DNA of 64,000 nucleotides. It comes from Stenotrophomonas sp. SAM-B. Lineage in GTDB: Bacteria; Pseudomonadota; Gammaproteobacteria; Xanthomonadales; Xanthomonadaceae. The stretch lies in the NCBI RefSeq assembly GCF_013387485.1, contig NZ_JABBXB010000005.1, positions 186,001 through 250,000 on the forward strand, read 5' to 3'. Made by a program: the position numbers and the translations under genes. The notes below the pieces were generated by a model that saw only the letters and a list, made by a program, of their open reading frames with translations, was not told where the DNA came from and made no database searches. Positions 1-64,000 of the stretch are shown one piece after another (positions within the stretch are counted from its first letter, which is position 1; each line of letters begins with the position of its first letter).

Positions 1-2
1 CG

Positions 3-149
3 CTGCAGCTGCAGATCGTCGCCGAGGGCGTGGAGACCGCCGGTCAGCGCCAGTACCTGAGCGACATGGGCTGCGATCAGCTGCAGGGGTATCACCTCGG
101 GCGGCCGGTGGATGCCGCGGAGTTCATGCGGCTGGCGAAGGCGGCGTAA
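3..149 (+). CDS. EAL-domain protein, C-terminal fragment (c-di-GMP phosphodiesterase family)
   Basis: Only the last 48 codons are in the window; the gene starts upstream of base 1. The visible residues contain the hallmark end of an EAL domain: I-V-A-E-G-V-E-T followed by a D-Q-x-Q-G-Y segment and L-G-R-P. The E-G-V-E-T glutamate belongs to the catalytic/metal region of active EAL phosphodiesterases. The stop is followed by a stem-loop shared with the convergent cyo operon. Whether a GGDEF, PAS or sensory domain precedes it cannot be seen, so activity is unknown. Confidence 0.85.
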   Translation: MQLQIVAEGVETAGQRQYLSDMGCDQLQGYHLGRPVDAAEFMRLAKAA

Positions 150-182
150 CGCGCGGCACCATCGCCATCACATCGCCCAACA

Positions 183-209
183 AAAAGGCCGCCCGAGGGC
201 GGCCTTTCT
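183..209. terminator. Bidirectional stem-loop between EAL gene and cyoD
   Basis: An 8-bp perfect GC stem (GGCCGCCC / GGGCGGCC, loop GA) is flanked by five A on the left and three T on the right. It can stop transcription from both convergent genes, and it is stronger on the minus (cyo) side, where the A-run reads as T. Confidence 0.8.
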
Positions 210-233
210 GCGTGTGGCAACGTCGGAAAGACG

Positions 234-584
234 TCAGTGCATCATGTGCACGTTCATGTTGTGCATGACCCACAGCGAACCGGCGACGATGATGCCGATC
301 ACCACGACGGTGAAGGCCGCCGCGCTGACGTTCCAGCGCTGTTCCGAGGAGCGGTCCAGGTGCAGGAAGAACACCAGGTGCACCAGGATCTGCAGCACCG
401 CGGCAACGACGATGATGACGCCGGTGGTGAAGCGCGGCAGGTCGCCATGCATGACCGCCCAGAACGGGATGATGGTCAGCACGGCGGCCAGGACGAAGCC
501 GATCAGGTAGGACTTGACGCTGCCATGGCTTTCGCCGGCAGCGCTGTGGCCATGATCGTGTGCGTGATTGTCATGTGCGGCCAT
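234..584 (-). CDS. cyoD: Cytochrome bo3-type ubiquinol oxidase subunit IV
   Basis: 116 residues, close to the usual CyoD length (about 110). Three hydrophobic helices lie at about 25-45, 53-75 and 88-108, with the conserved Q-I-L-V-H-L-V-F-F-L-H segment in helix 2. Subunit IV is a small integral membrane protein that supports assembly of the CuB centre in subunit I. The first 20 residues are rich in His (six). The ATG shares its A with the TAA of cyoC (TAATG), so translation is probably coupled. A start further upstream in this frame would lie inside cyoC and is not needed. It is the last gene of the operon; no cyoE follows. Confidence 0.93.
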   Translation of the reverse strand: MAAHDNHAHDHGHSAAGESHGSVKSYLIGFVLAAVLTIIPFWAVMHGDLPRFTTGVIIVVAAVLQILVHLVFFLHLDRSSEQRWNVSAAAFTVVVIGIIVAGSLWVMHNMNVHMMH

Positions 585-1225
585 TACAGCGCTCCATTCA
601 GATAGACGACGGAGAACACGCCGATCCAGATCAGATCCAGGAAGTGCCAGAACAGGCTCAGGCACGCCATGCGGGTCTTGTTGGTCTGGGTCAGGCCGTT
701 CTGCTTGATCTGGATGAACATGATCAGCAGCCACAGCAGACCCGCGCTCACGTGCAGACCGTGGGTACCGACCAGCGCGAAGAACGCCGACAGGAACGCA
801 CTGTGGTCCGGACCGTAGCCCTGATGGATCAGGTGGTTGAACTCCCACACTTCCATGCACATGAAGCCGAAGCCCAGCAGCCAGGTCAGGGCGAGCCATG
901 CGTACATCTGGCCCACCTTCTGCTTGTGCATGGCGATCATGCCCAGGCCGAAGGTCAGCGAGGAGACCAGCAGCAGCGTGGTTTCCCAGGCGACGAAGGA
1001 CAGTTCGAACAGGTCCTTCGGGCCGGGGCCACCGTCGGTGCCGCCGGACAGCACGATGTAGGTCGCAAACAGCGTGGCGAAGATGAGGCAATCGCTCATC
1101 AGGTACACCCAGAAACCGAAGACGGTATTGCCGCCGGTGTCGTGGTGCTCGTGGTCGTCATGGCCGTGGGCCGCCGCGTGCGCGGCGTGCCCATGGTTCA
1201 TGGTGTTGGGGATAGTGGTGCTCAT
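584..1225 (-). CDS. cyoC: Cytochrome bo3-type ubiquinol oxidase subunit III
   Basis: 213 residues, matching the family (about 204 in E. coli) plus an N-terminal extension. Five membrane helices follow a His/Asp-rich leader at residues 10-28. The motif W-E-F-N-H-L-I in the middle and T-H-G-L-H-V in helix 4 are typical of heme-copper oxidase subunit III. It forms part of the membrane complex that oxidises ubiquinol and reduces O2 while pumping protons. The ATG overlaps the cyoB stop by ATGA, and a GGAG lies 8 bases upstream. The His-rich leader resembles those of cyoD and the cyoA tail in this same operon. Confidence 0.95.
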
Positions 1226-3225
1226 GCCTTCAGCTCCGATTTCACCAGGCCCTGCGCCACCAGGTGGCGACGGTGCTCATTCTCGATCCGCTCCACTTCC
1301 GCGGCCGGCACGTAGTAATCCACGTCCTTGTCGAAGGTGCGCCAGATGAAGGTGCCGATCATGCCGACCAGGCCCACGATCGCCAGCCACCAGATGTGCC
1401 AGATCATCGCGAAGCCGAACACCAGGCTGAAGGCGCCGATCACCACACCGGTGCCGGTGTTGCGCGGCATGTGGATGTCGGTGTACTTGGCCGGGCGTTC
1501 CCACGCCTCACCACGCTGCTTGCGCTCCCAGAACTCGTCCAGTTCGTTGACGCGCGGCAGCGAGCCGAAGTTGTAGAACGACGGCGGCGAAGAGGTTTCC
1601 CACTCCAGCGTACGGGCATCCCACGGATCGCCGGTCAGGTCGGCGGTCTTCTTGCGGTCGCGGATCGACACGGCGATCTGGATGATCTGGCACAGGATGC
1701 CGGCGCCGATGATGAAGGCACCGCACATGGCGATGATCAGCAGCGGCTGGTATTCCAGGTTCGGGTAGCTCTGCATGCGGCGGGTCATGCCCATGAAGCC
1801 CAGGATGTAGAGCGGCATGAACGCGACATAGAAGCCGATGAACCAGCACCAGAACGCACGCTTGCCCCAGGTTTCATTGAGGCGGAAACCGAACATCTTC
1901 GGCCACCAGTAGGTGATGCCGGCGAACATGCCGAACACCACGCCGCCGATGATGACGTTGTGGAAGTGGGCGATCAGGAACAGGCTGTTGTGCAGCACGA
2001 AATCGATGGCCGGGATCGCCAGCATCACGCCGGTCATGCCGCCGATGGTGAAGGTGACCATGAAGCCGATCGTCCACAGCACCGGGGTCGTGAACTGCAC
2101 GCGACCGCGGAACATGGTGAACAGCCAGTTGAAGATCTTCACGCCGGTCGGGATCGAGATGATCATCGTCGTGATGCCGAAGAAGGCATTGACGTTGGCA
2201 CCCGAGCCCATGGTGAAGAAGTGGTGCAGCCACACCAGGAACGACAGCACGCCGATGCAGGCCGTCGCGTAGACCATGCCCTTGTAACCGAACAGCGCCT
2301 TGCGCGAGAACGTGGCGATGACCTCGGAGAACACGCCGAAGGCCGGCAGGACCAGGATATAGACTTCCGGGTGACCCCAGATCCAGATCAGGTTGATGTA
2401 CAGCATGGCGTTGCCGCCACCGTCATTGGTGAAGAAGTGCGTGCCGAGGTAACGGTCCAGGGTCAGCAGCACCAGGGTGATCGTCAGCACCGGGAAGGCG
2501 GCGATGATCAGCACGTTGGTGACCAGCGCGGTCCAGGTGAAGATCGGCATCTGCATCAGCTTCATGCCGGGCGTGCGCATCTTCAGAATGGTGATGAAGA
2601 AGTTGATGCCGCTCAGCGTGGTACCCAGGCCTGCTACCTGCAGGCCCCAGATGTAGTAATCGACACCTACCCCTGGACTGTATTCCTTGCCTGACAACGG
2701 CGGGAAGGCCAGCCAGCCGGTCTGCGCGAACTCACCGACACCCAGCGAGATCATCACCAGGCCCGCGCCCGCCACGAACAGCCAGAAGCTGAGCGAGTTG
2801 ACGAACGGGAAGGCGACGTCGCGTGCGCCGATCTGCAGCGGCACGACGACGTTCATCAGGCCGGTGATCAGCGGCATCGCCACGAAGAAGATCATGATCA
2901 CGCCGTGGGCGGTGAAGATCTGGTCGTAGTGATGCGGGGGCAGCACGCCCTCGTTGCCGCCGGCGGCCATCGCCTGCTGGATGCGCATCATGATCGCGTC
3001 GGCGAAGCCGCGCAGCAGCATGACGAAGGCGACGATGAGGTACATCACGCCGATCTTCTTGTGATCCACCGAGGTGAACCACTCTTTCCAGAGATAGCCC
3101 CACAGCTTGAACTTGGTGATCAGGGCCAGCACGAGCAGGCCACCGATCCCCGCGCCGATCAGCGTGGTGATGATGATCGGATCGTGCGGGATGTCGGCAA
3201 AGGTCAGTTTACCCAACAGATTCAT
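1222..3225 (-). CDS. cyoB: Cytochrome bo3-type ubiquinol oxidase subunit I
   Basis: 667 residues, the length expected for CyoB. It carries the heme-copper catalytic core: A-H-G-V-I-M-I-F (low-spin heme ligand), G-H-P-E-V-Y (CuB His and cross-linked Tyr), L-H-H-F-F-T (two CuB His) and A-H-F-H-N-V (heme o3 and heme b ligands). About 14-15 membrane helices are evident. Two in-frame ATGs exist, at 3231 and 3225. The GGGAG stands only one base from the first but seven from the second, so 3225 is chosen; the first would overlap the cyoA stop. Subunit I reduces O2 to water and pumps protons. Middle gene of the cyo operon. Confidence 0.96.
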
Positions 3226-3227
3226 GG

Positions 3228-4304
3228 TCATTCTCCCGAGCCGTCGTGACCGGCGTGGCCGGCTGCGGCGTGCTCGTCTGCAGTGTGTGCGGCGTCCGCG
3301 GCAGCGGGCTGGTCGGCATGGACCGGCAGCTTCGCAGCGTCGTCGTGGGCTCCGCTCATGGCCTGCATGTCGTGGCCTTCATGGCTTTCGCCCTCGGCGC
3401 CGTCATGCTTCATGGCCTTGTGGTCGTGCTTCATGCCGTAGTGCTGGTTGTCGCCCATGTGCTTGGCGATGACCCAGTCGAACAGGCCGGCCTCGGTGGT
3501 GCCGTAATAGGTCACCGGGTGCCAGTCGTGGTTCTTCTCGGCGACCAGCGCAGCGAAGGCGGTCTTGTCCAGGGTCGCGCTTTCGGCACGCACCTTGGTC
3601 AGCCACTGCTGGTACTCCGCCTCGGTCACCGAGTGCGCGGAGAAATGCATCTTGCTGAAGCCCGCGCCGCTGTAGTGCGAGGACATGCCCGGGAACTCAC
3701 CGGTCTCGTTGGCGATCAGGTGGAGTTTGGTCTCCATGGCCGTCATCGAGTAGATCATGCTGCCCAGGTGCGGGATGAAGAATGCATTCATCACCGAATC
3801 GGACGTGATCTTGAAGTTCAGCGGGGTATCGACCGGGAAGGTGATCTCGTTGACGGTGGCGATGTTCTCTTCCGGGTAGATGAAGAGCCACTTCCAGTCC
3901 AGCGAGATGGCTTCGATCACCACCGGCTTCTTGTCCGAGTCCAGCGGACGGTACGGATCCAGCGCGTGCGAGGAACGCCAGGTCAGCACGGCCAGCACCA
4001 GCACGATCATGCACGGGATCGACCAGACCACCACTTCGATGGCCGTGGAATGCGACCACTTCGGCTCGTAACGGGCCTTGGTGTTGGTCGCACGGTACTT
4101 CCACGCGAAGGTGAGGGTCATGATGATGACCGGCACGACAACCAGCAGCATGAGCACGGTGGCCGTGATCAGCAGGGTCTTCTCGTCGTGGCCGATCTGG
4201 CCCTTGGGGTTGAGGATGGCCGAGTTGCAGCCCGTCAGGAACACGGACAACGCAAACAGCAGGCCCGGACGCAGGAAGCGTCCAAGGGGTTTCAACGGAA
4301 TCAT
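3228..4304 (-). CDS. cyoA: Cytochrome bo3-type ubiquinol oxidase subunit II, lipoprotein with His-rich tail
   Basis: 358 residues from the ATG at 4304; a TTG four codons upstream (4316) is possible but less likely. A signal peptide ends in a lipobox L-T-G-C (Cys26), followed by two membrane helices (about 45-67 and 89-110) and a periplasmic cupredoxin fold around residues 125-235. The CuA ligands of cytochrome c oxidases are absent, as expected for a quinol oxidase. Residues 282-358 form an unusual tail with 13 His plus many Asp and Glu; E. coli CyoA (315 aa) is about 40 residues shorter. First gene of the operon, with a 324-bp upstream region. Confidence 0.94.
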
Positions 4305-4628
4305 CGGTCGATCCAATTGCGTAGGGAATGCCAGTTCAAGCCCGCCTCCGTCCCAGCCAAAGCCGGTGGTGCCGGTCCAAGGGGACAGGCACGAAGGACG
4401 ATCATGTCAGCCTTCTAATTTTAGGCCGTCACGCATCATTTAAGAAAGGCATTGACAATGATCCAGCGCAGGAAAGGCCTGTTTTAGGCTGCGACACGTT
4501 GTCGCAGTACCGGGCAATGACCCGATTCGGCAACATTCCGGCCCTTGTATAGACATGAACGGGTCAGGTCCGGGGCTCCGCGTCGCCACGGTACACGCCC
4601 CGGTGGTCGGCGTCATCGGCGGCGGCGC
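4305..4628 (-). promoter_or_regulatory. Upstream region of cyoABCD
   Basis: 324 bases without a convincing ORF lie between the 3' end of ldhA and cyoA; both genes are on the minus strand. It probably holds the cyo promoter. On the minus strand a TAAAAT (4418-4423) is a possible -10 box, but no good -35 is found at 17 bases. A perfect palindrome lies farther upstream (see 4489-4507). No T-rich stem-loop terminator for ldhA is evident. Confidence 0.45.
4489..4507. promoter_or_regulatory. Perfect 8+3+8 palindrome, candidate operator upstream of cyo
   Basis: The sequence CTGCGACA-CGT-TGTCGCAG is a perfect dyad. It has no T-run, so it is a poor terminator, and its 19-bp length suits a dimeric repressor or activator. 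It is centred about 194 bases upstream of the cyoA ATG. I cannot assign it to a known regulator family. Confidence 0.45.
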
Positions 4629-5633
4629 TCAGGGGGCCAGCACCCGGTTCGCGCAGTCCGCCCCACTGACGAAGTCGGCCAGGTTGCCCAGCGTGATCTC
4701 CGAGATCTCCTGCAGCGCCTCCACCGTGAAGAAGCCCTGGTGCCCGGTCACCAGCACATTGGGGAAGGTCATCAGGCGCTGGAACGCATCATCGTCGATG
4801 ATCTCGCCGGACCAGTCCTGGAAGAACAGCCCGCTCTCCTGCTCGTAGACGTCGATGGCCAGGTGCCCCAGGCGGCGGGACTTCAGCGCGCGGATCACCG
4901 CATGGGTATCCACCAGCCCACCCCGCGAGGTATTGACCAGCATCGCCCCGGGTTTCATCCGGGCAAGCGAAGCATCATCGATCAGGTGCTGTGTCTGTGG
5001 CGTCAGCGGACAGTGCAGCGAGACCACGTCCGCGCGGGCGAGCAGTTCCTCCAGCGCGACCGACGCGCCGATGGCGGCGAACGCGGGCGACGGATACGGA
5101 TCGTGACCCAGTACGGTGCAGCCCATGCCCTTGAAGATGCGGGCGGTGGCCAGCCCGATCTTGCCGGTCCCCACGATGCCCACGGTTTTGCCGTGCAGGG
5201 TGCGGCCCAGCAGGCCATCGAGCATGAAGTTGCCCTCGCGCACCCGGTTGAAGGCGCGGTGGGTGTGCCGGTTGAGCGTCATCACCAGCGCCAGCGCATG
5301 TTCGGCTACGGCCTCGGGCGAATAGGCGGGCACGCGCGCTACGAACAGGCCCAGCTGGCCGGCGGCGGCCAGGTCGACGTTATTGAAGCCTGCACAACGC
5401 AGCAGCACCGCGCGCACGCCCAGTGCATGCAGCGCCTGCAGCACCGGCGCATCCAGCCGATCATTCACGAATACGCAGACCGCTTCGCAGTCCTGCGCCA
5501 GTGCCGCGGTATGTACCTCCAGCGCGGCGTCGAAATACAGAAACTCGAAGGACTGCCCTGCCCCGCGGCGTTGATTGGCTTCCTCGAGAAAGCGCTGGTC
5601 ATACGGGCGGGCGCTGAATACTGCGATCTTCAT
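4629..5633 (-). CDS. ldhA: D-2-hydroxyacid dehydrogenase, fermentative D-lactate dehydrogenase type
   Basis: 334 residues, like E. coli LdhA (329). It reduces pyruvate to D-lactate with NADH. The NAD-binding Rossmann fold is marked by G-T-G-K-I-G near residue 153. The catalytic Arg is in N-T-S-R-G-G, the Glu in D-V-Y-E-Q-E, and the His in T-G-H-Q-G-F-F-T, the layout of the D-lactate/2-hydroxyacid dehydrogenase family. The F-x-A-R-x-Y-D start matches LdhA. The ATG at 5633 is chosen because the upstream in-frame extension has no family similarity and overlaps the divergent gene. Other D-2-hydroxyacids are possible substrates, but the lactate enzyme is the closest subfamily. Confidence 0.88.
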   Translation of the reverse strand: MKIAVFSARPYDQRFLEEANQRRGAGQSFEFLYFDAALEVHTAALAQDCEAVCVFVNDRLDAPVLQALHALGVRAVLLRCAGFNNVDLAAAGQLGLFVARVPAYSPEAVAEHALALVMTLNRHTHRAFNRVREGNFMLDGLLGRTLHGKTVGIVGTGKIGLATARIFKGMGCTVLGHDPYPSPAFAAIGASVALEELLARADVVSLHCPLTPQTQHLIDDASLARMKPGAMLVNTSRGGLVDTHAVIRALKSRRLGHLAIDVYEQESGLFFQDWSGEIIDDDAFQRLMTFPNVLVTGHQGFFTVEALQEISEITLGNLADFVSGADCANRVLAP

Positions 5634-5703
5634 GAGGCGGATTCCCGGGAGTTCGAGCATGACGATACCGCAGTACACTCCGGCCAACTGCCTGGAGACC
5701 GCC

Positions 5704-6036
5704 GTGTCCCTGACTGCCCGCCTGCTCCGCTGGACCGCCACGCCGATGGGCCGGCGCGCCCTGTTCGTGCTTACTGCCGCGATCGTGACCCTGATGGCCT
5801 GCAACCCACTGCTGGTGCCACTGCTGCCCGTGGTGGATGCGCTGGGGCTGGATGTCCTGCTCCTGCTGATCGGTGCGCAGGCGATGGCGCTGTTGCCGTG
5901 GGTGCGGCTGCATGCCAGCCGTATCGCCCGCGTCGCCGCCCGTTTACTGCTTGGTGCGCTCGCAGGTTTCATCGGCGGCTATCTGCGGCAACTGGTCTTC
6001 GGCAATGGCGCGCGTTGGACCCGCACGCGCGCGTGA
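5704..6036 (+). CDS. Small membrane protein of unknown function
   Basis: 110 residues from a GTG at 5704, chosen because GGAG lies 6 bases before it and a plausible -10 box (TACACT, 5674-5679) lies just upstream; an earlier in-frame ATG at 5659 would sit in that promoter. Two strongly hydrophobic segments span about residues 17-38 and 41-58, and a third Ala/Gly-rich one 70-86. The C-terminus is basic. I recognise no family. It is divergent from ldhA and 35 bases upstream of the RsbQ-like gene, so it could share a transcript with it. Confidence 0.6.
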   Translation: MSLTARLLRWTATPMGRRALFVLTAAIVTLMACNPLLVPLLPVVDALGLDVLLLLIGAQAMALLPWVRLHASRIARVAARLLLGALAGFIGGYLRQLVFGNGARWTRTRA

Positions 6037-6071
6037 CCTAGTATTCGGCACTTGCCGGACGCCATGGGTGG

Positions 6072-6878
6072 ATGTGCGTGGAGAGTTTTGAGCGGTTCAA
6101 CGGGCGCCGGAGTGGCGAAGGCAAGACAGTCGCGATCCTGTCACACGGTTTTGGTACCGATCAGACGGCATGGAACGCACTGCGCCCTTGGTTTGAAGCA
6201 CGCTTTGATGTGATCTCCTTCGATCTTGCCGGCTGCGGTCCGCAAGGTGCGCAGACATACGATTTCGAACGACACGGCTCGCTGTTCGGGTATGCCGACG
6301 ATCTGATCGAGATCCTCGACGAACTGGACGTGCGTGAGTGCACCTACATCGGCCACTCCATGAGTGGCATGATCGGCGCGGCCGCTGCCGTGGCGCGGCC
6401 GGACCTGTTCGAGCGCCTGGTCATCATCGGTGCATCGCCGCGCTATCTCGACGATGACGGGTACACCGGCGGCTTCAGGCCGCAGGACCTGGACCAGTTG
6501 TTCGACAGCATGCGCGCCAACTACCAGGCCTGGATCGCCGGCTTCGCCCCGATGGTCGTCGGCGTGGAAGACAGCGCGGTCGTCGCCGATTTCTCCAATA
6601 CCCTGTTCCAGATGCGCCCGGATATCGCACTCAATACCTCGCGCACGATTTTCACCTCCGATCTGCGCAGCCTGGCCGCGCGGGTCTCAAGGCCGGTCCA
6701 CCTCATCCAGACCGCACACGACGTGGCGGTACCGGTCGCGGTCGGCCACTGGCTCGCCAACGCGATCGATGGCGCCACTCTGGATGTGATCGATGCCTCG
6801 GGTCATCTTCCGCACATGACCGCGCCCGATGACGTCATGCGCATCCTCGAACAGCGACTGGCAGGCACCGCGTTGTGA
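6072..6878 (+). CDS. RsbQ-like alpha/beta hydrolase (KAI2/D14-type fold), probable signalling partner of the downstream GGDEF protein
   Basis: 268 residues, the same length as Bacillus RsbQ, and it aligns with remembered RsbQ over its whole length (H-G-F-G-T-D-Q-x-x-W-N near the start, G-G-F and N-Y-x-x-W in the lid). The catalytic triad is intact: Ser96 in G-H-S-M-S-G, Asp217, and His245 in S-G-H-L-P-H-M. In Bacillus, RsbQ acts with the PAS phosphatase RsbP to sense energy stress; plant homologues are karrikin and strigolactone receptors. Its stop overlaps the next start (GTGA), so the two are co-translated. The inferred role is to make or hydrolyse a small ligand for the PAS/GAF part of the cyclase. 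The ligand is unknown. Confidence 0.85.
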   Translation: MCVESFERFNGRRSGEGKTVAILSHGFGTDQTAWNALRPWFEARFDVISFDLAGCGPQGAQTYDFERHGSLFGYADDLIEILDELDVRECTYIGHSMSGMIGAAAAVARPDLFERLVIIGASPRYLDDDGYTGGFRPQDLDQLFDSMRANYQAWIAGFAPMVVGVEDSAVVADFSNTLFQMRPDIALNTSRTIFTSDLRSLAARVSRPVHLIQTAHDVAVPVAVGHWLANAIDGATLDVIDASGHLPHMTAPDDVMRILEQRLAGTAL

Positions 6879-8209
6879 CGACGTCCGACAGTGACGCCCT
6901 GGCCGCGCTGTGTCAGTTCGCCCGCCTCGCCTCCCACGCCGACCTGGTGATGGCAGTGGAAGTGGACGCCAACGGCAGGGCGACGTGGGCGGTCGCGGCC
7001 CCGGCGCTGCCCTCGTCGAGCTTCAACCTGTCGCGCAGCGGTCTTCTCGAACACACCTGGAGCGGTGAAGCCGTCGACGCAACGGGGTTCCGGCTGCCGA
7101 CGGCGATCATCCATGCACTGGAAGGCCTCCCCACCCACCTGCTCTACGTGCCGGCCTCGTCGCACGGAGCGCCGCTGAGTGGCCTGCTGCTGCTGTGGCG
7201 AAGCGCGCCTGCCCCTGCAGCGCTGACGGCGCAGGTGCCGCTGCTGGCGACGAGCGTGGCCCGCCTGCTGTCCGCACGGCGGGAGGCCGCACGCGGCGCG
7301 ATCGTCCGCAATCAATTCCTCGATCTGTTTGAAAGCGTGCCGGCGGGCATCGTCCTGATCGATGGCGATGGCGTGGGCGCTGCCGTCAACGAGCACGCTG
7401 CGGAGCTGCTGGGGTGCGCGGCAGGCAATCACCGCGCGGCGGACCTCGCCGGCCCGATGCGCGCCCTGCGCCAACGCTGCGACAACCATGCCGAGCTGGA
7501 GCTGGCCTACAGCGCCCAGATGAACAACGATCAGTTCGCCGCGAAGCAGAACTGGACGCTGGGAGAACGGACCTTCGAAGTGGATACCCATCCGGTACGC
7601 GGCAACGGCGCCCATGGGCGCATCTGGCTGTTCACCGACGTCACCGCCGATCTGCTGATGGCCGCCGAACTGCGCCGCCTCGCCTCCTCCGATCCCTTGA
7701 CCGGCGTGCCCAATCGCCGTCATTTCGAGGAATCCTCTGCGCAGATCATCGCCGCCCGTGAAGCGAATGGCCGTGCGGTCGCGGTGCTGATGGTGGACGT
7801 GGATCACTTCAAGAAGATCAACGACACCTACGGCCATCCGGTCGGCGATGAAGTCCTCAAAGTGGTCGCCAGGCGTTGCCGGGATGCGCTGCGGGAACGC
7901 GATCTGTTCGCCCGCTTCGGGGGCGAGGAATTCATCGCCCTGCTGGCCGCCTCCACCCTGGATGAGATTCCCGCAGCCGCCGAGCGACTGCGCAGCGCGG
8001 TCGCCGCCGAACCCATCCTGGTGGGCGGCGAACGTATCGCCGTCTCCGTCAGCGTCGGCGGCGCGATCGGCGAGGCGCTTCCGGGCGGCGACCAGAAACT
8101 GCTGGAGGCGCTGATCTCCCGCGCGGACGAGGCGCTGTATGACGCCAAGACCAGCGGGCGGAACCGGGTCCGGATGGCGGCCCTCCAGCCCGACCTGATC
8201 GCCCCCTGA
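6875..8209 (+). CDS. GAF-like/PAS/GGDEF diguanylate cyclase coupled to RsbQ-like hydrolase
   Basis: 444 residues with no membrane segment, so cytoplasmic. An N-terminal GAF-like region (about 5-135) is followed by a PAS-like domain (about 145-260) and a GGDEF domain (268-440). The cyclase domain opens with D-P-L-T-G-V-P-N-R-R and has an intact active site G-G-E-E-F at 349-353. The inhibitory site R-x-x-D is at 340-343, five residues before it. It should make c-di-GMP from GTP and be product-inhibited. Start is GTG, overlapping the hydrolase stop by four bases. The layout mirrors RsbQ-RsbP, with the PP2C phosphatase of RsbP replaced by a cyclase. Confidence 0.9.
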   Translation: MTTSDSDALAALCQFARLASHADLVMAVEVDANGRATWAVAAPALPSSSFNLSRSGLLEHTWSGEAVDATGFRLPTAIIHALEGLPTHLLYVPASSHGAPLSGLLLLWRSAPAPAALTAQVPLLATSVARLLSARREAARGAIVRNQFLDLFESVPAGIVLIDGDGVGAAVNEHAAELLGCAAGNHRAADLAGPMRALRQRCDNHAELELAYSAQMNNDQFAAKQNWTLGERTFEVDTHPVRGNGAHGRIWLFTDVTADLLMAAELRRLASSDPLTGVPNRRHFEESSAQIIAAREANGRAVAVLMVDVDHFKKINDTYGHPVGDEVLKVVARRCRDALRERDLFARFGGEEFIALLAASTLDEIPAAAERLRSAVAAEPILVGGERIAVSVSVGGAIGEALPGGDQKLLEALISRADEALYDAKTSGRNRVRMAALQPDLIAP

Positions 8210-8225
8210 GGCGAGCGGGCGGCAC

Positions 8226-8276
8226 TTGTCCGGGCCAGCCTAACACTGTTAGATTCGCCGCCTAACATCGTTAGGC
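8226..8276 (+). promoter_or_regulatory. Promoter with two palindromic operators for the TetR/RND operon
   Basis: Two related dyads share the half-site CCTAAC: CTAACA-C-TGTTAG (8240-8252) and GCCTAAC-ATC-GTTAGGC (8260-8276). Their centres are 22 bp apart, about two helical turns. A possible promoter, TTGTCC (8226-8231), 17 bp, TTAGAT (8249-8254), overlaps the first dyad. The site sits directly before the TetR gene, as expected for autoregulation. Confidence 0.75.
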
Positions 8277-8286
8277 AGGGCCAGCA

Positions 8287-8919
8287 GTGCGTCAACCCAT
8301 CGCGCGGGAAAACATCGTCGAGGCGGCCTTCCGGATCCTCGACGAGGCCGGCCTGGAGGGCATCACGCTGCGCAAAGTGGCCTGCTCGCTGGGCATCCGC
8401 GCGCCGTCGCTGTACTGGCACTTCAAGAGCAAGCAGGCGCTGATCGATGCCATGGCCGACGCCATGATCTGCGACGTCGCCCGTGACATTCCCGTCGGCC
8501 AGCCATGGCGGCAGACCCTGCTGCAGATCGGGCGCGAGTTCCGCCTGGCATTCAAGGCACGCCGCGATGGTGCACGGGTCTATGCCGGCACCTTCCTGGC
8601 CACCGAAAACGTGCTGCGGGTGGGTGAGGCGAGCATCGCCGCGCTGATCGGCGCGGGCGCCTCGGCACGCTTCGCCGCGACCACCTCGATGGACCTGGTG
8701 TATTACACGATGGGCTTCGTCATCGAGGAGCAGTCCTGGCCCGGCGACGGCAGCATGGAGGCGCTGGGCGAGGCGTTCATGGCCCTGGCCGAAGCGCGCT
8801 TCCCCCATTGCTGGCAGGCCCGTGATGTGTGGAGCGAGGTCGATTTCGACGCCCGCTTCGAGCAGGGGCTCGGCCTGATGCTGGATGGCATCGCCCTGCG
8901 CCTGTCCCGCGAATCCTGA
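8287..8919 (+). CDS. TetR-family transcriptional regulator of the RND efflux operon
   Basis: 210 residues. The N-terminal helix-turn-helix is clear at about 25-48 (I-T-L-R-K-V-A, then P-S-L-Y-W-H-F-K-S-K). The C-terminal ligand domain resembles the TetR(A) class. Start is GTG at 8287, the first possible start after the operator pair. It is co-directional with, and 48 bases upstream of, the pump genes, so it probably represses its own operon until an efflux substrate binds. The inducer cannot be read from the sequence. Confidence 0.9.
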   Translation: MRQPIARENIVEAAFRILDEAGLEGITLRKVACSLGIRAPSLYWHFKSKQALIDAMADAMICDVARDIPVGQPWRQTLLQIGREFRLAFKARRDGARVYAGTFLATENVLRVGEASIAALIGAGASARFAATTSMDLVYYTMGFVIEEQSWPGDGSMEALGEAFMALAEARFPHCWQARDVWSEVDFDARFEQGLGLMLDGIALRLSRES

Positions 8920-8967
8920 TTCCCCCACTCCTTTTTCTCCCGCTGTTCCGACCCGGAAAGCCCCTCA

Positions 8968-10068
8968 ATGCGTGCACCCTCCTTCCGCAGTATTTCCCTG
9001 ATCCTGGTCGCCGCGCTGCTGTCCGCGTGTGGCGGCAAGGACGACAAGGCCTCGGCCGACGCCACGGCCGCCAGTTCGGCGCTGCCGGTCTCGCTGGCGC
9101 CTGCACAGCAGCAGACCATGGCGCGCACGGTGCTGGTCTCCGGGCCGGTGACCGCCTACGAGGAAATGCAGCTGGGCGTGGAGATCAGCGGCCAGCGGGT
9201 GACCGCGCTGCTGGTGGACGTGGGCCAATGGGTCAAGCAGGGCCAGGTGCTGCTGCAGGTGGACCATCGCACCCTGGACAGCGAGCTGGCGCAGGCCGAC
9301 GCCTCGCTGCGGCAGGCGCAGGCCTCGCAGGAACTGGCGCGGATGAACTACGAGCGCAGCGCCAAGCTGGCCGCCCAGCAGCTGATCAGCGAAAGCAGCC
9401 TGGATGAACTGCGCGCCTCGCGCATCAATGCCGAAGCGCAGACCTCCACCGCACGTGCCGCGCGCGACGCCGCCAAGCTGCGCCGCGATTTCGCCGATCT
9501 GCGCGCACCGGCCGACGGCCTGATCTCCAAGCGCCTGGTGCAGCCGGGCCAGGTGGTCTCCGCCGGAACCGAGCTGCTGCGCCTGATCCGCGATGGTCGC
9601 CTGGAGTGGCGCGCGGAGTTGCCGGAGAACCAGCTGGCCGATGTGGCGGTAGGCAACACCGTGGAGCTGCCGTATGCCGGCCAGGTGGTCAGCGGCCGCA
9701 TCCGCGCGGTCACCCCGGGTGTCGATGGGCAGACCCGCACCGGCACGATCTACGCCGATCTGCCCACGCCCGGCCCGCTCAAGCAGGGCATCTACGTGGA
9801 TGGCCGCATCGTCACCGGCGACGGCCCGGTGCTGACCATCCCGACCGCGGCGATCGTGCAGCGCGATGGCCACAACTACGTGTTCACCGTGAACGACAAG
9901 CAGCAGGCCACCCGCCACCGGGTCAGCACCGGCCAGGCCGTGCAGGGCCGCACCGCGATCCTTGAAGGTCTGAAGGCCGGTGACCAGGTCGTGGTGGATG
10001 GTTCCGGCTTCCTCGGTGAGGGCGACCGCGTGCGCGTAGTGGCCGCGACCAAGGCCGCCGCACGATGA
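8968..10068 (+). CDS. RND efflux pump periplasmic adaptor (membrane fusion lipoprotein)
   Basis: 366 residues. A signal peptide ends in the lipobox L-S-A-C (Cys21), so the protein is anchored to the inner membrane and spans the periplasm. A biotinyl-lipoyl-like domain and an Ala/Gln-rich alpha-helical hairpin (about 95-165) are followed by a beta-barrel and the membrane-proximal domain, the normal order for RND adaptors. The stop overlaps the permease start by ATGA. No outer-membrane channel gene is present, so a TolC-like protein encoded elsewhere is likely. It could match one of the Sme pumps of S. maltophilia, but I cannot say which. Confidence 0.92.
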   Translation: MRAPSFRSISLILVAALLSACGGKDDKASADATAASSALPVSLAPAQQQTMARTVLVSGPVTAYEEMQLGVEISGQRVTALLVDVGQWVKQGQVLLQVDHRTLDSELAQADASLRQAQASQELARMNYERSAKLAAQQLISESSLDELRASRINAEAQTSTARAARDAAKLRRDFADLRAPADGLISKRLVQPGQVVSAGTELLRLIRDGRLEWRAELPENQLADVAVGNTVELPYAGQVVSGRIRAVTPGVDGQTRTGTIYADLPTPGPLKQGIYVDGRIVTGDGPVLTIPTAAIVQRDGHNYVFTVNDKQQATRHRVSTGQAVQGRTAILEGLKAGDQVVVDGSGFLGEGDRVRVVAATKAAAR

Positions 10069-13000
10069 ACATTTCTGCCTGGGCGATCAAACGCCCGTTG
10101 CCTGCGCTGCTGATCTTCTTCGTGCTGTGCGTGGCCGGTCTGTGGGGCTTCCATCAGCTGCCGGTGGCGCGCTTCCCGGACATCGCCTTCCCGATGACCA
10201 CGGTGACCGTCACCCAGCCCGGCGCCTCGCCGAGCCAGCTGGAAGCCGAAGTGACCCGCAAGGTCGAGGACTCGGTGGCGACGGTCAACAACGTCAAGCG
10301 CGTGATGTCCTCGGTCAGCGAAGGCGTCAGCACCACCACCATCGAATTCCAGCTGGAGGCCGACCTGGCCACCGCACTGGATGACACCCGTGATGCCGTT
10401 ACGCGCATCCGCACCGACCTGCCGCAGGACATCCAGGAGCCGGTGATCTCCAAGGTCGATATCGGCGGCTCGCTGATGACCTATGCGCTGGTCGCCCCGC
10501 ACATGACCACCGATGAGGCCAGCTGGTTCGTCGACCGCGACATCTCGCGTGCGATGTACGGCGTGCCCGGTGTCGCGCGCGTCACCCGCGTGGGCGGCGT
10601 GCAGCGCCAGGTGCGGGTGGATCTGGATCCCAACGCGCTGATCGCGATGGGCATCACCGCCGGCGATGTATCGCAGCAGCTGGCCCGCATCCAGGTGGAG
10701 CGCGCCGGCGGCAAGACCGAGGTCGAGGGCGCGCAGCAGACCATCCGCACGCTGGGCACCGTCGGTGACGCACAGGCGCTGCGCGACTACTCCATTGCCC
10801 TGCCGGACGGGCGCGCGGTGCGGCTGTCCACGCTGGCCACGGTCACCGACGGCGCCGCCGACCCGACCGAAGCGGCCCTGCTGGACGGCAAGGGCGTGGT
10901 GGCCTTCTCGATGTCGCGCACCCGCGGCTCCAGCGAGGTCAAGGTCGAAGCCGGCGTGCATGACGCGCTGGACAAGATCAAGGCCGAGCATCCGGGCATC
11001 GACTTCCGCCTGGTCACCACGGCGATCGATGAGACGCACCGCTCCTACGATTCCTCGATGACCATGCTCTGGGAAGGCGCGCTGCTGGCGTTGCTGGTGG
11101 TGTGGCTGTTCCTGCGCGACTGGCGGGCGACGTGGGTGTCCGCGCTGGCGCTGCCGCTGTCGATCATCCCGACGTTCGCGGTGATGTACTTCTTCGGCTT
11201 CACCCTCAACATCATCACGCTGCTTGCGCTGTCCGTGGTGGTGGGCATCCTGGTGGACGATGCGATCGTGGAGATCGAGAACATCGTGCGCCACCTGCGC
11301 ATGGGCAAGCCACCGCTGGAAGCCGCGCGCGAGGCGGCCGGCGAGATCGGCAATGCGGTGATCGCCACCTCGCTCACCTTGGCCGCCGTATTCGTGCCGG
11401 TGGCCTTCATGCCCGGCATCGCCGGCAAGTTCTTCCGCGAGTTCGGCTGGACTGCCGCGACCGCCGTGCTGTTCTCGCTGCTGGTGGCGCGCCTGCTCAC
11501 GCCGATGATGGCCGCCTACCTGCTCAAGCCGCATGGCGAGGAGAAGCCGGAATCGAAGCTGATGACCTGGTACCTGGGCTGGGTGGACGCCGCGCTGCGC
11601 CATCGCGGCCGCACGCTCTGGCTGGCCACCGGGTTGTTCGTCGCGTCGCTGGCGCTGGTGCCGTTCATCCCGGCCACCTTCATCCCGCAGTCCGATCTGG
11701 GCCGCAGCAACCTCAACCTCGAACTGCCGCCGGGCACACGCCTGCAGGAAACCGTGGCCGTCGCGGAGCACGCGCGTGCGCTGCTCAAGGACATGCCCGA
11801 ACTCAAGCAGGTCTACACCGCGGTCGGCGCCGTGCTCGACCTGGGCGATCCCAGCGCAACCGGCGTCGGTGAGCCGCGCAAGGCCACCCTCGTGCTCGAC
11901 TGGGGCACCACCGACACGCGTGAGCGCGACCAGCGCGTGCTCGAGCGCGAGGCGCGCCAGCGCCTGGCCGACCTGCCCGGCGTGCGCGTCAGCTACGTCA
12001 GCTCCGAGCCGGGCAACCTGCTGCAACTGGTGCTCTCCGGTGACGACCCGCAGCGCCTGCAGGATGCCTCCACCGCGCTGGAGCGCGACCTGCGTGGCAT
12101 CCAGGGCCTGGGCAGCGTGACCTCCACTGCCTCGCTGCTGCGCCCGGAACTGCAGATCATGCCGAACCCCGCCCGCGCCGCGGACCTGGGCGTGGCGACC
12201 GCCGATATCGCCGAGGCCGCCCGCATCGCCACGGCGGGCGATTACGAACAGCGCCTGGCCAAGCTCAACCTGCCCGATCGGCAGGTACCGATCCGGGTCG
12301 GCTTTGCCGAAGCCACGCTGGCCAATCCGGGCCTGATCAGCCAGCTGCGCGTGCCCGGCCGCAATGGCCCGGTACCGTTGGCGGCCGTCGCCGACATCCA
12401 GCAGGGCAGCGGGCCGTCGCAGATTTCGCGCTACCAGCGCCAGCGCAACGTGACCCTCACCGCCGAACTCAACGGTCGCCCGCTGGGCGATGTGATGACC
12501 GAGGTACAGGCCCTGCCGAGCGTCAAGCAGCTGCCGCCGGGCGTGACCTTCCTCAACACCGGCGATGCAGAAGTGTTCGTCGAACTGTTCATCGGCTTCA
12601 TGCTGGCGATGGCGGCGGGGTTGATCTGCATCTACATGGTGCTGTTGCTGCTCTTCAACCACGCCCTGATGCCGATCACCATCCTTGCCGCGGTGCCGCT
12701 GTGCGCCGGCGGTGCGTTCGGCGCGTTGCTGATCACCCAGAACATGCTCTCGCTGCCGGCGCTGATCGGCCTGCTGATGCTGATCGGCATCGCCACCAAG
12801 AACTCCATCCTGCTGGTGGATTACGCGGTGATGGCCGAAGACGAACACGGCATGAGCCAGCACGATGCGCTGATCGATGCCTGCCGCAAGCGTGCGCAGC
12901 CGATCATCATGACCACCCTGGCGATGGGCGCGGGCATGATGCCGATCGCGCTTGGCTTTGCGGGTGACTCCAGCTTCCGTGCACCGATGGCGATCGCCGT

Positions 13001-13142
13001 GATCGGTGGCCTGATCACCTCGACGCTGCTCAGCCTGATCGTGATTCCGGCCGCTTTCACCGTGGTGGATGACGCGGGGGATTGGCTGTCGCGGAAGTTC
13101 CGGCGGCGGTCTTCGCATCCGGCTGTCGGCGGTGCGGAGTGA
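10065..13142 (+). CDS. RND efflux transporter, inner-membrane permease
   Basis: 1025 residues, the usual RND length, with 12 expected membrane helices in two halves separated by large periplasmic loops. The proton-relay acidic pair is in G-I-L-V-D-D-A-I-V (helix 4), and the partner lysine in A-T-K-N-S-I-L-L-V-D (helix 10). The N-terminus M-N-I-S-x-W-A-I-K-R-P is typical of this branch. It exports drugs or other toxic compounds using the proton gradient with the adaptor upstream. It ends shortly before a strong terminator. The substrate is not predictable; this branch is nearer to the MdtB/C-like and Sme pumps than to AcrB. Confidence 0.93.
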   Translation: MNISAWAIKRPLPALLIFFVLCVAGLWGFHQLPVARFPDIAFPMTTVTVTQPGASPSQLEAEVTRKVEDSVATVNNVKRVMSSVSEGVSTTTIEFQLEADLATALDDTRDAVTRIRTDLPQDIQEPVISKVDIGGSLMTYALVAPHMTTDEASWFVDRDISRAMYGVPGVARVTRVGGVQRQVRVDLDPNALIAMGITAGDVSQQLARIQVERAGGKTEVEGAQQTIRTLGTVGDAQALRDYSIALPDGRAVRLSTLATVTDGAADPTEAALLDGKGVVAFSMSRTRGSSEVKVEAGVHDALDKIKAEHPGIDFRLVTTAIDETHRSYDSSMTMLWEGALLALLVVWLFLRDWRATWVSALALPLSIIPTFAVMYFFGFTLNIITLLALSVVVGILVDDAIVEIENIVRHLRMGKPPLEAAREAAGEIGNAVIATSLTLAAVFVPVAFMPGIAGKFFREFGWTAATAVLFSLLVARLLTPMMAAYLLKPHGEEKPESKLMTWYLGWVDAALRHRGRTLWLATGLFVASLALVPFIPATFIPQSDLGRSNLNLELPPGTRLQETVAVAEHARALLKDMPELKQVYTAVGAVLDLGDPSATGVGEPRKATLVLDWGTTDTRERDQRVLEREARQRLADLPGVRVSYVSSEPGNLLQLVLSGDDPQRLQDASTALERDLRGIQGLGSVTSTASLLRPELQIMPNPARAADLGVATADIAEAARIATAGDYEQRLAKLNLPDRQVPIRVGFAEATLANPGLISQLRVPGRNGPVPLAAVADIQQGSGPSQISRYQRQRNVTLTAELNGRPLGDVMTEVQALPSVKQLPPGVTFLNTGDAEVFVELFIGFMLAMAAGLICIYMVLLLLFNHALMPITILAAVPLCAGGAFGALLITQNMLSLPALIGLLMLIGIATKNSILLVDYAVMAEDEHGMSQHDALIDACRKRAQPIIMTTLAMGAGMMPIALGFAGDSSFRAPMAIAVIGGLITSTLLSLIVIPAAFTVVDDAGDWLSRKFRRRSSHPAVGGAE

Positions 13143-13167
13143 GCTGACCCGCCACGCCGCCCCAAAC

Positions 13168-13197
13168 AAAAAGCCCCGGCCAAGGCCGGGGCTTTCT
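13168..13197. terminator. Terminator between RND operon and tRNA-Thr
   Basis: A 10-bp perfect stem (AGCCCCGGCC / GGCCGGGGCT, loop AA) with A-rich left and TTT right flanks works on both strands, for the pump operon and for the convergent tRNA. Confidence 0.88.
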
Positions 13198-13205
13198 GCT
13201 GTATC

Positions 13206-13281
13206 TGGTGCCGGAAATAGGAATCGAACCTACGACCTACGCATTACGAATGCGCCGCTCTACCAACTGAGCTATTCCGGC
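13206..13281 (-). tRNA. tRNA-Thr(CGT)
   Basis: A 76-nt cloverleaf with encoded CCA. The acceptor stem is GCCGGAA / TTCCGGC, the D-loop contains AGCTCAGTTGGTAGAGC, the anticodon loop is TTCGTAA within a 5-bp stem (anticodon CGT, reading ACG), and the T-arm contains GGTTCGATTCC. A promoter lies just upstream. Confidence 0.97.
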
Positions 13282-13291
13282 GAGGTCGTGA

Positions 13292-13321
13292 ATTCTAGGG
13301 GGTCTGGGCCACTTTGGTCAA
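13292..13321 (-). promoter_or_regulatory. Promoter of tRNA-Thr
   Basis: On the minus strand TTGACC, 18 bp, TAGAAT; the -10 ends 10 bases before the mature tRNA 5' end. Confidence 0.8.
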
Positions 13322-13443
13322 TCAGGGAAGCGGGCGCATCGGCAAACAGGCCGCGCCCCAATGACCACGTGCGACCCGCCCAGAAGTACCGGCCCTTGAC
13401 GCACCGGCCTCTACAGTGAATCCCCCACCTCCGGAGGCATCCC

Positions 13444-15072
13444 ATGCGCCCCTGTCCCCGCTTGGCCGGCCTGCTGCTGTCGTCCCTGCTGCTGAGTGCC
13501 ACTGCGCTGGCACGCGACACGACACCGACGCCGCAGACCCCGGACCAGCAGTGGCAGCCCCTGTTCCAGCAGGTCCAGGGCGCGCACCTGTTCAAGGATC
13601 AGAAGACCTTCGCGGATGCAGTGCCCCGCCAGGCGCCGGCGACGGTCCTGACCGAGTGGCAGCGCGCCAGGACGCAGCCCGGGTTCGACCTCGCCGGTTT
13701 CGTCTCCCAGCACTTCACCGTGCCCGGCGACGCCCCGCCGTATGCACCGCCTGCCGGGGAAACGCTGCGTGCCCATATCGAGGGTCTGTGGCCGGTGTTG
13801 ACCCGCACCACCGGTACCGTGGATCCGAACGGCTCGCTGCTGCCGCTGCCCAAGCCCTACGTGGTGCCCGGCGGCCGCTTCCGCGAGGTGTACTACTGGG
13901 ACAGCTACTTCACCCTGCTCGGGCTGGCCTCCAGTGGCCGTTGGCAGCAGGTGCGCGACATGATCGACAACTTCGCGTTCCAGCTCGACAGCTACGGCCA
14001 CGCTCCCAACGGCAACCGCAGCTACTACCTGAGCCGCTCGCAGCCGCCCTTCTTCAGTCTGATGGTGGATCTGCTCGCCACGCATGAGGGCGATGCGGCC
14101 TACCGCCGCTATCTCCCACAGCTGCGCATCGAGCATGCGTTCTGGATGCGCGGTACGGAAACGCTGGCACCGGGCGAGGCGCGCGAGCGGGTGGTCCGGC
14201 TCGCGGATGGCCAGCTGCTCAACCGCTACTGGGACGACCGCGCCGTGCCGCGCACCGAGTCCTGGATGGACGATCTGGCCACCGCCGCGCAGGCGCCACA
14301 GCGCGCGCCCTCGCAGGTGTATCGCGACCTGCGCGCCGGCGCGGAGTCGGGCTGGGATTTCAGCTCGCGCTGGTTGGCCGAGCCGTCCGCGTTGGCGAGC
14401 ATCCGCACCACCGCGATCGTACCGGTCGATCTGAACAGCCTGCTGTTCCATCTGGAAACCACGCTGGCCCGCGCCAGCAAGGCGGCCGGTGACCGCACGG
14501 CCGCACGCGCCTTCACCCGTCAGGCGAAGGCACGCCGGCACGCCATCAATGCGCTTCTCTGGGATGACGGCCAAGGCTGGTACGTCGACCGCGATCTGGA
14601 GCGAGGGCAGACCCGCCCTGCCCTGACCGCGGCGGCGCTGTTCCCGTTGTGGCTGGACGTGGCGGATCGCGCGCAGGCGCGCCGTACCGCCCAGGCAGTG
14701 GAGACACAGTTGCTGCGCGACGGCGGTTTGCTGACCACCACCGTGGCAACCGGCCAGCAATGGGATGCCCCCAACGGCTGGGCGCCGCTGCAGTGGGTCG
14801 CGGTGGACGGGCTGCAGCGGCATGGGCAAGACACCCTCGCCCGCCGGATCGGCGTGCGCTTCCTGCACACCGTGCAGGTCGTCTATGAGCGCGAGGGCAA
14901 GCTGGTGGAGAAGTATGTGGTCGACGGCTCGGCCACGGGCGGCGGTGGCGGCGAATACCCGCTGCAGGATGGGTTCGGCTGGAGCAACGGCGTCACGTTG
15001 GCGCTGCTGGATCGGCTGTGTGCGCCAGAACGCGCATGCGACAGCGCGCAGGATGTGGAAGCAGCGGACTGA
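13444..15072 (+). CDS. treA: Periplasmic trehalase (GH37)
   Basis: 542 residues, as in E. coli TreA (565). It splits trehalose into two glucoses in the periplasm; a signal peptide ends near residue 23. Both family signatures are intact: P-G-G-R-F-R-E-V-Y-Y-W-D-S-Y-F (142-156) and Q-W-D-A-P-N-G-W-A-P (439-448). The probable catalytic acid is Asp305 in G-W-D-F-S-S-R-W and the base Glu489 in L-V-E-K-Y, corresponding to D312 and E496 of E. coli. A Gly-rich loop precedes E-Y-P-L-Q-D-G-F-G-W. GGAGG six bases before the ATG fixes the start. It stands alone on its strand, convergent with the TonB receptor gene. Confidence 0.95.
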   Translation: MRPCPRLAGLLLSSLLLSATALARDTTPTPQTPDQQWQPLFQQVQGAHLFKDQKTFADAVPRQAPATVLTEWQRARTQPGFDLAGFVSQHFTVPGDAPPYAPPAGETLRAHIEGLWPVLTRTTGTVDPNGSLLPLPKPYVVPGGRFREVYYWDSYFTLLGLASSGRWQQVRDMIDNFAFQLDSYGHAPNGNRSYYLSRSQPPFFSLMVDLLATHEGDAAYRRYLPQLRIEHAFWMRGTETLAPGEARERVVRLADGQLLNRYWDDRAVPRTESWMDDLATAAQAPQRAPSQVYRDLRAGAESGWDFSSRWLAEPSALASIRTTAIVPVDLNSLLFHLETTLARASKAAGDRTAARAFTRQAKARRHAINALLWDDGQGWYVDRDLERGQTRPALTAAALFPLWLDVADRAQARRTAQAVETQLLRDGGLLTTTVATGQQWDAPNGWAPLQWVAVDGLQRHGQDTLARRIGVRFLHTVQVVYEREGKLVEKYVVDGSATGGGGGEYPLQDGFGWSNGVTLALLDRLCAPERACDSAQDVEAAD

Positions 15073-15081
15073 CGCCCCAAA

Positions 15082-15114
15082 AGAAGAGAGCCCGGCAAGC
15101 CGGGCTCTCTCTTT
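15082..15114. terminator. Terminator between treA and the TonB-dependent receptor gene
   Basis: A 12-bp perfect stem with loop AA (core GAGCCCGGC / GCCGGGCTC), followed by CTCTTT on the plus strand and by an imperfect T-run on the minus strand. Confidence 0.82.
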
Positions 15115-15129
15115 CATGCAGGTGACCGA

Positions 15130-18100
15130 TTACTGGAACTTGTAGCGCAGCGAGGCCATGTAGCGGCGGCCCAGCGCATCCAGCACGTACGGGAACGGAC
15201 CGATGTCGTCGGTGAGGTTGATCACCGACAGGTTCAGGCGGGCGTTGTCGGTCAGGCGGTAGCTGACGTTGGCGTCCCAGGTGGTCCAGCTGTCACGCAC
15301 GAGGTACTGGCGGCTTTCCGGCGTGGCGACCAGGCTGAACTTCGCGCTGCTGGTGTAGTTGGACGAGAAGCCGGCGCTCCACTTGCCGATGTTGTGCTGG
15401 GCGGTCCAGCGGAACACGCGCTCGGGTTCGTTGAACGTACCGACCTGCTCGACGAAGGGAACATCGGCGCTCGGGGCCTGGCCACGGTTCTTCGGCATGT
15501 AGCCGTAGAAGCCCAGGTCCAGCGAGCCGAAGCGGCCCATGTTCCAGCGGTAGTCGACTTCAGCCGTCCAGCCGCGGAACATCAGCACCGGGCCGTTGCC
15601 GTACTGAGTCTTGATGTCGGTGGCGACACCGGTGCCCGGGGTACGGGTAACCAGGCTGCAGAAGCGGTTGGCGTTGGGCACATCGGCCGCGTTGAATTCC
15701 GGATTGTCGAAGCAGCCGGTGATGATGTCGTTCGCGGTCAATGCGGTGATCACATCGGTGATCTCGATGTCATACCAGTCCGCCGCCACGCGCAGGCCAC
15801 CGGCCCACTCCGGTGCGAACACGATGCCTGCGGTCCACGACTTGGCCTTCTCGTTCTTCAGGCCGGTGTAGCCGTTGGTCGAGCCCAGCGTGTTGGTCGG
15901 TGCCGCCTGGAAGGTGGCCGGATCCGCGCCCGGGTATGCCGCGAAGAATGCGTTGCAGTTGGCCTTGCGCACGGCCGGATTGCTGCCGCCGTTGATGTTG
16001 GCCACCGAGCAGACTTCCGGGATGTTGTAGAACGCCGGCTGCAGCGTGGTGTACAGCTCTGCGATGGACGGTGCGCGCAGCGACTGGGTCTTGTTGCCGC
16101 GCAGCTGGATACCCTCGAACGGCTCGTACTGCAGGCCGTAGGTGAAGGCATTGAAGCCACCGGCCACCGAGTTGTCCACGCGACGGAACTTCGCCGTCAC
16201 GTCCAGGCGATGCAGGCCCGGCAGGCCCCAGTCCGGGTTGAACAATGGTGCCAGGAACTCGGCGAACACTTCGTTGGTGTGGTAATCGCCCTTGGCGGCC
16301 TGGATCGGCACCGAACGGCCCTGGCCCAGGCGCTGGTACTCGCTGGGAGTGAACGAACCTTCCTCGCGGCGGTGTTCGAAGCCGGCTGCAACGCCGAACT
16401 CGCCACCGGGCAGATCGAACAGGCCACCGGACACGGAGGCGTTGAACACGGTCTGGCGGGTTTCGGCCTTGGCCACGGTCGGCGTGGAGACGTAAGCAAG
16501 CGCTTCAGGCGATGCCTGGTTCTCGCCGAACAGGTTCAGCGGACGGCAGTTCGGATCGGCGATGGTGCCGGGCGCCGCCGAATTACAGACGATGTTGCCG
16601 TTGGCGTCGGTGGTGACGTTCAGCGCGTTGATGAAGTTCTGCTGGATCAGACCGGTACCGAGATAGTCGAAGTCACCGCGACCGTGCGTGATGCTCGTTT
16701 CCCAGTTGAAGGCACGGCTGCCGATGTCGAAGAAGCCATCCAGGCCGGCGACCACGCGGGTGAGGCGGGTTTCCGTGCTGGCGTTGTTCATGCTCAGGTC
16801 GCGCGAGGAGCGTGACAGCTGGAAGGACGTGATGCCGTTCGCGGCGAGGATCCGGCGCGATTCAGCGCTTAGGAACGGATTGCTGGCACTGAACAGCAGG
16901 GTGCCGCTCTGTGCGCCCGTACCGTCCGGATTGGCGACGCCGAAGGAGGCCGCGTTGTAGACGTTCTGGTCGAGCGTTTCGCGTGCGGTCGCCTCGTAAC
17001 GGGACAGCTCGAAGAAGCCGCGCACGTTGTCGGTGAAATCGAAGCTGCCCGTCGAGTACACGGAGCGACGCTCGAGGTCGGCGATCAGCGGGAGCGTCTC
17101 GTTGAGGTCCAGGCCGTCGCCACCGGAGGCATTGCCACTGGGATAGGAGATGCCCTGGTCGAACTCCACCAGGTTACCCGCGCTGTTGAAGTGCCACAGC
17201 TTGTTGTCTGCGCCGAAACCGGTCAGCTCACCCGCCGCATTGCGCTGGTACGAGCGCCGGACACCCACGTCGGACGGCAGGATCAGGCCACCGAACGTCA
17301 TGTTCGAAATGCGGCGATTGCGGATGAACACCTGGTCCGGGATGCCATCGGCCGGACCCGTATTGAACGGGATGCTGCCATCGATGCGGCCATCGGACCC
17401 CGGGGTACGACCCGGCTGGAAGCGCGCGATGTTCGCAGCGGTCGGGTTGGTCTGCAGGCTGTAGCCATTGCGATAGAAATCGCGCGACAGCGAATCCACG
17501 CCATCGCTGTTGTCCAGCTCCGCGGCGATGGTGAAGTGGCCGCGGCCATCGGCGAAGCTGCTGCCGAAGATCGCCGACCACGAGTAGCGGTCATTGTCGC
17601 TCTTGGTCGTGCTGCCGTAGCCGATCTCGACTTCGGCGCCCTCGAAGCGATCACGCAGGATGATGTTGTTCACGCCGGAAATGGCGTCCGAGCCGTAGGT
17701 CGGTGCACCGCCCACGCTCAGGCTTTCCACGCGCTCGACCATCACGGTCGGAATGGAGTTCATGTCGACCTGGATACCCGAGCCACCGCCCGCGCCGAAC
17801 ACGGTCGGGGGAGCCGAGGTCACGAAGCGGCGACCGTTGACCAGGGTCAACAGGCGGTTGCTGCCCAGACCGAACTTGCTGGCGAAGTTGACGCCGGCGC
17901 CGAAGCCGGCCTGGTCGCCGCGCGAGCTGACACCGGCGGTGACGCCGGGCACCTTGGTCAGGGCGTCGATCAGGTTGGTATAGCCATAGGCTTCAATGCT
18001 CTGCCGGGATACCACGGCCGCCGGTTCCAGCGTGTCGAACCCGGCGCGGTAGATGCGCGAGCCGGTCACGGTGATCCGATCCAGCTGGGTGAGCGCCTTT

Positions 18101-18246
18101 TCCGGATCCGCCTGCGCGGGATCAGGGGTGGAGGCATCCGACGATCCGGCGTCCTGCGCCATGGCCGGTGCGGCGGTCGCCAGGAACAGTGCCGAGGTCA
18201 GGGCAATGCTCAACGGGGTACGACTGAGAAACGTAGTGTTCGCCAT
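15130..18246 (-). CDS. TonB-dependent outer-membrane receptor
   Basis: 1038 residues. A signal peptide ends at A-M-A-Q near residue 29. A low-complexity linker leads to a TonB box-like I-T-V-T-G-S-R, then the plug domain (about 60-190, with L-V-N-G-R-R-F and S-D-A-I-S-G-V-N-N-I) and a large 22-strand barrel ending in Y-K-F-Q. Large receptors of this class in Xanthomonadaceae import oligosaccharides, peptides or siderophores with TonB-ExbBD energy. The ATG at 18246 has GGAAGGT five bases upstream and a promoter further up; the longer ORF is untranslated leader. The substrate is unknown; the neighbouring trehalase is convergent and not in the same operon. Confidence 0.92.
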   Translation of the reverse strand: MANTTFLSRTPLSIALTSALFLATAAPAMAQDAGSSDASTPDPAQADPEKALTQLDRITVTGSRIYRAGFDTLEPAAVVSRQSIEAYGYTNLIDALTKVPGVTAGVSSRGDQAGFGAGVNFASKFGLGSNRLLTLVNGRRFVTSAPPTVFGAGGGSGIQVDMNSIPTVMVERVESLSVGGAPTYGSDAISGVNNIILRDRFEGAEVEIGYGSTTKSDNDRYSWSAIFGSSFADGRGHFTIAAELDNSDGVDSLSRDFYRNGYSLQTNPTAANIARFQPGRTPGSDGRIDGSIPFNTGPADGIPDQVFIRNRRISNMTFGGLILPSDVGVRRSYQRNAAGELTGFGADNKLWHFNSAGNLVEFDQGISYPSGNASGGDGLDLNETLPLIADLERRSVYSTGSFDFTDNVRGFFELSRYEATARETLDQNVYNAASFGVANPDGTGAQSGTLLFSASNPFLSAESRRILAANGITSFQLSRSSRDLSMNNASTETRLTRVVAGLDGFFDIGSRAFNWETSITHGRGDFDYLGTGLIQQNFINALNVTTDANGNIVCNSAAPGTIADPNCRPLNLFGENQASPEALAYVSTPTVAKAETRQTVFNASVSGGLFDLPGGEFGVAAGFEHRREEGSFTPSEYQRLGQGRSVPIQAAKGDYHTNEVFAEFLAPLFNPDWGLPGLHRLDVTAKFRRVDNSVAGGFNAFTYGLQYEPFEGIQLRGNKTQSLRAPSIAELYTTLQPAFYNIPEVCSVANINGGSNPAVRKANCNAFFAAYPGADPATFQAAPTNTLGSTNGYTGLKNEKAKSWTAGIVFAPEWAGGLRVAADWYDIEITDVITALTANDIITGCFDNPEFNAADVPNANRFCSLVTRTPGTGVATDIKTQYGNGPVLMFRGWTAEVDYRWNMGRFGSLDLGFYGYMPKNRGQAPSADVPFVEQVGTFNEPERVFRWTAQHNIGKWSAGFSSNYTSSAKFSLVATPESRQYLVRDSWTTWDANVSYRLTDNARLNLSVINLTDDIGPFPYVLDALGRRYMASLRYKFQ

Positions 18247-18332
18247 GGTTACCTTCCGTGATTCGTCCACAGAGCCCTGGGTCGGCTTCACAAGGCTTTG
18301 TCTGAATGGTTCTTTAACGCGCCGATAACGAA

Positions 18333-18361
18333 TCAATACACAATTCAGTAACAAATGACAA
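18333..18361 (-). promoter_or_regulatory. Promoter of the TonB-dependent receptor gene
   Basis: On the minus strand TTGTCA, 17 bp, TATTGA. It lies in an AT-rich patch in an otherwise GC-rich region and gives a leader of about 80 bases. Farther upstream the nonamer CGTTTGTTC (minus strand) occurs twice (18368-18376 and 18440-18448) and could be regulatory. The rest of the gap 18247-18674 holds no convincing gene. Confidence 0.7.
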
Positions 18362-18497
18362 CACGATGAACAAACGTGTCTCACTCAGGACCTGCTAGGC
18401 CCGGAAGGTCGCTGGGACGCCATACGTTTGGCGCACAGCGAACAAACGGGGTTCATTCCACGGCGTTAGCCGCTGTTTGTCAGCATGTTCCCCACAA

Positions 18498-18531
18498 CGA
18501 AAACCCCGACCGGGCCGGGGTTTCGTTTTTT
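18498..18531. terminator. Stem-loop terminator downstream of the M61 peptidase gene
   Basis: Core stem AAACCCC / GGGGTTT (7 bp) with a GC-rich loop and flanking CGA/TCG, with a T6 run on the plus side and TTTTCG on the minus side. It most likely ends the minus-strand M61 transcript about 140 bases after its stop; no plus-strand gene precedes it. Confidence 0.65.
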
Positions 18532-18674
18532 ACTTGTGCTGAAAACGTCATCCTCGGCGTTGAAACATCCGTGCCCCGGGGGAAAGATCTACGTCTGAAT
18601 CTTCCGCCATGAGCACCTTACGCACGGGCATGAAGCGGAAAATGCTGCGGATGCACGCAGCCTGACGCCGGTGG

Positions 18675-20555
18675 TCAGCGCGCCTTCCACAGCTCCGCCA
18701 GGCGGTCCGGCTTGCCGGCGATGCGCTCCAGCGCCGGGTACTTCAGCCCGTCGTGGTAATCCAGCGTCACCGTGTCGATGCGATCGACGTTTTTCACCAG
18801 CAGCGTCAGCGGTGCCTTGTCGGTCCTGGCCGTGGTGATCGCCTCCTTCAACTGCTCCGCCTTGAACACGCGGCCATTGAGTGCGACCACGCTCATGCCG
18901 GGGATCAGCCCGGCATTGAACGCCGGGCTGTCCCACAGCACGTCGCCGATGTAGCCGGACTCGCTGACGGACAGGCCGATGGAGTACAGCAGATTGCTGT
19001 TCTTGGCCCGGGCCTCCTGCGCCTTGAACGCTTCGTTCGGGGTATCGGTGTAGACCAGTTTCCAGCCGGCTGCTTCCAGACCGCCGGTCAGCGGGCCGTG
19101 CCCATCCAGGCGTTCGCGCAGGAAGCTGGCCCAGTCGAACGGCGCCACGCCGTTGAGGGTGCCGACCACGTCCTCGAAGGTATACGGATGGACGTTCCAG
19201 TCGCCGTCGTTCATGCCGAAGAACGCCTTGGCGAAGTCGTCCAGGCCGCGCTTGTTGCCGGTCAGCGCGCGCAGCTTGCCGTCCACCTCCAGCCATACCA
19301 TCTGGCCGCCGGAATAGTAGTCCTCGCTCATCTGGTAGTTGCGGAACGCCAGTGCGCGGCGCTGGGCGATGGTCGGGTCGTTGGTGGTGTCCTGCAGGTT
19401 GCGCCAGGCCAGGCCGGGGCGGCCGCGGTCGTAGGTACCGGCGACATTGGCCAGTACATCGCGGGTCTGCTGCGGGCTCCACAGTCCGGAGCGGGCGGCC
19501 AGCACCTGGCCCCAGAACTGGGTCTGCCCTTCATACAGCCACAGCAGGCTGTCGCCCATGGGAACGTTGAAGTTGGCGGTGGCCAGATCCGCGCCACGGC
19601 GGTACTTGCCGTTCCAGGAGTGGTTGAACTCGTGCGGCAGCAGGTCGCGGCCGAGCCAGGTCTTGTCCCACTCGGTGAAGTACCCGGTGTCGCCACTGTT
19701 CTCGCTGGAGCGCTGGTGCTCCAGGCCGATGCCGCCGAGCCTGTCGGTCAGCGCGAGCAGGAACTCGTAGCGGTCGAAGTGGCGCGCGCCGTAGAGCTTG
19801 TACATCTGCTGCACCAGCGCGCGATGCGCCTGGATCTGCTCGGGCTTGGCCGCCAGCGACGTGGCGTCATCAGCGAAGACATTCAGGTGCACCGGCACCT
19901 TTGCGCCGGGGTCCAGATCGAAGCGCTGGAAGTGGCGGCCGGCGAACAGCGGCGAGTCGACCAGATGGTCGTAGCTGATCGGCTTGAACACCACGGTGTC
20001 GCCGTCGCGGCGCTCCGTGTCCAGCGCGGTGGCATACGACCAGCCCGGCGGCAGGGTGACGGTAGCCTGCGCTTGGATGTTGCGGGTGATGACCCCGGCC
20101 GGGTACAGCGAGTTGGCGTTCCACTGCAGGTTGAGCATGTCCGGCGTCATCACCACGCGGCCCTGCGCGCCCTGGGAGGACAGGAACTTGAACTCGGCCA
20201 CGACTTCACTGGCGCCCTGCGGCACCTCCACGGTGAAGGCGTAGACGTCGTACGGATCCCGCTTCCACTGCAGCGGCGTGCCGTTGGCGGTGACGACCAG
20301 GCCGGCGAGCTTGTCGATCGGCCCGCTCGGCGAATGCGCGCCGGGCAGCCACTGGGGGTACAGCAGGGTCAGCGGGCCGGGCTTGGCCGGCACCGTGGCC
20401 TTGACCTTGAAGATGCGTCGCCCGATATCGCGCGCGTCCACGTCGATGCGCAGCAGGCCGGGGAAAGCCACGTCCTGCGGCGGCGGTGTCTGCGCCTGCA
20501 CGCCGGCGGCGGACACGGCCAGCAACACGGACAGGGCAACGGCACGCATCTTCAT
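18675..20555 (-). CDS. M61 family metallopeptidase (glycyl aminopeptidase type) with C-terminal PDZ domain
   Basis: 626 residues, the usual M61 length. A signal peptide (cleavage near A-Q-A/Q-T, residue 21) sends it to the periplasm or outside. The zinc site is H-E-F-N-H-S-W-N (308-315) with the third ligand Glu342 in L-Y-E-G-Q-T-Q-F-W-G. An N-terminal beta domain (about 25-230) precedes the catalytic domain, and a PDZ-like domain lies at about 510-590. Known relatives release N-terminal Gly or Ala. Start: two Met codons lie close together at 20555 and 20549; the first is used. No operon partner. Confidence 0.9.
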   Translation of the reverse strand: MKMRAVALSVLLAVSAAGVQAQTPPPQDVAFPGLLRIDVDARDIGRRIFKVKATVPAKPGPLTLLYPQWLPGAHSPSGPIDKLAGLVVTANGTPLQWKRDPYDVYAFTVEVPQGASEVVAEFKFLSSQGAQGRVVMTPDMLNLQWNANSLYPAGVITRNIQAQATVTLPPGWSYATALDTERRDGDTVVFKPISYDHLVDSPLFAGRHFQRFDLDPGAKVPVHLNVFADDATSLAAKPEQIQAHRALVQQMYKLYGARHFDRYEFLLALTDRLGGIGLEHQRSSENSGDTGYFTEWDKTWLGRDLLPHEFNHSWNGKYRRGADLATANFNVPMGDSLLWLYEGQTQFWGQVLAARSGLWSPQQTRDVLANVAGTYDRGRPGLAWRNLQDTTNDPTIAQRRALAFRNYQMSEDYYSGGQMVWLEVDGKLRALTGNKRGLDDFAKAFFGMNDGDWNVHPYTFEDVVGTLNGVAPFDWASFLRERLDGHGPLTGGLEAAGWKLVYTDTPNEAFKAQEARAKNSNLLYSIGLSVSESGYIGDVLWDSPAFNAGLIPGMSVVALNGRVFKAEQLKEAITTARTDKAPLTLLVKNVDRIDTVTLDYHDGLKYPALERIAGKPDRLAELWKAR

Positions 20556-20705
20556 CAGGCAGGCTCCAGCGGGGGAAGCCTCGATCCTAGCCCTGCGTTA
20601 CCGCCCTGCCCCATGGCCAAAGGTCATGCGTCGCGTTGCGGCCATGATTGGCACAGCGGAGTGCGGTGACGTTCTGTCTGCCGGACGCGATCAGGACCCA
20701 CCGAG

Positions 20706-20761
20706 ATGAGCTGCCGGCCAGCGGCCGGCACTACCGGGGCAGCGCCACGGCATGCGTGGCG
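20706..20761. repeat. Pair of REP-like palindromes downstream of ispH
   Basis: The first (20706-20734) is GCCGGCC-AGC-GGCCGGC ending in CTAC, the GTAG tag on the minus strand. The second (20743-20761) is CGCCACG-GCATG-CGTGGCG, another core class also found at 28145 and 53787. They may also act as 3' stem-loops for ispH. Confidence 0.8.
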
Positions 20762-20774
20762 TAACGTTGCCGGG

Positions 20775-21725
20775 TCAGTCGACCAGGCGCAGCCGCAGTT
20801 CCTTCGGCAGCGCGAACACCATCGATTCCGGCTCGCCATCCAGCTCGCCGACGCCGGTGGCGCCAAGTTCTTTCAGGCGCGCGATCACCCCGTCCACCAG
20901 CACCTGCGGCGCGGAGGCGCCGGCGGTCAGGCCGATGTGCTTTTTGCCCGCCACCCATGCCGGGTCGATCTCGTCGGCACCGTCGATCAGGTAGGACTCC
21001 ACGCCATCACGGCGTGCCAGCTCACTCAGGCGGTTGGAGTTGGAGCTGTTCGGCGAGCCGACCACCAGCACCAGGTCGCAGCGCTTGGCCAGGTCGCGCA
21101 CGGCATCCTGGCGGTTCTGCGTGGCGTAGCAGATGTCATCGTTCTTCGGGCCCTGCATCGCCGGGAAGCGGGTACGCAGCGCTTCGATGATGCCGCGGGT
21201 GTCATCCACCGAGAGCGTGGTCTGGGTGGTGTAGGCGAAGTTCTCCGGCTGGTCGATGACCAGCGTGGCGACGTCGTCCACATCTTCGACCAGGTAGATC
21301 TGGCCGGTGCCGCGCTCGCGGCTCCACTGGCCCATCGTGCCTTCCACTTCCGGGTGGCCGGCGTGGCCGATCAGCACCACGTCGCGGCCGGCGCGGCAGT
21401 GGCGGGCCACTTCCAGGTGCACTTTGGTGACCAGCGGGCAGGTGGCGTCGAACACCTTCAGGCCACGGCGGTCGGCTTCCTGGCGCACGGCCTGGGAGAC
21501 GCCGTGGGCGCTGAAGATCACCGTGTTGTCGTCCGGCACTTCGTCCAGCTCTTCGACGAAGATCGCGCCGCGGGCCTTGAGGTCATCGACCACGAACCGG
21601 TTGTGCACGACCTCGTGGCGCACATAGATCGGCGCACCCAGGGTCTCGATCGCGCGCTTGACGATCTCGATCGCACGATCGACACCGGCACAGAAACCAC
21701 GCGGATTGGCGAGCAACACATCCAT
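20775..21725 (-). CDS. ispH: 4-hydroxy-3-methylbut-2-enyl diphosphate reductase
   Basis: 316 residues, the normal IspH (LytB) length. It carries out the last step of the MEP pathway, reducing HMBPP to IPP and DMAPP. The three Fe-S cluster cysteines are present: Cys12 (G-F-C-A-G-V), Cys96 (A-T-C-P-L-V-T-K) and Cys199 (I-C-Y-A-T-Q-N-R). The signatures H-x-V-V-H-N and S-A-H-G-V also match. It follows lspA by 53 bases on the same strand, a very common arrangement (ribF-ileS-lspA-ispH). Confidence 0.97.
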
Positions 21726-21778
21726 CGGTCAGATACTCCGGCCGGCGTGAGCCGGGTCGTTACGGATACAGAAGGGAA

Positions 21779-22284
21779 TTATCCCGCTTTTTTGGCAGGC
21801 TTGCCGTCGAACAGGCCGAACAGGGCGATACCCACCGCGCCGACCACGATCGCCGAATCGGCGATGTTGAACGACGGCCAGGCATGGTCACCGATATACC
21901 ACTGGATGAAGTCGACCACATGGCCGTGCATCAGCCGGTCGATCACGTTGCCGATCGCCCCGCCGATCACCAGGGCGTACGGCACGGCGCTGCGCCAGGC
22001 ACCGCGCGCGGTGCCCCACATCCAGTAGGCCATCAGGCCGCTGATGCCCAGCGCCAGCGCGGTGAAGAACCACAGCTGCCAGCCACCGGCATCGCTCAGG
22101 AAACTGAACGCGGCGCCGGTGTTGTAGGTGCGGTACCAGTTCCAGAAGCCGTCGATGACCACCACCGGCTCGTACTCGGGCAGGCTGGACAGCACCCAGG
22201 CCTTGCTCCACTGGTCGGCGATGATGATCGCCGCCGACAGCAGCAGCCAGATCAGCGCGTTCGGACGCGGACGGGCGGCGGCCA

Positions 22285-22285
<1 letters not shown>
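21779..22285 (-). CDS. lspA: Lipoprotein signal peptidase (signal peptidase II)
   Basis: 168 residues with four membrane helices. It cleaves prolipoproteins before the lipid-modified Cys at the inner membrane. The two catalytic Asp are visible in G-N-V-I-D-R and F-N-I-A-D-S. The ATG at 22285 shares its A with the ileS stop (TGATG); the longer frame upstream is inside ileS. Expected client proteins in this window include CyoA, the RND adaptor and the EEP lipoprotein. Confidence 0.96.
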
Positions 22286-25112
<2,827 letters not shown>

Positions 25113-25116
<4 letters not shown>

Positions 25117-26060
25117 GCAGTGGCTCGCAATCTGTGTTCGGAAAGGATGTGACGGGCCTGTTCGGCGTCACGGTGCATCTGGTCGGTCAACGCAGCCAGA
25201 TCTTGGAACTTTTCTTCGTCACGCAGCTTGGCGACGAACTCGACATCGATGTGGCGACCGTACAGGTCACCCTGGAAATCAAACAGGTGCGCTTCCAGCA
25301 GCGGCTCCACGCCGTCCACGGTGGGGCGCGTGCCGAAGCTGGAGACCGAGGGCCACGGCTGGTCGAACACGCCATGGACCCAGGTCGCGTAGATCCCCGA
25401 CAGCGCCGGCGTCTTCGGGAAGCGCAGGTTGGCGGTCGGGAACCCCAGCGTACGGCCCAACTGGCGGCCGCGCACTACCCTGCCCCCAATCGTATACGGC
25501 CTGCCCAGCAGATCCCCGGCATGGCTGAAATCACCGGCACGCAGCAGTTGGCGGATGCGGGTGCTGGAGATGCGCTCGCCGTGCAGGTCGACCGGCTCGA
25601 TCTCCCCCGCACTGAAACCCCGCTCGCGGCCCATCGCCTGCAGCAGGGCCAGATCGCCCTTGCGGCGGTTGCCGAAGCAGAACTCCGGCCCGATCCACAC
25701 CTCGCGCGCACTCAGCCGGTGCACCAGCAGCTGCTCGACGAACGCCTCGGCCTGCATCGCGGCCATGCGCGCATCGAAGCGCAGCAGGCCGATCGCATCC
25801 ACGCCGAGTTCGCGCAGCATCGCGACCTTGTCGCGCGCCAGGGTCAATCGCGGCGGCGGCTCGCCCTGCGCGAAGTACTCGCGCGGCAGCGGCTCGAAGG
25901 CCACCGCCACGGCGGCCACGCCCAGCGCGCGCGCGCGCGAAACGGCGTGGCGCACCAACGCACGATGACCCAGGTGCAGGCCGTCGAATGCGCCGATGCA
26001 GACCACGCTTCCGTGCGGGAACAACTGCCCGCCTTCGACGTTTCTAAACAGCCTGCTCAT
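25113..26060 (-). CDS. ribF: Bifunctional riboflavin kinase / FMN adenylyltransferase
   Basis: 315 residues, the standard length. The N-terminal adenylyltransferase domain has [11 protein letters not shown] (22-32) and S-S-T-R-I-R near 175. The C-terminal riboflavin kinase domain has L-G-F-P-T-A-N and G-I-Y-A-T-W. It makes FMN, then FAD, in the cytoplasm. The ATG is at 26060, 75 bases after murJ; the stop overlaps ileS. Confidence 0.96.
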
Positions 26061-26135
26061 CTACGTGGAATGCGGCCCACCAGGGCCGATGCTTTGCAAG
26101 AGATAGCCATGAAGTATAGCCGGGCTGCCCACCTA

Positions 26136-27755
26136 TCAATGCTCCCGCAGGTGGCGCGGGCGGAAGCCCATGGCGACCAGCGCCACCAGATAGGTCAGAC
26201 CACCGCCGCCGACCAGCAGCGCGAGGTTCCCGATCCGGTGCCATTTGTCCATGCCGGTGAACGCCGGCATCCCGTACAGCAGGGCCAGCAGCACCGCGAC
26301 CATCGCCAGACACGCCAGCCCCAGCTTGGTCACGTAGCCACCCCACCCGGGCTTGGGCTGATAGACGTCGGTCTTGCCCAGCCAGTACCAGAGCAGGCCC
26401 AGGTTCAGGTAACTGGACAGTGCGCTGGCGATGCCCAGCGCCAGATGCAGGCCCGGCTGCTTGCCCAGCGCGACCCACACGCCCTGCGCCTTGAGCGCCT
26501 CCGGCACCATCACGTGGTACAGCACGGCCAGCAGGATGAAGTTGAACACCATGTTGGCCACCAGCGCGGCCACGCCGGCGCGGACCGGGGTGCGCGTGTC
26601 CTGGCGGGCGTAGAAGGCCGGCAGCACCACCTTGAGCAGCGCGAACGCCGGCAGGGCGAAGCTCAGCCCGTAGACCGACAGCGCGGTCATGCGGGTATCG
26701 AACGCGGTGAAGCGCCCGTACTGGAACACCGTGGCGATCAGCGGCTCGGCCAGCAGCAGCAGGCCCAGCATGGCCGGGATCGCGATCAGCAGCGTCGTGC
26801 GCAGGCCCCAGTCCAGCGCGCTGGAGAAGCCGGCCTTGTCGGTGCTCACGTGGTGGCGGGCCAACGCCGGCAGGATCACGGTACCCAGCGCCACCCCGAA
26901 CACGCCCAGCGGGAGCTCCAGGAAGCGGTCGGCCAGCGACAGCCAGGACTGCGAGCCATCGGTCAACTTGGCGGCGATCACCGTATCCAGCAGCAGGTTG
27001 ATCTGCGCGATCGAGGAACCGAACAGGGTCGGCACCATCAGGGTCAGCACCTTGCGCACCCCGGGATGCCGCCAGCCCCAGCGCGGCAGGGTCAGCAGGT
27101 TGATGCCCTTCAGCGAAGGCAGCTGGAACAGCAGCTGCAGCAGCCCGGCCGCCAGCACCGCCCAGCCCAGGGCCAGGATCTGCTTCTCCGGGGTGCCGCC
27201 CAGCCGCGGGGCCAGCCACAGCGCGCCGGCGATCATGCACAGGTTGAGGATCACCGGGGTCAGCGCCGGCATCGCGAACTTCTGGAAACTGTTGAGCGCC
27301 CCGCCGGCCAGCGCGGTCAGCGAGACGAACAGCAGGAACGGGAAGGTCAACCGGAACAGGTCCACCAGCAGGCCATGCTTGGCCGGGTCGGTATCCACCC
27401 CGCTGGAGAACAGGGTCGCCAGCTGCGGCGCGAAGATCAGCGCCAACGCCGTGACCAGCAGCAGCACCCCGCCCAGCGTGCCGGCCACCCGCGACATCAG
27501 CTCGCGCAGTTCGGCATGCGAGCGGGTTTCCTTCACTTCCGTGAACACCGGGACGAACGCCGTGGCGAACGAGCCTTCGGCGAACAGCCGGCGCAGGAAA
27601 TTGGGCACCCGGAAGGCGACCCAGAAGGCGTCGGTCACCGCATTGGTGCCGAACGTGGTGGTGATGACCAGGTCGCGAACCAGCCCCAACACCCGCGAAA
27701 TCATGGTCATGCTGCTGAAAGACAGCAGGCCCCGCAACATCCTTGGTGAACTCAC
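26136..27755 (-). CDS. murJ: Lipid II flippase MurJ (MviN family)
   Basis: 539 residues with about 14 membrane helices (MOP superfamily). It moves lipid II across the inner membrane for peptidoglycan synthesis. The N-terminal S-R-V-L-G-L-V-R-D and R-R-L-F-A-E-G-S-F-A-T-A-F-V-P motifs are diagnostic. GTG at 27755 is preferred because AGAGGGA lies about six bases upstream; an ATG five codons later lacks such a site. It is divergent from rpsT over about 100 bases, as in many gammaproteobacteria. Confidence 0.95.
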   Translation of the reverse strand: MSSPRMLRGLLSFSSMTMISRVLGLVRDLVITTTFGTNAVTDAFWVAFRVPNFLRRLFAEGSFATAFVPVFTEVKETRSHAELRELMSRVAGTLGGVLLLVTALALIFAPQLATLFSSGVDTDPAKHGLLVDLFRLTFPFLLFVSLTALAGGALNSFQKFAMPALTPVILNLCMIAGALWLAPRLGGTPEKQILALGWAVLAAGLLQLLFQLPSLKGINLLTLPRWGWRHPGVRKVLTLMVPTLFGSSIAQINLLLDTVIAAKLTDGSQSWLSLADRFLELPLGVFGVALGTVILPALARHHVSTDKAGFSSALDWGLRTTLLIAIPAMLGLLLLAEPLIATVFQYGRFTAFDTRMTALSVYGLSFALPAFALLKVVLPAFYARQDTRTPVRAGVAALVANMVFNFILLAVLYHVMVPEALKAQGVWVALGKQPGLHLALGIASALSSYLNLGLLWYWLGKTDVYQPKPGWGGYVTKLGLACLAMVAVLLALLYGMPAFTGMDKWHRIGNLALLVGGGGLTYLVALVAMGFRPRHLREH

Positions 27756-27779
27756 CCGTGTTCCCTCTTGACAATTGAC

Positions 27780-27808
27780 TTGACGTACATTTTTCGAGCC
27801 ATCATACT
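27780..27808 (+). promoter_or_regulatory. Promoter of rpsT
   Basis: TTGACG, 17 bp, CATACT, in the AT-rich gap between murJ and rpsT. A second TTGACA begins at 27768. The leader is about 42 bases. Confidence 0.75.
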
Positions 27809-27856
27809 TTCCAGCTTGCTGTTCCCATTACACCGATTTTTCAGGAAACCACCACT

Positions 27857-28126
27857 GTGGCCAATATCAAGTCCGCCAAGAAGCGCGCCAAGCAGACCGT
27901 CGTGCGCAACGCGCGCAATACGGCTCAGCGTTCGATGCTGCGCACCGCTGTCAAGAAGGTGATCAAGGCTCTGGATGCCAATGACGCCGCCGGCGCCGAG
28001 GCAGCCTTCGCTGTTGCCCAGCCGATCCTCGACCGTTTCAGCTCGCGTGGTCTGATCCACAAGAACAAGGCTGCTCGCCATAAGAGCCGCCTGACCGCGC
28101 GCATCAAGGCCATCAAGGCCGCCTGA
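27857..28126 (+). CDS. rpsT: Small ribosomal subunit protein bS20
   Basis: 89 residues, Lys/Arg/Ala-rich, beginning A-N-I-K-S-A-K-K-R after the initiator. Start is GTG with AGGA upstream; weak starts are also known for rpsT elsewhere (UUG in E. coli). Helical throughout, it binds 16S rRNA. It is monocistronic with its own terminator. Confidence 0.97.
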
Positions 28127-28144
28127 TACGGCGCTGCGGGTGTC

Positions 28145-28168
28145 GTAGAGCCACGCCCTGCGTGGCTT
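28145..28168. repeat. REP-like palindrome, GCCACGC class
   Basis: GTAGA followed by GCCACGC-CCT-GCGTGGC. It has the same core and the same GTAG tag as the element at 53787. Confidence 0.8.
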
Positions 28169-28187
28169 CGATCCAGCCGCAGAGAAG

Positions 28188-28211
28188 AACCCGGCCTTGG
28201 CCGGGTTTTTT
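28188..28211 (+). terminator. Rho-independent terminator of rpsT
   Basis: AACCCGGCC-TT-GGCCGGGTT followed by a run of T. Confidence 0.9.
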
Positions 28212-28265
28212 GTTGCCTGCGATCTGCGGCGACCCGCCCGGTCGGCGGTTACGGCGACACCACAG

Positions 28266-28291
28266 AAAAACCCGGCCGGAGCCGGGTTTCT
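28266..28291 (-). terminator. Terminator of the rplU-rpmA-obgE transcript
   Basis: Stem AAACCCGGC / GCCGGGTTT with a 4-base loop, reading into TTTTTCT on the minus strand, 20 bases after the obgE stop. Confidence 0.88.
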
Positions 28292-28310
28292 CAGGGGCGC
28301 GTGGCTGCGC

Positions 28311-29515
<1,205 letters not shown>

Positions 29516-29559
29516 AGCGACCCCACGCCGTGGCGTGGGCGCCTGCGTACCGCTGAAGA

Positions 29560-29820
29560 TCAGGCTTCGGCGACGACGCTGACGGTACGACGCTTCTTCG
29601 GGCCCTTGACCGAGAACTCCACCTTGCCGTCGACGAGCGCGAACAGGGTGTGGTCACGGCCGAGGCCAACGCCGGTACCCGGATGGAACTGGGTGCCGCG
29701 CTGACGCACGATGATGTTGCCGGCGTCGATGGCCTGGCCACCGAAGATCTTGACGCCGAGGTATTTCGGGTTGGAGTCGCGACCGTTGCGCGATGAGCCT
29801 ACGCCCTTCTTATGTGCCAT
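29560..29820 (-). CDS. rpmA: Large ribosomal subunit protein bL27
   Basis: 86 residues beginning [15 protein letters not shown], the conserved bL27 N-terminus that reaches the peptidyl-transferase centre. G-G-Q and I-I-V-R-Q-R-G-T follow. It is 15 bases downstream of rplU, the universal order. Confidence 0.98.
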
Positions 29821-29835
29821 GACTGCTTCTCCTTA

Positions 29836-30153
29836 TTACTTGCTGCCACCGGCAATGCCGGTGATCTCGATTTCGGTGTAGTACTGACGGTGACCCTGGC
29901 GCTTCATGTGGTGCTTACGGCGACGGAACTTGATGATCCGGACCTTGTCGGCACGACCCTGGGACACGACCTTGGCAGTGACCGAAGCGCCGCTCAGCGC
30001 GTCGCCCAGCTTGATGCCATCGCTGTCGCCCAGCATCAGGATGTTGTCGAACTTGATCTCGTTGCCGACTTCGACTTCGAGCTTTTCAACGCGGAGCGTT
30101 TCGCCCTGCGCCACGCGGTATTGCTTACCGCCGGTTACCAGTACTGCGTACAT
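29836..30153 (-). CDS. rplU: Large ribosomal subunit protein bL21
   Basis: 105 residues beginning [12 protein letters not shown], the bL21 hallmark, with F-R-R-R-K-H-H in the basic C-terminal half. It binds 23S rRNA. First gene of rplU-rpmA. Confidence 0.98.
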
Positions 30154-30219
30154 GACCAGACTTCCTCTGTAGTTATTGTGGTCTATGGACTGCCGCCATC
30201 GAGGGCGGACAGAAGCGGA

Positions 30220-30249
30220 ATTTTAATGACTTCAACCACTTCGGGTCAA
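30220..30249 (-). promoter_or_regulatory. Promoter of rplU-rpmA
   Basis: Minus strand TTGACC, 18 bp, TAAAAT (or a 17-bp spacing to TTAAAA). It lies about 67 bases before the rplU ATG. The remaining bases up to uvrA show nothing else. Confidence 0.75.
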
Positions 30250-30448
30250 CCCACCCCCTGCTCGGACCCGGATTTGGCTGAATACGGTTCAGGAAACCGG
30301 CTGGCGGGGTCTCAGGGCGTGAGACCCAGGGGTGGCAAAGTCCGCGATTGCCCCCAAATCCCAAGCTCGGTAGGCTGACCGATTGCCGTTTCCGATTGCC
30401 CCACCCGCTTGCCGGCTCCCTGAGCCGAAGCCCCACAACGGATCCCCC

Positions 30449-33462
<3,014 letters not shown>

Positions 33463-33463
<1 letters not shown>

Positions 33464-33870
33464 TGAGCAGCGAACACAAGATTCTCGCCCGCGTACCGAT
33501 CAGCGTCCGCTGGCGCGACATGGACAGCATGGGCCACGTCAACAACGCCAAGTACATCTCCTACCTGGAAGAAGCGCGCGTGCGCTGGATGCTGGGGGTG
33601 GAGGGCGTTTCGATGACCGACCGCATCGCACCGGTGGTGGCGGCGACCAACGTCAACTACCGCCTGCCGATCGTGTGGCCCAACGACATCGTGGTGGAAC
33701 TGTTCGTCGAGCGTCTCGGCAACAGCAGCGTGACCATCGGCCACCGCATCGTGGACGAGAAGAACGACAGCACGCTGTATTCGGACGGCAACGTGGTGGT
33801 GGTGTGGATGGACACCCAGACCGGCAAGAGCGCACCGTTGCCCGAGGCGATCCGCACCGCGTCCACCTGA
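33463..33870 (+). CDS. Acyl-CoA thioesterase, hot-dog fold (4HBT/YbgC-like)
   Basis: 135 residues. The 4HBT motif R-W-R-D-M-D-S-M-G-H-V-N-N-A near residues 16-29 includes the catalytic Asp, and Y-L-E-E-A-R follows. Such enzymes hydrolyse short or aromatic acyl-CoAs; the substrate here is not determined. It is coupled to uvrA by TAATG, although the functions seem unrelated. A cluster of REP palindromes follows its stop. Confidence 0.88.
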
Positions 33871-33874
33871 GCAG

Positions 33875-33999
33875 GTAGTGCCGGCCGCTGGCCGGCAACC
33901 TCAGACTCCCGGACGGATGTGCATGATTGCCGGCCGCTGGCCGGCAACCTCATGACGCCGGAAGGATGTGCATGGATGCCGGCCAGCGGCCGGCATTAC
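33875..33999. repeat. Three REP-like palindromes in partly tandem 49-bp units
   Basis: Cores GCCGGCC-GCT-GGCCGGC at 33875-33898 (with GTAG) and 33927-33947, and the inverse orientation GCCGGCC-AGC-GGCCGGC at 33976-33999. The words GGATGTGCATG before the second and third cores are 49 bases apart, showing a local tandem duplication. Confidence 0.85.
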
Positions 34000-34022
34000 C
34001 GCCATTCGTTCAAAGGAATGCC

Positions 34023-34748
34023 ATGTTCCACCAGACCGACATCCGCACACTTCTTCCCGGAATGACGCCGTTCCCCGCCGACGTTTTTTCCCAGGAACAA
34101 CCGTGGCTGGCCCAACACCTGCTGCCGCTGATCGGCATCGACCTGGGCATCCTGCATCCGGAACTGGCCGGCTCCGTGGCCACGATGCTGTGCCCGATAG
34201 AGCCGTATGAAGGCTGCATCGGCGAAGACACCGAAGAGCACCACAACGCGTTCACCGGCACCAACTGGATCGCATTCGAGCTGACCACCGACAACCGCAT
34301 GCGCTTCCTCGGCACCGCGGGCTACTTCGTCGGTGACCAGGAGCAGGACAGCGACGCGGTCGAGCACATCGCCGAGATGCGCGACAGTCACGCCAAGGCA
34401 CACGCCTATTTCCAGACCCACGGCTCCTTGGCCAGCTACATGCGTTATGGCGATGGCGAGCCGGGCGAACAGGCGTATCTGGACAGGCTCGGCGGGCAGA
34501 TTTCCGGTGGCAACTGGACCGAAACCGCCGAGATCCCGCCGGCATTCGAGATCGCACTGGATCCGGCGATGTATGACCGCGACCGACCTGACGATGCCGA
34601 GAACGTGCGCATCACCCGCGATGGCAAACCGTTCTTCGCGGTCGCCGAAGTAGCCGGTTACAACTGGTGCGCCGCGGGTGCCGATGCCATCGTGATGCTG
34701 TACGAACCGGACAGTCGCACCGTGTTGTTCTCCTACGACTGGAGCTGA
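34023..34748 (+). CDS. Uncharacterised protein, soluble
   Basis: 241 residues; ATG at 34023 with AAGGA five bases before it. No signal peptide or membrane segment, and an acidic composition. The C-terminal part (about 190-241) looks like beta strands, ending in V-L-F-S-Y-D-W-S. It contains aromatic/acidic patches (C-P-I-E-P-Y-E-G-C-I-G-E-D-T-E-E-H-H-N). I do not recognise a family. It sits between REP elements and the convergent copper chaperone gene, alone on its transcript. Confidence 0.75.
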   Translation: MFHQTDIRTLLPGMTPFPADVFSQEQPWLAQHLLPLIGIDLGILHPELAGSVATMLCPIEPYEGCIGEDTEEHHNAFTGTNWIAFELTTDNRMRFLGTAGYFVGDQEQDSDAVEHIAEMRDSHAKAHAYFQTHGSLASYMRYGDGEPGEQAYLDRLGGQISGGNWTETAEIPPAFEIALDPAMYDRDRPDDAENVRITRDGKPFFAVAEVAGYNWCAAGADAIVMLYEPDSRTVLFSYDWS

Positions 34749-34774
34749 GCGCGCGCCTGCCGGCCAGCACCCCC

Positions 34775-35221
34775 TCAACGCGCGCCGCGCACCTGCAGCT
34801 GTCCATCCACCTTGCGCCCGTCTTCCAGGCTCAGCCGCAGCGGCAGCACCTTGCCCTCGCTGAGCGGCACCTCCGGCTGCATGAGCATCAGGTGCAAGCC
34901 CCCCGGCTTCAGCTCGACGGTCGCACCGGCCGCGATCGGCAATCGCTCCACCGCGCGCATCCTGCTGACCCCGTCGACCAGCGTGGTTTCATGCAGGGAC
35001 ACATCGCCGAACGCCTTGCTGCCGGCGGCGATCACCACGACCGCCTCGCGGCAGTCGTTGCGGATCCGCCCGTAACCGGCGGCCATCGGCATCCCGGCCG
35101 GCGGCAACCGCAGCCAGCCATCGCGCAGTGACACACAGGAAGGTTCTGCGGCCGCTGTCGGCGCCGATGCTGCGATCGCACACAGTCCCAACAATACGCA
35201 CACGAATGGTTTGGTTATCAT
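34775..35221 (-). CDS. Periplasmic copper chaperone, PCu(A)C family
   Basis: 148 residues with a signal peptide ending near A-A-A/E (about residue 25). The copper-binding pattern H-x10-M-x21-H-x-M is present: H-E-T-T-L-V-D-G-V-S-R-M near 78-89 and H-L-M-L-M near 110-114. Members pass Cu(I) to heme-copper oxidases. Two Cys at 29 and 57 may form a disulfide. The ATG at 35221 is only 34 bases from the divergent crotonase gene. A link to the copper centre of the cyo oxidase is conceivable, but that operon is 30 kb away. Confidence 0.9.
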   Translation of the reverse strand: MITKPFVCVLLGLCAIAASAPTAAAEPSCVSLRDGWLRLPPAGMPMAAGYGRIRNDCREAVVVIAAGSKAFGDVSLHETTLVDGVSRMRAVERLPIAAGATVELKPGGLHLMLMQPEVPLSEGKVLPLRLSLEDGRKVDGQLQVRGAR

Positions 35222-35255
35222 CGGCTTCGTTCCCTGTCCGCAACGAGACTGCAGC

Positions 35256-36035
35256 ATGACGACGCTCATCGAGGTGATCAACCATGGCCCCATCCGCGAA
35301 CTGCGGCTGGCGCGCCCGCCGGTCAATGCGTTGGACACCGAGCTGTGCCGGCACCTGATCCAGGCGATCAACCAGGCCATGTCCGAGGACGTGCACGGCA
35401 TCGTGCTGTCCGGGAGCGAGCGCATCTTCAGTGCCGGCATGGACGTGCCGCACCTGCTCGGCCATGGCGATGACAAGCACAGGCTGCTGGACAGCTGGCA
35501 GGCCTTTTTCGGCGCCGTGCGCACCCTGGCCGAATGCCGCGTGCCGGTGGTGGCGGCCATGACCGGGCACGCCCCGGCCGGCGGCTGCGTGCTGGCGCTG
35601 TGCTGCGACTACCGGATCATCGCGCGCAGCCCCGATGCCGCCCATCCCACGGTGATCGGCCTGAACGAAGTGCAGGTCGGGCTGGTCGCGCCGGAAGGCA
35701 TCCAGCGCCTGATGCGCCGCGTGGTCGGCCACCATCGGGCCACCACCCTGCTGGTCGGCGGCGAGATGGTGCCGGCCGAGCGTGCACTGCAGATCGGGCT
35801 GGTCGATGAGGTGGTCGATGCGGACCTGGTCGTCGCCCGCGCCGTGGCCTGGCTGCAGAGCCTGCTGAAGCTGCCGCGCCAACCGATGCTGCTGACCCGC
35901 GCCATCGCCCGCGCCGACCTGCATGAGGCGCTGCACGCCGACCTCATCCAGCTCGACCGCTTCGTGGACACCTGGTACGCCCCGGACGCCCAGCAGGCGC
36001 TGCACGGGCTGGTCGCCCGGCTGGGCAAGGGGTAA
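35256..36035 (+). CDS. Enoyl-CoA hydratase/isomerase family, delta3-delta2-enoyl-CoA isomerase type
   Basis: 259 residues, crotonase fold. The oxyanion-hole segments are F-S-A-G-M-D-V and T-G-H-A-P-A-G-G-C. The L-N-E-V-Q-V-G-L-V-A-P segment resembles mitochondrial 3,2-trans-enoyl-CoA isomerase (ECI1: L-N-E-T-Q-L-G-I-V-A-P) more than hydratases, and similarity continues towards the C-terminus. It would help oxidise unsaturated fatty acids. The ATG at 35256 is used; an earlier start would overlap the divergent gene. Isomerase over hydratase is inferred from motif likeness. Confidence 0.82.
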   Translation: MTTLIEVINHGPIRELRLARPPVNALDTELCRHLIQAINQAMSEDVHGIVLSGSERIFSAGMDVPHLLGHGDDKHRLLDSWQAFFGAVRTLAECRVPVVAAMTGHAPAGGCVLALCCDYRIIARSPDAAHPTVIGLNEVQVGLVAPEGIQRLMRRVVGHHRATTLLVGGEMVPAERALQIGLVDEVVDADLVVARAVAWLQSLLKLPRQPMLLTRAIARADLHEALHADLIQLDRFVDTWYAPDAQQALHGLVARLGKG

Positions 36036-36124
36036 AGCGTCCCCGCATGCGCGCTGCCGCCCCGCGGCTCGCTGCGCAAACCGCGGGCCCCTCTTACCGA
36101 CCCCCACACCCCCGCCGCTTCGCG

Positions 36125-36149
36125 GCAGCCCCCTGACTCAGGGGGCTTT
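36125..36149 (+). terminator. Stem-loop after the crotonase gene
   Basis: AGCCCCCTG-ACT-CAGGGGGCT followed by TT; about 90 bases after the stop. Confidence 0.65.
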
Positions 36150-36196
36150 CCCTCCAGACGCGCCCCGGCATTCCCAGCTCTTGGCCGGCACTACCC

Positions 36197-36202
36197 TATA
36201 AT
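36197..36202 (+). promoter_or_regulatory. Consensus -10 box for tesB
   Basis: A perfect TATAAT lies 30 bases before the chosen start, with no clear -35. A half REP (GCCGGCACTAC) lies immediately upstream. Confidence 0.6.
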
Positions 36203-36231
36203 TCCGGTTCGCCCCCTGCCGGTTGCCGCCT

Positions 36232-37140
36232 TTGTCCGCCACGCACGAACCCGTCGTTTCCGAGCTGATCGACCTGCTCTCGCTCGAACGCCTGGAAGAC
36301 AATCTATTCCGCGGCCAGAGCCGCGATATCGGCACCAAGTACGTCTTTGGCGGCCAGGTGCTGGGCCAGGCGCTGTCCGCCGCCCAGAAGACGGTCGAGA
36401 ACGGCCGTCACGTGCATTCGCTGCACGCCTACTTCCTGCGCGCCGGCAACATCGACCATCCCATCGTCTATGACGTGGACCGTACCCGCGATGGCGGCAG
36501 CTTCTCCGTGCGCCGGGTCACCGCGATCCAGCACGGCAAGGTGATCTTCTTCTGCGCGGCCTCGTTCCAGCAGGCCGAGACCGGCGCCGAGCACCAGCAC
36601 AAAATGCCGGAAGTGCCGCAGCCGGAAGACATCGAGCCGAACCAGCCGTTGCCGCAGGCGGTGCTCGATCGCCTGCCGATCAAGGTGCAGCGCTGGCTCT
36701 CGCGGGGTGGCCCGTTCGAGTTCCGTCATGTCTACCCGCGCGACGAACTCCATCCGCCCAAGCGCCCGCCGTACCACCAGGTGTGGCTGCGTCTGAACGA
36801 GACCGTGGGCGATGCCCCCGAGCTGCATCAGGCCCTGCTCGCCTACGCGTCGGATTTCCATCTGCTCGGCACCGCGACCTTCCCGCACGGCATCAGCTAC
36901 TACCAGCCGCACGTGCAGATGGCCTCGCTGGACCATGCGATCTGGTTCCACCGCCCGTTCCGCGCCGACGACTGGCTGCTGTATTCGCTGGACAGCCCCA
37001 GCGCGCAGGATTCGCGCGGCCTGGCGCGTGGCCAGTTCTTCACCCGCAACGGCATCCTAGTCGCCAGCACGGCGCAGGAAGGGCTGATCCGCGTGGTCGA
37101 CGACAGTGCCGCGGCCGCCGCCGTGCCGGCCAAGGACTGA
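36232..37140 (+). CDS. tesB: Acyl-CoA thioesterase II
   Basis: 302 residues from TTG at 36232 (another TTG is at 36223). It has the double hot-dog fold of TesB (E. coli 286). Conserved elements are F-R-G-Q-S, Y-V-F-G-G-Q-V-L-G-Q-A, the Asp of Y-A-S-D-F-H-L-L, S-L-D-H-A-I-W-F-H-R-P-F and the Gln of S-T-A-Q-E-G, which together give the Asp/Thr/Gln active site. It hydrolyses medium and long acyl-CoAs. No Shine-Dalgarno precedes either TTG, and the leader from the TATAAT box is short. The DUF2007 gene follows after one base. Confidence 0.92.
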   Translation: MSATHEPVVSELIDLLSLERLEDNLFRGQSRDIGTKYVFGGQVLGQALSAAQKTVENGRHVHSLHAYFLRAGNIDHPIVYDVDRTRDGGSFSVRRVTAIQHGKVIFFCAASFQQAETGAEHQHKMPEVPQPEDIEPNQPLPQAVLDRLPIKVQRWLSRGGPFEFRHVYPRDELHPPKRPPYHQVWLRLNETVGDAPELHQALLAYASDFHLLGTATFPHGISYYQPHVQMASLDHAIWFHRPFRADDWLLYSLDSPSAQDSRGLARGQFFTRNGILVASTAQEGLIRVVDDSAAAAAVPAKD

Positions 37141-37141
37141 C

Positions 37142-37651
37142 ATGAGACAGATCTTCAACAGCCAGCGCGTGGAGACCGTCGAAGGCGTGGCCCAGCTGCT
37201 GCGCGACGCCGGCATCGAAGTGCGCATCACCAACGGGCGCTCGTACCACAGCAAGCGCGGCAGCCAGTTCAGCTATCTGGACAAGGAAAAGGCCACCACC
37301 CATCCGACCCTGTGGGTGGTGCATGCCGACGACCAGCCGCGCGCCCGCGAGATCCTGCGTGATGCGCGCCTGCTGGAAACCACCCGCCGCGATCACCCGA
37401 CCGCGCAGTTCGCGTTCCGCGATGAGGTCGCCCAGAACGACGCACCGCGCAACTGGGCCTGGCGCATCCGCATCGGCCTGTTGCTGGTGATCGCTGCCGT
37501 GGCGATGGTGGTGGTCATGCGCCACCGCGGCGCCACGACCGTGGTACCAGCGCCGGCCCCGGCGGTACAGCCGGCCGCGTCGCCCACCGCACCGGCGGCC
37601 ACCCCACCGGAAGAAGAGGAAGTGCGGGTCCGGATCCAGCCAACTGAATAA
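37142..37651 (+). CDS. DUF2007-type protein with one membrane helix
   Basis: 169 residues. The N-terminal 70 residues resemble the DUF2007 ferredoxin-like fold (V-E-G-V-A-Q-L-L-R-D-A-G-I-E-V). A single membrane helix spans about 107-125, followed by a Pro/Ala-rich then acidic tail. Homologues in Xanthomonas are often annotated 'pathogenicity-like'; that name carries no function. It begins one base after the tesB stop with AAGGA upstream, so it is probably co-transcribed with tesB. Function unknown. Confidence 0.8.
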   Translation: MRQIFNSQRVETVEGVAQLLRDAGIEVRITNGRSYHSKRGSQFSYLDKEKATTHPTLWVVHADDQPRAREILRDARLLETTRRDHPTAQFAFRDEVAQNDAPRNWAWRIRIGLLLVIAAVAMVVVMRHRGATTVVPAPAPAVQPAASPTAPAATPPEEEEVRVRIQPTE

Positions 37652-37653
37652 CG

Positions 37654-37726
37654 GGTAGTGCCGGCCGCTGGCCGGCTCTGCAGGATTCCAACCGTACGAG
37701 GAGCCGGCCAGCGGCCGGCACTGCCC
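37654..37726. repeat. Inverted pair of REP palindromes (REPIN-like)
   Basis: GTAGT-GCCGGCC-GCT-GGCCGGC (37654-37676) faces GCCGGCC-AGC-GGCCGGC (37702-37720) across about 25 bases. The facing arrangement is the form in which REPs are thought to be mobilised. Confidence 0.85.
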
Positions 37727-37781
37727 GGTCACATTCCGGTTGAGGCATCGTCATACTCGGATCACCGCCGGGGAACGTGCC

Positions 37782-38987
37782 ATGACGCATCCGCTGACCA
37801 CTACGCTCGAACGCGAACTGCCCGCCGCCGCGGGCGGCTGCCAGCAGTCCTACGGGCGCATCGTACTGGCCTGCCAGAACACGGTCACCGCGATCGCGCT
37901 GGCGATCACCCGCGACGTGCATGCGAGCGAGGACATCGCGCAGGAAGCCTTCATCAAGGCCTGGCAGCAGCTCAACCAGCTGCACAGCCATGCCAGCTTC
38001 CTGCCGTGGCTGCGCCAGATCACCCGCAACCTCGCCCGTGACTGGCTGCGCGCCAACCGCGGCCGCCCGCTGTCCGGCGAGGCCGCCGAGATCGCCATCA
38101 ACATGGCCGCCGACCCCAGCCCGAGCGCCCCGGAGCACCTGCAGCGGGTGGAAGAGGAGCTGGCGGCGGAAGAGATCATCTCGGCGCTGCCCGAAGACAG
38201 CCGAGAGACGCTGCTGCTGTATTACCGCGAAGGCCAGAGCTCACAGCAGGTCGCCGACCTGCTCGGCCTCAGTGACGCCGCCGTGCGCAAGCGACTGTCA
38301 CGCGCTCGCGCCACCGTACGCGAAGAGATGATGCGCCGGTTCAGCGAGTTCGCGCGCAGCAGCGCCCCGAGCGCCGCGTTCGCCACGACGGTGGTCTCGA
38401 TGGTGCTGGTCGCCGCGCCCGGCACCGCCAGTGCCGCGATCCTGCTCGGCACCGGGTTGGGCACCAGCAAGCTCGGGCTGGGCGGTGCCAGCGTTTCCGG
38501 CGGTGCGGCCCTGGGCTCGTTGAGTGCAGCGGCCAGCCAGAGTCATGTCCTGCCGCCGGATCTCGCGTGGGGCGCCATCGCCGGCGGCGTGGTCGGGGGC
38601 GTGCTGGGCAGCTATCTCGGGGGTCGTTACCTGCTCTCGTACGCCGAGAACGAGGGCGAGCGAAACGCCATCCGCGGGTTCGTGCACTACAGCACCTTCA
38701 CCGCGTTGGTGACCTGCGTGGCCGTGTTCGCCTTGAGCTTCCTGCCGCTGGCCTGGTACTGGCCCGTGGTGGCGTTGGCGGTCGGCCTGTCCATGATCAA
38801 CTATCAGTGTCTCGTTCCGCTGCAGCGGATCATGGCCCCGATGATCGCGCGGGATGCGGCGCGCCATGGACGCACCGGGCCGAACTGGAAATACGAGTCG
38901 CTGTACGGCCGCAAGGCGCTGTGGGTGATGAACCTGTTCGTGGTCGGCACCATCGTCTGGGCGATGTACAAGAACGGACGGCTCTGA
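37782..38987 (+). CDS. ECF-like sigma factor fused to a C-terminal membrane domain
   Basis: 401 residues. Sigma region 2 lies at about 20-92 (D-I-A-Q-E-A-F-I-K-A-W with D-W-L-R-A-N-R) and region 4 at about 130-182 (L-P-E-D-S-R-E-T-L-L-L-Y-Y, helix-turn-helix S-D-A-A-V-R-K-R-L-S-R-A). After it come hydrophobic segments at about 200-222, 262-283, 303-323, 326-343 and 379-396. The sigma half should guide RNA polymerase, while the membrane half may tether it or replace an anti-sigma factor. No anti-sigma gene is adjacent. GGGGAA lies six bases before the ATG. The fusion is continuous, with no stop or frameshift. Confidence 0.85.
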   Translation: MTHPLTTTLERELPAAAGGCQQSYGRIVLACQNTVTAIALAITRDVHASEDIAQEAFIKAWQQLNQLHSHASFLPWLRQITRNLARDWLRANRGRPLSGEAAEIAINMAADPSPSAPEHLQRVEEELAAEEIISALPEDSRETLLLYYREGQSSQQVADLLGLSDAAVRKRLSRARATVREEMMRRFSEFARSSAPSAAFATTVVSMVLVAAPGTASAAILLGTGLGTSKLGLGGASVSGGAALGSLSAAASQSHVLPPDLAWGAIAGGVVGGVLGSYLGGRYLLSYAENEGERNAIRGFVHYSTFTALVTCVAVFALSFLPLAWYWPVVALAVGLSMINYQCLVPLQRIMAPMIARDAARHGRTGPNWKYESLYGRKALWVMNLFVVGTIVWAMYKNGRL

Positions 38988-38993
38988 AACAGA

Positions 38994-39020
38994 AAAGCGC
39001 CGGTCGATGACCGGCGCTTT
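38994..39020. terminator. Bidirectional terminator, sigma factor / EF-hand genes
   Basis: 12-bp perfect stem AAAGCGCCGGTC / GACCGGCGCTTT with loop GAT, between convergent genes. Confidence 0.9.
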
Positions 39021-39043
39021 CTCGTGCAACACCTTCGTACCGC

Positions 39044-39649
39044 TTATTTCGCGGCCGGTGCCTTCGGCGGCATCGGCGGCTTGCCATCGCGGTGCTTGCC
39101 ATCGCGGTGATCGCCACGCGGGCCACCGAACGGGCCCTTGGCCGCATCGAACTCGGCCTTGCTCAGCTGGCCATCCTTGTTGGTGTCGGCCGCGGCGAAC
39201 CAGGCATCGCGATGCTGCTTCATGCGCAGCTCGCGATCGGCCTTGTCCAGGTAGCCATCCTTGTTGACGTCCATCGCATCGAAGCGCGCGGCAAGGCGAG
39301 GATCGGCCTTGGCTTCCTCACGGCTGATGCGGCCATCCTTGTTGGTGTCCAGCTTGGCCATCCAGTCGCCATGACCGCCCGGGCCACGCCCGTGGCGCTT
39401 GCCGTGCCAGCGCGGCAGTTCCTCACGGGAGAGCTTGCCATCCTTGTTGGCGTCCAGGGTGTCGAACTGCGCGGCCAGTCGCGGCGCCTTCGCCGCTTCG
39501 GTGCGGTCGATGAAGCCATCGCCATTGGTGTCCAGCTTGGCGCGGGCGGGCTTGTCGCCGGCGGCGGGGGTGTCGGCAGCGACCGCCAGGCCGGCAGCAC
39601 CGGTGGACAGCAGCAGGGCCAGCAGCAGGAGGGATGTGCGGTTGCGCAT
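39044..39649 (-). CDS. Exported EF-hand protein with five calcium-binding loops
   Basis: 201 residues, signal peptide ending near A-V-A-A (residue 25). Five canonical EF-hand loops begin at about 40, 66, 101, 127 and 155, each D-x-N-x-D-G-x-[IL]-[DS]-x-x-[ED], so calcium binding is very likely. A His/Gly-rich spacer (82-94) and a basic Pro-rich tail complete it. Homologues are periplasmic or secreted; the role is unknown. The ATG at 39649 has GGAG six bases before it; the longer ORF overlaps the divergent region. An odd number of EF hands is unusual, because they normally pair. Confidence 0.9.
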   Translation of the reverse strand: MRNRTSLLLLALLLSTGAAGLAVAADTPAAGDKPARAKLDTNGDGFIDRTEAAKAPRLAAQFDTLDANKDGKLSREELPRWHGKRHGRGPGGHGDWMAKLDTNKDGRISREEAKADPRLAARFDAMDVNKDGYLDKADRELRMKQHRDAWFAAADTNKDGQLSKAEFDAAKGPFGGPRGDHRDGKHRDGKPPMPPKAPAAK

Positions 39650-39803
39650 GGGTAACTCCGGTTCGTGAGGGAAACTGTGTGCGGTGCGTGGCACCCACAC
39701 CGGTAACAACGCGTGGGCGCCAGCACCGTTGACAGCCCGGCCGGCCGTGTTCATTTGGCAGACAGTCGCGGCGGCTGCGACGGCACGGGGCTATGCTGTG
39801 GGC

Positions 39804-40559
39804 ATGGCAATACACGGCGACCGCGACGACGAGCTGCGACTGTTCCAGACCGGCGACCACCCCTGTGGCTACTGGCCGGAACGGGCCGCGCGCGATCTGG
39901 TGCTCGATCCCAACGATCCGCGCCTGGGCACGCTGTACCCGATGGCGCTCGGCTGGGGCTTCCGCCGCTCCGGCGATCTGGTCTACCGCCCGCACTGCGC
40001 CGACTGCCACGCCTGCGTGGCCGTGCGCATCCCCGTGGCCCGCTTCGCACCGGACCGCAGCCAGCGCCGCTGCCTGGCCCGCAATGCCGATCTGGAAGTG
40101 CGGATCGTCGCGGCCGAGCAGACCGAAGAGCAGTTCGCGCTGTACCACCGCTACCTCACCCACCGCCACGCGCAGGGCGGCATGGACGAGCACGGCCCGC
40201 ACGAGTTCGACCAGTTCCTGATCGGGCGCTGGTCGCAGGGCCGTTTCATCGAAATCCGTGGGCCGGCCGAGGATGGCCATCGCGGTCCGCTGCTCGGGGT
40301 CGCCGTGACCGACGTGACCCCGCAGGGGCTCTCGGCGGTCTATACCTTCTTCGATCCGGACCAGGCCCATCGCGGCCTGGGCACCTTCGCGATCCTGCAG
40401 CAGATCGCCTGGGCCCAGCGCGAGCACCTGCCGCACCTCTACCTGGGCTACTGGATCCGCGGCCACCGCAAGATGGACTACAAGCGCCGGTTCCGCCCGC
40501 TGGAGGCCTATGACGGTCGCCGCTGGCACGTGTTCGACGACGAATCGGACGGCCGCTGA
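39804..40559 (+). CDS. bpt: Aspartate/glutamate leucyltransferase (L/F-transferase-like N-end rule enzyme)
   Basis: 251 residues, the usual Bpt length. It transfers Leu from Leu-tRNA to proteins with N-terminal Asp or Glu, marking them for ClpS/ClpAP. Family motifs are C-G-Y-W near residue 21, C-x-x-C within [12 protein letters not shown], and Y-L-G-Y-W-I near 214. The R-G-H-R-K-M-D-Y-K segment follows. The ATG at 39804 gives the family start; the earlier frame is untranslated. Divergent from the EF-hand gene; the nuclease gene follows after 37 bases. Confidence 0.93.
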
Positions 40560-40596
40560 CGCATCACTGACACCGCGACGGGTGCAGAATAGGCGG

Positions 40597-41802
40597 ATGA
40601 AAGCCCATCCCCTGATCCTTGCCCTGGCCCTGCTCTGCGGCGCCTGCGCACAGACCCCTGCCAAGACCGCCGCCATGCCGGATCCCGCTTCCGCACCGCT
40701 GCGGATCGCCACCTACAACACCTCCCTGTACAGCGACGAGACCGGCGGCCTGATCGCCGAGCTCGAAGGCGACAGCGAACACGCGCGCAAGATCGCCGCC
40801 GTCCTGCAGCAGGTCCGCCCGGATCTGGTGCTGCTCAACGAGTTCGATTACGACGACGCCCATCGCGCCGCCGACCTGTTCCAGAAGCGCTACCTGGAAT
40901 CCGCCCAGCCGGGCGGCGGCGAGCCGCTGCACTACGCCTACCGCTACCTCGCCCCTGTCAACACCGGCGTGCAGAGCGGCCTGGACCTGGACAACAACGG
41001 CGAGATCGGCGGCGAAGGCCGCGCCCGTGGCAACGATGCCTGGGGCTACGGCCTGCACCCGGGCCAGTACGGCATGCTGGTGCTGTCGCGCTACCCGATC
41101 GATGACGCCAAGGTCCGCAGCTTCCAGTTGCTGAAGTGGAGCGCGATGCCCGGCGCCCTGCGCCCGATCGACCCGCGTACCGGGAAATCCTTCTACAACG
41201 ACCACGTCTGGTCCCAGCTGCGGCTGTCGTCCAAATCGCATTGGGATGTTCCGGTGAACACCCCGAACGGCACCGTGCACGCCCTGGTCTCGCACCCGAC
41301 CCCGCCGGTCTTCGACGGTCCGGAAAAGCGCAACGCCGCCCGCAACCACGACGAACTGCGCCTCTGGCAGGACTACCTCAAGGACCGTGACACGTCGTGG
41401 CTGTGCGATGACCGTGGCCACTGCGGCGGCCTTCCGCAGGACGCACGCTTCGTCATCCTCGGCGACCTCAACAACGACCCGGTCGACGGCGACGGCCGCC
41501 ATGAGGCCATCGTCGAACTGATCGAGAACGCCCGCGTCCTGCGCTACCCCACCCCGCGCAGCGTCGGCGCCGAGCAGACCAGCCTGGCCTATGCCGAGAA
41601 GGGCATCGTCCGCAAAGGCGCCCCCTTCCACGCCACCGGCGACTTCGGCCCCAAATCCGGCACCATGCGCCTGGACTACGTCCTGCCCTCGGTGGGCTTC
41701 AGCTACATCGGCAGCGGCGTGTTCTGGCCGTCCAATGACAGCCCGGAAGCGAAGATTGCCGACGGCAGCGACCACCATCTGGTGTGGGTGGACGTGAAGT
41801 AA
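40597..41802 (+). CDS. Endonuclease/exonuclease/phosphatase-family lipoprotein
   Basis: 401 residues. The signal peptide ends in a lipobox L-C-G-A-C (Cys18). The EEP fold motifs are in order: I-A-T-Y-N, L-N-E-F (metal Glu), H-P-T-P-P, G-D-L-N-N-D, R-L-D-Y-V-L and S-D-H-H-L-V (catalytic His). It acts outside the cytoplasm as a nuclease or phosphodiesterase; the substrate could be DNA or a phospholipid head group. An inserted acidic loop D-L-D-N-N-G-E near 129-135 resembles a calcium loop. It may be co-transcribed with bpt. Confidence 0.88.
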   Translation: MKAHPLILALALLCGACAQTPAKTAAMPDPASAPLRIATYNTSLYSDETGGLIAELEGDSEHARKIAAVLQQVRPDLVLLNEFDYDDAHRAADLFQKRYLESAQPGGGEPLHYAYRYLAPVNTGVQSGLDLDNNGEIGGEGRARGNDAWGYGLHPGQYGMLVLSRYPIDDAKVRSFQLLKWSAMPGALRPIDPRTGKSFYNDHVWSQLRLSSKSHWDVPVNTPNGTVHALVSHPTPPVFDGPEKRNAARNHDELRLWQDYLKDRDTSWLCDDRGHCGGLPQDARFVILGDLNNDPVDGDGRHEAIVELIENARVLRYPTPRSVGAEQTSLAYAEKGIVRKGAPFHATGDFGPKSGTMRLDYVLPSVGFSYIGSGVFWPSNDSPEAKIADGSDHHLVWVDVK

Positions 41803-41823
41803 CGCCTGCTTCGTTCTGAACGG

Positions 41824-41857
41824 AAAAACGGCGAGCCAAGGGCTCGCCGTTTTTTTT
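41824..41857. terminator. Strong terminator after the EEP gene
   Basis: 14-bp stem (core ACGGCGAGCC / GGCTCGCCGT, loop AAG) followed by eight T. Confidence 0.93.
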
Positions 41858-41967
41858 AATGCTCTACATCAAGGTGTGCAGGGCATGATGCATTGCCATC
41901 CCGTTGGCAGGGAGGCCGCGCTTGATGACAGAATGCGGACACCATCATTGCCGCAGGAAGCGCTCGG

Positions 41968-42204
41968 GTGCATCGAAACCTCGTCATGATTCTCGCTGTA
42001 TCCGCGCTGCTCGCCGTGTTCATGATCGGCTGGCCTGGAATCGCCCTGCATGTCATTGCGTTTCCGATGATCGGCCTGCTTCCCGCGTGCGTGGCCTGGT
42101 ACAAGGGGTACGGAGAAAAATTCGGGACGTGGTGGTTGTATGGCTCGGTGCTGGCGCCGATCGCCTTCATCCACGTCACCGTCCTGCCCTGGGCGCAACG
42201 CTGA
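41968..42204 (+). CDS. Small membrane protein of unknown function
   Basis: 78 residues from GTG at 41968 with AGGAAG eight bases upstream; an internal ATG six codons later is the alternative. Three hydrophobic stretches (about 6-22, 24-45, 55-73) fill almost the whole protein. No family recognised. Preceded by a terminator and facing purT, so it is an isolated gene. Confidence 0.6.
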   Translation: MHRNLVMILAVSALLAVFMIGWPGIALHVIAFPMIGLLPACVAWYKGYGEKFGTWWLYGSVLAPIAFIHVTVLPWAQR

Positions 42205-42240
42205 GGCGATCTTCCGCTTACTCAGCGATGCGCCGCACGC

Positions 42241-43431
42241 TCACGACGATCGCAACTCGATCCCGATAGCCTCCGCCGCCTCACGCGCAATCTTCCGCGC
42301 CTCGTCGATATCCGCGCCACGCGCCAACGTCACGCCCACACGGCGATGCCCGTGCACGCTCGGCTTGCCGAACAGCCGCAGCGCCGAATCCGGATGCACC
42401 AGCGCCGCGGCCACATTGCTGAAGAACGGCACGCCCTCGCCATGCGCCAGCATCGCGCACGACGCCGACGGACCGCTCTGGCGGATCACCGGAATCGGCA
42501 ACCCCAGAATCGCCCGCGCATGCAGCGCGAACTCACTCAACTCCTGCGATGCCAACGTCACCAGGCCCGTGTCGTGCGGACGCGGCGACACCTCGCTGAA
42601 CCACACCTCGTCGCCCTTCACGAACAACTCAACCCCGAACAGGCCCCAGCCGCCGAGCTCGTCGGTGATCGCCTGCGAAATCTCTTCCGCCCGCGCCAGC
42701 GCACGCGGCGACATCGGCTGCGGCTGCCAGCTCTCGCGGTAATCCCCGTCCTTCTGCCAATGCCCGATCGGCGCACAGAACGACGTCCCGCCCGCGTGGC
42801 GAACGGTCAGCAGGGTGATTTCGTACTCGAAATCGATGAAGCCCTCGACGATGCAGCGCCCGGCGCCCGCACGGCCACCGGTCTGCGCGTACTCCCACGC
42901 GGGCGCGATGTCCGCGTCCTGGCGCAACGTGCTCTGGCCTTTGCCCGAGGAGGACATCACCGGCTTGACCACGCACGGCAGCCCGATCGCCGCCACGGCT
43001 GCACGGTACTCGGCGTCGGTATCGACGAAGCGGTAGGGCGAGGTCGGCAGGCCCAGGGTCTCGGCGGCAAGCCGGCGGATACCCTCGCGGTCCATGGTCA
43101 GGCGTGCCGCACGTGCGGTCGGCACCACCCGCAGGCCCTGCTCCTGTTCCAGCTGGACCAGCGTTTCGGTATGGATCGCCTCGATCTCCGGCACCACCAG
43201 GTGCGGCTTCTCCAGCGCGATCAACGCGCGCAGCGCCATCGCGTCGAGCATGTCGATCACGTGCGAACGGTGTGCCACCTGCATCGCCGGTGCATTGGCA
43301 TAGCGGTCGGCAGCGATCACCTCCACCCCCAGGCGCTGCAGCTCGATGGCGACTTCCTTGCCGAGTTCGCCGGATCCCAACAGCAGCACACGGGTGGCGG
43401 AAGGAGACAGCGGCGTACCGAGCGTGGACAT
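42241..43431 (-). CDS. purT: Formate-dependent phosphoribosylglycinamide formyltransferase 2
   Basis: 396 residues, like E. coli PurT (392). It uses formate and ATP to formylate GAR in purine synthesis. ATP-grasp features are [12 protein letters not shown] at the start, [11 protein letters not shown] (phosphate loop), and [10 protein letters not shown] near 280. The ATG at 43431 is chosen; the extension in the same frame lies outside the family. Single-gene transcript, divergent from the SPFH cluster. Confidence 0.95.
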
Positions 43432-43515
43432 GGCGGTGTTCCGGGCAACAGGGGCGGGAGGGCATTCTAGCCGCTGCGGCGGCCCCATGGCCGACCGGCC
43501 GGGCACTTGCAGGTT

Positions 43516-43532
43516 GATATCAATTTGATATC
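43516..43532. promoter_or_regulatory. Perfect palindrome upstream of the SPFH/RHH cluster
   Basis: GATATCAA-T-TTGATATC, an 8+1+8 dyad in an AT-rich island, 30 bases before the SPFH start. This is a likely operator overlapping the promoter. The cluster encodes a ribbon-helix-helix protein that could bind it. Confidence 0.7.
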
Positions 43533-43562
43533 TTCAACTCAATCACCCAAGGACGCCCTGCC

Positions 43563-44432
43563 ATGAAAGAGAAGTCGATCCGCTCGCTGTCCGGCCTGCC
43601 CTTCCTGCTGCTGGTACTGGCCTTGACCGCCGTGGCCGTGTGGATGTTCGTGGTGGGTGTGGACAAGGGAAACCGCAATCCGGCACTGATCGTCGGCAGC
43701 CTGGTGCTGGCCACCACCGCCCTGCTCAGCCTGGTCGGCCTGTACACAGTGCAGCCCAACCAGGCCGTGGTCGTCAGCCTGTTCGGCAAGTACGTCGGCA
43801 CCGTGAAGGAGAACGGCCTGCGCTGGAACAACCCGTTCTTCACCAAGGTCAAGGTGAGCCAGCGCGTGCGCAACTTCGAAAGCGGCAAGCTCAAGGTCAA
43901 CGAACTCGATGGCAGTCCGATCGAGATCGCCGCAGTGATCGTGTGGCAGGTGGTGGATGCGTCCGAGGCCGTCTACAACGTGGACGATTACGAGAGCTTC
44001 GTGCACATCCAGTCCGAATCGGCGCTGCGCGCGATGGCCACCAGCTACCCCTACGACCAGCACGAGGAAGGCCAGCTGTCGCTGCGCAGCCATGCGGCCG
44101 AGATCTCCCAGCACCTCAAGGACGAGCTGGCCGAGCGCCTGGCCGATGCCGGCGTGCAGGTGATCGATGCGCGCATCAGCCACCTCGCCTATGCGCCGGA
44201 AATTGCCCAGGCCATGCTGCAGCGCCAGCAGGCGAACGCCGTCATCGCTGCACGCACGCGTATCGTCGCTGGTGCGGTCGGCATGGTTGAGATGGCCCTG
44301 GCCGAACTGCAGAAGAACGGCGTGGTCCAGCTCGACGAGGAGCGCAAGGCGCACATGGTGAGCAACCTGTTGACCGTGCTGTGTTCGGACCGTGGCACCC
44401 AGCCGGTGGTCAACGCCGGCTCGCTGTATTGA
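43563..44432 (+). CDS. SPFH/band-7 domain membrane protein
   Basis: 289 residues. Two N-terminal membrane helices (about 10-32 and 40-60) are followed by the SPFH/PHB domain (about 63-235, V-Q-P-N-Q-A-V-V-V and G-L-R-W-N-N-P-F) and an Ala/Gln-rich coiled coil (220-265). SPFH proteins assemble large membrane rings and scaffolds (HflK/C, stomatin, flotillin). Not HflK/HflC: there is no partner gene and the topology differs. It heads a five-gene co-directional cluster and has AAGGA before the ATG. Confidence 0.9.
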
Positions 44433-44483
44433 TGCACCCGCGGCGCCGAGGGGACGGCACGCGCTGTTGATAAAGGACCCCGC

Positions 44484-44663
44484 ATGACCGAAAAGAAAGC
44501 GTACCCGCTGCGTATCAATGCCGATGTCCTGGCGGCAGCGCAGCGCTGGGCCGACGACGAGCTGCGCAGCCTCAATGCGCAGATCGAATACGTGCTGCGC
44601 GATGCGCTGCGCAAGGCCGGACGCCTTCCCAAACCCACCACCGACAAGGAGAGCAAGTCATGA
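44484..44663 (+). CDS. Small Arc-like ribbon-helix-helix protein
   Basis: 59 residues. The start [11 protein letters not shown] (beta strand), a helix [10 protein letters not shown], the turn R-S-L-N-A-Q and the helix [11 protein letters not shown] match the RHH fold of Arc/MetJ-type DNA-binding dimers. A basic Pro/Lys tail follows. AAGGA is six bases before the ATG; the stop overlaps the next gene by ATGA. It has no adjacent toxin, so a transcription regulator of this cluster is more likely than an antitoxin. Confidence 0.8.
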
Positions 44664-44848
44664 GCAGGCGCTGGAGCTATCTCACCGTTGAAGTGAAGCC
44701 CAACCTGATGGGGATCGTCAAAGCCGAGCAGATCCAGGATGAACTGACCAAGCAGGGCCAGCTGGGCTGGGAGCTGGTCAACGCGATCAGCCTGGTGTCG
44801 GCACCTCCCTTCACGACGTCGGTGCTGATCTTCAAGAAGGAGGCATGA
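44660..44848 (+). CDS. DUF4177-like small protein
   Basis: 62 residues. [10 protein letters not shown] at the start, G-Q-L-G-W-E-L-V-N in the middle, and a final beta strand T-T-S-V-L-I-F-K-K resemble DUF4177, a small alpha/beta fold of unknown function. ATGA overlap with the RHH gene; the next gene begins one base after its stop, so the three are co-translated. Confidence 0.8.
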
Positions 44849-44849
44849 C

Positions 44850-45392
44850 GTGAGTGCACCTCACCCCTTCGAGGTTGCCCCGGCACCGGCCTGGCGACTG
44901 CTGTGGCTGTGGGTTCCGCTGCTGCTCGTCGCCGGCCTGATGGTGGGCACCGCGCTGGACGCGCCGGAGCGCTCACACACCGAACTGTTCATCACCCTGC
45001 CATTCCTGGCGGTGCTGGCGGCCGCGCTGACCTGGGCGTACACCCGCCGCCGCATCGTGCTGCACGAGGACACGCTGGAGGTGCAGTCGACCTTCTACCG
45101 CAAGCGCGTGCCGGTCCGTGACATGCGGCTGGACGAGGCGCGCATCGTCGATCTCGCCGAGCACGGCCGTTACAAGCCCTCGATCAAGACCAACGGCTAC
45201 GGCGTGCCCGGCTTCCAGTCCGGGCATTACCGGATGGCGGACCGCAGCAAGGCGTTCTGCCTGATCACCGACAGCAGCCGGGTGCTGTACCTGCCGTTGC
45301 GCGATGGCAGCGCCCTGGTGATCAGCCCGGAGCGTCCCCGCGTCCTGCTGGAGGCGCTGCAGGCGCTGGCCGGACCGCCGGGCGCGCACTAA
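44850..45392 (+). CDS. Membrane protein with PH-like domain
   Basis: 180 residues from GTG at 44850, with GAAGGAGG nine bases upstream. Two membrane helices (about 15-33 and 44-62) are followed by a beta-rich domain (70-175) typical of bacterial PH domains ([12 protein letters not shown], then [10 protein letters not shown]). Likely an inner-membrane protein with the domain in the cytoplasm. Its role is unknown; its position suggests that it works with the SPFH protein. Confidence 0.8.
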
Positions 45393-45401
45393 GCTGGTGG
45401 C

Positions 45402-46211
45402 ATGCGTAGATCCCCTGCCCTGCTGATCAACACCGCCGAGATCGAACTCTGGCCCGGCGGCCTGCTGCGTGCGCGCAGCTCCGCCGACGCGCGCGCCTTG
45501 GCCCGTGCGCAGTGGGTGCTGCGGCGCAAGCGCGATGGCCGCTACCTCGCCGTCGCCACATCGCAGGGCGTCCTGCCCCTGGTGCCACGCCTGATGCGCG
45601 AGCCGGGGATTGAAGCGGCACTGGACGCACTCGACCGCCAGCTGGTGGACCGCCGCCGCGGCAGCGCGCCCGACGCGGTGCTGCCCCTGAGCGGCCTGCA
45701 GGATCGCCTCGAGACCCTCGGGATTGATGCCGATGCCTACGAAGCCGCGACCGGTCTGGCGCTGGAAGCCGAACCGACCCAGCTGCACCTGGCCGGTTTC
45801 GACCGCTACCGGCGCCCCCTGTGGCTGCACCGCGACGCTGCCCGAGGTTGGCAACGCCTGCGCCAGCAGGCCGCCAGCGATGGCATCGCCCTGGATGCGA
45901 TCTCCGGCTACCGCAGCCACGATTACCAGCTCGGCATCTTCGCGCGCAAACGCGACCGCGGGCTGGGCGTGGAGGACATCCTGAAGGTCAATGCCGCGCC
46001 GGGCTACAGCGAGCACCACAGCGGTTACGCGCTGGATATCGGCACGCCGGGCGAACCGCCGGCCGAAGAATCGTTCGAATCCACGGCGGCCTTCGCCTGG
46101 CTGGGCGAGCATGCAGGGCGCTTCGGGTTCCAGCTGAGCTACCCGCGCGACAACCCGCACGGCATCGTCTACGAACCGTGGCACTGGTGCTGGCGGCAGC
46201 CCCGCTGGTGA
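45402..46211 (+). CDS. D-alanyl-D-alanine carboxypeptidase, M15B (VanY-like), with an extra N-terminal domain
   Basis: 269 residues. The catalytic domain occupies about 140-269: S-G-Y-R-S-H-D-Y-Q, S-E-H-H-S-G-Y-A-L-D-I-G (zinc His and Asp) and E-P-W-H-W (last zinc His). It trims the terminal D-Ala of peptidoglycan stems. Residues 1-135 form an Arg/Leu-rich domain that I do not recognise. There is no clear signal peptide, which is odd for a wall enzyme. It follows the PH-domain gene by nine bases. Confidence 0.88.
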   Translation: MRRSPALLINTAEIELWPGGLLRARSSADARALARAQWVLRRKRDGRYLAVATSQGVLPLVPRLMREPGIEAALDALDRQLVDRRRGSAPDAVLPLSGLQDRLETLGIDADAYEAATGLALEAEPTQLHLAGFDRYRRPLWLHRDAARGWQRLRQQAASDGIALDAISGYRSHDYQLGIFARKRDRGLGVEDILKVNAAPGYSEHHSGYALDIGTPGEPPAEESFESTAAFAWLGEHAGRFGFQLSYPRDNPHGIVYEPWHWCWRQPRW

Positions 46212-46223
46212 CTCCGTGCTGCC

Positions 46224-46895
46224 TCAGTCCTGCGAGCGGTTGGTCGTCGCCTTCGGATCCACGGTGAAATCGGCGATCCGCCACAGGTACAGGCTGGCGT
46301 AGGTCCGGAACGGACCCCACTTCTCGCCGCGGGCAAGCAGCTCCTTCGGGCTCGGCATCCGCTCGGCCTTGTCCACGCGCTGCGCGCCCTTGCGGACGCC
46401 CAGGTCGTCGACCGGCAGGATGTCCGGGCGGCCGAGCCGGAACATCAGCATCATCTCCACCGTCCAGCGGCCGATACCGCGGATCGGCACCAGGGCGTCG
46501 ATGATCGCGTCGTGGTCCATCACCGACATCCGGCGCAGGTCGGGGATCTCGCCGGCCGCCTCGCGCCGCGCGAGGTCGCGCAGCGCCAGCGCCTTGTTGG
46601 CCGAGACGCCGCACACCCGCAGCCCCGGATCGTCGATGCGCGACAGCGTATCGGCATGCAGCCGGCTGCTCCCGATCGCGGTTTCCACCCGCCCCACGAT
46701 GGTCGAGGCGGCCTTGCCACTGAGCTGCTGGAACAGGATCGCCCGCGCCAGCGCATCGACAGGATCGAAGCTCTTCGCCCAGCCCGGCTGTGCCTGGATC
46801 GGGCCGAGCCGCTTCATCCACGTGCCCAGCCGGCGGTCGCGCCGGCTCAGCCAGTGGGCTTCATCGACATCGAAGCCGCGGCGGTAACGGGGCAT
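46224..46895 (-). CDS. DNA-3-methyladenine glycosylase II (AlkA-like, HhH-GPD)
   Basis: 223 residues. The helix-hairpin-helix G-I-G-R-W-T-V-E-M near 140 and the G/P loop with catalytic Asp (L-P-V-D-D-L-G-V-R-K) are intact. F-Q-Q-L-S-G-K-A-A near 55 is typical. It removes alkylated bases. The AlkA N-terminal domain is missing, as in the short MAG-like branch. It starts one base after the DUF423 stop, so both share a transcript. Confidence 0.9.
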   Translation of the reverse strand: MPRYRRGFDVDEAHWLSRRDRRLGTWMKRLGPIQAQPGWAKSFDPVDALARAILFQQLSGKAASTIVGRVETAIGSSRLHADTLSRIDDPGLRVCGVSANKALALRDLARREAAGEIPDLRRMSVMDHDAIIDALVPIRGIGRWTVEMMLMFRLGRPDILPVDDLGVRKGAQRVDKAERMPSPKELLARGEKWGPFRTYASLYLWRIADFTVDPKATTNRSQD

Positions 46896-46896
46896 G

Positions 46897-47268
46897 TCAG
46901 CGCCTCAGGGCATTCAGGCCGTAGGCCAGCCAGCCCACCATAAGGGCGGTGCCACCGACCGGCGCCAGCTGGGTGCTGAGCTTCCACAGCGCGCCAGCCA
47001 CCAGGCTGCCGGAGAACAGCAACGTGCCGATCAGCAGGACATACAGGGCCAGCCGGCCAAGGGTGTTCTGCTGGGTGGGACCAAGCACCGCCAGCGCCAC
47101 GCCATGCCCGAACGCATACAGCGCCGCGGTGGTCACATGCGACTGCGCCTGTGGATCGGCGATGCCATGCGAGGCGTAAGCGGACAGGCCGACCGCGGTG
47201 GCTGCCAGCAGGCCGCCCAGGCCGGCCAGCAGGGAGGGTTTGCGCGTGCGTCGTTCCAGGTTGAGCAT
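46897..47268 (-). CDS. DUF423 (YgdD-like) membrane protein
   Basis: 123 residues, four membrane helices. The A-Y-A-S-H-G segment near 43 and G-G-T-A-L-M-V-G-W near the end are family hallmarks. Function unknown. The ATG at 47268 has AAGGAC six bases before it. First gene of the pair with the glycosylase. Confidence 0.9.
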   Translation of the reverse strand: MLNLERRTRKPSLLAGLGGLLAATAVGLSAYASHGIADPQAQSHVTTAALYAFGHGVALAVLGPTQQNTLGRLALYVLLIGTLLFSGSLVAGALWKLSTQLAPVGGTALMVGWLAYGLNALRR

Positions 47269-47305
47269 GCTTGCGTCCTTCAGACAGTGCCCCGCTGCCG
47301 GAGCC

Positions 47306-47338
47306 AAAAAAAAACGCGCCGCAGGAAGCGGCGCGTTT
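47306..47338 (-). terminator. Terminator of the SRPBCC gene
   Basis: 11-bp stem AAACGCGCCGC / GCGGCGCGTTT with a 5-base loop, reading into nine T on the minus strand. Confidence 0.92.
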
Positions 47339-47371
47339 CAGGTCGTGCGTTACATCACGGCAACCGTCGGA

Positions 47372-48451
47372 TTACTTGACGGCCCAGTAGATGTCGTACG
47401 TGCCTTCCGGAGTGAACGACTTTTCCACGCCGTCCTTCCAGGACTCGTACGGACGGTCGATCACTTCGTTGCCGCCGGTCACCGACCACGCACGCAGGGC
47501 GTTGCGGGCGATGTCCAGGCCGGCCATGTGGCCGGTGTAGGCCGCGTGGGCCGAACGGTGCGGAGCAACATGCACGTACTTGACCGGTGCACCACCGTCG
47601 ATCTTCACCGTCAGGGCTTCGGCAGTCGCGCCTTCAGCACCCTTCTTCTTGACCGGCTGGGCCACGTCGAAGGCGTACTTCTCGGCGCCGAAATCGGTGG
47701 TGATGATGCGGAACGGACCGGCGGCTTCGAGGTTGTTGGCCTCCATGACGCGCTTGATCCACTCCTGGTTGTCCTTGATGGACTTGGTGATGGTCTCCTG
47801 GCCGCGATCCACGTTGCCGGCGGTGACGACCAGCAGGTCCTCGGCCGGGACGTCCACGATGGCCAGATCGGTCAGCGGGGCTTCGGCGGTGCGGTAGTCC
47901 ACGTTCGGCACGGTGGCCAGCATGTTGGCCATGCGCGACAGACCCAGCTTCAGGTCGTCACCGGCGTGACGGCTGACGTACAGGCCCGCGTAACGACCGA
48001 ACAGGTTGAAACCGTACTTGACGTTGTAATCCTGCGTGATCTTGACGTTGCGGCCACCCTTGCCGGTCGGCTCCAGGGTGAAGTTGGTCACCTTGTCGTG
48101 ACCCTTGCTCTCGTCTTCGATGGCGATCGCAACGTGCTTGTTCTGCTCGGACTCGGTGATCACCCAGCTACCCTGGCCCAAGGAACCTTCCTTGGAGGTG
48201 TAGTCCAGGCGTGCGCCGACGCCGGCAGCCGGGCCGGAGTGCTTCAGTTCAACGGCGGGATCGCGCAGCAAGAGCGGGTTCCAGTCCTTGAAGCGGCGCA
48301 GGCTGTTGACCGTGTCGAACACGATCGTCATCTTGCGGTTGGTCTCGATGCTTTCGGAAATATGGCGCTCGCCCGGCAGACATACGCCAATGATGACGAA
48401 CAGGCCAGCCACGATCCCCAAGGCGATCAGGAACTCGATAATACGGGTCAT
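47372..48451 (-). CDS. Membrane-anchored SRPBCC protein with C-terminal GyrI-like domain
   Basis: 359 residues. One N-terminal membrane helix (5-25) anchors it, probably facing the periplasm. An SRPBCC/polyketide-cyclase-like domain fills about 30-185 (W-N-P-L-L-L-R-D-P-A, then G-S-W-V-I-T-E). A GyrI/effector-binding-like domain fills about 190-359. Both folds bind hydrophobic small molecules, so a ligand carrier or sensor is plausible; nothing shows an enzyme. Monocistronic, with its own terminator. Confidence 0.8.
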   Translation of the reverse strand: MTRIIEFLIALGIVAGLFVIIGVCLPGERHISESIETNRKMTIVFDTVNSLRRFKDWNPLLLRDPAVELKHSGPAAGVGARLDYTSKEGSLGQGSWVITESEQNKHVAIAIEDESKGHDKVTNFTLEPTGKGGRNVKITQDYNVKYGFNLFGRYAGLYVSRHAGDDLKLGLSRMANMLATVPNVDYRTAEAPLTDLAIVDVPAEDLLVVTAGNVDRGQETITKSIKDNQEWIKRVMEANNLEAAGPFRIITTDFGAEKYAFDVAQPVKKKGAEGATAEALTVKIDGGAPVKYVHVAPHRSAHAAYTGHMAGLDIARNALRAWSVTGGNEVIDRPYESWKDGVEKSFTPEGTYDIYWAVK

Positions 48452-48665
48452 TCAGGAGTCTCCGGGGCCGATCCCACGGCCGGGTTGATTGAAGCGAAGC
48501 GCCAATCCTAGCAGGCTTCGCCGGTGTTGTTGATCAGGGTTGGCACACCGGTTTCCATGTCGGCAGCGGTTTTGCATAGACAAGGAGCGGAAAGATAACG
48601 CATCGCGCGTGTCAGCACGTAGCGGATGGAGAATATTTCTTTGCCGGATTCGGCCGCTGGGCTCG

Positions 48666-48697
48666 AAAAAATCCCTGCAACGCTTGCGCTGCAAGGG
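48666..48697 (-). terminator. Probable terminator of the two-component operon
   Basis: An imperfect stem (CCCTGCA...TGCAAGGG with one bulge and one mismatch) reads into TTTTTT on the minus strand, 67 bases after the regulator stop. The rest of 48452-48763 shows no convincing gene. Confidence 0.65.
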
Positions 48698-48763
48698 TTT
48701 CACGGATTTCAGCCAATACCCGGTACCGGCAGCCGCCCGAAGGTCTCCGCCGGCCCGGCTGGG

Positions 48764-49405
48764 TCAGACCAGCTGCAGCTCGAAGGCCTTGAGCACCGCC
48801 CGCGTGCGGTCGCGCACGCCCAGCTTGGAGAGGATGTTGGACACGTGGTTCTTGATGGTGCCCTCGGCCACGCCCAGTGAATTGGCGATCTCCTTGTTGG
48901 AGAAGCCGCTGGCCATCAGCCGCAGGATCTCGGTCTCACGGTCGGTCAGCGGATCCGGCCGGTCCAGGCTCACGAACTCGTTGCGCATGTGCTCCAGGCC
49001 CGAGAGCAAGCGCTGGGTGACCGCCGGCTGCACCAGCGAGCCGCCGTCGGCCACGGTCCGGATCGCGCCCACCAGCTGATCCAGGGTCACATCCTTGAGG
49101 AGGTAGCCCTTGGCGCCGGCCTTGAGCCCGGCCAGCACCAGCTGGTCGTCATCGAAGGTGGTCAGGATGATGGTCGGCGGCAGCTGGTTCAGCCGCGACA
49201 GCATCTGCAGCGCTTCCAGGCCGGACATGACCGGCATGCGCATGTCCATCAGCACCACGTCCGGGCGGACCTGCGGAACCACCTCGACTGCCTGGCGGCC
49301 ATCGGCGGCCTCGGCGACCACCTCGATGCCGTCATCCAGCGCCAGCAGCGAGCGGATTCCCTGCCGCACCAGGGTTTGGTCGTCGACCAGGCAGACGCGA
49401 ATCAT
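48764..49405 (-). CDS. NarL/LuxR-family response regulator (DesR-like)
   Basis: 213 residues. The receiver domain has acidic D-D near residues 8-9, the phospho-acceptor Asp in V-V-L-M-D-M-R-M-P, and T-T plus L-L-K-D. The C-terminal helix-turn-helix (L-T-D-R-E-T-E-I-L-R-L, N-K-E-I-A-N-S-L-G-V) is LuxR-type. A TTG immediately precedes the ATG at 49405; the ATG is used because GGAG is seven bases before it and it shares its A with the kinase stop (TGATG). The partner is the upstream kinase; targets are unknown. Confidence 0.93.
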   Translation of the reverse strand: MIRVCLVDDQTLVRQGIRSLLALDDGIEVVAEAADGRQAVEVVPQVRPDVVLMDMRMPVMSGLEALQMLSRLNQLPPTIILTTFDDDQLVLAGLKAGAKGYLLKDVTLDQLVGAIRTVADGGSLVQPAVTQRLLSGLEHMRNEFVSLDRPDPLTDRETEILRLMASGFSNKEIANSLGVAEGTIKNHVSNILSKLGVRDRTRAVLKAFELQLV

Positions 49406-50601
49406 CAACGCACTCCTTCAATGACAGCGGTCAGCATCAATACTGGCACGCCGGGTACCGAGGCACGAAGGCGGAAGCCCTGTCCCCGGCGGGTTTCGAT
49501 CTGCAGCTCACCACCGCATTGTTGCAGGCGCTCGCGCATCCCGCGCAACCCGTTGCCGACCACGATCCCGTCGGCGCCCACCCCGTCATCATGCGCTTCC
49601 AGCACTACGACGCCCGGCGACTCGCGCCGGACCTTGATCCACAGGTTGCGCGCGCCGGCATGGCGCACCGCATTGGTGATGATTTCCTGGGTGCAGCGCA
49701 GCAGCACGTGGGCGCGCTCGGGGTCTTCCACGCTCAGCGGCTCGTCGATGTCCAGGTGGATTTCCAGCGAGGGCACCTGCTCGGTCAGCGGCCGCAGGGC
49801 GGCGGCCAGGTCGATCGCACCGCTGTCGCGCAGCTGGCTGACCGCCTCGCGCACGTCGGTCAGCAGCAGCTTGGCCAAGGTGTGGGCCTGGTGGACATGC
49901 TCCTGGGCTTGGCCCTCGGTGATGTGACCGGCCACTTCCAGGTTCAGGCTGAGGGCGGTCAGGTGGTGCCCCAGCAGATCGTGCAGCTCGCGGGAGATGC
50001 GCGTGCGTTCGTTGACCCGGGCGCTCTCGGCCAGCAGCACACGGGTGGCGCGCAGCTCCGTGTTGAGCCGGCGCTGTTCCTCCCGGGCATCGGTCTGCTG
50101 CCGCGCGACCAGGCTGGTCACGAAGATGAACATGGAGAAGCCGCCATACAGCAGCGACTGCATCACCGCCTCGAACAGCGAGAAGTTCAGGATCAGGTAG
50201 TAGACCGGCAGCACCGCCAGCTGGCTGAGCAGCAGCCAGATCACGCCGCCGCGCACCGGCAGCATCCACGGGATGACGCCGGCGGCGACCATCATCAGGA
50301 TGCTGCCCAGGCCCGATCCGCTCAGGTAGCTGACGCCCAGCGCCGAGGTCGTGAGCAGCACCAGCATCACCCGGTCGTACCAGCGCGAGTGGCCGCCGTT
50401 GCGCAGCCCGCGGGTCAGCCAGAAGTAGCCGGCGCCGAAGGCCAGGTAGGCGGCGAACAGCCACAGCGCCCAGGCATCGACGCCACCGCCGCGGCGCAGC
50501 AGCGCTTCGTACTGTGAGTAAACCAGAGGAAGGCCGACCATGACCCAGGTGAACAGGCCGGCCAGTCGCAGTACTCGGGTGTGACTGAGGTATCCCAACA
50601 T
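49405..50601 (-). CDS. Sensor histidine kinase (DesK/HisKA_3 family)
   Basis: 398 residues. About six membrane helices fill 10-165. The HisKA_3 dimerisation helix contains the phospho-acceptor His in R-I-S-R-E-L-H-D-L-L-G-H-H. The ATPase domain has E-I-I-T-N-A-V-R-H-A, D-D-G-V-G and G-L-R-G-M-R-E-R. In Bacillus the DesK family senses membrane fluidity; no desaturase or ABC transporter lies nearby to suggest the signal. Operon with the regulator. Confidence 0.92.
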   Translation of the reverse strand: MLGYLSHTRVLRLAGLFTWVMVGLPLVYSQYEALLRRGGGVDAWALWLFAAYLAFGAGYFWLTRGLRNGGHSRWYDRVMLVLLTTSALGVSYLSGSGLGSILMMVAAGVIPWMLPVRGGVIWLLLSQLAVLPVYYLILNFSLFEAVMQSLLYGGFSMFIFVTSLVARQQTDAREEQRRLNTELRATRVLLAESARVNERTRISRELHDLLGHHLTALSLNLEVAGHITEGQAQEHVHQAHTLAKLLLTDVREAVSQLRDSGAIDLAAALRPLTEQVPSLEIHLDIDEPLSVEDPERAHVLLRCTQEIITNAVRHAGARNLWIKVRRESPGVVVLEAHDDGVGADGIVVGNGLRGMRERLQQCGGELQIETRRGQGFRLRASVPGVPVLMLTAVIEGVR

Positions 50602-50739
50602 GGACGCATAGTAGGCTGAACCTGTTCCCCTGCACTCCCACAGAAGTCATGCCTGTCGGCTCGCGGGGGGAAGCCACCCATGCAATAATCGGACCGAGGG
50701 CCCCTTGATGGGCCAACCGCGTTACCCCACGGAGTCACA

Positions 50740-51336
50740 ATGTCGATTGTCATCCGCGACGTGCGCGAGCACGAGCTCGATTCCGTCCTGGCCCTGAACA
50801 ACAATGCCGGCCTGGCCATCCTGCCATTGGATGCCGCCCGCCTGCGTCTGTTCTATGAAAGCGCTGAGTATTTCCGCGTCGCCGAGCGCGACGGCAACCT
50901 GGCCGGTTTCCTGATCGGCTTCGGCAGCGACAGCCAGCACGACAGCAGCAACTTCGCCTGGTTCAAGCAGCAGCTGGATACCAAATTCTTCTACATCGAC
51001 CGCATCGTGGTCGCCAGCCGCCGTCGCGGCGGTGGCGTCGGCCGTGCGTTCTATGCCGATGCACAGAGTTACGCCGAGTTGCGCTACCCGCAGCTGACCT
51101 GCGAGGTTTTCCTGGACCACGGCGCCGATGCCGCCCTGCTCTTCCATGGCAGCTTCGGCTTCCGCGAGGTCGGCCAGAACAACATGGCCCACGTCGATGT
51201 GCGCGCCAGCATGCTGCTCAAGGACCTGTGCAGTTACCAGTGGGTGCACGACACCTACGGCGACCAGTTGCCGGATGTGCCCTGGGTGGGCCATCGCCGC
51301 GAGCCGCTGCGCGTCCAGCAGCAGACGGGGACCTGA
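50740..51336 (+). CDS. GNAT-family N-acetyltransferase
   Basis: 198 residues. The acetyl-CoA site R-R-R-G-G-G-V-G-R-A-F lies at about residues 97-107, after the F-Y-I-D-R-I-V-V strand. G-F-R-E-V-G near the end is typical. The acceptor is unknown. GGAG lies about six bases before the ATG. The minC start is three bases after its stop, so it is probably expressed with the min genes. Confidence 0.88.
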   Translation: MSIVIRDVREHELDSVLALNNNAGLAILPLDAARLRLFYESAEYFRVAERDGNLAGFLIGFGSDSQHDSSNFAWFKQQLDTKFFYIDRIVVASRRRGGGVGRAFYADAQSYAELRYPQLTCEVFLDHGADAALLFHGSFGFREVGQNNMAHVDVRASMLLKDLCSYQWVHDTYGDQLPDVPWVGHRREPLRVQQQTGT

Positions 51337-51339
51337 TCG

Positions 51340-52149
51340 GTGGCAGCGAACATGGATTTTGAACAGGCCGGTGAACTGAAGATCGGCCAGGTCGGCATCG
51401 CCAACCTGCGTATCCGCACCCTCGACGTCGAACGCCTCACCCGTGAAATGCAGGAACGCGTCGCCCGTGCCCCGAAGTTGTTCGGGCGGGCTGCGGTCAT
51501 CCTGGATTTCGGCGGGCTCAGCAGGATGCCCGATGTGGCCACCGCCCAGGCGCTGCTGGACGGCCTGCGCAAGGCCGGCGTGCTGCCGGTGGCGCTGGCC
51601 TACGGCACCACCGAAACCGACCTGCTCTCCCAGCAGCTCGGCCTGCCGCTGCTGGCCAAGTTCCGCGCGCAGTACGAGCGCGCCGAGGCCGAACCGGCCC
51701 CTGCGCCTGCCCGCGCCCCCGCACCCGCACCCGCGGCCGAGCCGCCGCGCCGCGCGCGCGCCGCTGCCGCGGTACCGGCAGCGCCCGCGCCCAGTGCCGT
51801 CGCCACCGGTGGCGCGCCCAAGCCCGGCCGCATGCAGACCAGCAACGTCCGTTCGGGGCAGCAGCTGTATGCGGAAAACTGCGACCTGACCGTCATGGCC
51901 ACCGTCGGCGCGGGCGCTGAAGTGATCGCCGACGGCAGCATCCACATCTACGGTACGTTGCGGGGCCGTGCCCTGGCAGGTGCCCAAGGCAACACCACGG
52001 CGCGTATTTTCTGCCGTGAATTCCACGCTGAACTGGTCGCCATTGCCGGCCATTACAAGGTACTGGACGATGTCCCGGACTCCCTGCGCGGCAAAGCCGT
52101 TCAGGTGTGGCTGGAACAGGACCAGATCAAGATCGCTGCGCTGGATTGA
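51340..52149 (+). CDS. minC: Septum site-determining protein MinC
   Basis: 269 residues from GTG at 51340; ATG at 51352 is the alternative. The N-terminal FtsZ-inhibiting domain (1-110) and the C-terminal MinD-binding beta-helix (165-269, D-G-S-I-H-I-Y-G-T-L-R-G-R-A) are clear. They are joined by an unusually long Ala/Pro/Arg linker (about 112-165). It blocks Z-ring formation at the poles. Order minC-minD-minE. Confidence 0.96.
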   Translation: MAANMDFEQAGELKIGQVGIANLRIRTLDVERLTREMQERVARAPKLFGRAAVILDFGGLSRMPDVATAQALLDGLRKAGVLPVALAYGTTETDLLSQQLGLPLLAKFRAQYERAEAEPAPAPARAPAPAPAAEPPRRARAAAAVPAAPAPSAVATGGAPKPGRMQTSNVRSGQQLYAENCDLTVMATVGAGAEVIADGSIHIYGTLRGRALAGAQGNTTARIFCREFHAELVAIAGHYKVLDDVPDSLRGKAVQVWLEQDQIKIAALD

Positions 52150-52184
52150 CGCAGCCCCCAAACAGAAGAATCAGGAGAAATCCT

Positions 52185-52994
52185 TTGGCTGAAATCATCG
52201 TAGTCACCTCCGGCAAGGGCGGCGTCGGCAAAACCACCAGCAGCGCCAGTCTGGCCTGCGGGTTGGCGCGTCGTGGAAAAAAGGTGGCGGTGATCGACTT
52301 CGACGTCGGCCTGCGCAACCTGGACCTGATCATGGGCTGCGAGCGCCGCGTGGTGTACGACTTCGTCAATGTCGTGCACGGCGAAGCCACCCTCAAGCAG
52401 GCCCTGATCAAGGACAAGCGTTTCGACAACCTGTACGTGCTGGCTGCCTCGCAGACCCGCGACAAGGACGCGCTGACCCAGGAAGGCGTGCGCAAAGTGC
52501 TCGACGATCTCATCGCCGACGGCTTTGAATACGTCATCTGCGACTCCCCGGCCGGCATCGAGAAGGGGGCATTCCTGGCGATGTACTACGCCGACCGTGC
52601 GGTCGTGGTGGTGAATCCGGAAGTGTCCTCGGTGCGCGACTCGGACCGCATCATCGGCCTGCTCGACTCGAAGACCCACAAGGCCGAATCCGGCAAGAAC
52701 GTGCCGGCCTTCCTGCTGCTCACGCGCTACAGCCCGGTACGGGTGGAAAGCGGCGAGATGCTCAGCATCACCGACGTGGAAGAAGTGCTGGGCCTGAAGG
52801 CCATTGGCGTGGTGCCCGAGTCGGGCGACGTGCTCAATGCGTCCAACAAGGGTGAACCGGTCATTCTGGACCCCGAATCGGCGGCGGGCCAGGCATACGA
52901 AGATGCGGTGGGCCGCATCCTTGGCGAAGAGCGTCCGATGCGCTTCACCACCGTGGAGAAGAAAGGCTTCTTCAGCAAGCTGTTCGGAGGGTAA
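52185..52994 (+). CDS. minD: Septum site-determining ATPase MinD
   Basis: 269 residues from TTG at 52185, supported by AGGAG seven bases upstream and the family start ([19 protein letters not shown]). The deviant Walker A and D-x-D-V-G-L-R-N-L-D are intact. The C-terminal amphipathic membrane helix [11 protein letters not shown] is present. It recruits MinC to the membrane and is released by MinE. Confidence 0.97.
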
Positions 52995-52996
52995 GC

Positions 52997-53257
52997 ATGG
53001 GACTGTTCGATTTCCTGAACCGAAAGAAGACCACTGCCGAAACGGCCAAGAACCGCCTGCAGATCATCATCGCGCAGGAACGCAGCCACCGCGGCGGCCC
53101 GGACTACCTGCCCCTGCTGCAGCGCGAGCTGCTGGAAGTGATCAAGAAATACGTCAACATCGACGCTGATGCGGTCAAGGTCGATCTGGTCAAGGACGGT
53201 GAGCACGACGTGCTCGATATCTCCGTCGCCTTGCCGGAAGGCCCGCAGCAGCCCTGA
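52997..53257 (+). CDS. minE: Cell division topological specificity factor MinE
   Basis: 86 residues. Begins M-G-L-F-D-F-L (membrane-binding), followed by the anti-MinCD segment [13 protein letters not shown] and the topological domain. GGAGGG upstream; two bases after minD. Confidence 0.97.
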
Positions 53258-53304
53258 TCGACATCGCCCCTTCCGGACCGGAAGGGGCGGTTGAGCGGCA
53301 ACCC

Positions 53305-53790
53305 ATGAACGACGCTGCCCCCACCGCCGAACCGCAGGTCACCCGCGTCGGCGATATCCGTTTCGACGATGCCCATGCCCTGCTCGCCGCCCACGATCTG
53401 CACCTGCATCGTGTGGCCGAGGGCGCGCCGATCCCGGGCAGCTATTGGGGCGAACCCGAGGCCGGCATCATCGGCAGCGACGTGTATGTCCGCGATGACA
53501 CGCCCGTGCACTCGATGCTGCACGAAGCCTGCCACCTGATCGTGCTGCCGCCGGAGCGGCGTGCGCTGGTGCATACCGATGCCACCGATTCGGTGCCTGA
53601 AGAAGACGCCACCTGTTACCTGCAGATCGTGCTGGCCGGCAAACTGGCCGGTGTCGGCAGCGCGCAGTTGATGGCCGACATGGATGCGTGGGGGTATACG
53701 TATCGGTTGGGGTCTACGAGAGCCTGGTTCGAGCAGGATGCGGAAGATGCAAAGGCGTGGTTGGTCGAACGCGGTCTTCTTCCCGCGTAG
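53305..53790 (+). CDS. Small HExxH-containing putative metalloprotein
   Basis: 161 residues with no signal peptide. The segment S-M-L-H-E-A-C-H-L-I-V places H-E-A-C-H at 73-77, the zinc site of zincin metalloproteases, in a predicted helix. Downstream P-E-E-D-A-T-C-Y (98-105) could give the third ligand. The size is small for a peptidase, and ImmA/IrrE-like minimal zincins are the nearest analogy. It follows minE by 47 bases. I know no characterised homologue. Its TAG stop is part of a REP element. Confidence 0.75.
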   Translation: MNDAAPTAEPQVTRVGDIRFDDAHALLAAHDLHLHRVAEGAPIPGSYWGEPEAGIIGSDVYVRDDTPVHSMLHEACHLIVLPPERRALVHTDATDSVPEEDATCYLQIVLAGKLAGVGSAQLMADMDAWGYTYRLGSTRAWFEQDAEDAKAWLVERGLLPA

Positions 53791-53885
53791 AGCCACGCCA
53801 TGCGTGGCTGAAGCCTTCCGCGAAATGCATCCACGCATGACGTGGATCTACCCAGGACATGCATCCACGCATGGCGTGGATCTAC
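53787..53885. repeat. Three REP-like palindromes, CCACGC class
   Basis: GTAGA-GCCACGC-CAT-GCGTGGC (53787-53810), then two copies of GCATCCACGC ... GTGGATCTAC (53825-53851 and 53859-53885) in the opposite GTAG orientation. The first GTAG contains the stop codon of the preceding gene. Confidence 0.85.
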
Positions 53886-53889
53886 CGCC

Positions 53890-55128
53890 TTACCCGGCCA
53901 TCGCGCGCAGGGTAATGCCCACGATGTAGGCCAGATACGTGCCCGTCGCGTAGCCCATCGTGCCCAGCAGCACGCCAACCGGCGCGAGCGAAGGATGGAA
54001 CGCCGCCGCCACCACCGGGGCCGAGGCTGGCCCACCGATATTGGATTGCGAGCCGATCGCGAAGTAGAAGAACGGCACCTTCAGCGCGCGCGCCAGTGCC
54101 CACAGCAGCACGATGTGCACCGCGATCCAGATCAGGCCGAGCAGGAACAGCCACGGGCGGTTGAGCAGCGCGAGCAGGTCCATCTGCATACCGATGCAGG
54201 CGATCAGGAAATACAGCAGCAGCGAGCCCAGCTTGGAGGCGCCCGCACCCTCGAGGTTGCGCGCACGGGTGAAGCTCAGCGCCAGGCCGCAGGTGGTGGA
54301 GATCACCACTACCCAGACGAACGGCGCGTCCAGGCTGAACTGCGACGCCCAGGCCACATGCCCCTTGAACCAGGCCGAGACCGGCCCGGCGATCGCATGC
54401 GACAGCCCCACCACGCCGAACGCCACGGCCACGATCAGCATCAGGTCGGTCAGGCTGGCCACGCGCTCGTGCTGCGCCTGGAAAGCCTGGATGCGCAGCT
54501 TGAGCGCGTCGATGCCGGAGGTGTCGGCACCGCTGCGCGCATCGATCTTCGCCGAACGCCCGGCCATGAAGATCAGCACGGCCATCCACACGTAGCCGAC
54601 GCCGACATCGACCACCGCGAACTGTCCGAAGGTGGTCGCATCGACGTCGAACACTTCGCGCATGGCGAGCATGTTGGCGCCGCCGCCGATCCAGCTGCCT
54701 GCCAGCGCCGCCATGCCGGCCCAGGTGTCGCCGGCGACGGTCGCCGGGTGCAGCCACTTCATCAGCTGGAAGGCCACCACTGCGCCGATCATGATGCTCA
54801 GCGAGGCACCCAGGTACATCACGATCAGTTTCGGGCCCAGCCGCAGGATGCCCTTGATGTCCACGGCCAGCGTGAGCAGCACCAGCGCGGCGGGCAGCAG
54901 GATGTCGCGCGCGACCGGGTTGTAGAGATGGGTGTTCTGGCCATCGATCAGGCCAACGGTGTTGTACACACCGGGAATCAGGTAACACAGCAACAATGCG
55001 GGCACGTAGGTGTAGAAGCGCTTCCACAGCCCCTGCTCGCGCGAGGCGGTCCAGAACACGGCACCAAGGGTGGCGGCGATCAGGCCGAAGACGACGATGT
55101 CGTTCTGGATCAGGGCAGGTGCTTTCAC
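53890..55128 (-). CDS. DUF819 family membrane transporter-like protein
   Basis: 412 residues, 11 or more membrane helices. Gly-rich motifs G-S-W-I-G-G-G-A-N-M near 156 and S-Q-S-N-I-G-G-P-A-S-A-P near 362 are family hallmarks. The fold is probably related to carboxylate/ion carriers, but no substrate is known. GTG at 55128 is used because anything longer would run through REP elements; no good Shine-Dalgarno is seen. It ends next to a REP cluster. Confidence 0.82.
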   Translation of the reverse strand: MKAPALIQNDIVVFGLIAATLGAVFWTASREQGLWKRFYTYVPALLLCYLIPGVYNTVGLIDGQNTHLYNPVARDILLPAALVLLTLAVDIKGILRLGPKLIVMYLGASLSIMIGAVVAFQLMKWLHPATVAGDTWAGMAALAGSWIGGGANMLAMREVFDVDATTFGQFAVVDVGVGYVWMAVLIFMAGRSAKIDARSGADTSGIDALKLRIQAFQAQHERVASLTDLMLIVAVAFGVVGLSHAIAGPVSAWFKGHVAWASQFSLDAPFVWVVVISTTCGLALSFTRARNLEGAGASKLGSLLLYFLIACIGMQMDLLALLNRPWLFLLGLIWIAVHIVLLWALARALKVPFFYFAIGSQSNIGGPASAPVVAAAFHPSLAPVGVLLGTMGYATGTYLAYIVGITLRAMAG

Positions 55129-55146
55129 GGAGAGGGGTTGCCTGGG

Positions 55147-55222
55147 TTGTGCCGGGCGCTGGCCGGCAACCTGATGGATACTGAAAGCGCGGAGCAGATG
55201 CCGGCCAGCGGCCGGCACTACC
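55147..55222. repeat. Inverted pair of REP palindromes
   Basis: TGCCGGGC-GCT-GGCCGGCA (55150-55168, one mismatch) and GCCGGCC-AGC-GGCCGGC followed by CTAC (55200-55221), facing each other across about 30 bases. Confidence 0.82.
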
Positions 55223-55226
55223 GATG

Positions 55227-55254
55227 AAAAAGCGCCGCCCCTGGGGCGGCGCTT
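55227..55254 (-). terminator. Terminator of the S9 peptidase gene
   Basis: AGCGCCGCC / GGCGGCGCT stem with a short loop, reading into TTTTC on the minus strand, 10 bases after the stop. Confidence 0.85.
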
Positions 55255-55263
55255 CAAACCGGC

Positions 55264-57327
55264 TTATTCGCCGATGTGCTGCTTCAACCAGCCGTTGACG
55301 GTGTCGTGCCACTGCACGCTGTTCTGCGGCTTGAGCACCCAGTGGTTCTCGTCCGGGAAGTACAGGAACTTGGACTCGATGCCCTGGCGCTGTGCGGCGG
55401 TGAACGCTGCCAGGCCCTGTTCCACCGGAATGCGGTAGTCGAGCTGGCCGTGCACGATCAGGATCGGCTTCTTCCAGTCCGACACGTGGTTGACCGGGTT
55501 GAACTTCTCGTAGCTGGCGGCCTTCTCGTACGGCGTGCCGCCCTGCTCCCACTCGGTGAACCACAGCTCTTCGGTGGCGTAGCCCATCATGCGCTGGTCG
55601 AACACGCCGTCATGGTTGACGAGGCACTTCCACGGCTCGTTCCAGTTGCCGGCGATCCAGTTGACCATGAAGCCGCCGTAGCTGGCGCCCAGCGCACACG
55701 CCTTGTCGCCGTTGAGGAACGGGTACTGCGCCTGTGCCGCGGCCCAGCCCTTCTGCAGATCTTCCAGCGGGCGGTCGCCCCAGTGCTGGCTGATCGCATC
55801 GGTGAAGGCCTGGCCGTAACCGGTTGAGCCGTGGAAGTCGATCATGACCACCGCGTAGCCCTGGCCGGCGTAGGTCTGCGGATTCCAGCGGTAGCTCCAG
55901 CCGTTGCCGAAGCTGCCCTGCGGGCCGCCGTGGATCAGGAACGCGACCGGGTAGCGTTTGCCTTCCTGGTAGTTGTACGGCTTGACCACGTAACCGTGCA
56001 CGGTCTCGTTGTTCCAGCCCTTGAACTGGAACTGCTCGTAATCGCCGAAGGCGACATCGGGCAGCATCTCGCCGGCGCTCGGGGTGATCTCGCGCGGGTT
56101 CGCACCATCGAAGGCGGCCACGACGATCTGGTCGCCGCTCTTCAGGCTGTTCTTCGTGTATGCCAGGGTGGTGCCGGCGATCACCGGCGAGCCGATGCTG
56201 CCGCCGTCGACCACGACCTCGGCCTCACCGGTGGCGATGTCGACGCCGAACAGGCGGTGCTCGCCCATGTCGTCGGCGCTGGTGTAGATCAGGGTGCCGT
56301 CACCGGACAGCACGATCTCGCCAGCCGAGCGGTCCCACTTCGGCGCGATCTCACGGGTCTTGCCGGTGGCCACGTCCATCGCCATCAGGCCGAAGCGGTC
56401 CGCTTCGAAGCCCGGGCGCTTCATGGCGCGGTAGTACAGGGTCTTGCCGTCGGCGCTGAAGACCGGGCCGGCATCCCAGGCCGGATTGGACGCGGTCAGG
56501 TTGACCGGCGCCTGCTTGCCCTCGGCATCCAGGCGGTACAGGTCGAAGTTGGTCGACCACGGCTCCTGCTTGCCAGCCACGCGGATCGCAGCGACCACGG
56601 TCTTGCCGTCCGGCGACCAGGTGAAGTCGTCATTGCCGCCGAACGGCTTGGACGGCGCATCGCCGGCCAGCGTCGCGCTGATCGCCGAGGCGCCCTTCAC
56701 CGCGGCGGCCTTCGCGGCCGGCAGCGGCGCCACGAACAGCGTGTTGCGGCGGCCATCGGCCCAGGTGTCCCAATGGCGCACGAACAGAGTGTCGAACACC
56801 TCACCGGTGTTCTTGCGCGCCTTGTGCGCGTCCAGCTTCTTGCTGGTGCAGGCCAGGTCCGAACCGCAGTCCTGGAACACACCACTGCTGAAGGCAACGC
56901 GGTCGCCCTGCGGCGAGACGTGGAAGCTGTCCACATCGACCGGGAAATCAGTGAGCTGGCGCGGCGTGCCGCCGGTGGTCGGCTGCGCGTACAGCTGCTG
57001 GCTGCCGTTCTTGGCGCTCAGGAAATACACGGTCTGGCCATCGGCCGACAGCGCGGCGGAATTGACGTTCCAGCCGGCCGGGGTCAGCGGCTTGGGCGGG
57101 GCCAGGTCACGGGTACGCAGATTGCGGATGTACAGGCCGGTGCTGGCCTTGCTGTCGGTGCCGACGACGCGCTTGGCGAAGATCACGTTGCCGCCATCGG
57201 CGGTGAGCAGCGGGCTGGAGACCCGATCCAGCGCGATCATGTCGCGCACATCCAGGCCACGCGTGGCCGCCAGCGAAGGCATCGCGGTCAGCAGGCACAA
57301 CGGCAGCAGGGCGTAACGAAATTTCAT
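55264..57327 (-). CDS. S9 family peptidase (dipeptidyl aminopeptidase / acylaminoacyl-peptidase type), exported
   Basis: 687 residues with a signal peptide ending near S-L-A-A (21). A beta-propeller domain (about 40-420) covers an alpha/beta hydrolase domain (430-687). Triad: Ser in G-A-S-Y-G-G-F, Asp after V-H-G-Q-L-D, and His in E-N-H-W-V. It cleaves oligopeptides in the periplasm. The ATG at 57327 has GGAG seven bases before it. The OPT transporter lies upstream on the same strand, but a terminator separates them. Confidence 0.92.
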   Translation of the reverse strand: MKFRYALLPLCLLTAMPSLAATRGLDVRDMIALDRVSSPLLTADGGNVIFAKRVVGTDSKASTGLYIRNLRTRDLAPPKPLTPAGWNVNSAALSADGQTVYFLSAKNGSQQLYAQPTTGGTPRQLTDFPVDVDSFHVSPQGDRVAFSSGVFQDCGSDLACTSKKLDAHKARKNTGEVFDTLFVRHWDTWADGRRNTLFVAPLPAAKAAAVKGASAISATLAGDAPSKPFGGNDDFTWSPDGKTVVAAIRVAGKQEPWSTNFDLYRLDAEGKQAPVNLTASNPAWDAGPVFSADGKTLYYRAMKRPGFEADRFGLMAMDVATGKTREIAPKWDRSAGEIVLSGDGTLIYTSADDMGEHRLFGVDIATGEAEVVVDGGSIGSPVIAGTTLAYTKNSLKSGDQIVVAAFDGANPREITPSAGEMLPDVAFGDYEQFQFKGWNNETVHGYVVKPYNYQEGKRYPVAFLIHGGPQGSFGNGWSYRWNPQTYAGQGYAVVMIDFHGSTGYGQAFTDAISQHWGDRPLEDLQKGWAAAQAQYPFLNGDKACALGASYGGFMVNWIAGNWNEPWKCLVNHDGVFDQRMMGYATEELWFTEWEQGGTPYEKAASYEKFNPVNHVSDWKKPILIVHGQLDYRIPVEQGLAAFTAAQRQGIESKFLYFPDENHWVLKPQNSVQWHDTVNGWLKQHIGE

Positions 57328-57425
57328 CGGGGTCTCCGCGGAACGGCAAAGCGCCGATGGTAGGGCCGCAGGGGCCGCACATGCAAAGGCCATCGGTCAT
57401 GCCGGTGCCTTGCCTGGGGGCAGAA

Positions 57426-57457
57426 ACGACAAACCCCGCCGGAGCGGGGCTTGTCGT
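57426..57457. terminator. Terminator between OPT and S9 genes
   Basis: ACGACAA...CCCCGC / GCGGGG...TTGTCGT stem with a CGGA loop, 19 bases after the OPT stop. Confidence 0.85.
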
Positions 57458-57475
57458 GACGCAGACCCGGGCTTT

Positions 57476-59446
57476 TTAGACCGAACCGACCGCGCGCTTG
57501 CCGGTGCGGTAGATCAGCCAGCCGACCAGGAACAGCACGGCCAGACCGATCCACTGCGCGCCCGGCAGGTGGAACGGCAGCGCCAGCACGTCGGCACGGC
57601 TGCTGATCACGATCGGAACCGCGATGGCGATACCCATCAGGGCTTCACCGGTGATCAGGCCGGCGGCGAACAGCACGCCCGGCTTGTGCACGCGGTCGCG
57701 GCCTTCTTCGTCGTCGCCACGGATCTTGTGGAAACGCTCCACCAGATAGGCGATCAGGCCACCCAGGAAGATCGGCACCATCAGCTCCAGCGGCAGGTAG
57801 ATACCGATGGCGGCCGCCAGCACCGGCACGCGGAAGCGTGCGTTGCGCGACTTCAGCCAGCTGTCGAAGGCGATGATCGCCGCGCCGATCACCGCGCCGA
57901 TGCCGATGAAGGTCCACGGCAGCTCGCCCCCGAACAGACCCTTGGCCACCGAGGCCATCAGGTTCGCCTGCGGCGCGGCCAACGCGTTGGGATGCAGCTC
58001 GGACTTGACGCCGATGCCGTAGGCGGTGGCCAGCAGGTTCAGCACCGGGGCCATGATCAGCGCGCACGAGAACGCACCGATGCCCAGCATCAGCTGCTGC
58101 TTCCACGGGGTGGCGCCGACGATGTAGCCGGCCTTGAGGTCCTGCAGATTGTCACCGCCGACCGCGGCCGCACAGCACACCACCGCACCGATCATGATCG
58201 CGGCCACCGCACCCAGCGGTGCGCCGCCAACGCCCACCGGCTTGAGGCCGTCGGCGCCGAGCAGCACCACCAGCACCGCCGAGGCGAACAGAATGGTGGA
58301 GATGGTGATGCCCGAGACCGGATTGTTGGACGAACCGATCAGACCGGCCAGGTAGGCCGAGACCGACACGAACAGGAAGCCGGCCACGATCATGATGAGC
58401 GTCATCGGGATCGAGACGTGCCACTGGCCCACGATGGCCTGGTACAGCGCCAGCAGCGGCAGGGTGAACACCACCAGGGCCACCAGCATCCACTTCATCG
58501 GCAGGTCGCGCTCGGTGTGCGCCAGCGCCGGGCCACCGCTCTTGCGGGCCGCGGCAAAGCCACTCTTGACGCCATTGAGCAGCGACTTGCGCAGCGAGAT
58601 CAGGGTCCAGACGCCACCGATGAGCATCGCGCCCACGCCCAGGTAACGCATCTTCGCGCCCCAGATGGCGAAGGCCGCCTCGGTGGAGGAGGCCGTGGCG
58701 AGCGAGGCCGCCAGCGCCGGATCGGTGTTCATGAAGAACGCCTGGTACAGCGGAATGGCGATATGCCAGGTCAGGATCGAGCCGGACACCACCACGATGC
58801 CGACATTCAGGCCGACGATGTAGCCTACGCCCAGCAGCGCCGGGGACAGGTTGGTGCCGATGAAGGCCGTGATCTTCGAGCCGCCCACGTAGGCCGAGGT
58901 GGCCCAGGCATCCGGAATCAGGCGCAGGCCGCTTTCGGCCGCCAGCTTGACGAAGGCGCCGATCACCGCCGACACCGCCAGGATCTTCAGGCCCGGTCCC
59001 GGGTTTTCACCGGCCTTGAGCACTTCGGCGGCGGCCTTGCCTTCGGGGAACGGAAGCGGATCTTCCACGATCATCGAACGGCGCAGCGGCACCGAGAACA
59101 GCACGCCCAGCAGGCCACCCAGGCCGGCGATGCCCAGCACCCACCAGTACTTGAAGTCCGGCCAGTAGCCCATGATCACCAGCGCGGGGATCGTGAAGAT
59201 CACGCCGGCGGCGATCGACGAACCGGCCGAGGCGCCGGTCTGGACGATGTTGTTTTCCAGGATCGTGCCACCGCCGAGCAGGCGCAGCACCCCCATGGAA
59301 ATGACCGCGGCGGGAATGGCGGTGGCGATGGTCAGGCCTGCGAACAGACCGAGGTAGGCGTTGGCGGCCGACAGAATCACCGCCAGCACGATGGCAAGCA
59401 CCACCGCGCGGAAAGTGAGCTGGCGTGGCGCAGCGTCGTTGTTCAT
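57476..59446 (-). CDS. OPT family oligopeptide/metal-chelate transporter
   Basis: 656 residues with about 14-16 helices. Family signatures are S-A-A-N-A-Y-L-G-L-F-A-G, G-G-G-T-I-L-E-N-N-I-V-Q-T near 65, P-F-P-E-G-K-A near 137 and G-G-D-N-L-Q-D-L-K near 415. Members carry oligopeptides or metal-siderophore chelates by proton coupling. The ATG at 59446 gives M-N-N-D. Adjacent peptidases fit peptide uptake; iron-chelate transport cannot be excluded. Confidence 0.9.
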   Translation of the reverse strand: MNNDAAPRQLTFRAVVLAIVLAVILSAANAYLGLFAGLTIATAIPAAVISMGVLRLLGGGTILENNIVQTGASAGSSIAAGVIFTIPALVIMGYWPDFKYWWVLGIAGLGGLLGVLFSVPLRRSMIVEDPLPFPEGKAAAEVLKAGENPGPGLKILAVSAVIGAFVKLAAESGLRLIPDAWATSAYVGGSKITAFIGTNLSPALLGVGYIVGLNVGIVVVSGSILTWHIAIPLYQAFFMNTDPALAASLATASSTEAAFAIWGAKMRYLGVGAMLIGGVWTLISLRKSLLNGVKSGFAAARKSGGPALAHTERDLPMKWMLVALVVFTLPLLALYQAIVGQWHVSIPMTLIMIVAGFLFVSVSAYLAGLIGSSNNPVSGITISTILFASAVLVVLLGADGLKPVGVGGAPLGAVAAIMIGAVVCCAAAVGGDNLQDLKAGYIVGATPWKQQLMLGIGAFSCALIMAPVLNLLATAYGIGVKSELHPNALAAPQANLMASVAKGLFGGELPWTFIGIGAVIGAAIIAFDSWLKSRNARFRVPVLAAAIGIYLPLELMVPIFLGGLIAYLVERFHKIRGDDEEGRDRVHKPGVLFAAGLITGEALMGIAIAVPIVISSRADVLALPFHLPGAQWIGLAVLFLVGWLIYRTGKRAVGSV

Positions 59447-59505
59447 GGAAGCCCCTGCTGGCAAAAAATCCCTGCCACGCTAGCGTTCATGTACGGGCAA
59501 GTCCA

Positions 59506-59530
59506 GTAGTGCCGGCCGCTGGGCGGCAAC
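59506..59530. repeat. Single degenerate REP palindrome
   Basis: GTAGT-GCCGGCC-GCT-GGGCGGC, one mismatch from the main class, in the 223-bp gap upstream of the OPT gene. Confidence 0.75.
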
Positions 59531-59669
59531 CCTGCACCAGCTGATCGAGGCCCCTGTTGAGCTAAGCGTGCCGACGCAGCCGCGACACGCCGGACTCGGC
59601 AAGGTCCAAGGCCAGGCCCATCGATTTTAGTTATGTTATATCCTATCGCACCGAACACCCGGCGCTGCT

Positions 59670-60821
59670 GTGACGTCTTCCCCCACCTCCCGCCTGACCT
59701 CCATCGACCAGCTGCGCGGCACCGTGATCGTGCTGATGCTGCTCGACCACGTGCGCGAAACCTTCTATATGCACCAGCAGGTCGGCGACCCGATGGCGGT
59801 CGATCAGGTCGAGCCGGCGCTGTTCGTCAGCCGGCTGCTGGCCCACCTGTGCGCCCCGGTGTTCGTGCTGCTGACCGGTCTGTCGGCCTGGCTGTACGCC
59901 AGCGGCAAGCCGGACGGGCGGCGGGCCGCGTCGGCCTTCCTGCTCAAGCGCGGCCTGTTCCTGGTCGTGCTGGAGCTGCTGGTGGTCAACTTCGCCTGGA
60001 CCCTGCAGTTCCCGCCCAGCGTGGTGTACCTGCAGGTGATCTGGGCAATCGGGATCAGCATGATCGCGCTGGCCGGGCTGCTGTGGTTGCCACGCGGCGC
60101 GCTGGCGGTGCTGGCACTGGCCGTGATCGCCGGGCACAACCTGCTCGATGGCATCCGCGTGCAGGGCGACGGTGCACTGGCCGTGCTCTGGAAGGTGCTG
60201 CACCAGCGCGACTGGATCGCCGTGACCGACGGGCTGCGCCTGCGCACCTCCTACCCGGTGCTGCCGTGGATCGCCGTCATTGCGCTGGGCTGGGTGATCG
60301 GCCCGTGGTTCGCGCGCGGCGGCGATGCCCTCCTGCGCCAGCGCCGCCTGTGGATGGCCGGCGCCGGTGCGCTGCTGGCGTTCGTCATGCTGCGGGCGGT
60401 GAACCTCTACGGCGACAGCCCGTGGCAGTCGTTCGCCAGCGCCGCCGGCACGGTGATGAGCTTCTTCAACGTCACCAAGTACCCGCCTTCGCTGCTGTTC
60501 CTGCTGCTGACCCTGGGCATCGGCCTGCTGTTGCTGCGCCTGTACGAGCAGCCGCGCGTGGCCCGGGCGCTGACGCCGCTGGCCGACATCGGCGCGGCAC
60601 CGATGTTCTTCTACCTGCTGCACCTGTACGTGCTGAAGCTGCTCTACGTGCTGGCCGAGGCGCGCTGGGGCCAGACCCACGGCGGGTACTTTGCGGTCGA
60701 CCACGTGGCGACGCTGTGGCTGGTGACCGCCGGGCTGGCGTTGGCGCTGTACTGGCCGACCAGAGCGTTCGCGCGATTCAAGGCACGGCGGCGGGATTTG
60801 GCCTGGCTTCGCTATCTGTAG
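59670..60821 (+). CDS. DUF1624 / HGSNAT-like multi-helix membrane protein
   Basis: 383 residues with about 10 helices. It begins R-L-T-S-I-D-Q-L-R-G, the acyltransferase-like start of DUF1624, and has L-D-H-V-R-E-T near 27 (conserved catalytic-type His). L-C-A-P-V-F-V-L-L-T-G near 60 follows. Relatives include heparan-alpha-glucosaminide N-acetyltransferase. The acceptor is unknown. Start is GTG with no clear Shine-Dalgarno; an AT-rich TTATAT at 59636-59641 may be the -10 box. Confidence 0.8.
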   Translation: MTSSPTSRLTSIDQLRGTVIVLMLLDHVRETFYMHQQVGDPMAVDQVEPALFVSRLLAHLCAPVFVLLTGLSAWLYASGKPDGRRAASAFLLKRGLFLVVLELLVVNFAWTLQFPPSVVYLQVIWAIGISMIALAGLLWLPRGALAVLALAVIAGHNLLDGIRVQGDGALAVLWKVLHQRDWIAVTDGLRLRTSYPVLPWIAVIALGWVIGPWFARGGDALLRQRRLWMAGAGALLAFVMLRAVNLYGDSPWQSFASAAGTVMSFFNVTKYPPSLLFLLLTLGIGLLLLRLYEQPRVARALTPLADIGAAPMFFYLLHLYVLKLLYVLAEARWGQTHGGYFAVDHVATLWLVTAGLALALYWPTRAFARFKARRRDLAWLRYL

Positions 60822-60863
60822 GTAGCGGCCAGACCCGGCACGGCCGACCCTTCGCCCCGGGCC

Positions 60864-60869
60864 TATACT
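60864..60869 (+). promoter_or_regulatory. -10 box of the POT transporter gene
   Basis: TATACT, 31 bases before the ATG, with no clear -35. The expected leader is about 25 bases without a Shine-Dalgarno. Confidence 0.55.
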
Positions 60870-60900
60870 CGCCCCCTTGTCCGCCCTGCCCTATCCCTCG

Positions 60901-62676
60901 ATGACCGCAGCCGCCCTGCCCGCCGCCTCGACCTCCACCGCGACCGACGACTTCCTCGGCCATCCCAAGGGCGTTTACATCTGCTTCTTCACCGAGATGT
61001 GGGAGCGGTTCTCGTTCTACGGGATGAAGGCGCTGCTGCTGCTGTACCTCACCAAATACCACCTGTTCGGCGACAAGGCCGGCCTGGACCTGCTCGGCGC
61101 CTACGGTGGTCTGGTCTACTGCATTCCGGTGTTCGGTGGCCTGCTCGCCGACCGCTGGCTGGGCATGCGCAAGGCCGTGGTGTTCGGCGGCGTGCTACTG
61201 GTGCTCGGCCATCTCGGCATGGCCTTCGAAGGACATGCCGCGGTCCGCATCGATGGTGCGGTGGTGCGCGATGACGCCGCACTGGGGATCACCTACCTCT
61301 CGCTGGCGCTGATCATCATGGGCGTGGGCTTCCTCAAGCCCAACATCTCCACCATCGTCGGCAAGCTCTACCCGGAAAACGATCCACGCCGCGATTCGGG
61401 CTTCTCGCTGTTCTATGCCGGCATCAACCTCGGCGCGCTGTTCGCGTCGCTGGTGTGCGGTTTCCTCGGTGAAGCGTACGGCTGGAAATACGGCTTCGGC
61501 GCGGCCGGCATCGGCATGGTGATCGGGCTCGGCATGTTCCTGTGGGGACAGAAGTACCTGCAGGGTCATGCCGAACCGTCCGACCTGCCGGCACTGCGCC
61601 AGCGCGTGCTCGGCATCCGCCGCGAATGGCTGATCTATGCGGTGGCCGTGCTCGGGGTGGTGCCGGTCGCTGCCCTGATGTGGGCGGCCGCCAACGGCGC
61701 GTTCGCGCTCGGCGGGGAAATCAGCCTGGCGCTGATGCTGATGATCGTCGTGCTGGGTGGCGTGCTGGTCTGGTTCGCCTGGTTCACCGGCACCCGCTGC
61801 ACGCCGGTGCAGCGCCAGCAGATGATCGCGCTGATGGCCCTGATCTTCATGGCGCTGGTGTTCTTCACCCTGTACGAGCAGACCTACGGCTCGTGGGTCA
61901 CGTTCACCGATCGCCTGCTGACCAAGGACCTGGTGCCCTCGCTGGTAATCCAGGGCGGCACGCCGCTGCCGTGGTCGATCGCCTCGCTGCTGCTGGCACC
62001 GCTGGGGTTCGTGGTGGCCGCGCGCCTGTCCGAGCGCCGCCCCGGCTCGTCCGCACCCCGCACGCTGTTCATCGTCATCGTCGCTGCGATGCTGGTGATG
62101 CTGATCCGCGACTGCCTGGTGATTCCGCAGACCGCCGGCTCGCTGACCTACCTCGGCGGCCTGTTCCTGGTCGTGCTTGCGCCACTGTTCGCGATGCTGT
62201 GGGCGTGGCTGGACCGTCGCCGCATGGACCCGTCCAAGCCGGTCAAATCCTCGATCGGCCTGGTCTTCGCCGCGCTGTCGTTCGTGCCCCTGGCACTGGC
62301 CGCCCAGCACGTCGGCGCAACCGGGCAGATGGCCAGCGTGTGGTGGCTGGTGCTGGCGTACCTGATCCTGGAGATCGGCGAAATGTGCCTGTCGCCGGTT
62401 GGCCTGTCGGCGGTGACCCAGCTGGCTGCGCCGCGCGTGGTCAGCCTGATGATGGGCACCTGGTTCCTGGCCACCGCGTTTTCGGAAACGCTGGCCGCGC
62501 TGTTCGGCAAGCTTGCCGCGATCGAAGTGCCGGAAGGCCAGACCATGGACATCGCCAGCGCCGCCGCCAGCTACGAGCACCTGTTCTGGCTGCTGATGTG
62601 GATCGGCCTGGGCTGCGCGGCGGTCGCGCTGATCTGCTCGCCGCTGCTGAAGCGGATGATGCACGGCGTGAAGTGA
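60901..62676 (+). CDS. POT/PTR2 family proton-coupled peptide transporter
   Basis: 591 residues, 14 helices. The proton-coupling motif E-M-W-E-R-F-S-F-Y-G (E-x-x-E-R-F) lies near 30-40, and the PTR2 signature G-K-L-Y-P-E-N-D-P-R-R-D-S-G-F near 155. F-Y-A-G-I-N-L-G-A follows. It imports di- and tripeptides. ATG at 60901 is chosen; a TTG at 60877 coincides with the expected transcription start. The neighbouring S9 peptidases would supply peptides. Confidence 0.92.
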   Translation: MTAAALPAASTSTATDDFLGHPKGVYICFFTEMWERFSFYGMKALLLLYLTKYHLFGDKAGLDLLGAYGGLVYCIPVFGGLLADRWLGMRKAVVFGGVLLVLGHLGMAFEGHAAVRIDGAVVRDDAALGITYLSLALIIMGVGFLKPNISTIVGKLYPENDPRRDSGFSLFYAGINLGALFASLVCGFLGEAYGWKYGFGAAGIGMVIGLGMFLWGQKYLQGHAEPSDLPALRQRVLGIRREWLIYAVAVLGVVPVAALMWAAANGAFALGGEISLALMLMIVVLGGVLVWFAWFTGTRCTPVQRQQMIALMALIFMALVFFTLYEQTYGSWVTFTDRLLTKDLVPSLVIQGGTPLPWSIASLLLAPLGFVVAARLSERRPGSSAPRTLFIVIVAAMLVMLIRDCLVIPQTAGSLTYLGGLFLVVLAPLFAMLWAWLDRRRMDPSKPVKSSIGLVFAALSFVPLALAAQHVGATGQMASVWWLVLAYLILEIGEMCLSPVGLSAVTQLAAPRVVSLMMGTWFLATAFSETLAALFGKLAAIEVPEGQTMDIASAAASYEHLFWLLMWIGLGCAAVALICSPLLKRMMHGVK

Positions 62677-62694
62677 GTCCTGCCTGCCGCGCAC

Positions 62695-62726
62695 ACGACA
62701 ACGGCACCTTCCGGTGCCGTTGTCGT
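62695..62726. terminator. Bidirectional terminator between POT and S9 genes
   Basis: 14-bp perfect stem ACGACAACGGCACC / GGTGCCGTTGTCGT with loop TTCC. Confidence 0.88.
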
Positions 62727-62753
62727 TGAAGCGGTGTTTCCTGCGCGCCGAAC

Positions 62754-64000
62754 TCAGGGCTGGGCCGGCGTGGACACCGTGGCGGTCTGCCCGCCCAGGC
62801 TGTTGGACAGGAAGGCCAGCAGCCTGGTGTAGTACTCGCGGCGATGCGCGTCGGTGTAGAAGCCATGGCCTTCGGTGGGGTAGTACAGCGTATCCACCGG
62901 CACGCCGGCCTTCTTCAGTGCCGCTTCCATCCGCCGGGTGTGCAGGATCGGAGCGCGCTCATCTTCGCCACCGGCGGCCAGGAACACGGGCACTTTGATC
63001 CGCCCGGCCAGGTTCACCGGCGATACCGCCGCCAGTGCCGTGCGGTCACCCACCCATTCCCTGAGATAGGTCTCGCCCGAGCCACGGCGCTGGATGTCGC
63101 CGGTGGTGTACATGATCGGCAGGTCATAGACACCGACATAGCCCGCCGCACACGCGTACAGCGACGGCTCCTTGGCCACGCCCATCAAAGCCGCATAGCC
63201 GCCGTAGCTCGCACCGTACATGCAGACCTTCGCGCCATCGGCGATGCCTTCGGCCACCGCCCAGCGGGTCGCGTCGGTCAGGTCGTCCTGCATGGCACCG
63301 CCCCATTCCCGGCTGCCGGCGTTGGCATGGGCCCGGCCGAAGTTGGACGACCCCCGGAAGTTGACCTGCAGCACCGCATAACCGGCGGCGGCCAGCAGCT
63401 GGCTTTCCATGTCATAGGCGCCGTCGTCGTACACGAAGAAGGGCCCCCCATGCGGCATGACGACCATCGGCAGGCGCTTGCCCTCGCTGCCCCGGGGACG
63501 GGTGACGAACCCGTGCAGCGGCATCCCGTCGCGGGCCTTCAGCGCGATCGGCTGCACCACGGCCGTGGTGTCCGGATCCACCCACTGGCTGCGGCTCACC
63601 ACCAGATCGGCCTTCTTGGCCTGCGTATCGAACACGTAGAAGTCGCCGGGATTGCTCCCCGACCAGACCTGCACCATCGCCAGCCTGCCGTCGCGCGAGG
63701 ACGAGGTAATGAACACCGCCTGGCCGCCGAAGGCCTGCTCCAGGCTGCGCTGCAGGCGGGCATCGGCCGAGGTTTCATCGAAGAAGCGGGTGCGTGGCGT
63801 GTCGCCCAGGTACAGCGCGCCGATCGGGATCGAGGTCCCGCGCCGGTAGATCACCTTGGCCGGGTCGACCACCTCGTCGCGCAGCAGTTCGCGGCGCTCG
63901 TCGGTCGCCGGGTTCCACGACACGATCGTGTCGGGGCCACTGGGCTGCTCGACCAGCAGGTAGGCGAGCCTGCCATCCTCGGAGAAGCCCAGCGCCCGCT
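62754..64000 (-). CDS. S9 prolyl oligopeptidase-family peptidase, C-terminal part (cut by window edge)
   Basis: The frame stays open to base 64000, so the N-terminal part is missing; 415 codons plus the stop are visible. The end of a beta-propeller is followed by the hydrolase domain. Triad: Ser in G-A-S-Y-G-G-Y, Asp in G-G-E-D-E-R, and His in E-G-H-G-F-Y. M-P-H-G-G-P precedes the nucleophile. It cleaves oligopeptides, probably in the periplasm, although the signal peptide is out of view. It differs in sequence from the S9 protein at 55264, so it is not a recent duplicate. Confidence 0.92.
   Translation of the reverse strand, partial: RALGFSEDGRLAYLLVEQPSGPDTIVSWNPATDERRELLRDEVVDPAKVIYRRGTSIPIGALYLGDTPRTRFFDETSADARLQRSLEQAFGGQAVFITSSSRDGRLAMVQVWSGSNPGDFYVFDTQAKKADLVVSRSQWVDPDTTAVVQPIALKARDGMPLHGFVTRPRGSEGKRLPMVVMPHGGPFFVYDDGAYDMESQLLAAAGYAVLQVNFRGSSNFGRAHANAGSREWGGAMQDDLTDATRWAVAEGIADGAKVCMYGASYGGYAALMGVAKEPSLYACAAGYVGVYDLPIMYTTGDIQRRGSGETYLREWVGDRTALAAVSPVNLAGRIKVPVFLAAGGEDERAPILHTRRMEAALKKAGVPVDTLYYPTEGHGFYTDAHRREYYTRLLAFLSNSLGGQTATVSTPAQP

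What the first reader, a model, noticed from the sequence alone, without database searches (positions are those of the whole stretch)
6072..8209. RsbQ/KAI2-like hydrolase translationally coupled to a GAF/PAS/GGDEF cyclase
The hydrolase matches RsbQ in length and keeps the Ser/Asp/His triad (Ser96, Asp217, His245). Its stop overlaps the cyclase start by GTGA. In Bacillus, RsbQ works with a PAS protein that ends in a phosphatase; here the output is a cyclase with intact GGEEF and RxxD sites. This suggests a route by which a hydrolase-derived or hydrolase-bound small molecule controls c-di-GMP. The ligand and any physical contact are inference.
Basis: partly seen in the sequence, partly recalled or inferred. 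Interest (0 to 1): 0.7.

Follow-up and report, generated by a model that had tools for sequence, protein, structure and literature searches.

The report
Plant-hormone-receptor-like hydrolase paired with cyclase
A bacterial cousin of the plant receptors for strigolactone and karrikin hormones is encoded directly in front of, and overlapping, a signalling enzyme that should make c-di-GMP, and the same pairing recurs in distant bacteria, which suggests that this receptor family worked as a small-molecule sensor in bacteria before plants had it.

Summary
In detail: hydrolase 6072-6878 (Ser96/Asp217/His245) and diguanylate cyclase 6875-8209 (GGEEF, RERD) overlap by GTGA. An RsbQ hydrolase beside PAS-GGDEF is not new in itself (45 RsbQ/RsbP-PAS pairs, some with cyclases; PMC3183031), but this pair is not of that type. 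Its partner begins with a GAF-like domain and has a different PAS with a DIT-like end; an RsbP-PAS model does not match it, a GAF-PAS model scores 260 bits. None of 128 loci scores with both models, and in a tree of 103 of them no class crosses between two arms. Plant KAI2/D14 lie in the window's arm; placing them with RsbQ is rejected (p-AU 0.001). Several pocket residues are KAI2-like. GAF-PAS was seen only beside such hydrolases: the same 15 of 91 genus genomes have both; 24 of 24 hydrolase-bearing genomes hold one copy, at the pair. Best reading: a two-gene receptor-effector in which a KAI2-type hydrolase controls c-di-GMP through GAF-PAS. Ligand and contact are untested; a fused-chain AlphaFold model gave no confident interface (pTM 0.61).

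The parts
6072..6878 (+). KAI2-type alpha/beta hydrolase gene (268 aa)
6357..6359 (+). codon of catalytic Ser96
   Evidence: position; column identical in every row
6720..6722 (+). codon of catalytic Asp217
   Evidence: position; column identical in every row
6804..6806 (+). codon of catalytic His245
   Evidence: position; column identical in every row
6875..6878 (+). GTGA: start of the cyclase overlapping the stop of the hydrolase
   Evidence: the same 4-base overlap in 17 of 62 class-G pairs of the genome scan (starts chosen mechanically)
6875..8209 (+). GAF-PAS-GGDEF diguanylate cyclase gene (444 aa, GTG start)
6875..7300 (+). N-terminal GAF-like domain (about residues 1-142)
7313..7654 (+). 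PAS domain of the GAF-PAS class (about residues 147-260), ending in the DIT-like FTDVT
7685..8167 (+). GGDEF domain (residues 271-431)
7892..7903 (+). RERD, an RxxD inhibitory-type site five residues before GGEEF
   Evidence: read; meaning of the site recalled
7919..7933 (+). GGEEF active-site motif
   Evidence: read

Best explanation
A two-gene receptor-effector. The KAI2-type hydrolase is the small-molecule receptor (it may also turn the molecule over); its state is passed to the GAF-PAS half of the co-translated partner, which sets the activity of the GGDEF domain and so c-di-GMP. Shown: the genes, their coupling, intact catalytic motifs, conserved and (in the genomes searched) exclusive pairing, swappable outputs (GGDEF, GGDEF-EAL, histidine kinase), the two-arm phylogeny and several KAI2-like pocket residues. 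Inferred: binding of hydrolase to GAF-PAS, direction of control, and the ligand (a KAI2-ligand-like or butenolide-like molecule is the best guess).
For: Pairing: the GAF-PAS class lies downstream in 62 of 80 scanned loci, from Pseudomonadota, Cyanobacteriota, Myxococcota, Bacteroidota, Acidobacteriota and Campylobacterota. Exclusivity: GAF-PAS in 15 of 91 genus genomes, the same 15 that carry the 78-100% identical hydrolase (every first-look candidate was scored); 4 of 247 family genomes, the same 4 as the class-G hydrolase (at most 9 candidates per genome scored); 3 of 149 genomes of a Novosphingobium's family, all at pairs already seen (at most 16 scored); exactly one copy, at the known pair, in each of 24 hydrolase-bearing genomes (up to 100 candidates scored per genome). 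Outputs swap while hydrolase and GAF-PAS stay: by motif 22 GGDEF, 5 GGDEF-EAL, 28 with a kinase H-box, 7 cut or other, of 62; Pfam on 12 class-G partners agrees in kind, apart from L056, whose ORF is cut after the PAS. Pocket: F158, F174, I193 and A219 as in KAI2, against M/L158, L174, T193, I/L219 in the RsbQ arm; F27, Y125 and F194 are shared more widely (rice KAI2 pocket residues from passages of PMC11350264). For the sister system, contact of RsbQ with RsbP-PAS and need of the triad are published (PMC3183031), and a natural single-chain hydrolase-PAS-GGDEF protein occurs in the RsbQ arm (L155).
Against: No experiment links the two proteins. The fused-chain AlphaFold model has well-defined domains (mean pLDDT 93.9) but pTM 0.61, so no interface can be claimed; 73 of its 79 rows held only one of the two proteins and the linker was short. 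No hydrolase-GAF-PAS fusion showed in the 80 loci. Eight hydrolases on the class-G side of the tree have no such neighbour downstream: L051, L064, L068, L089, L094, L098, L099, L106. The ligand is unknown; G120 follows D14 and RsbQ, not KAI2, and M97, V162, S190 also differ from KAI2.
Confidence: 0.55

Rival explanations
1. The hydrolase is an enzyme first: it makes a product that the PAS (or GAF) pocket of the cyclase binds as signal or cofactor (Model 1 of Nadezhdin et al.). The cyclase, not the hydrolase, is then the sensor.
For: Triad conserved in every aligned row; triad needed in B. subtilis RsbQ (PMC3183031). PAS and GAF folds commonly bind ligands (recalled).
Against: The conserved hydrolase pocket matches receptors that turn over slowly (recalled for KAI2/D14); the invariant residues of the class-G GAF-PAS (N172, M195, W227, G248, W251) do not by themselves show a ligand pocket.
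Confidence: 0.25
2. It is an ordinary member of the published RsbQ-PAS module with a cyclase output.
For: Same gene order, hydrolase fold and output type (PMC3183031).
Against: The PAS is not N-terminal, an RsbP-PAS model gives no match at E up to 10, a DIT-like end is present, and the hydrolase falls outside the RsbQ arm.
Confidence: 0.05
3. The hydrolase is a catabolic or housekeeping esterase that shares an operon with the cyclase without functional contact.
For: No binding shown; weak similarity to many esterases and PcaD.
Against: One-to-one co-occurrence over several phyla with changing output domains; none of the 25 NCBIfam models shown comes near its cut-off (best 102.9 bits against 390).
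Confidence: 0.08

Closest known systems
RsbQ / RsbP-PAS bipartite module (Nadezhdin, Brody and Price 2011, PMC3183031)
   Same: alpha/beta hydrolase gene directly upstream of a PAS protein with swappable output, diguanylate cyclase among them
   Different: other hydrolase arm; partner has an N-terminal GAF-like domain and a different, DIT-ended PAS; RsbP-PAS model does not match
Plant KAI2 / D14 / DAD2 receptors
   Same: 45% and 49% identity to two natural chains, same arm of the tree, KAI2 states at Y125, F158, F174, I193, A219
   Different: bacterial; tied by gene order to GAF-PAS-GGDEF, not to MAX2 and SMXL (plant pathway recalled and from abstracts and passages)
GAF-PAS-GGDEF diguanylate cyclases in general
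   Same: GGEEF active site, RxxD site, sensor domains in front
   Different: GAF-PAS of this class was found only next to a KAI2-type hydrolase in the genomes searched

Membership tests
RsbQ/RsbP-PAS module (PMC3183031) | RsbQ-like hydrolase with Ser-Asp-His triad encoded directly upstream | tested here: met
   in the wide family sense only, since the hydrolase lies in the KAI2 arm
[quoted passage not shown]
   about 142 residues of GAF-like domain precede the PAS
RsbQ/RsbP-PAS module (PMC3183031) | PAS belongs to the RsbP-PAS sequence class | tested here: not met
   HMM of 19 RsbP-PAS partners gives no match to the window protein at E up to 10 (12-15 bits in some close relatives); GAF-PAS HMM 260 bits. 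The nine residues themselves were not mapped, as B. subtilis RsbP was not fetched
RsbQ/RsbP-PAS module (PMC3183031) | No DIT motif at the end of the PAS | tested here: not met
   FTDVT at the end of the PAS; F253 and D255 nearly invariant in 45 rows
RsbQ/RsbP-PAS module (PMC3183031) | Output is PPM phosphatase, histidine kinase or GGDEF | tested here: met
   GGDEF 148.5 bits
RsbQ/RsbP-PAS module (PMC3183031) | Coiled-coil of at least 21 residues between PAS and output (36 of 45 there) | tested here: inconclusive
   model ends in a helix at 257-271 before GGDEF; the longest helix (121-154) joins GAF to PAS; no coiled-coil program run
KAI2/D14 receptor family | Sequence falls with plant KAI2/D14 rather than RsbQ | tested here: met
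KAI2/D14 receptor family | Catalytic triad and hydrophobic pocket residues of KAI2 | tested here: met
   exceptions M97, G120, V162, S190
KAI2/D14 receptor family | Binds or hydrolyses butenolides such as karrikin, GR24 or YLG | not testable with these tools
   needs an assay
Diguanylate cyclase | GG[DE]EF motif in a complete GGDEF domain | tested here: met
Diguanylate cyclase | Makes c-di-GMP | not testable with these tools
   needs an assay

The most novel reading that the evidence does not exclude
The plant strigolactone/karrikin receptors descend from a bacterial hydrolase of this operon type, which was already a receptor wired to a GAF-PAS signalling protein; the present-day pairs in bacteria such as Stenotrophomonas rhizophila and Novosphingobium sp. 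Leaf2 still sense a KAI2-ligand-like molecule and answer with c-di-GMP.
Probability: 0.3. Interest if true: 0.87.

Novelty: new variant of a known kind. Interest (0 to 1): 0.62.

Why it matters
The endogenous ligand of plant KAI2 is unknown (abstract of PMC10504578), and so is what the receptor did before plants had it. A bacterial system with much of the same pocket, an enzymatic read-out (c-di-GMP) and simple genetics would make both questions testable. It also splits the RsbQ family into two arms with two different signalling partners, so results on RsbQ/RsbP cannot simply be carried over to the KAI2-like bacterial proteins.

Tried and rejected
Canonical RsbQ-RsbP membership: rejected on three defining features. 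Wide occurrence in the family Xanthomonadaceae: rejected (4 of 247 genomes, all one genus); a class scan at E 1e-60 rang only in the own genome (1 of 369). A three-gene unit with the small membrane ORF 5659-6036: not supported, since tblastn at 1e-5 found it in none of the 11 loci L036-L046 and only weakly, over 3 kb from the hydrolase, in L034. sigma-70 promoter and terminator scan of 5500-8600: nothing found. Search for a solved RsbP-PAS relative: three weak matches (an earlier try with wrong coordinates returned hydrolases). Fused-chain AlphaFold model as a test of contact: inconclusive. Rooting with four remote hydrolases of the own genome: three of four put the root between the two arms, but their branches are very long and the fourth fell inside the RsbQ arm. 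The first trees held 7ukb, which one search showed to be an ancestral reconstruction; the tree was redone with natural plant chains only. Whether plants are sister to the window's clade or to that clade plus a further Sphingomonas pair is not resolved (p-AU 0.106). The groups of the AU tests were named after I had seen the tree, which weakens their p-values. PMC5490202 (one passage) reports that RsbQ rows moved with the choice of root in a plant-centred tree. Wang et al. 2022 on the bacterial origin of KAI2 is known to me only as cited in PMC10504578 and PMC11655239 (passages); it was not read, so how much of the tree is already in print cannot be judged. Rows dropped before the trees: 25 of 128 as near-copies, then 36 of 109 as long-branched, partnerless or near-duplicate (the same).

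Full report
WHAT IS THERE. The window (64 kb of contig C5 of a 4.25 Mb genome) holds a 268-aa alpha/beta hydrolase gene at 6072-6878 and a 444-aa gene at 6875-8209 on the same strand, overlapping by GTGA. The hydrolase has Ser96, Asp217 and His245 (invariant columns). The second protein has a GGDEF domain (148.5 bits, residues 271-431) with GGEEF and, five residues before it, RERD; a PAS domain (residues 147-203 by PAS_8, up to 258 by PAS_4); and about 142 residues in front. Pfam does not call that front part GAF in the window protein, but a profile of 45 relatives matches 3p01_A over positions 7-150 (E 1e-4) and weakly matches bacteriophytochrome cyclases (E 0.09-0.23), 3 of 45 relatives match GAF_2, and the fold model (mean pLDDT 90.0, pTM 0.64) has phytochromes and tandem-GAF proteins among its Foldseek matches, with low TM-scores (0.25-0.39 by query length) over the two-domain chain. 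That the genus is Stenotrophomonas is inferred from the nearest named hydrolase, S. rhizophila, 96%.

WHICH HYDROLASE. By phmmer the closest solved chains are plant ones: 7ukb at 287 bits, natural plant chains from 272.5 bits down, B. subtilis RsbQ (1wom) at 175.8. 7ukb is an ancestral reconstruction (title), so I do not lean on it. The reverse holds for a hydrolase of the same taxonomic family next to an RsbP-PAS cyclase (L023): RsbQ 267.6 bits, best natural plant chain 156.8. The window's hydrolase is 45% and 49% identical to two natural plant chains (48% to 7ukb), but 34-38% identical to the five hydrolases from other genera of its family that were aligned.

WHAT LIES NEXT TO ITS RELATIVES. 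A scan of genome contigs with an alignment of four Stenotrophomonas, two natural plant and one ancestral plant sequence kept the best 80 of 122 confirmed loci. Its search patterns contain residues typical of this arm, so the sample favours it. I took the downstream gene of each locus and built two HMMs, one from 19 RsbP-PAS partners and one from 27 GAF-PAS partners. Of 128 loci analysed none scores over 45 bits with both. Of the 80 loci, 62 have the GAF-PAS class, 3 the RsbP-PAS class, 15 neither. Of the 15, L087 has an RsbP-PAS ORF that my partner choice missed and six are Hymenobacter hydrolases that fall with the RsbQ arm; the other eight are on the class-G side. The window's protein, not used to build the model, scores 260 bits with the GAF-PAS HMM and does not match the RsbP-PAS HMM at E up to 10. 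Outputs of the 62, by motif: GGDEF 22, GGDEF-EAL 5, histidine kinase H-box 28, other or cut 7. Pfam was run on 20 neighbours of all kinds, 12 of them class G. Seventeen of the 62 share the 4-base overlap and 58 of 62 start within 80 bases of the hydrolase stop in either direction, with start codons chosen mechanically.

HOW EXCLUSIVE IS THE PAIR. In 91 genomes of the genus GAF-PAS occurs in 15 and the hydrolase at E <= 1e-40 in 16: the same 15, plus G633, whose 35% identical hydrolase has an RsbP-PAS partner. In 247 family genomes the hydrolase search gives 14, of which 4 are paired with GAF-PAS and 10 with RsbP-PAS; GAF-PAS is found in the same 4 (at most 9 candidates scored per genome). In 149 genomes of the family of a Novosphingobium genome, 3 have GAF-PAS, all at pairs already seen (at most 16 candidates scored). 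In 24 genomes chosen because they hold such a hydrolase (24 of the 80 loci were given), each has exactly one GAF-PAS copy, at the coordinates of the known pair (up to 100 candidates scored). In 398 genomes of the phylum 20 have a hydrolase at E <= 1e-40; beyond the own genome there are 22 hydrolases, 19 with RsbP-PAS downstream and 3 without. One of these 3, L155, is a single 585-aa frame with hydrolase, PAS and GGDEF: a natural fusion, though in the RsbQ arm and not in this one. No class-G fusion showed in the 80 loci.

PHYLOGENY. In a quick tree of 103 bacterial hydrolases, 4 plant-type rows and 2 solved RsbQ-type chains, the RsbP-PAS rows (31) and the GAF-PAS rows (54) lie on opposite sides of one branch, partnerless rows on both. 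With 73 rows and a careful search that branch has support 100/99; plants lie with the window's clade and a Sphingomonas pair (100/99) and next to the window's clade (97/86). With natural plant chains only (75 rows) the plants form one group (99/92), the two sets keep 97/87 and 100/99, and forcing plants to the RsbQ side costs 35.6 log-likelihood units, p-AU 0.001 (34.4 units, p-AU 0.0002 with 7ukb). These groups were named after the tree was seen. The order of plants, the window's clade and the Sphingomonas pair is open (p-AU 0.106). The Stenotrophomonas sequences group with alphaproteobacterial ones, and the pair is in 15 of 91 genomes of the genus and in no other of 54 genera sampled in the family, which suggests transfer between Sphingomonadales and Stenotrophomonas. 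Of four relatives without the pair that I looked at, three keep the neighbouring dehydrogenase, but tblastn finds neither the membrane ORF nor the pair in the 4.5-4.8 kb fetched beside it; the fourth has no such dehydrogenase at E 1e-80.

POCKET. At positions named for rice KAI2 (passages of PMC11350264) the window has F27, Y125, F158, I193, F194, A219, as in KAI2; Y125, I193 and A219 are the KAI2 and not the D14 states. F174 is shared with plants too. In 33 RsbQ-arm rows the commonest states are M/L158, L174, T193, I/L219, while F27, F194 and mostly Y125 are shared by both arms. Differences from KAI2: M97, G120, V162, S190. The mapping is by alignment; no ligand was modelled.

CONTACT. As no complex prediction was offered, I used L037, where both genes share one reading frame, and read the stop between them as glycine to give one 538-residue chain with 79 alignment rows, 6 of them such fused chains. 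Domains were confident (mean pLDDT 93.9) but pTM was 0.61. This neither shows nor excludes an interface.

MECHANISM. In B. subtilis, RsbQ binds the PAS of RsbP, and triad and PAS residues are needed (PMC3183031, sections 5, 6 and 11 read). That paper leaves open whether the hydrolase delivers a product (Model 1) or is itself the receptor (Model 2). For the present pair I favour the receptor reading because several pocket residues are those of a receptor family and because the hydrolase and GAF-PAS are conserved while outputs change. This step is inference.

KNOWN OR NEW. Linkage of an RsbQ hydrolase to PAS-GGDEF is published (PMC3183031: 45 pairs; RsbP-PAS always most N-terminal; no DIT motif). 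Origin of plant KAI2 from bacterial RsbQ by gene transfer is stated in papers citing Wang et al. 2022 (passages), which I could not read. My full-text searches (RsbQ with GGDEF, diguanylate cyclase, GAF, strigolactone, or KAI2 plus PAS domain, horizontal gene transfer or Proteobacteria; strigolactone with diguanylate cyclase; karrikin with c-di-GMP) listed no paper whose title or shown start of abstract describes the GAF-PAS class; only 20 of 216 papers were listed, and the library holds openly licensed papers only. I therefore file it as a new variant of a known kind.

Noticed in passing
   Followed up: partly
L034 4804-6112 and L129: In S. rhizophila DE0483 the GGDEF domain of the partner is split over two frames; the unnamed G634 (L129) has a partner of the same shortened length (404 aa).
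   Followed up: no
L094, L106: Rubrivivax hydrolases on the KAI2 side of the tree (long branch) sit next to a dihydrouridine synthase gene with no sensor protein directly downstream.
   Followed up: no
L047: Thermosynechococcus MAG: the GAF-PAS-GGDEF partner is broken into two ORFs and the hydrolase has a very long branch.
   Followed up: no
L095 4922-5782 (-): Hymenobacter profundi has a second family hydrolase on the opposite strand just downstream of the first.
   Followed up: no
5659-6036 (+): Small hydrophobic protein ORF ending 35 bases before the hydrolase, divergent from a 2-hydroxyacid dehydrogenase (4629-5633, -); of 20 loci examined (L027-L046) found in the nine Stenotrophomonas ones only.
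   Followed up: partly
8287-13142 (+): TetR-family regulator followed by a periplasmic adaptor-like and an RND-type transporter-like gene, an apparent efflux operon, directly downstream of the pair (TetR by Pfam; the other two recognised from sequence only).
   Followed up: no
L163: The dehydrogenase homologue of G098 is reported with one in-frame TAG.
   Followed up: no
own genome G000: 30 GGDEF matches, 29 over the Pfam cut-off, so c-di-GMP signalling is dense and a single cyclase mutant may be masked.
   Followed up: no
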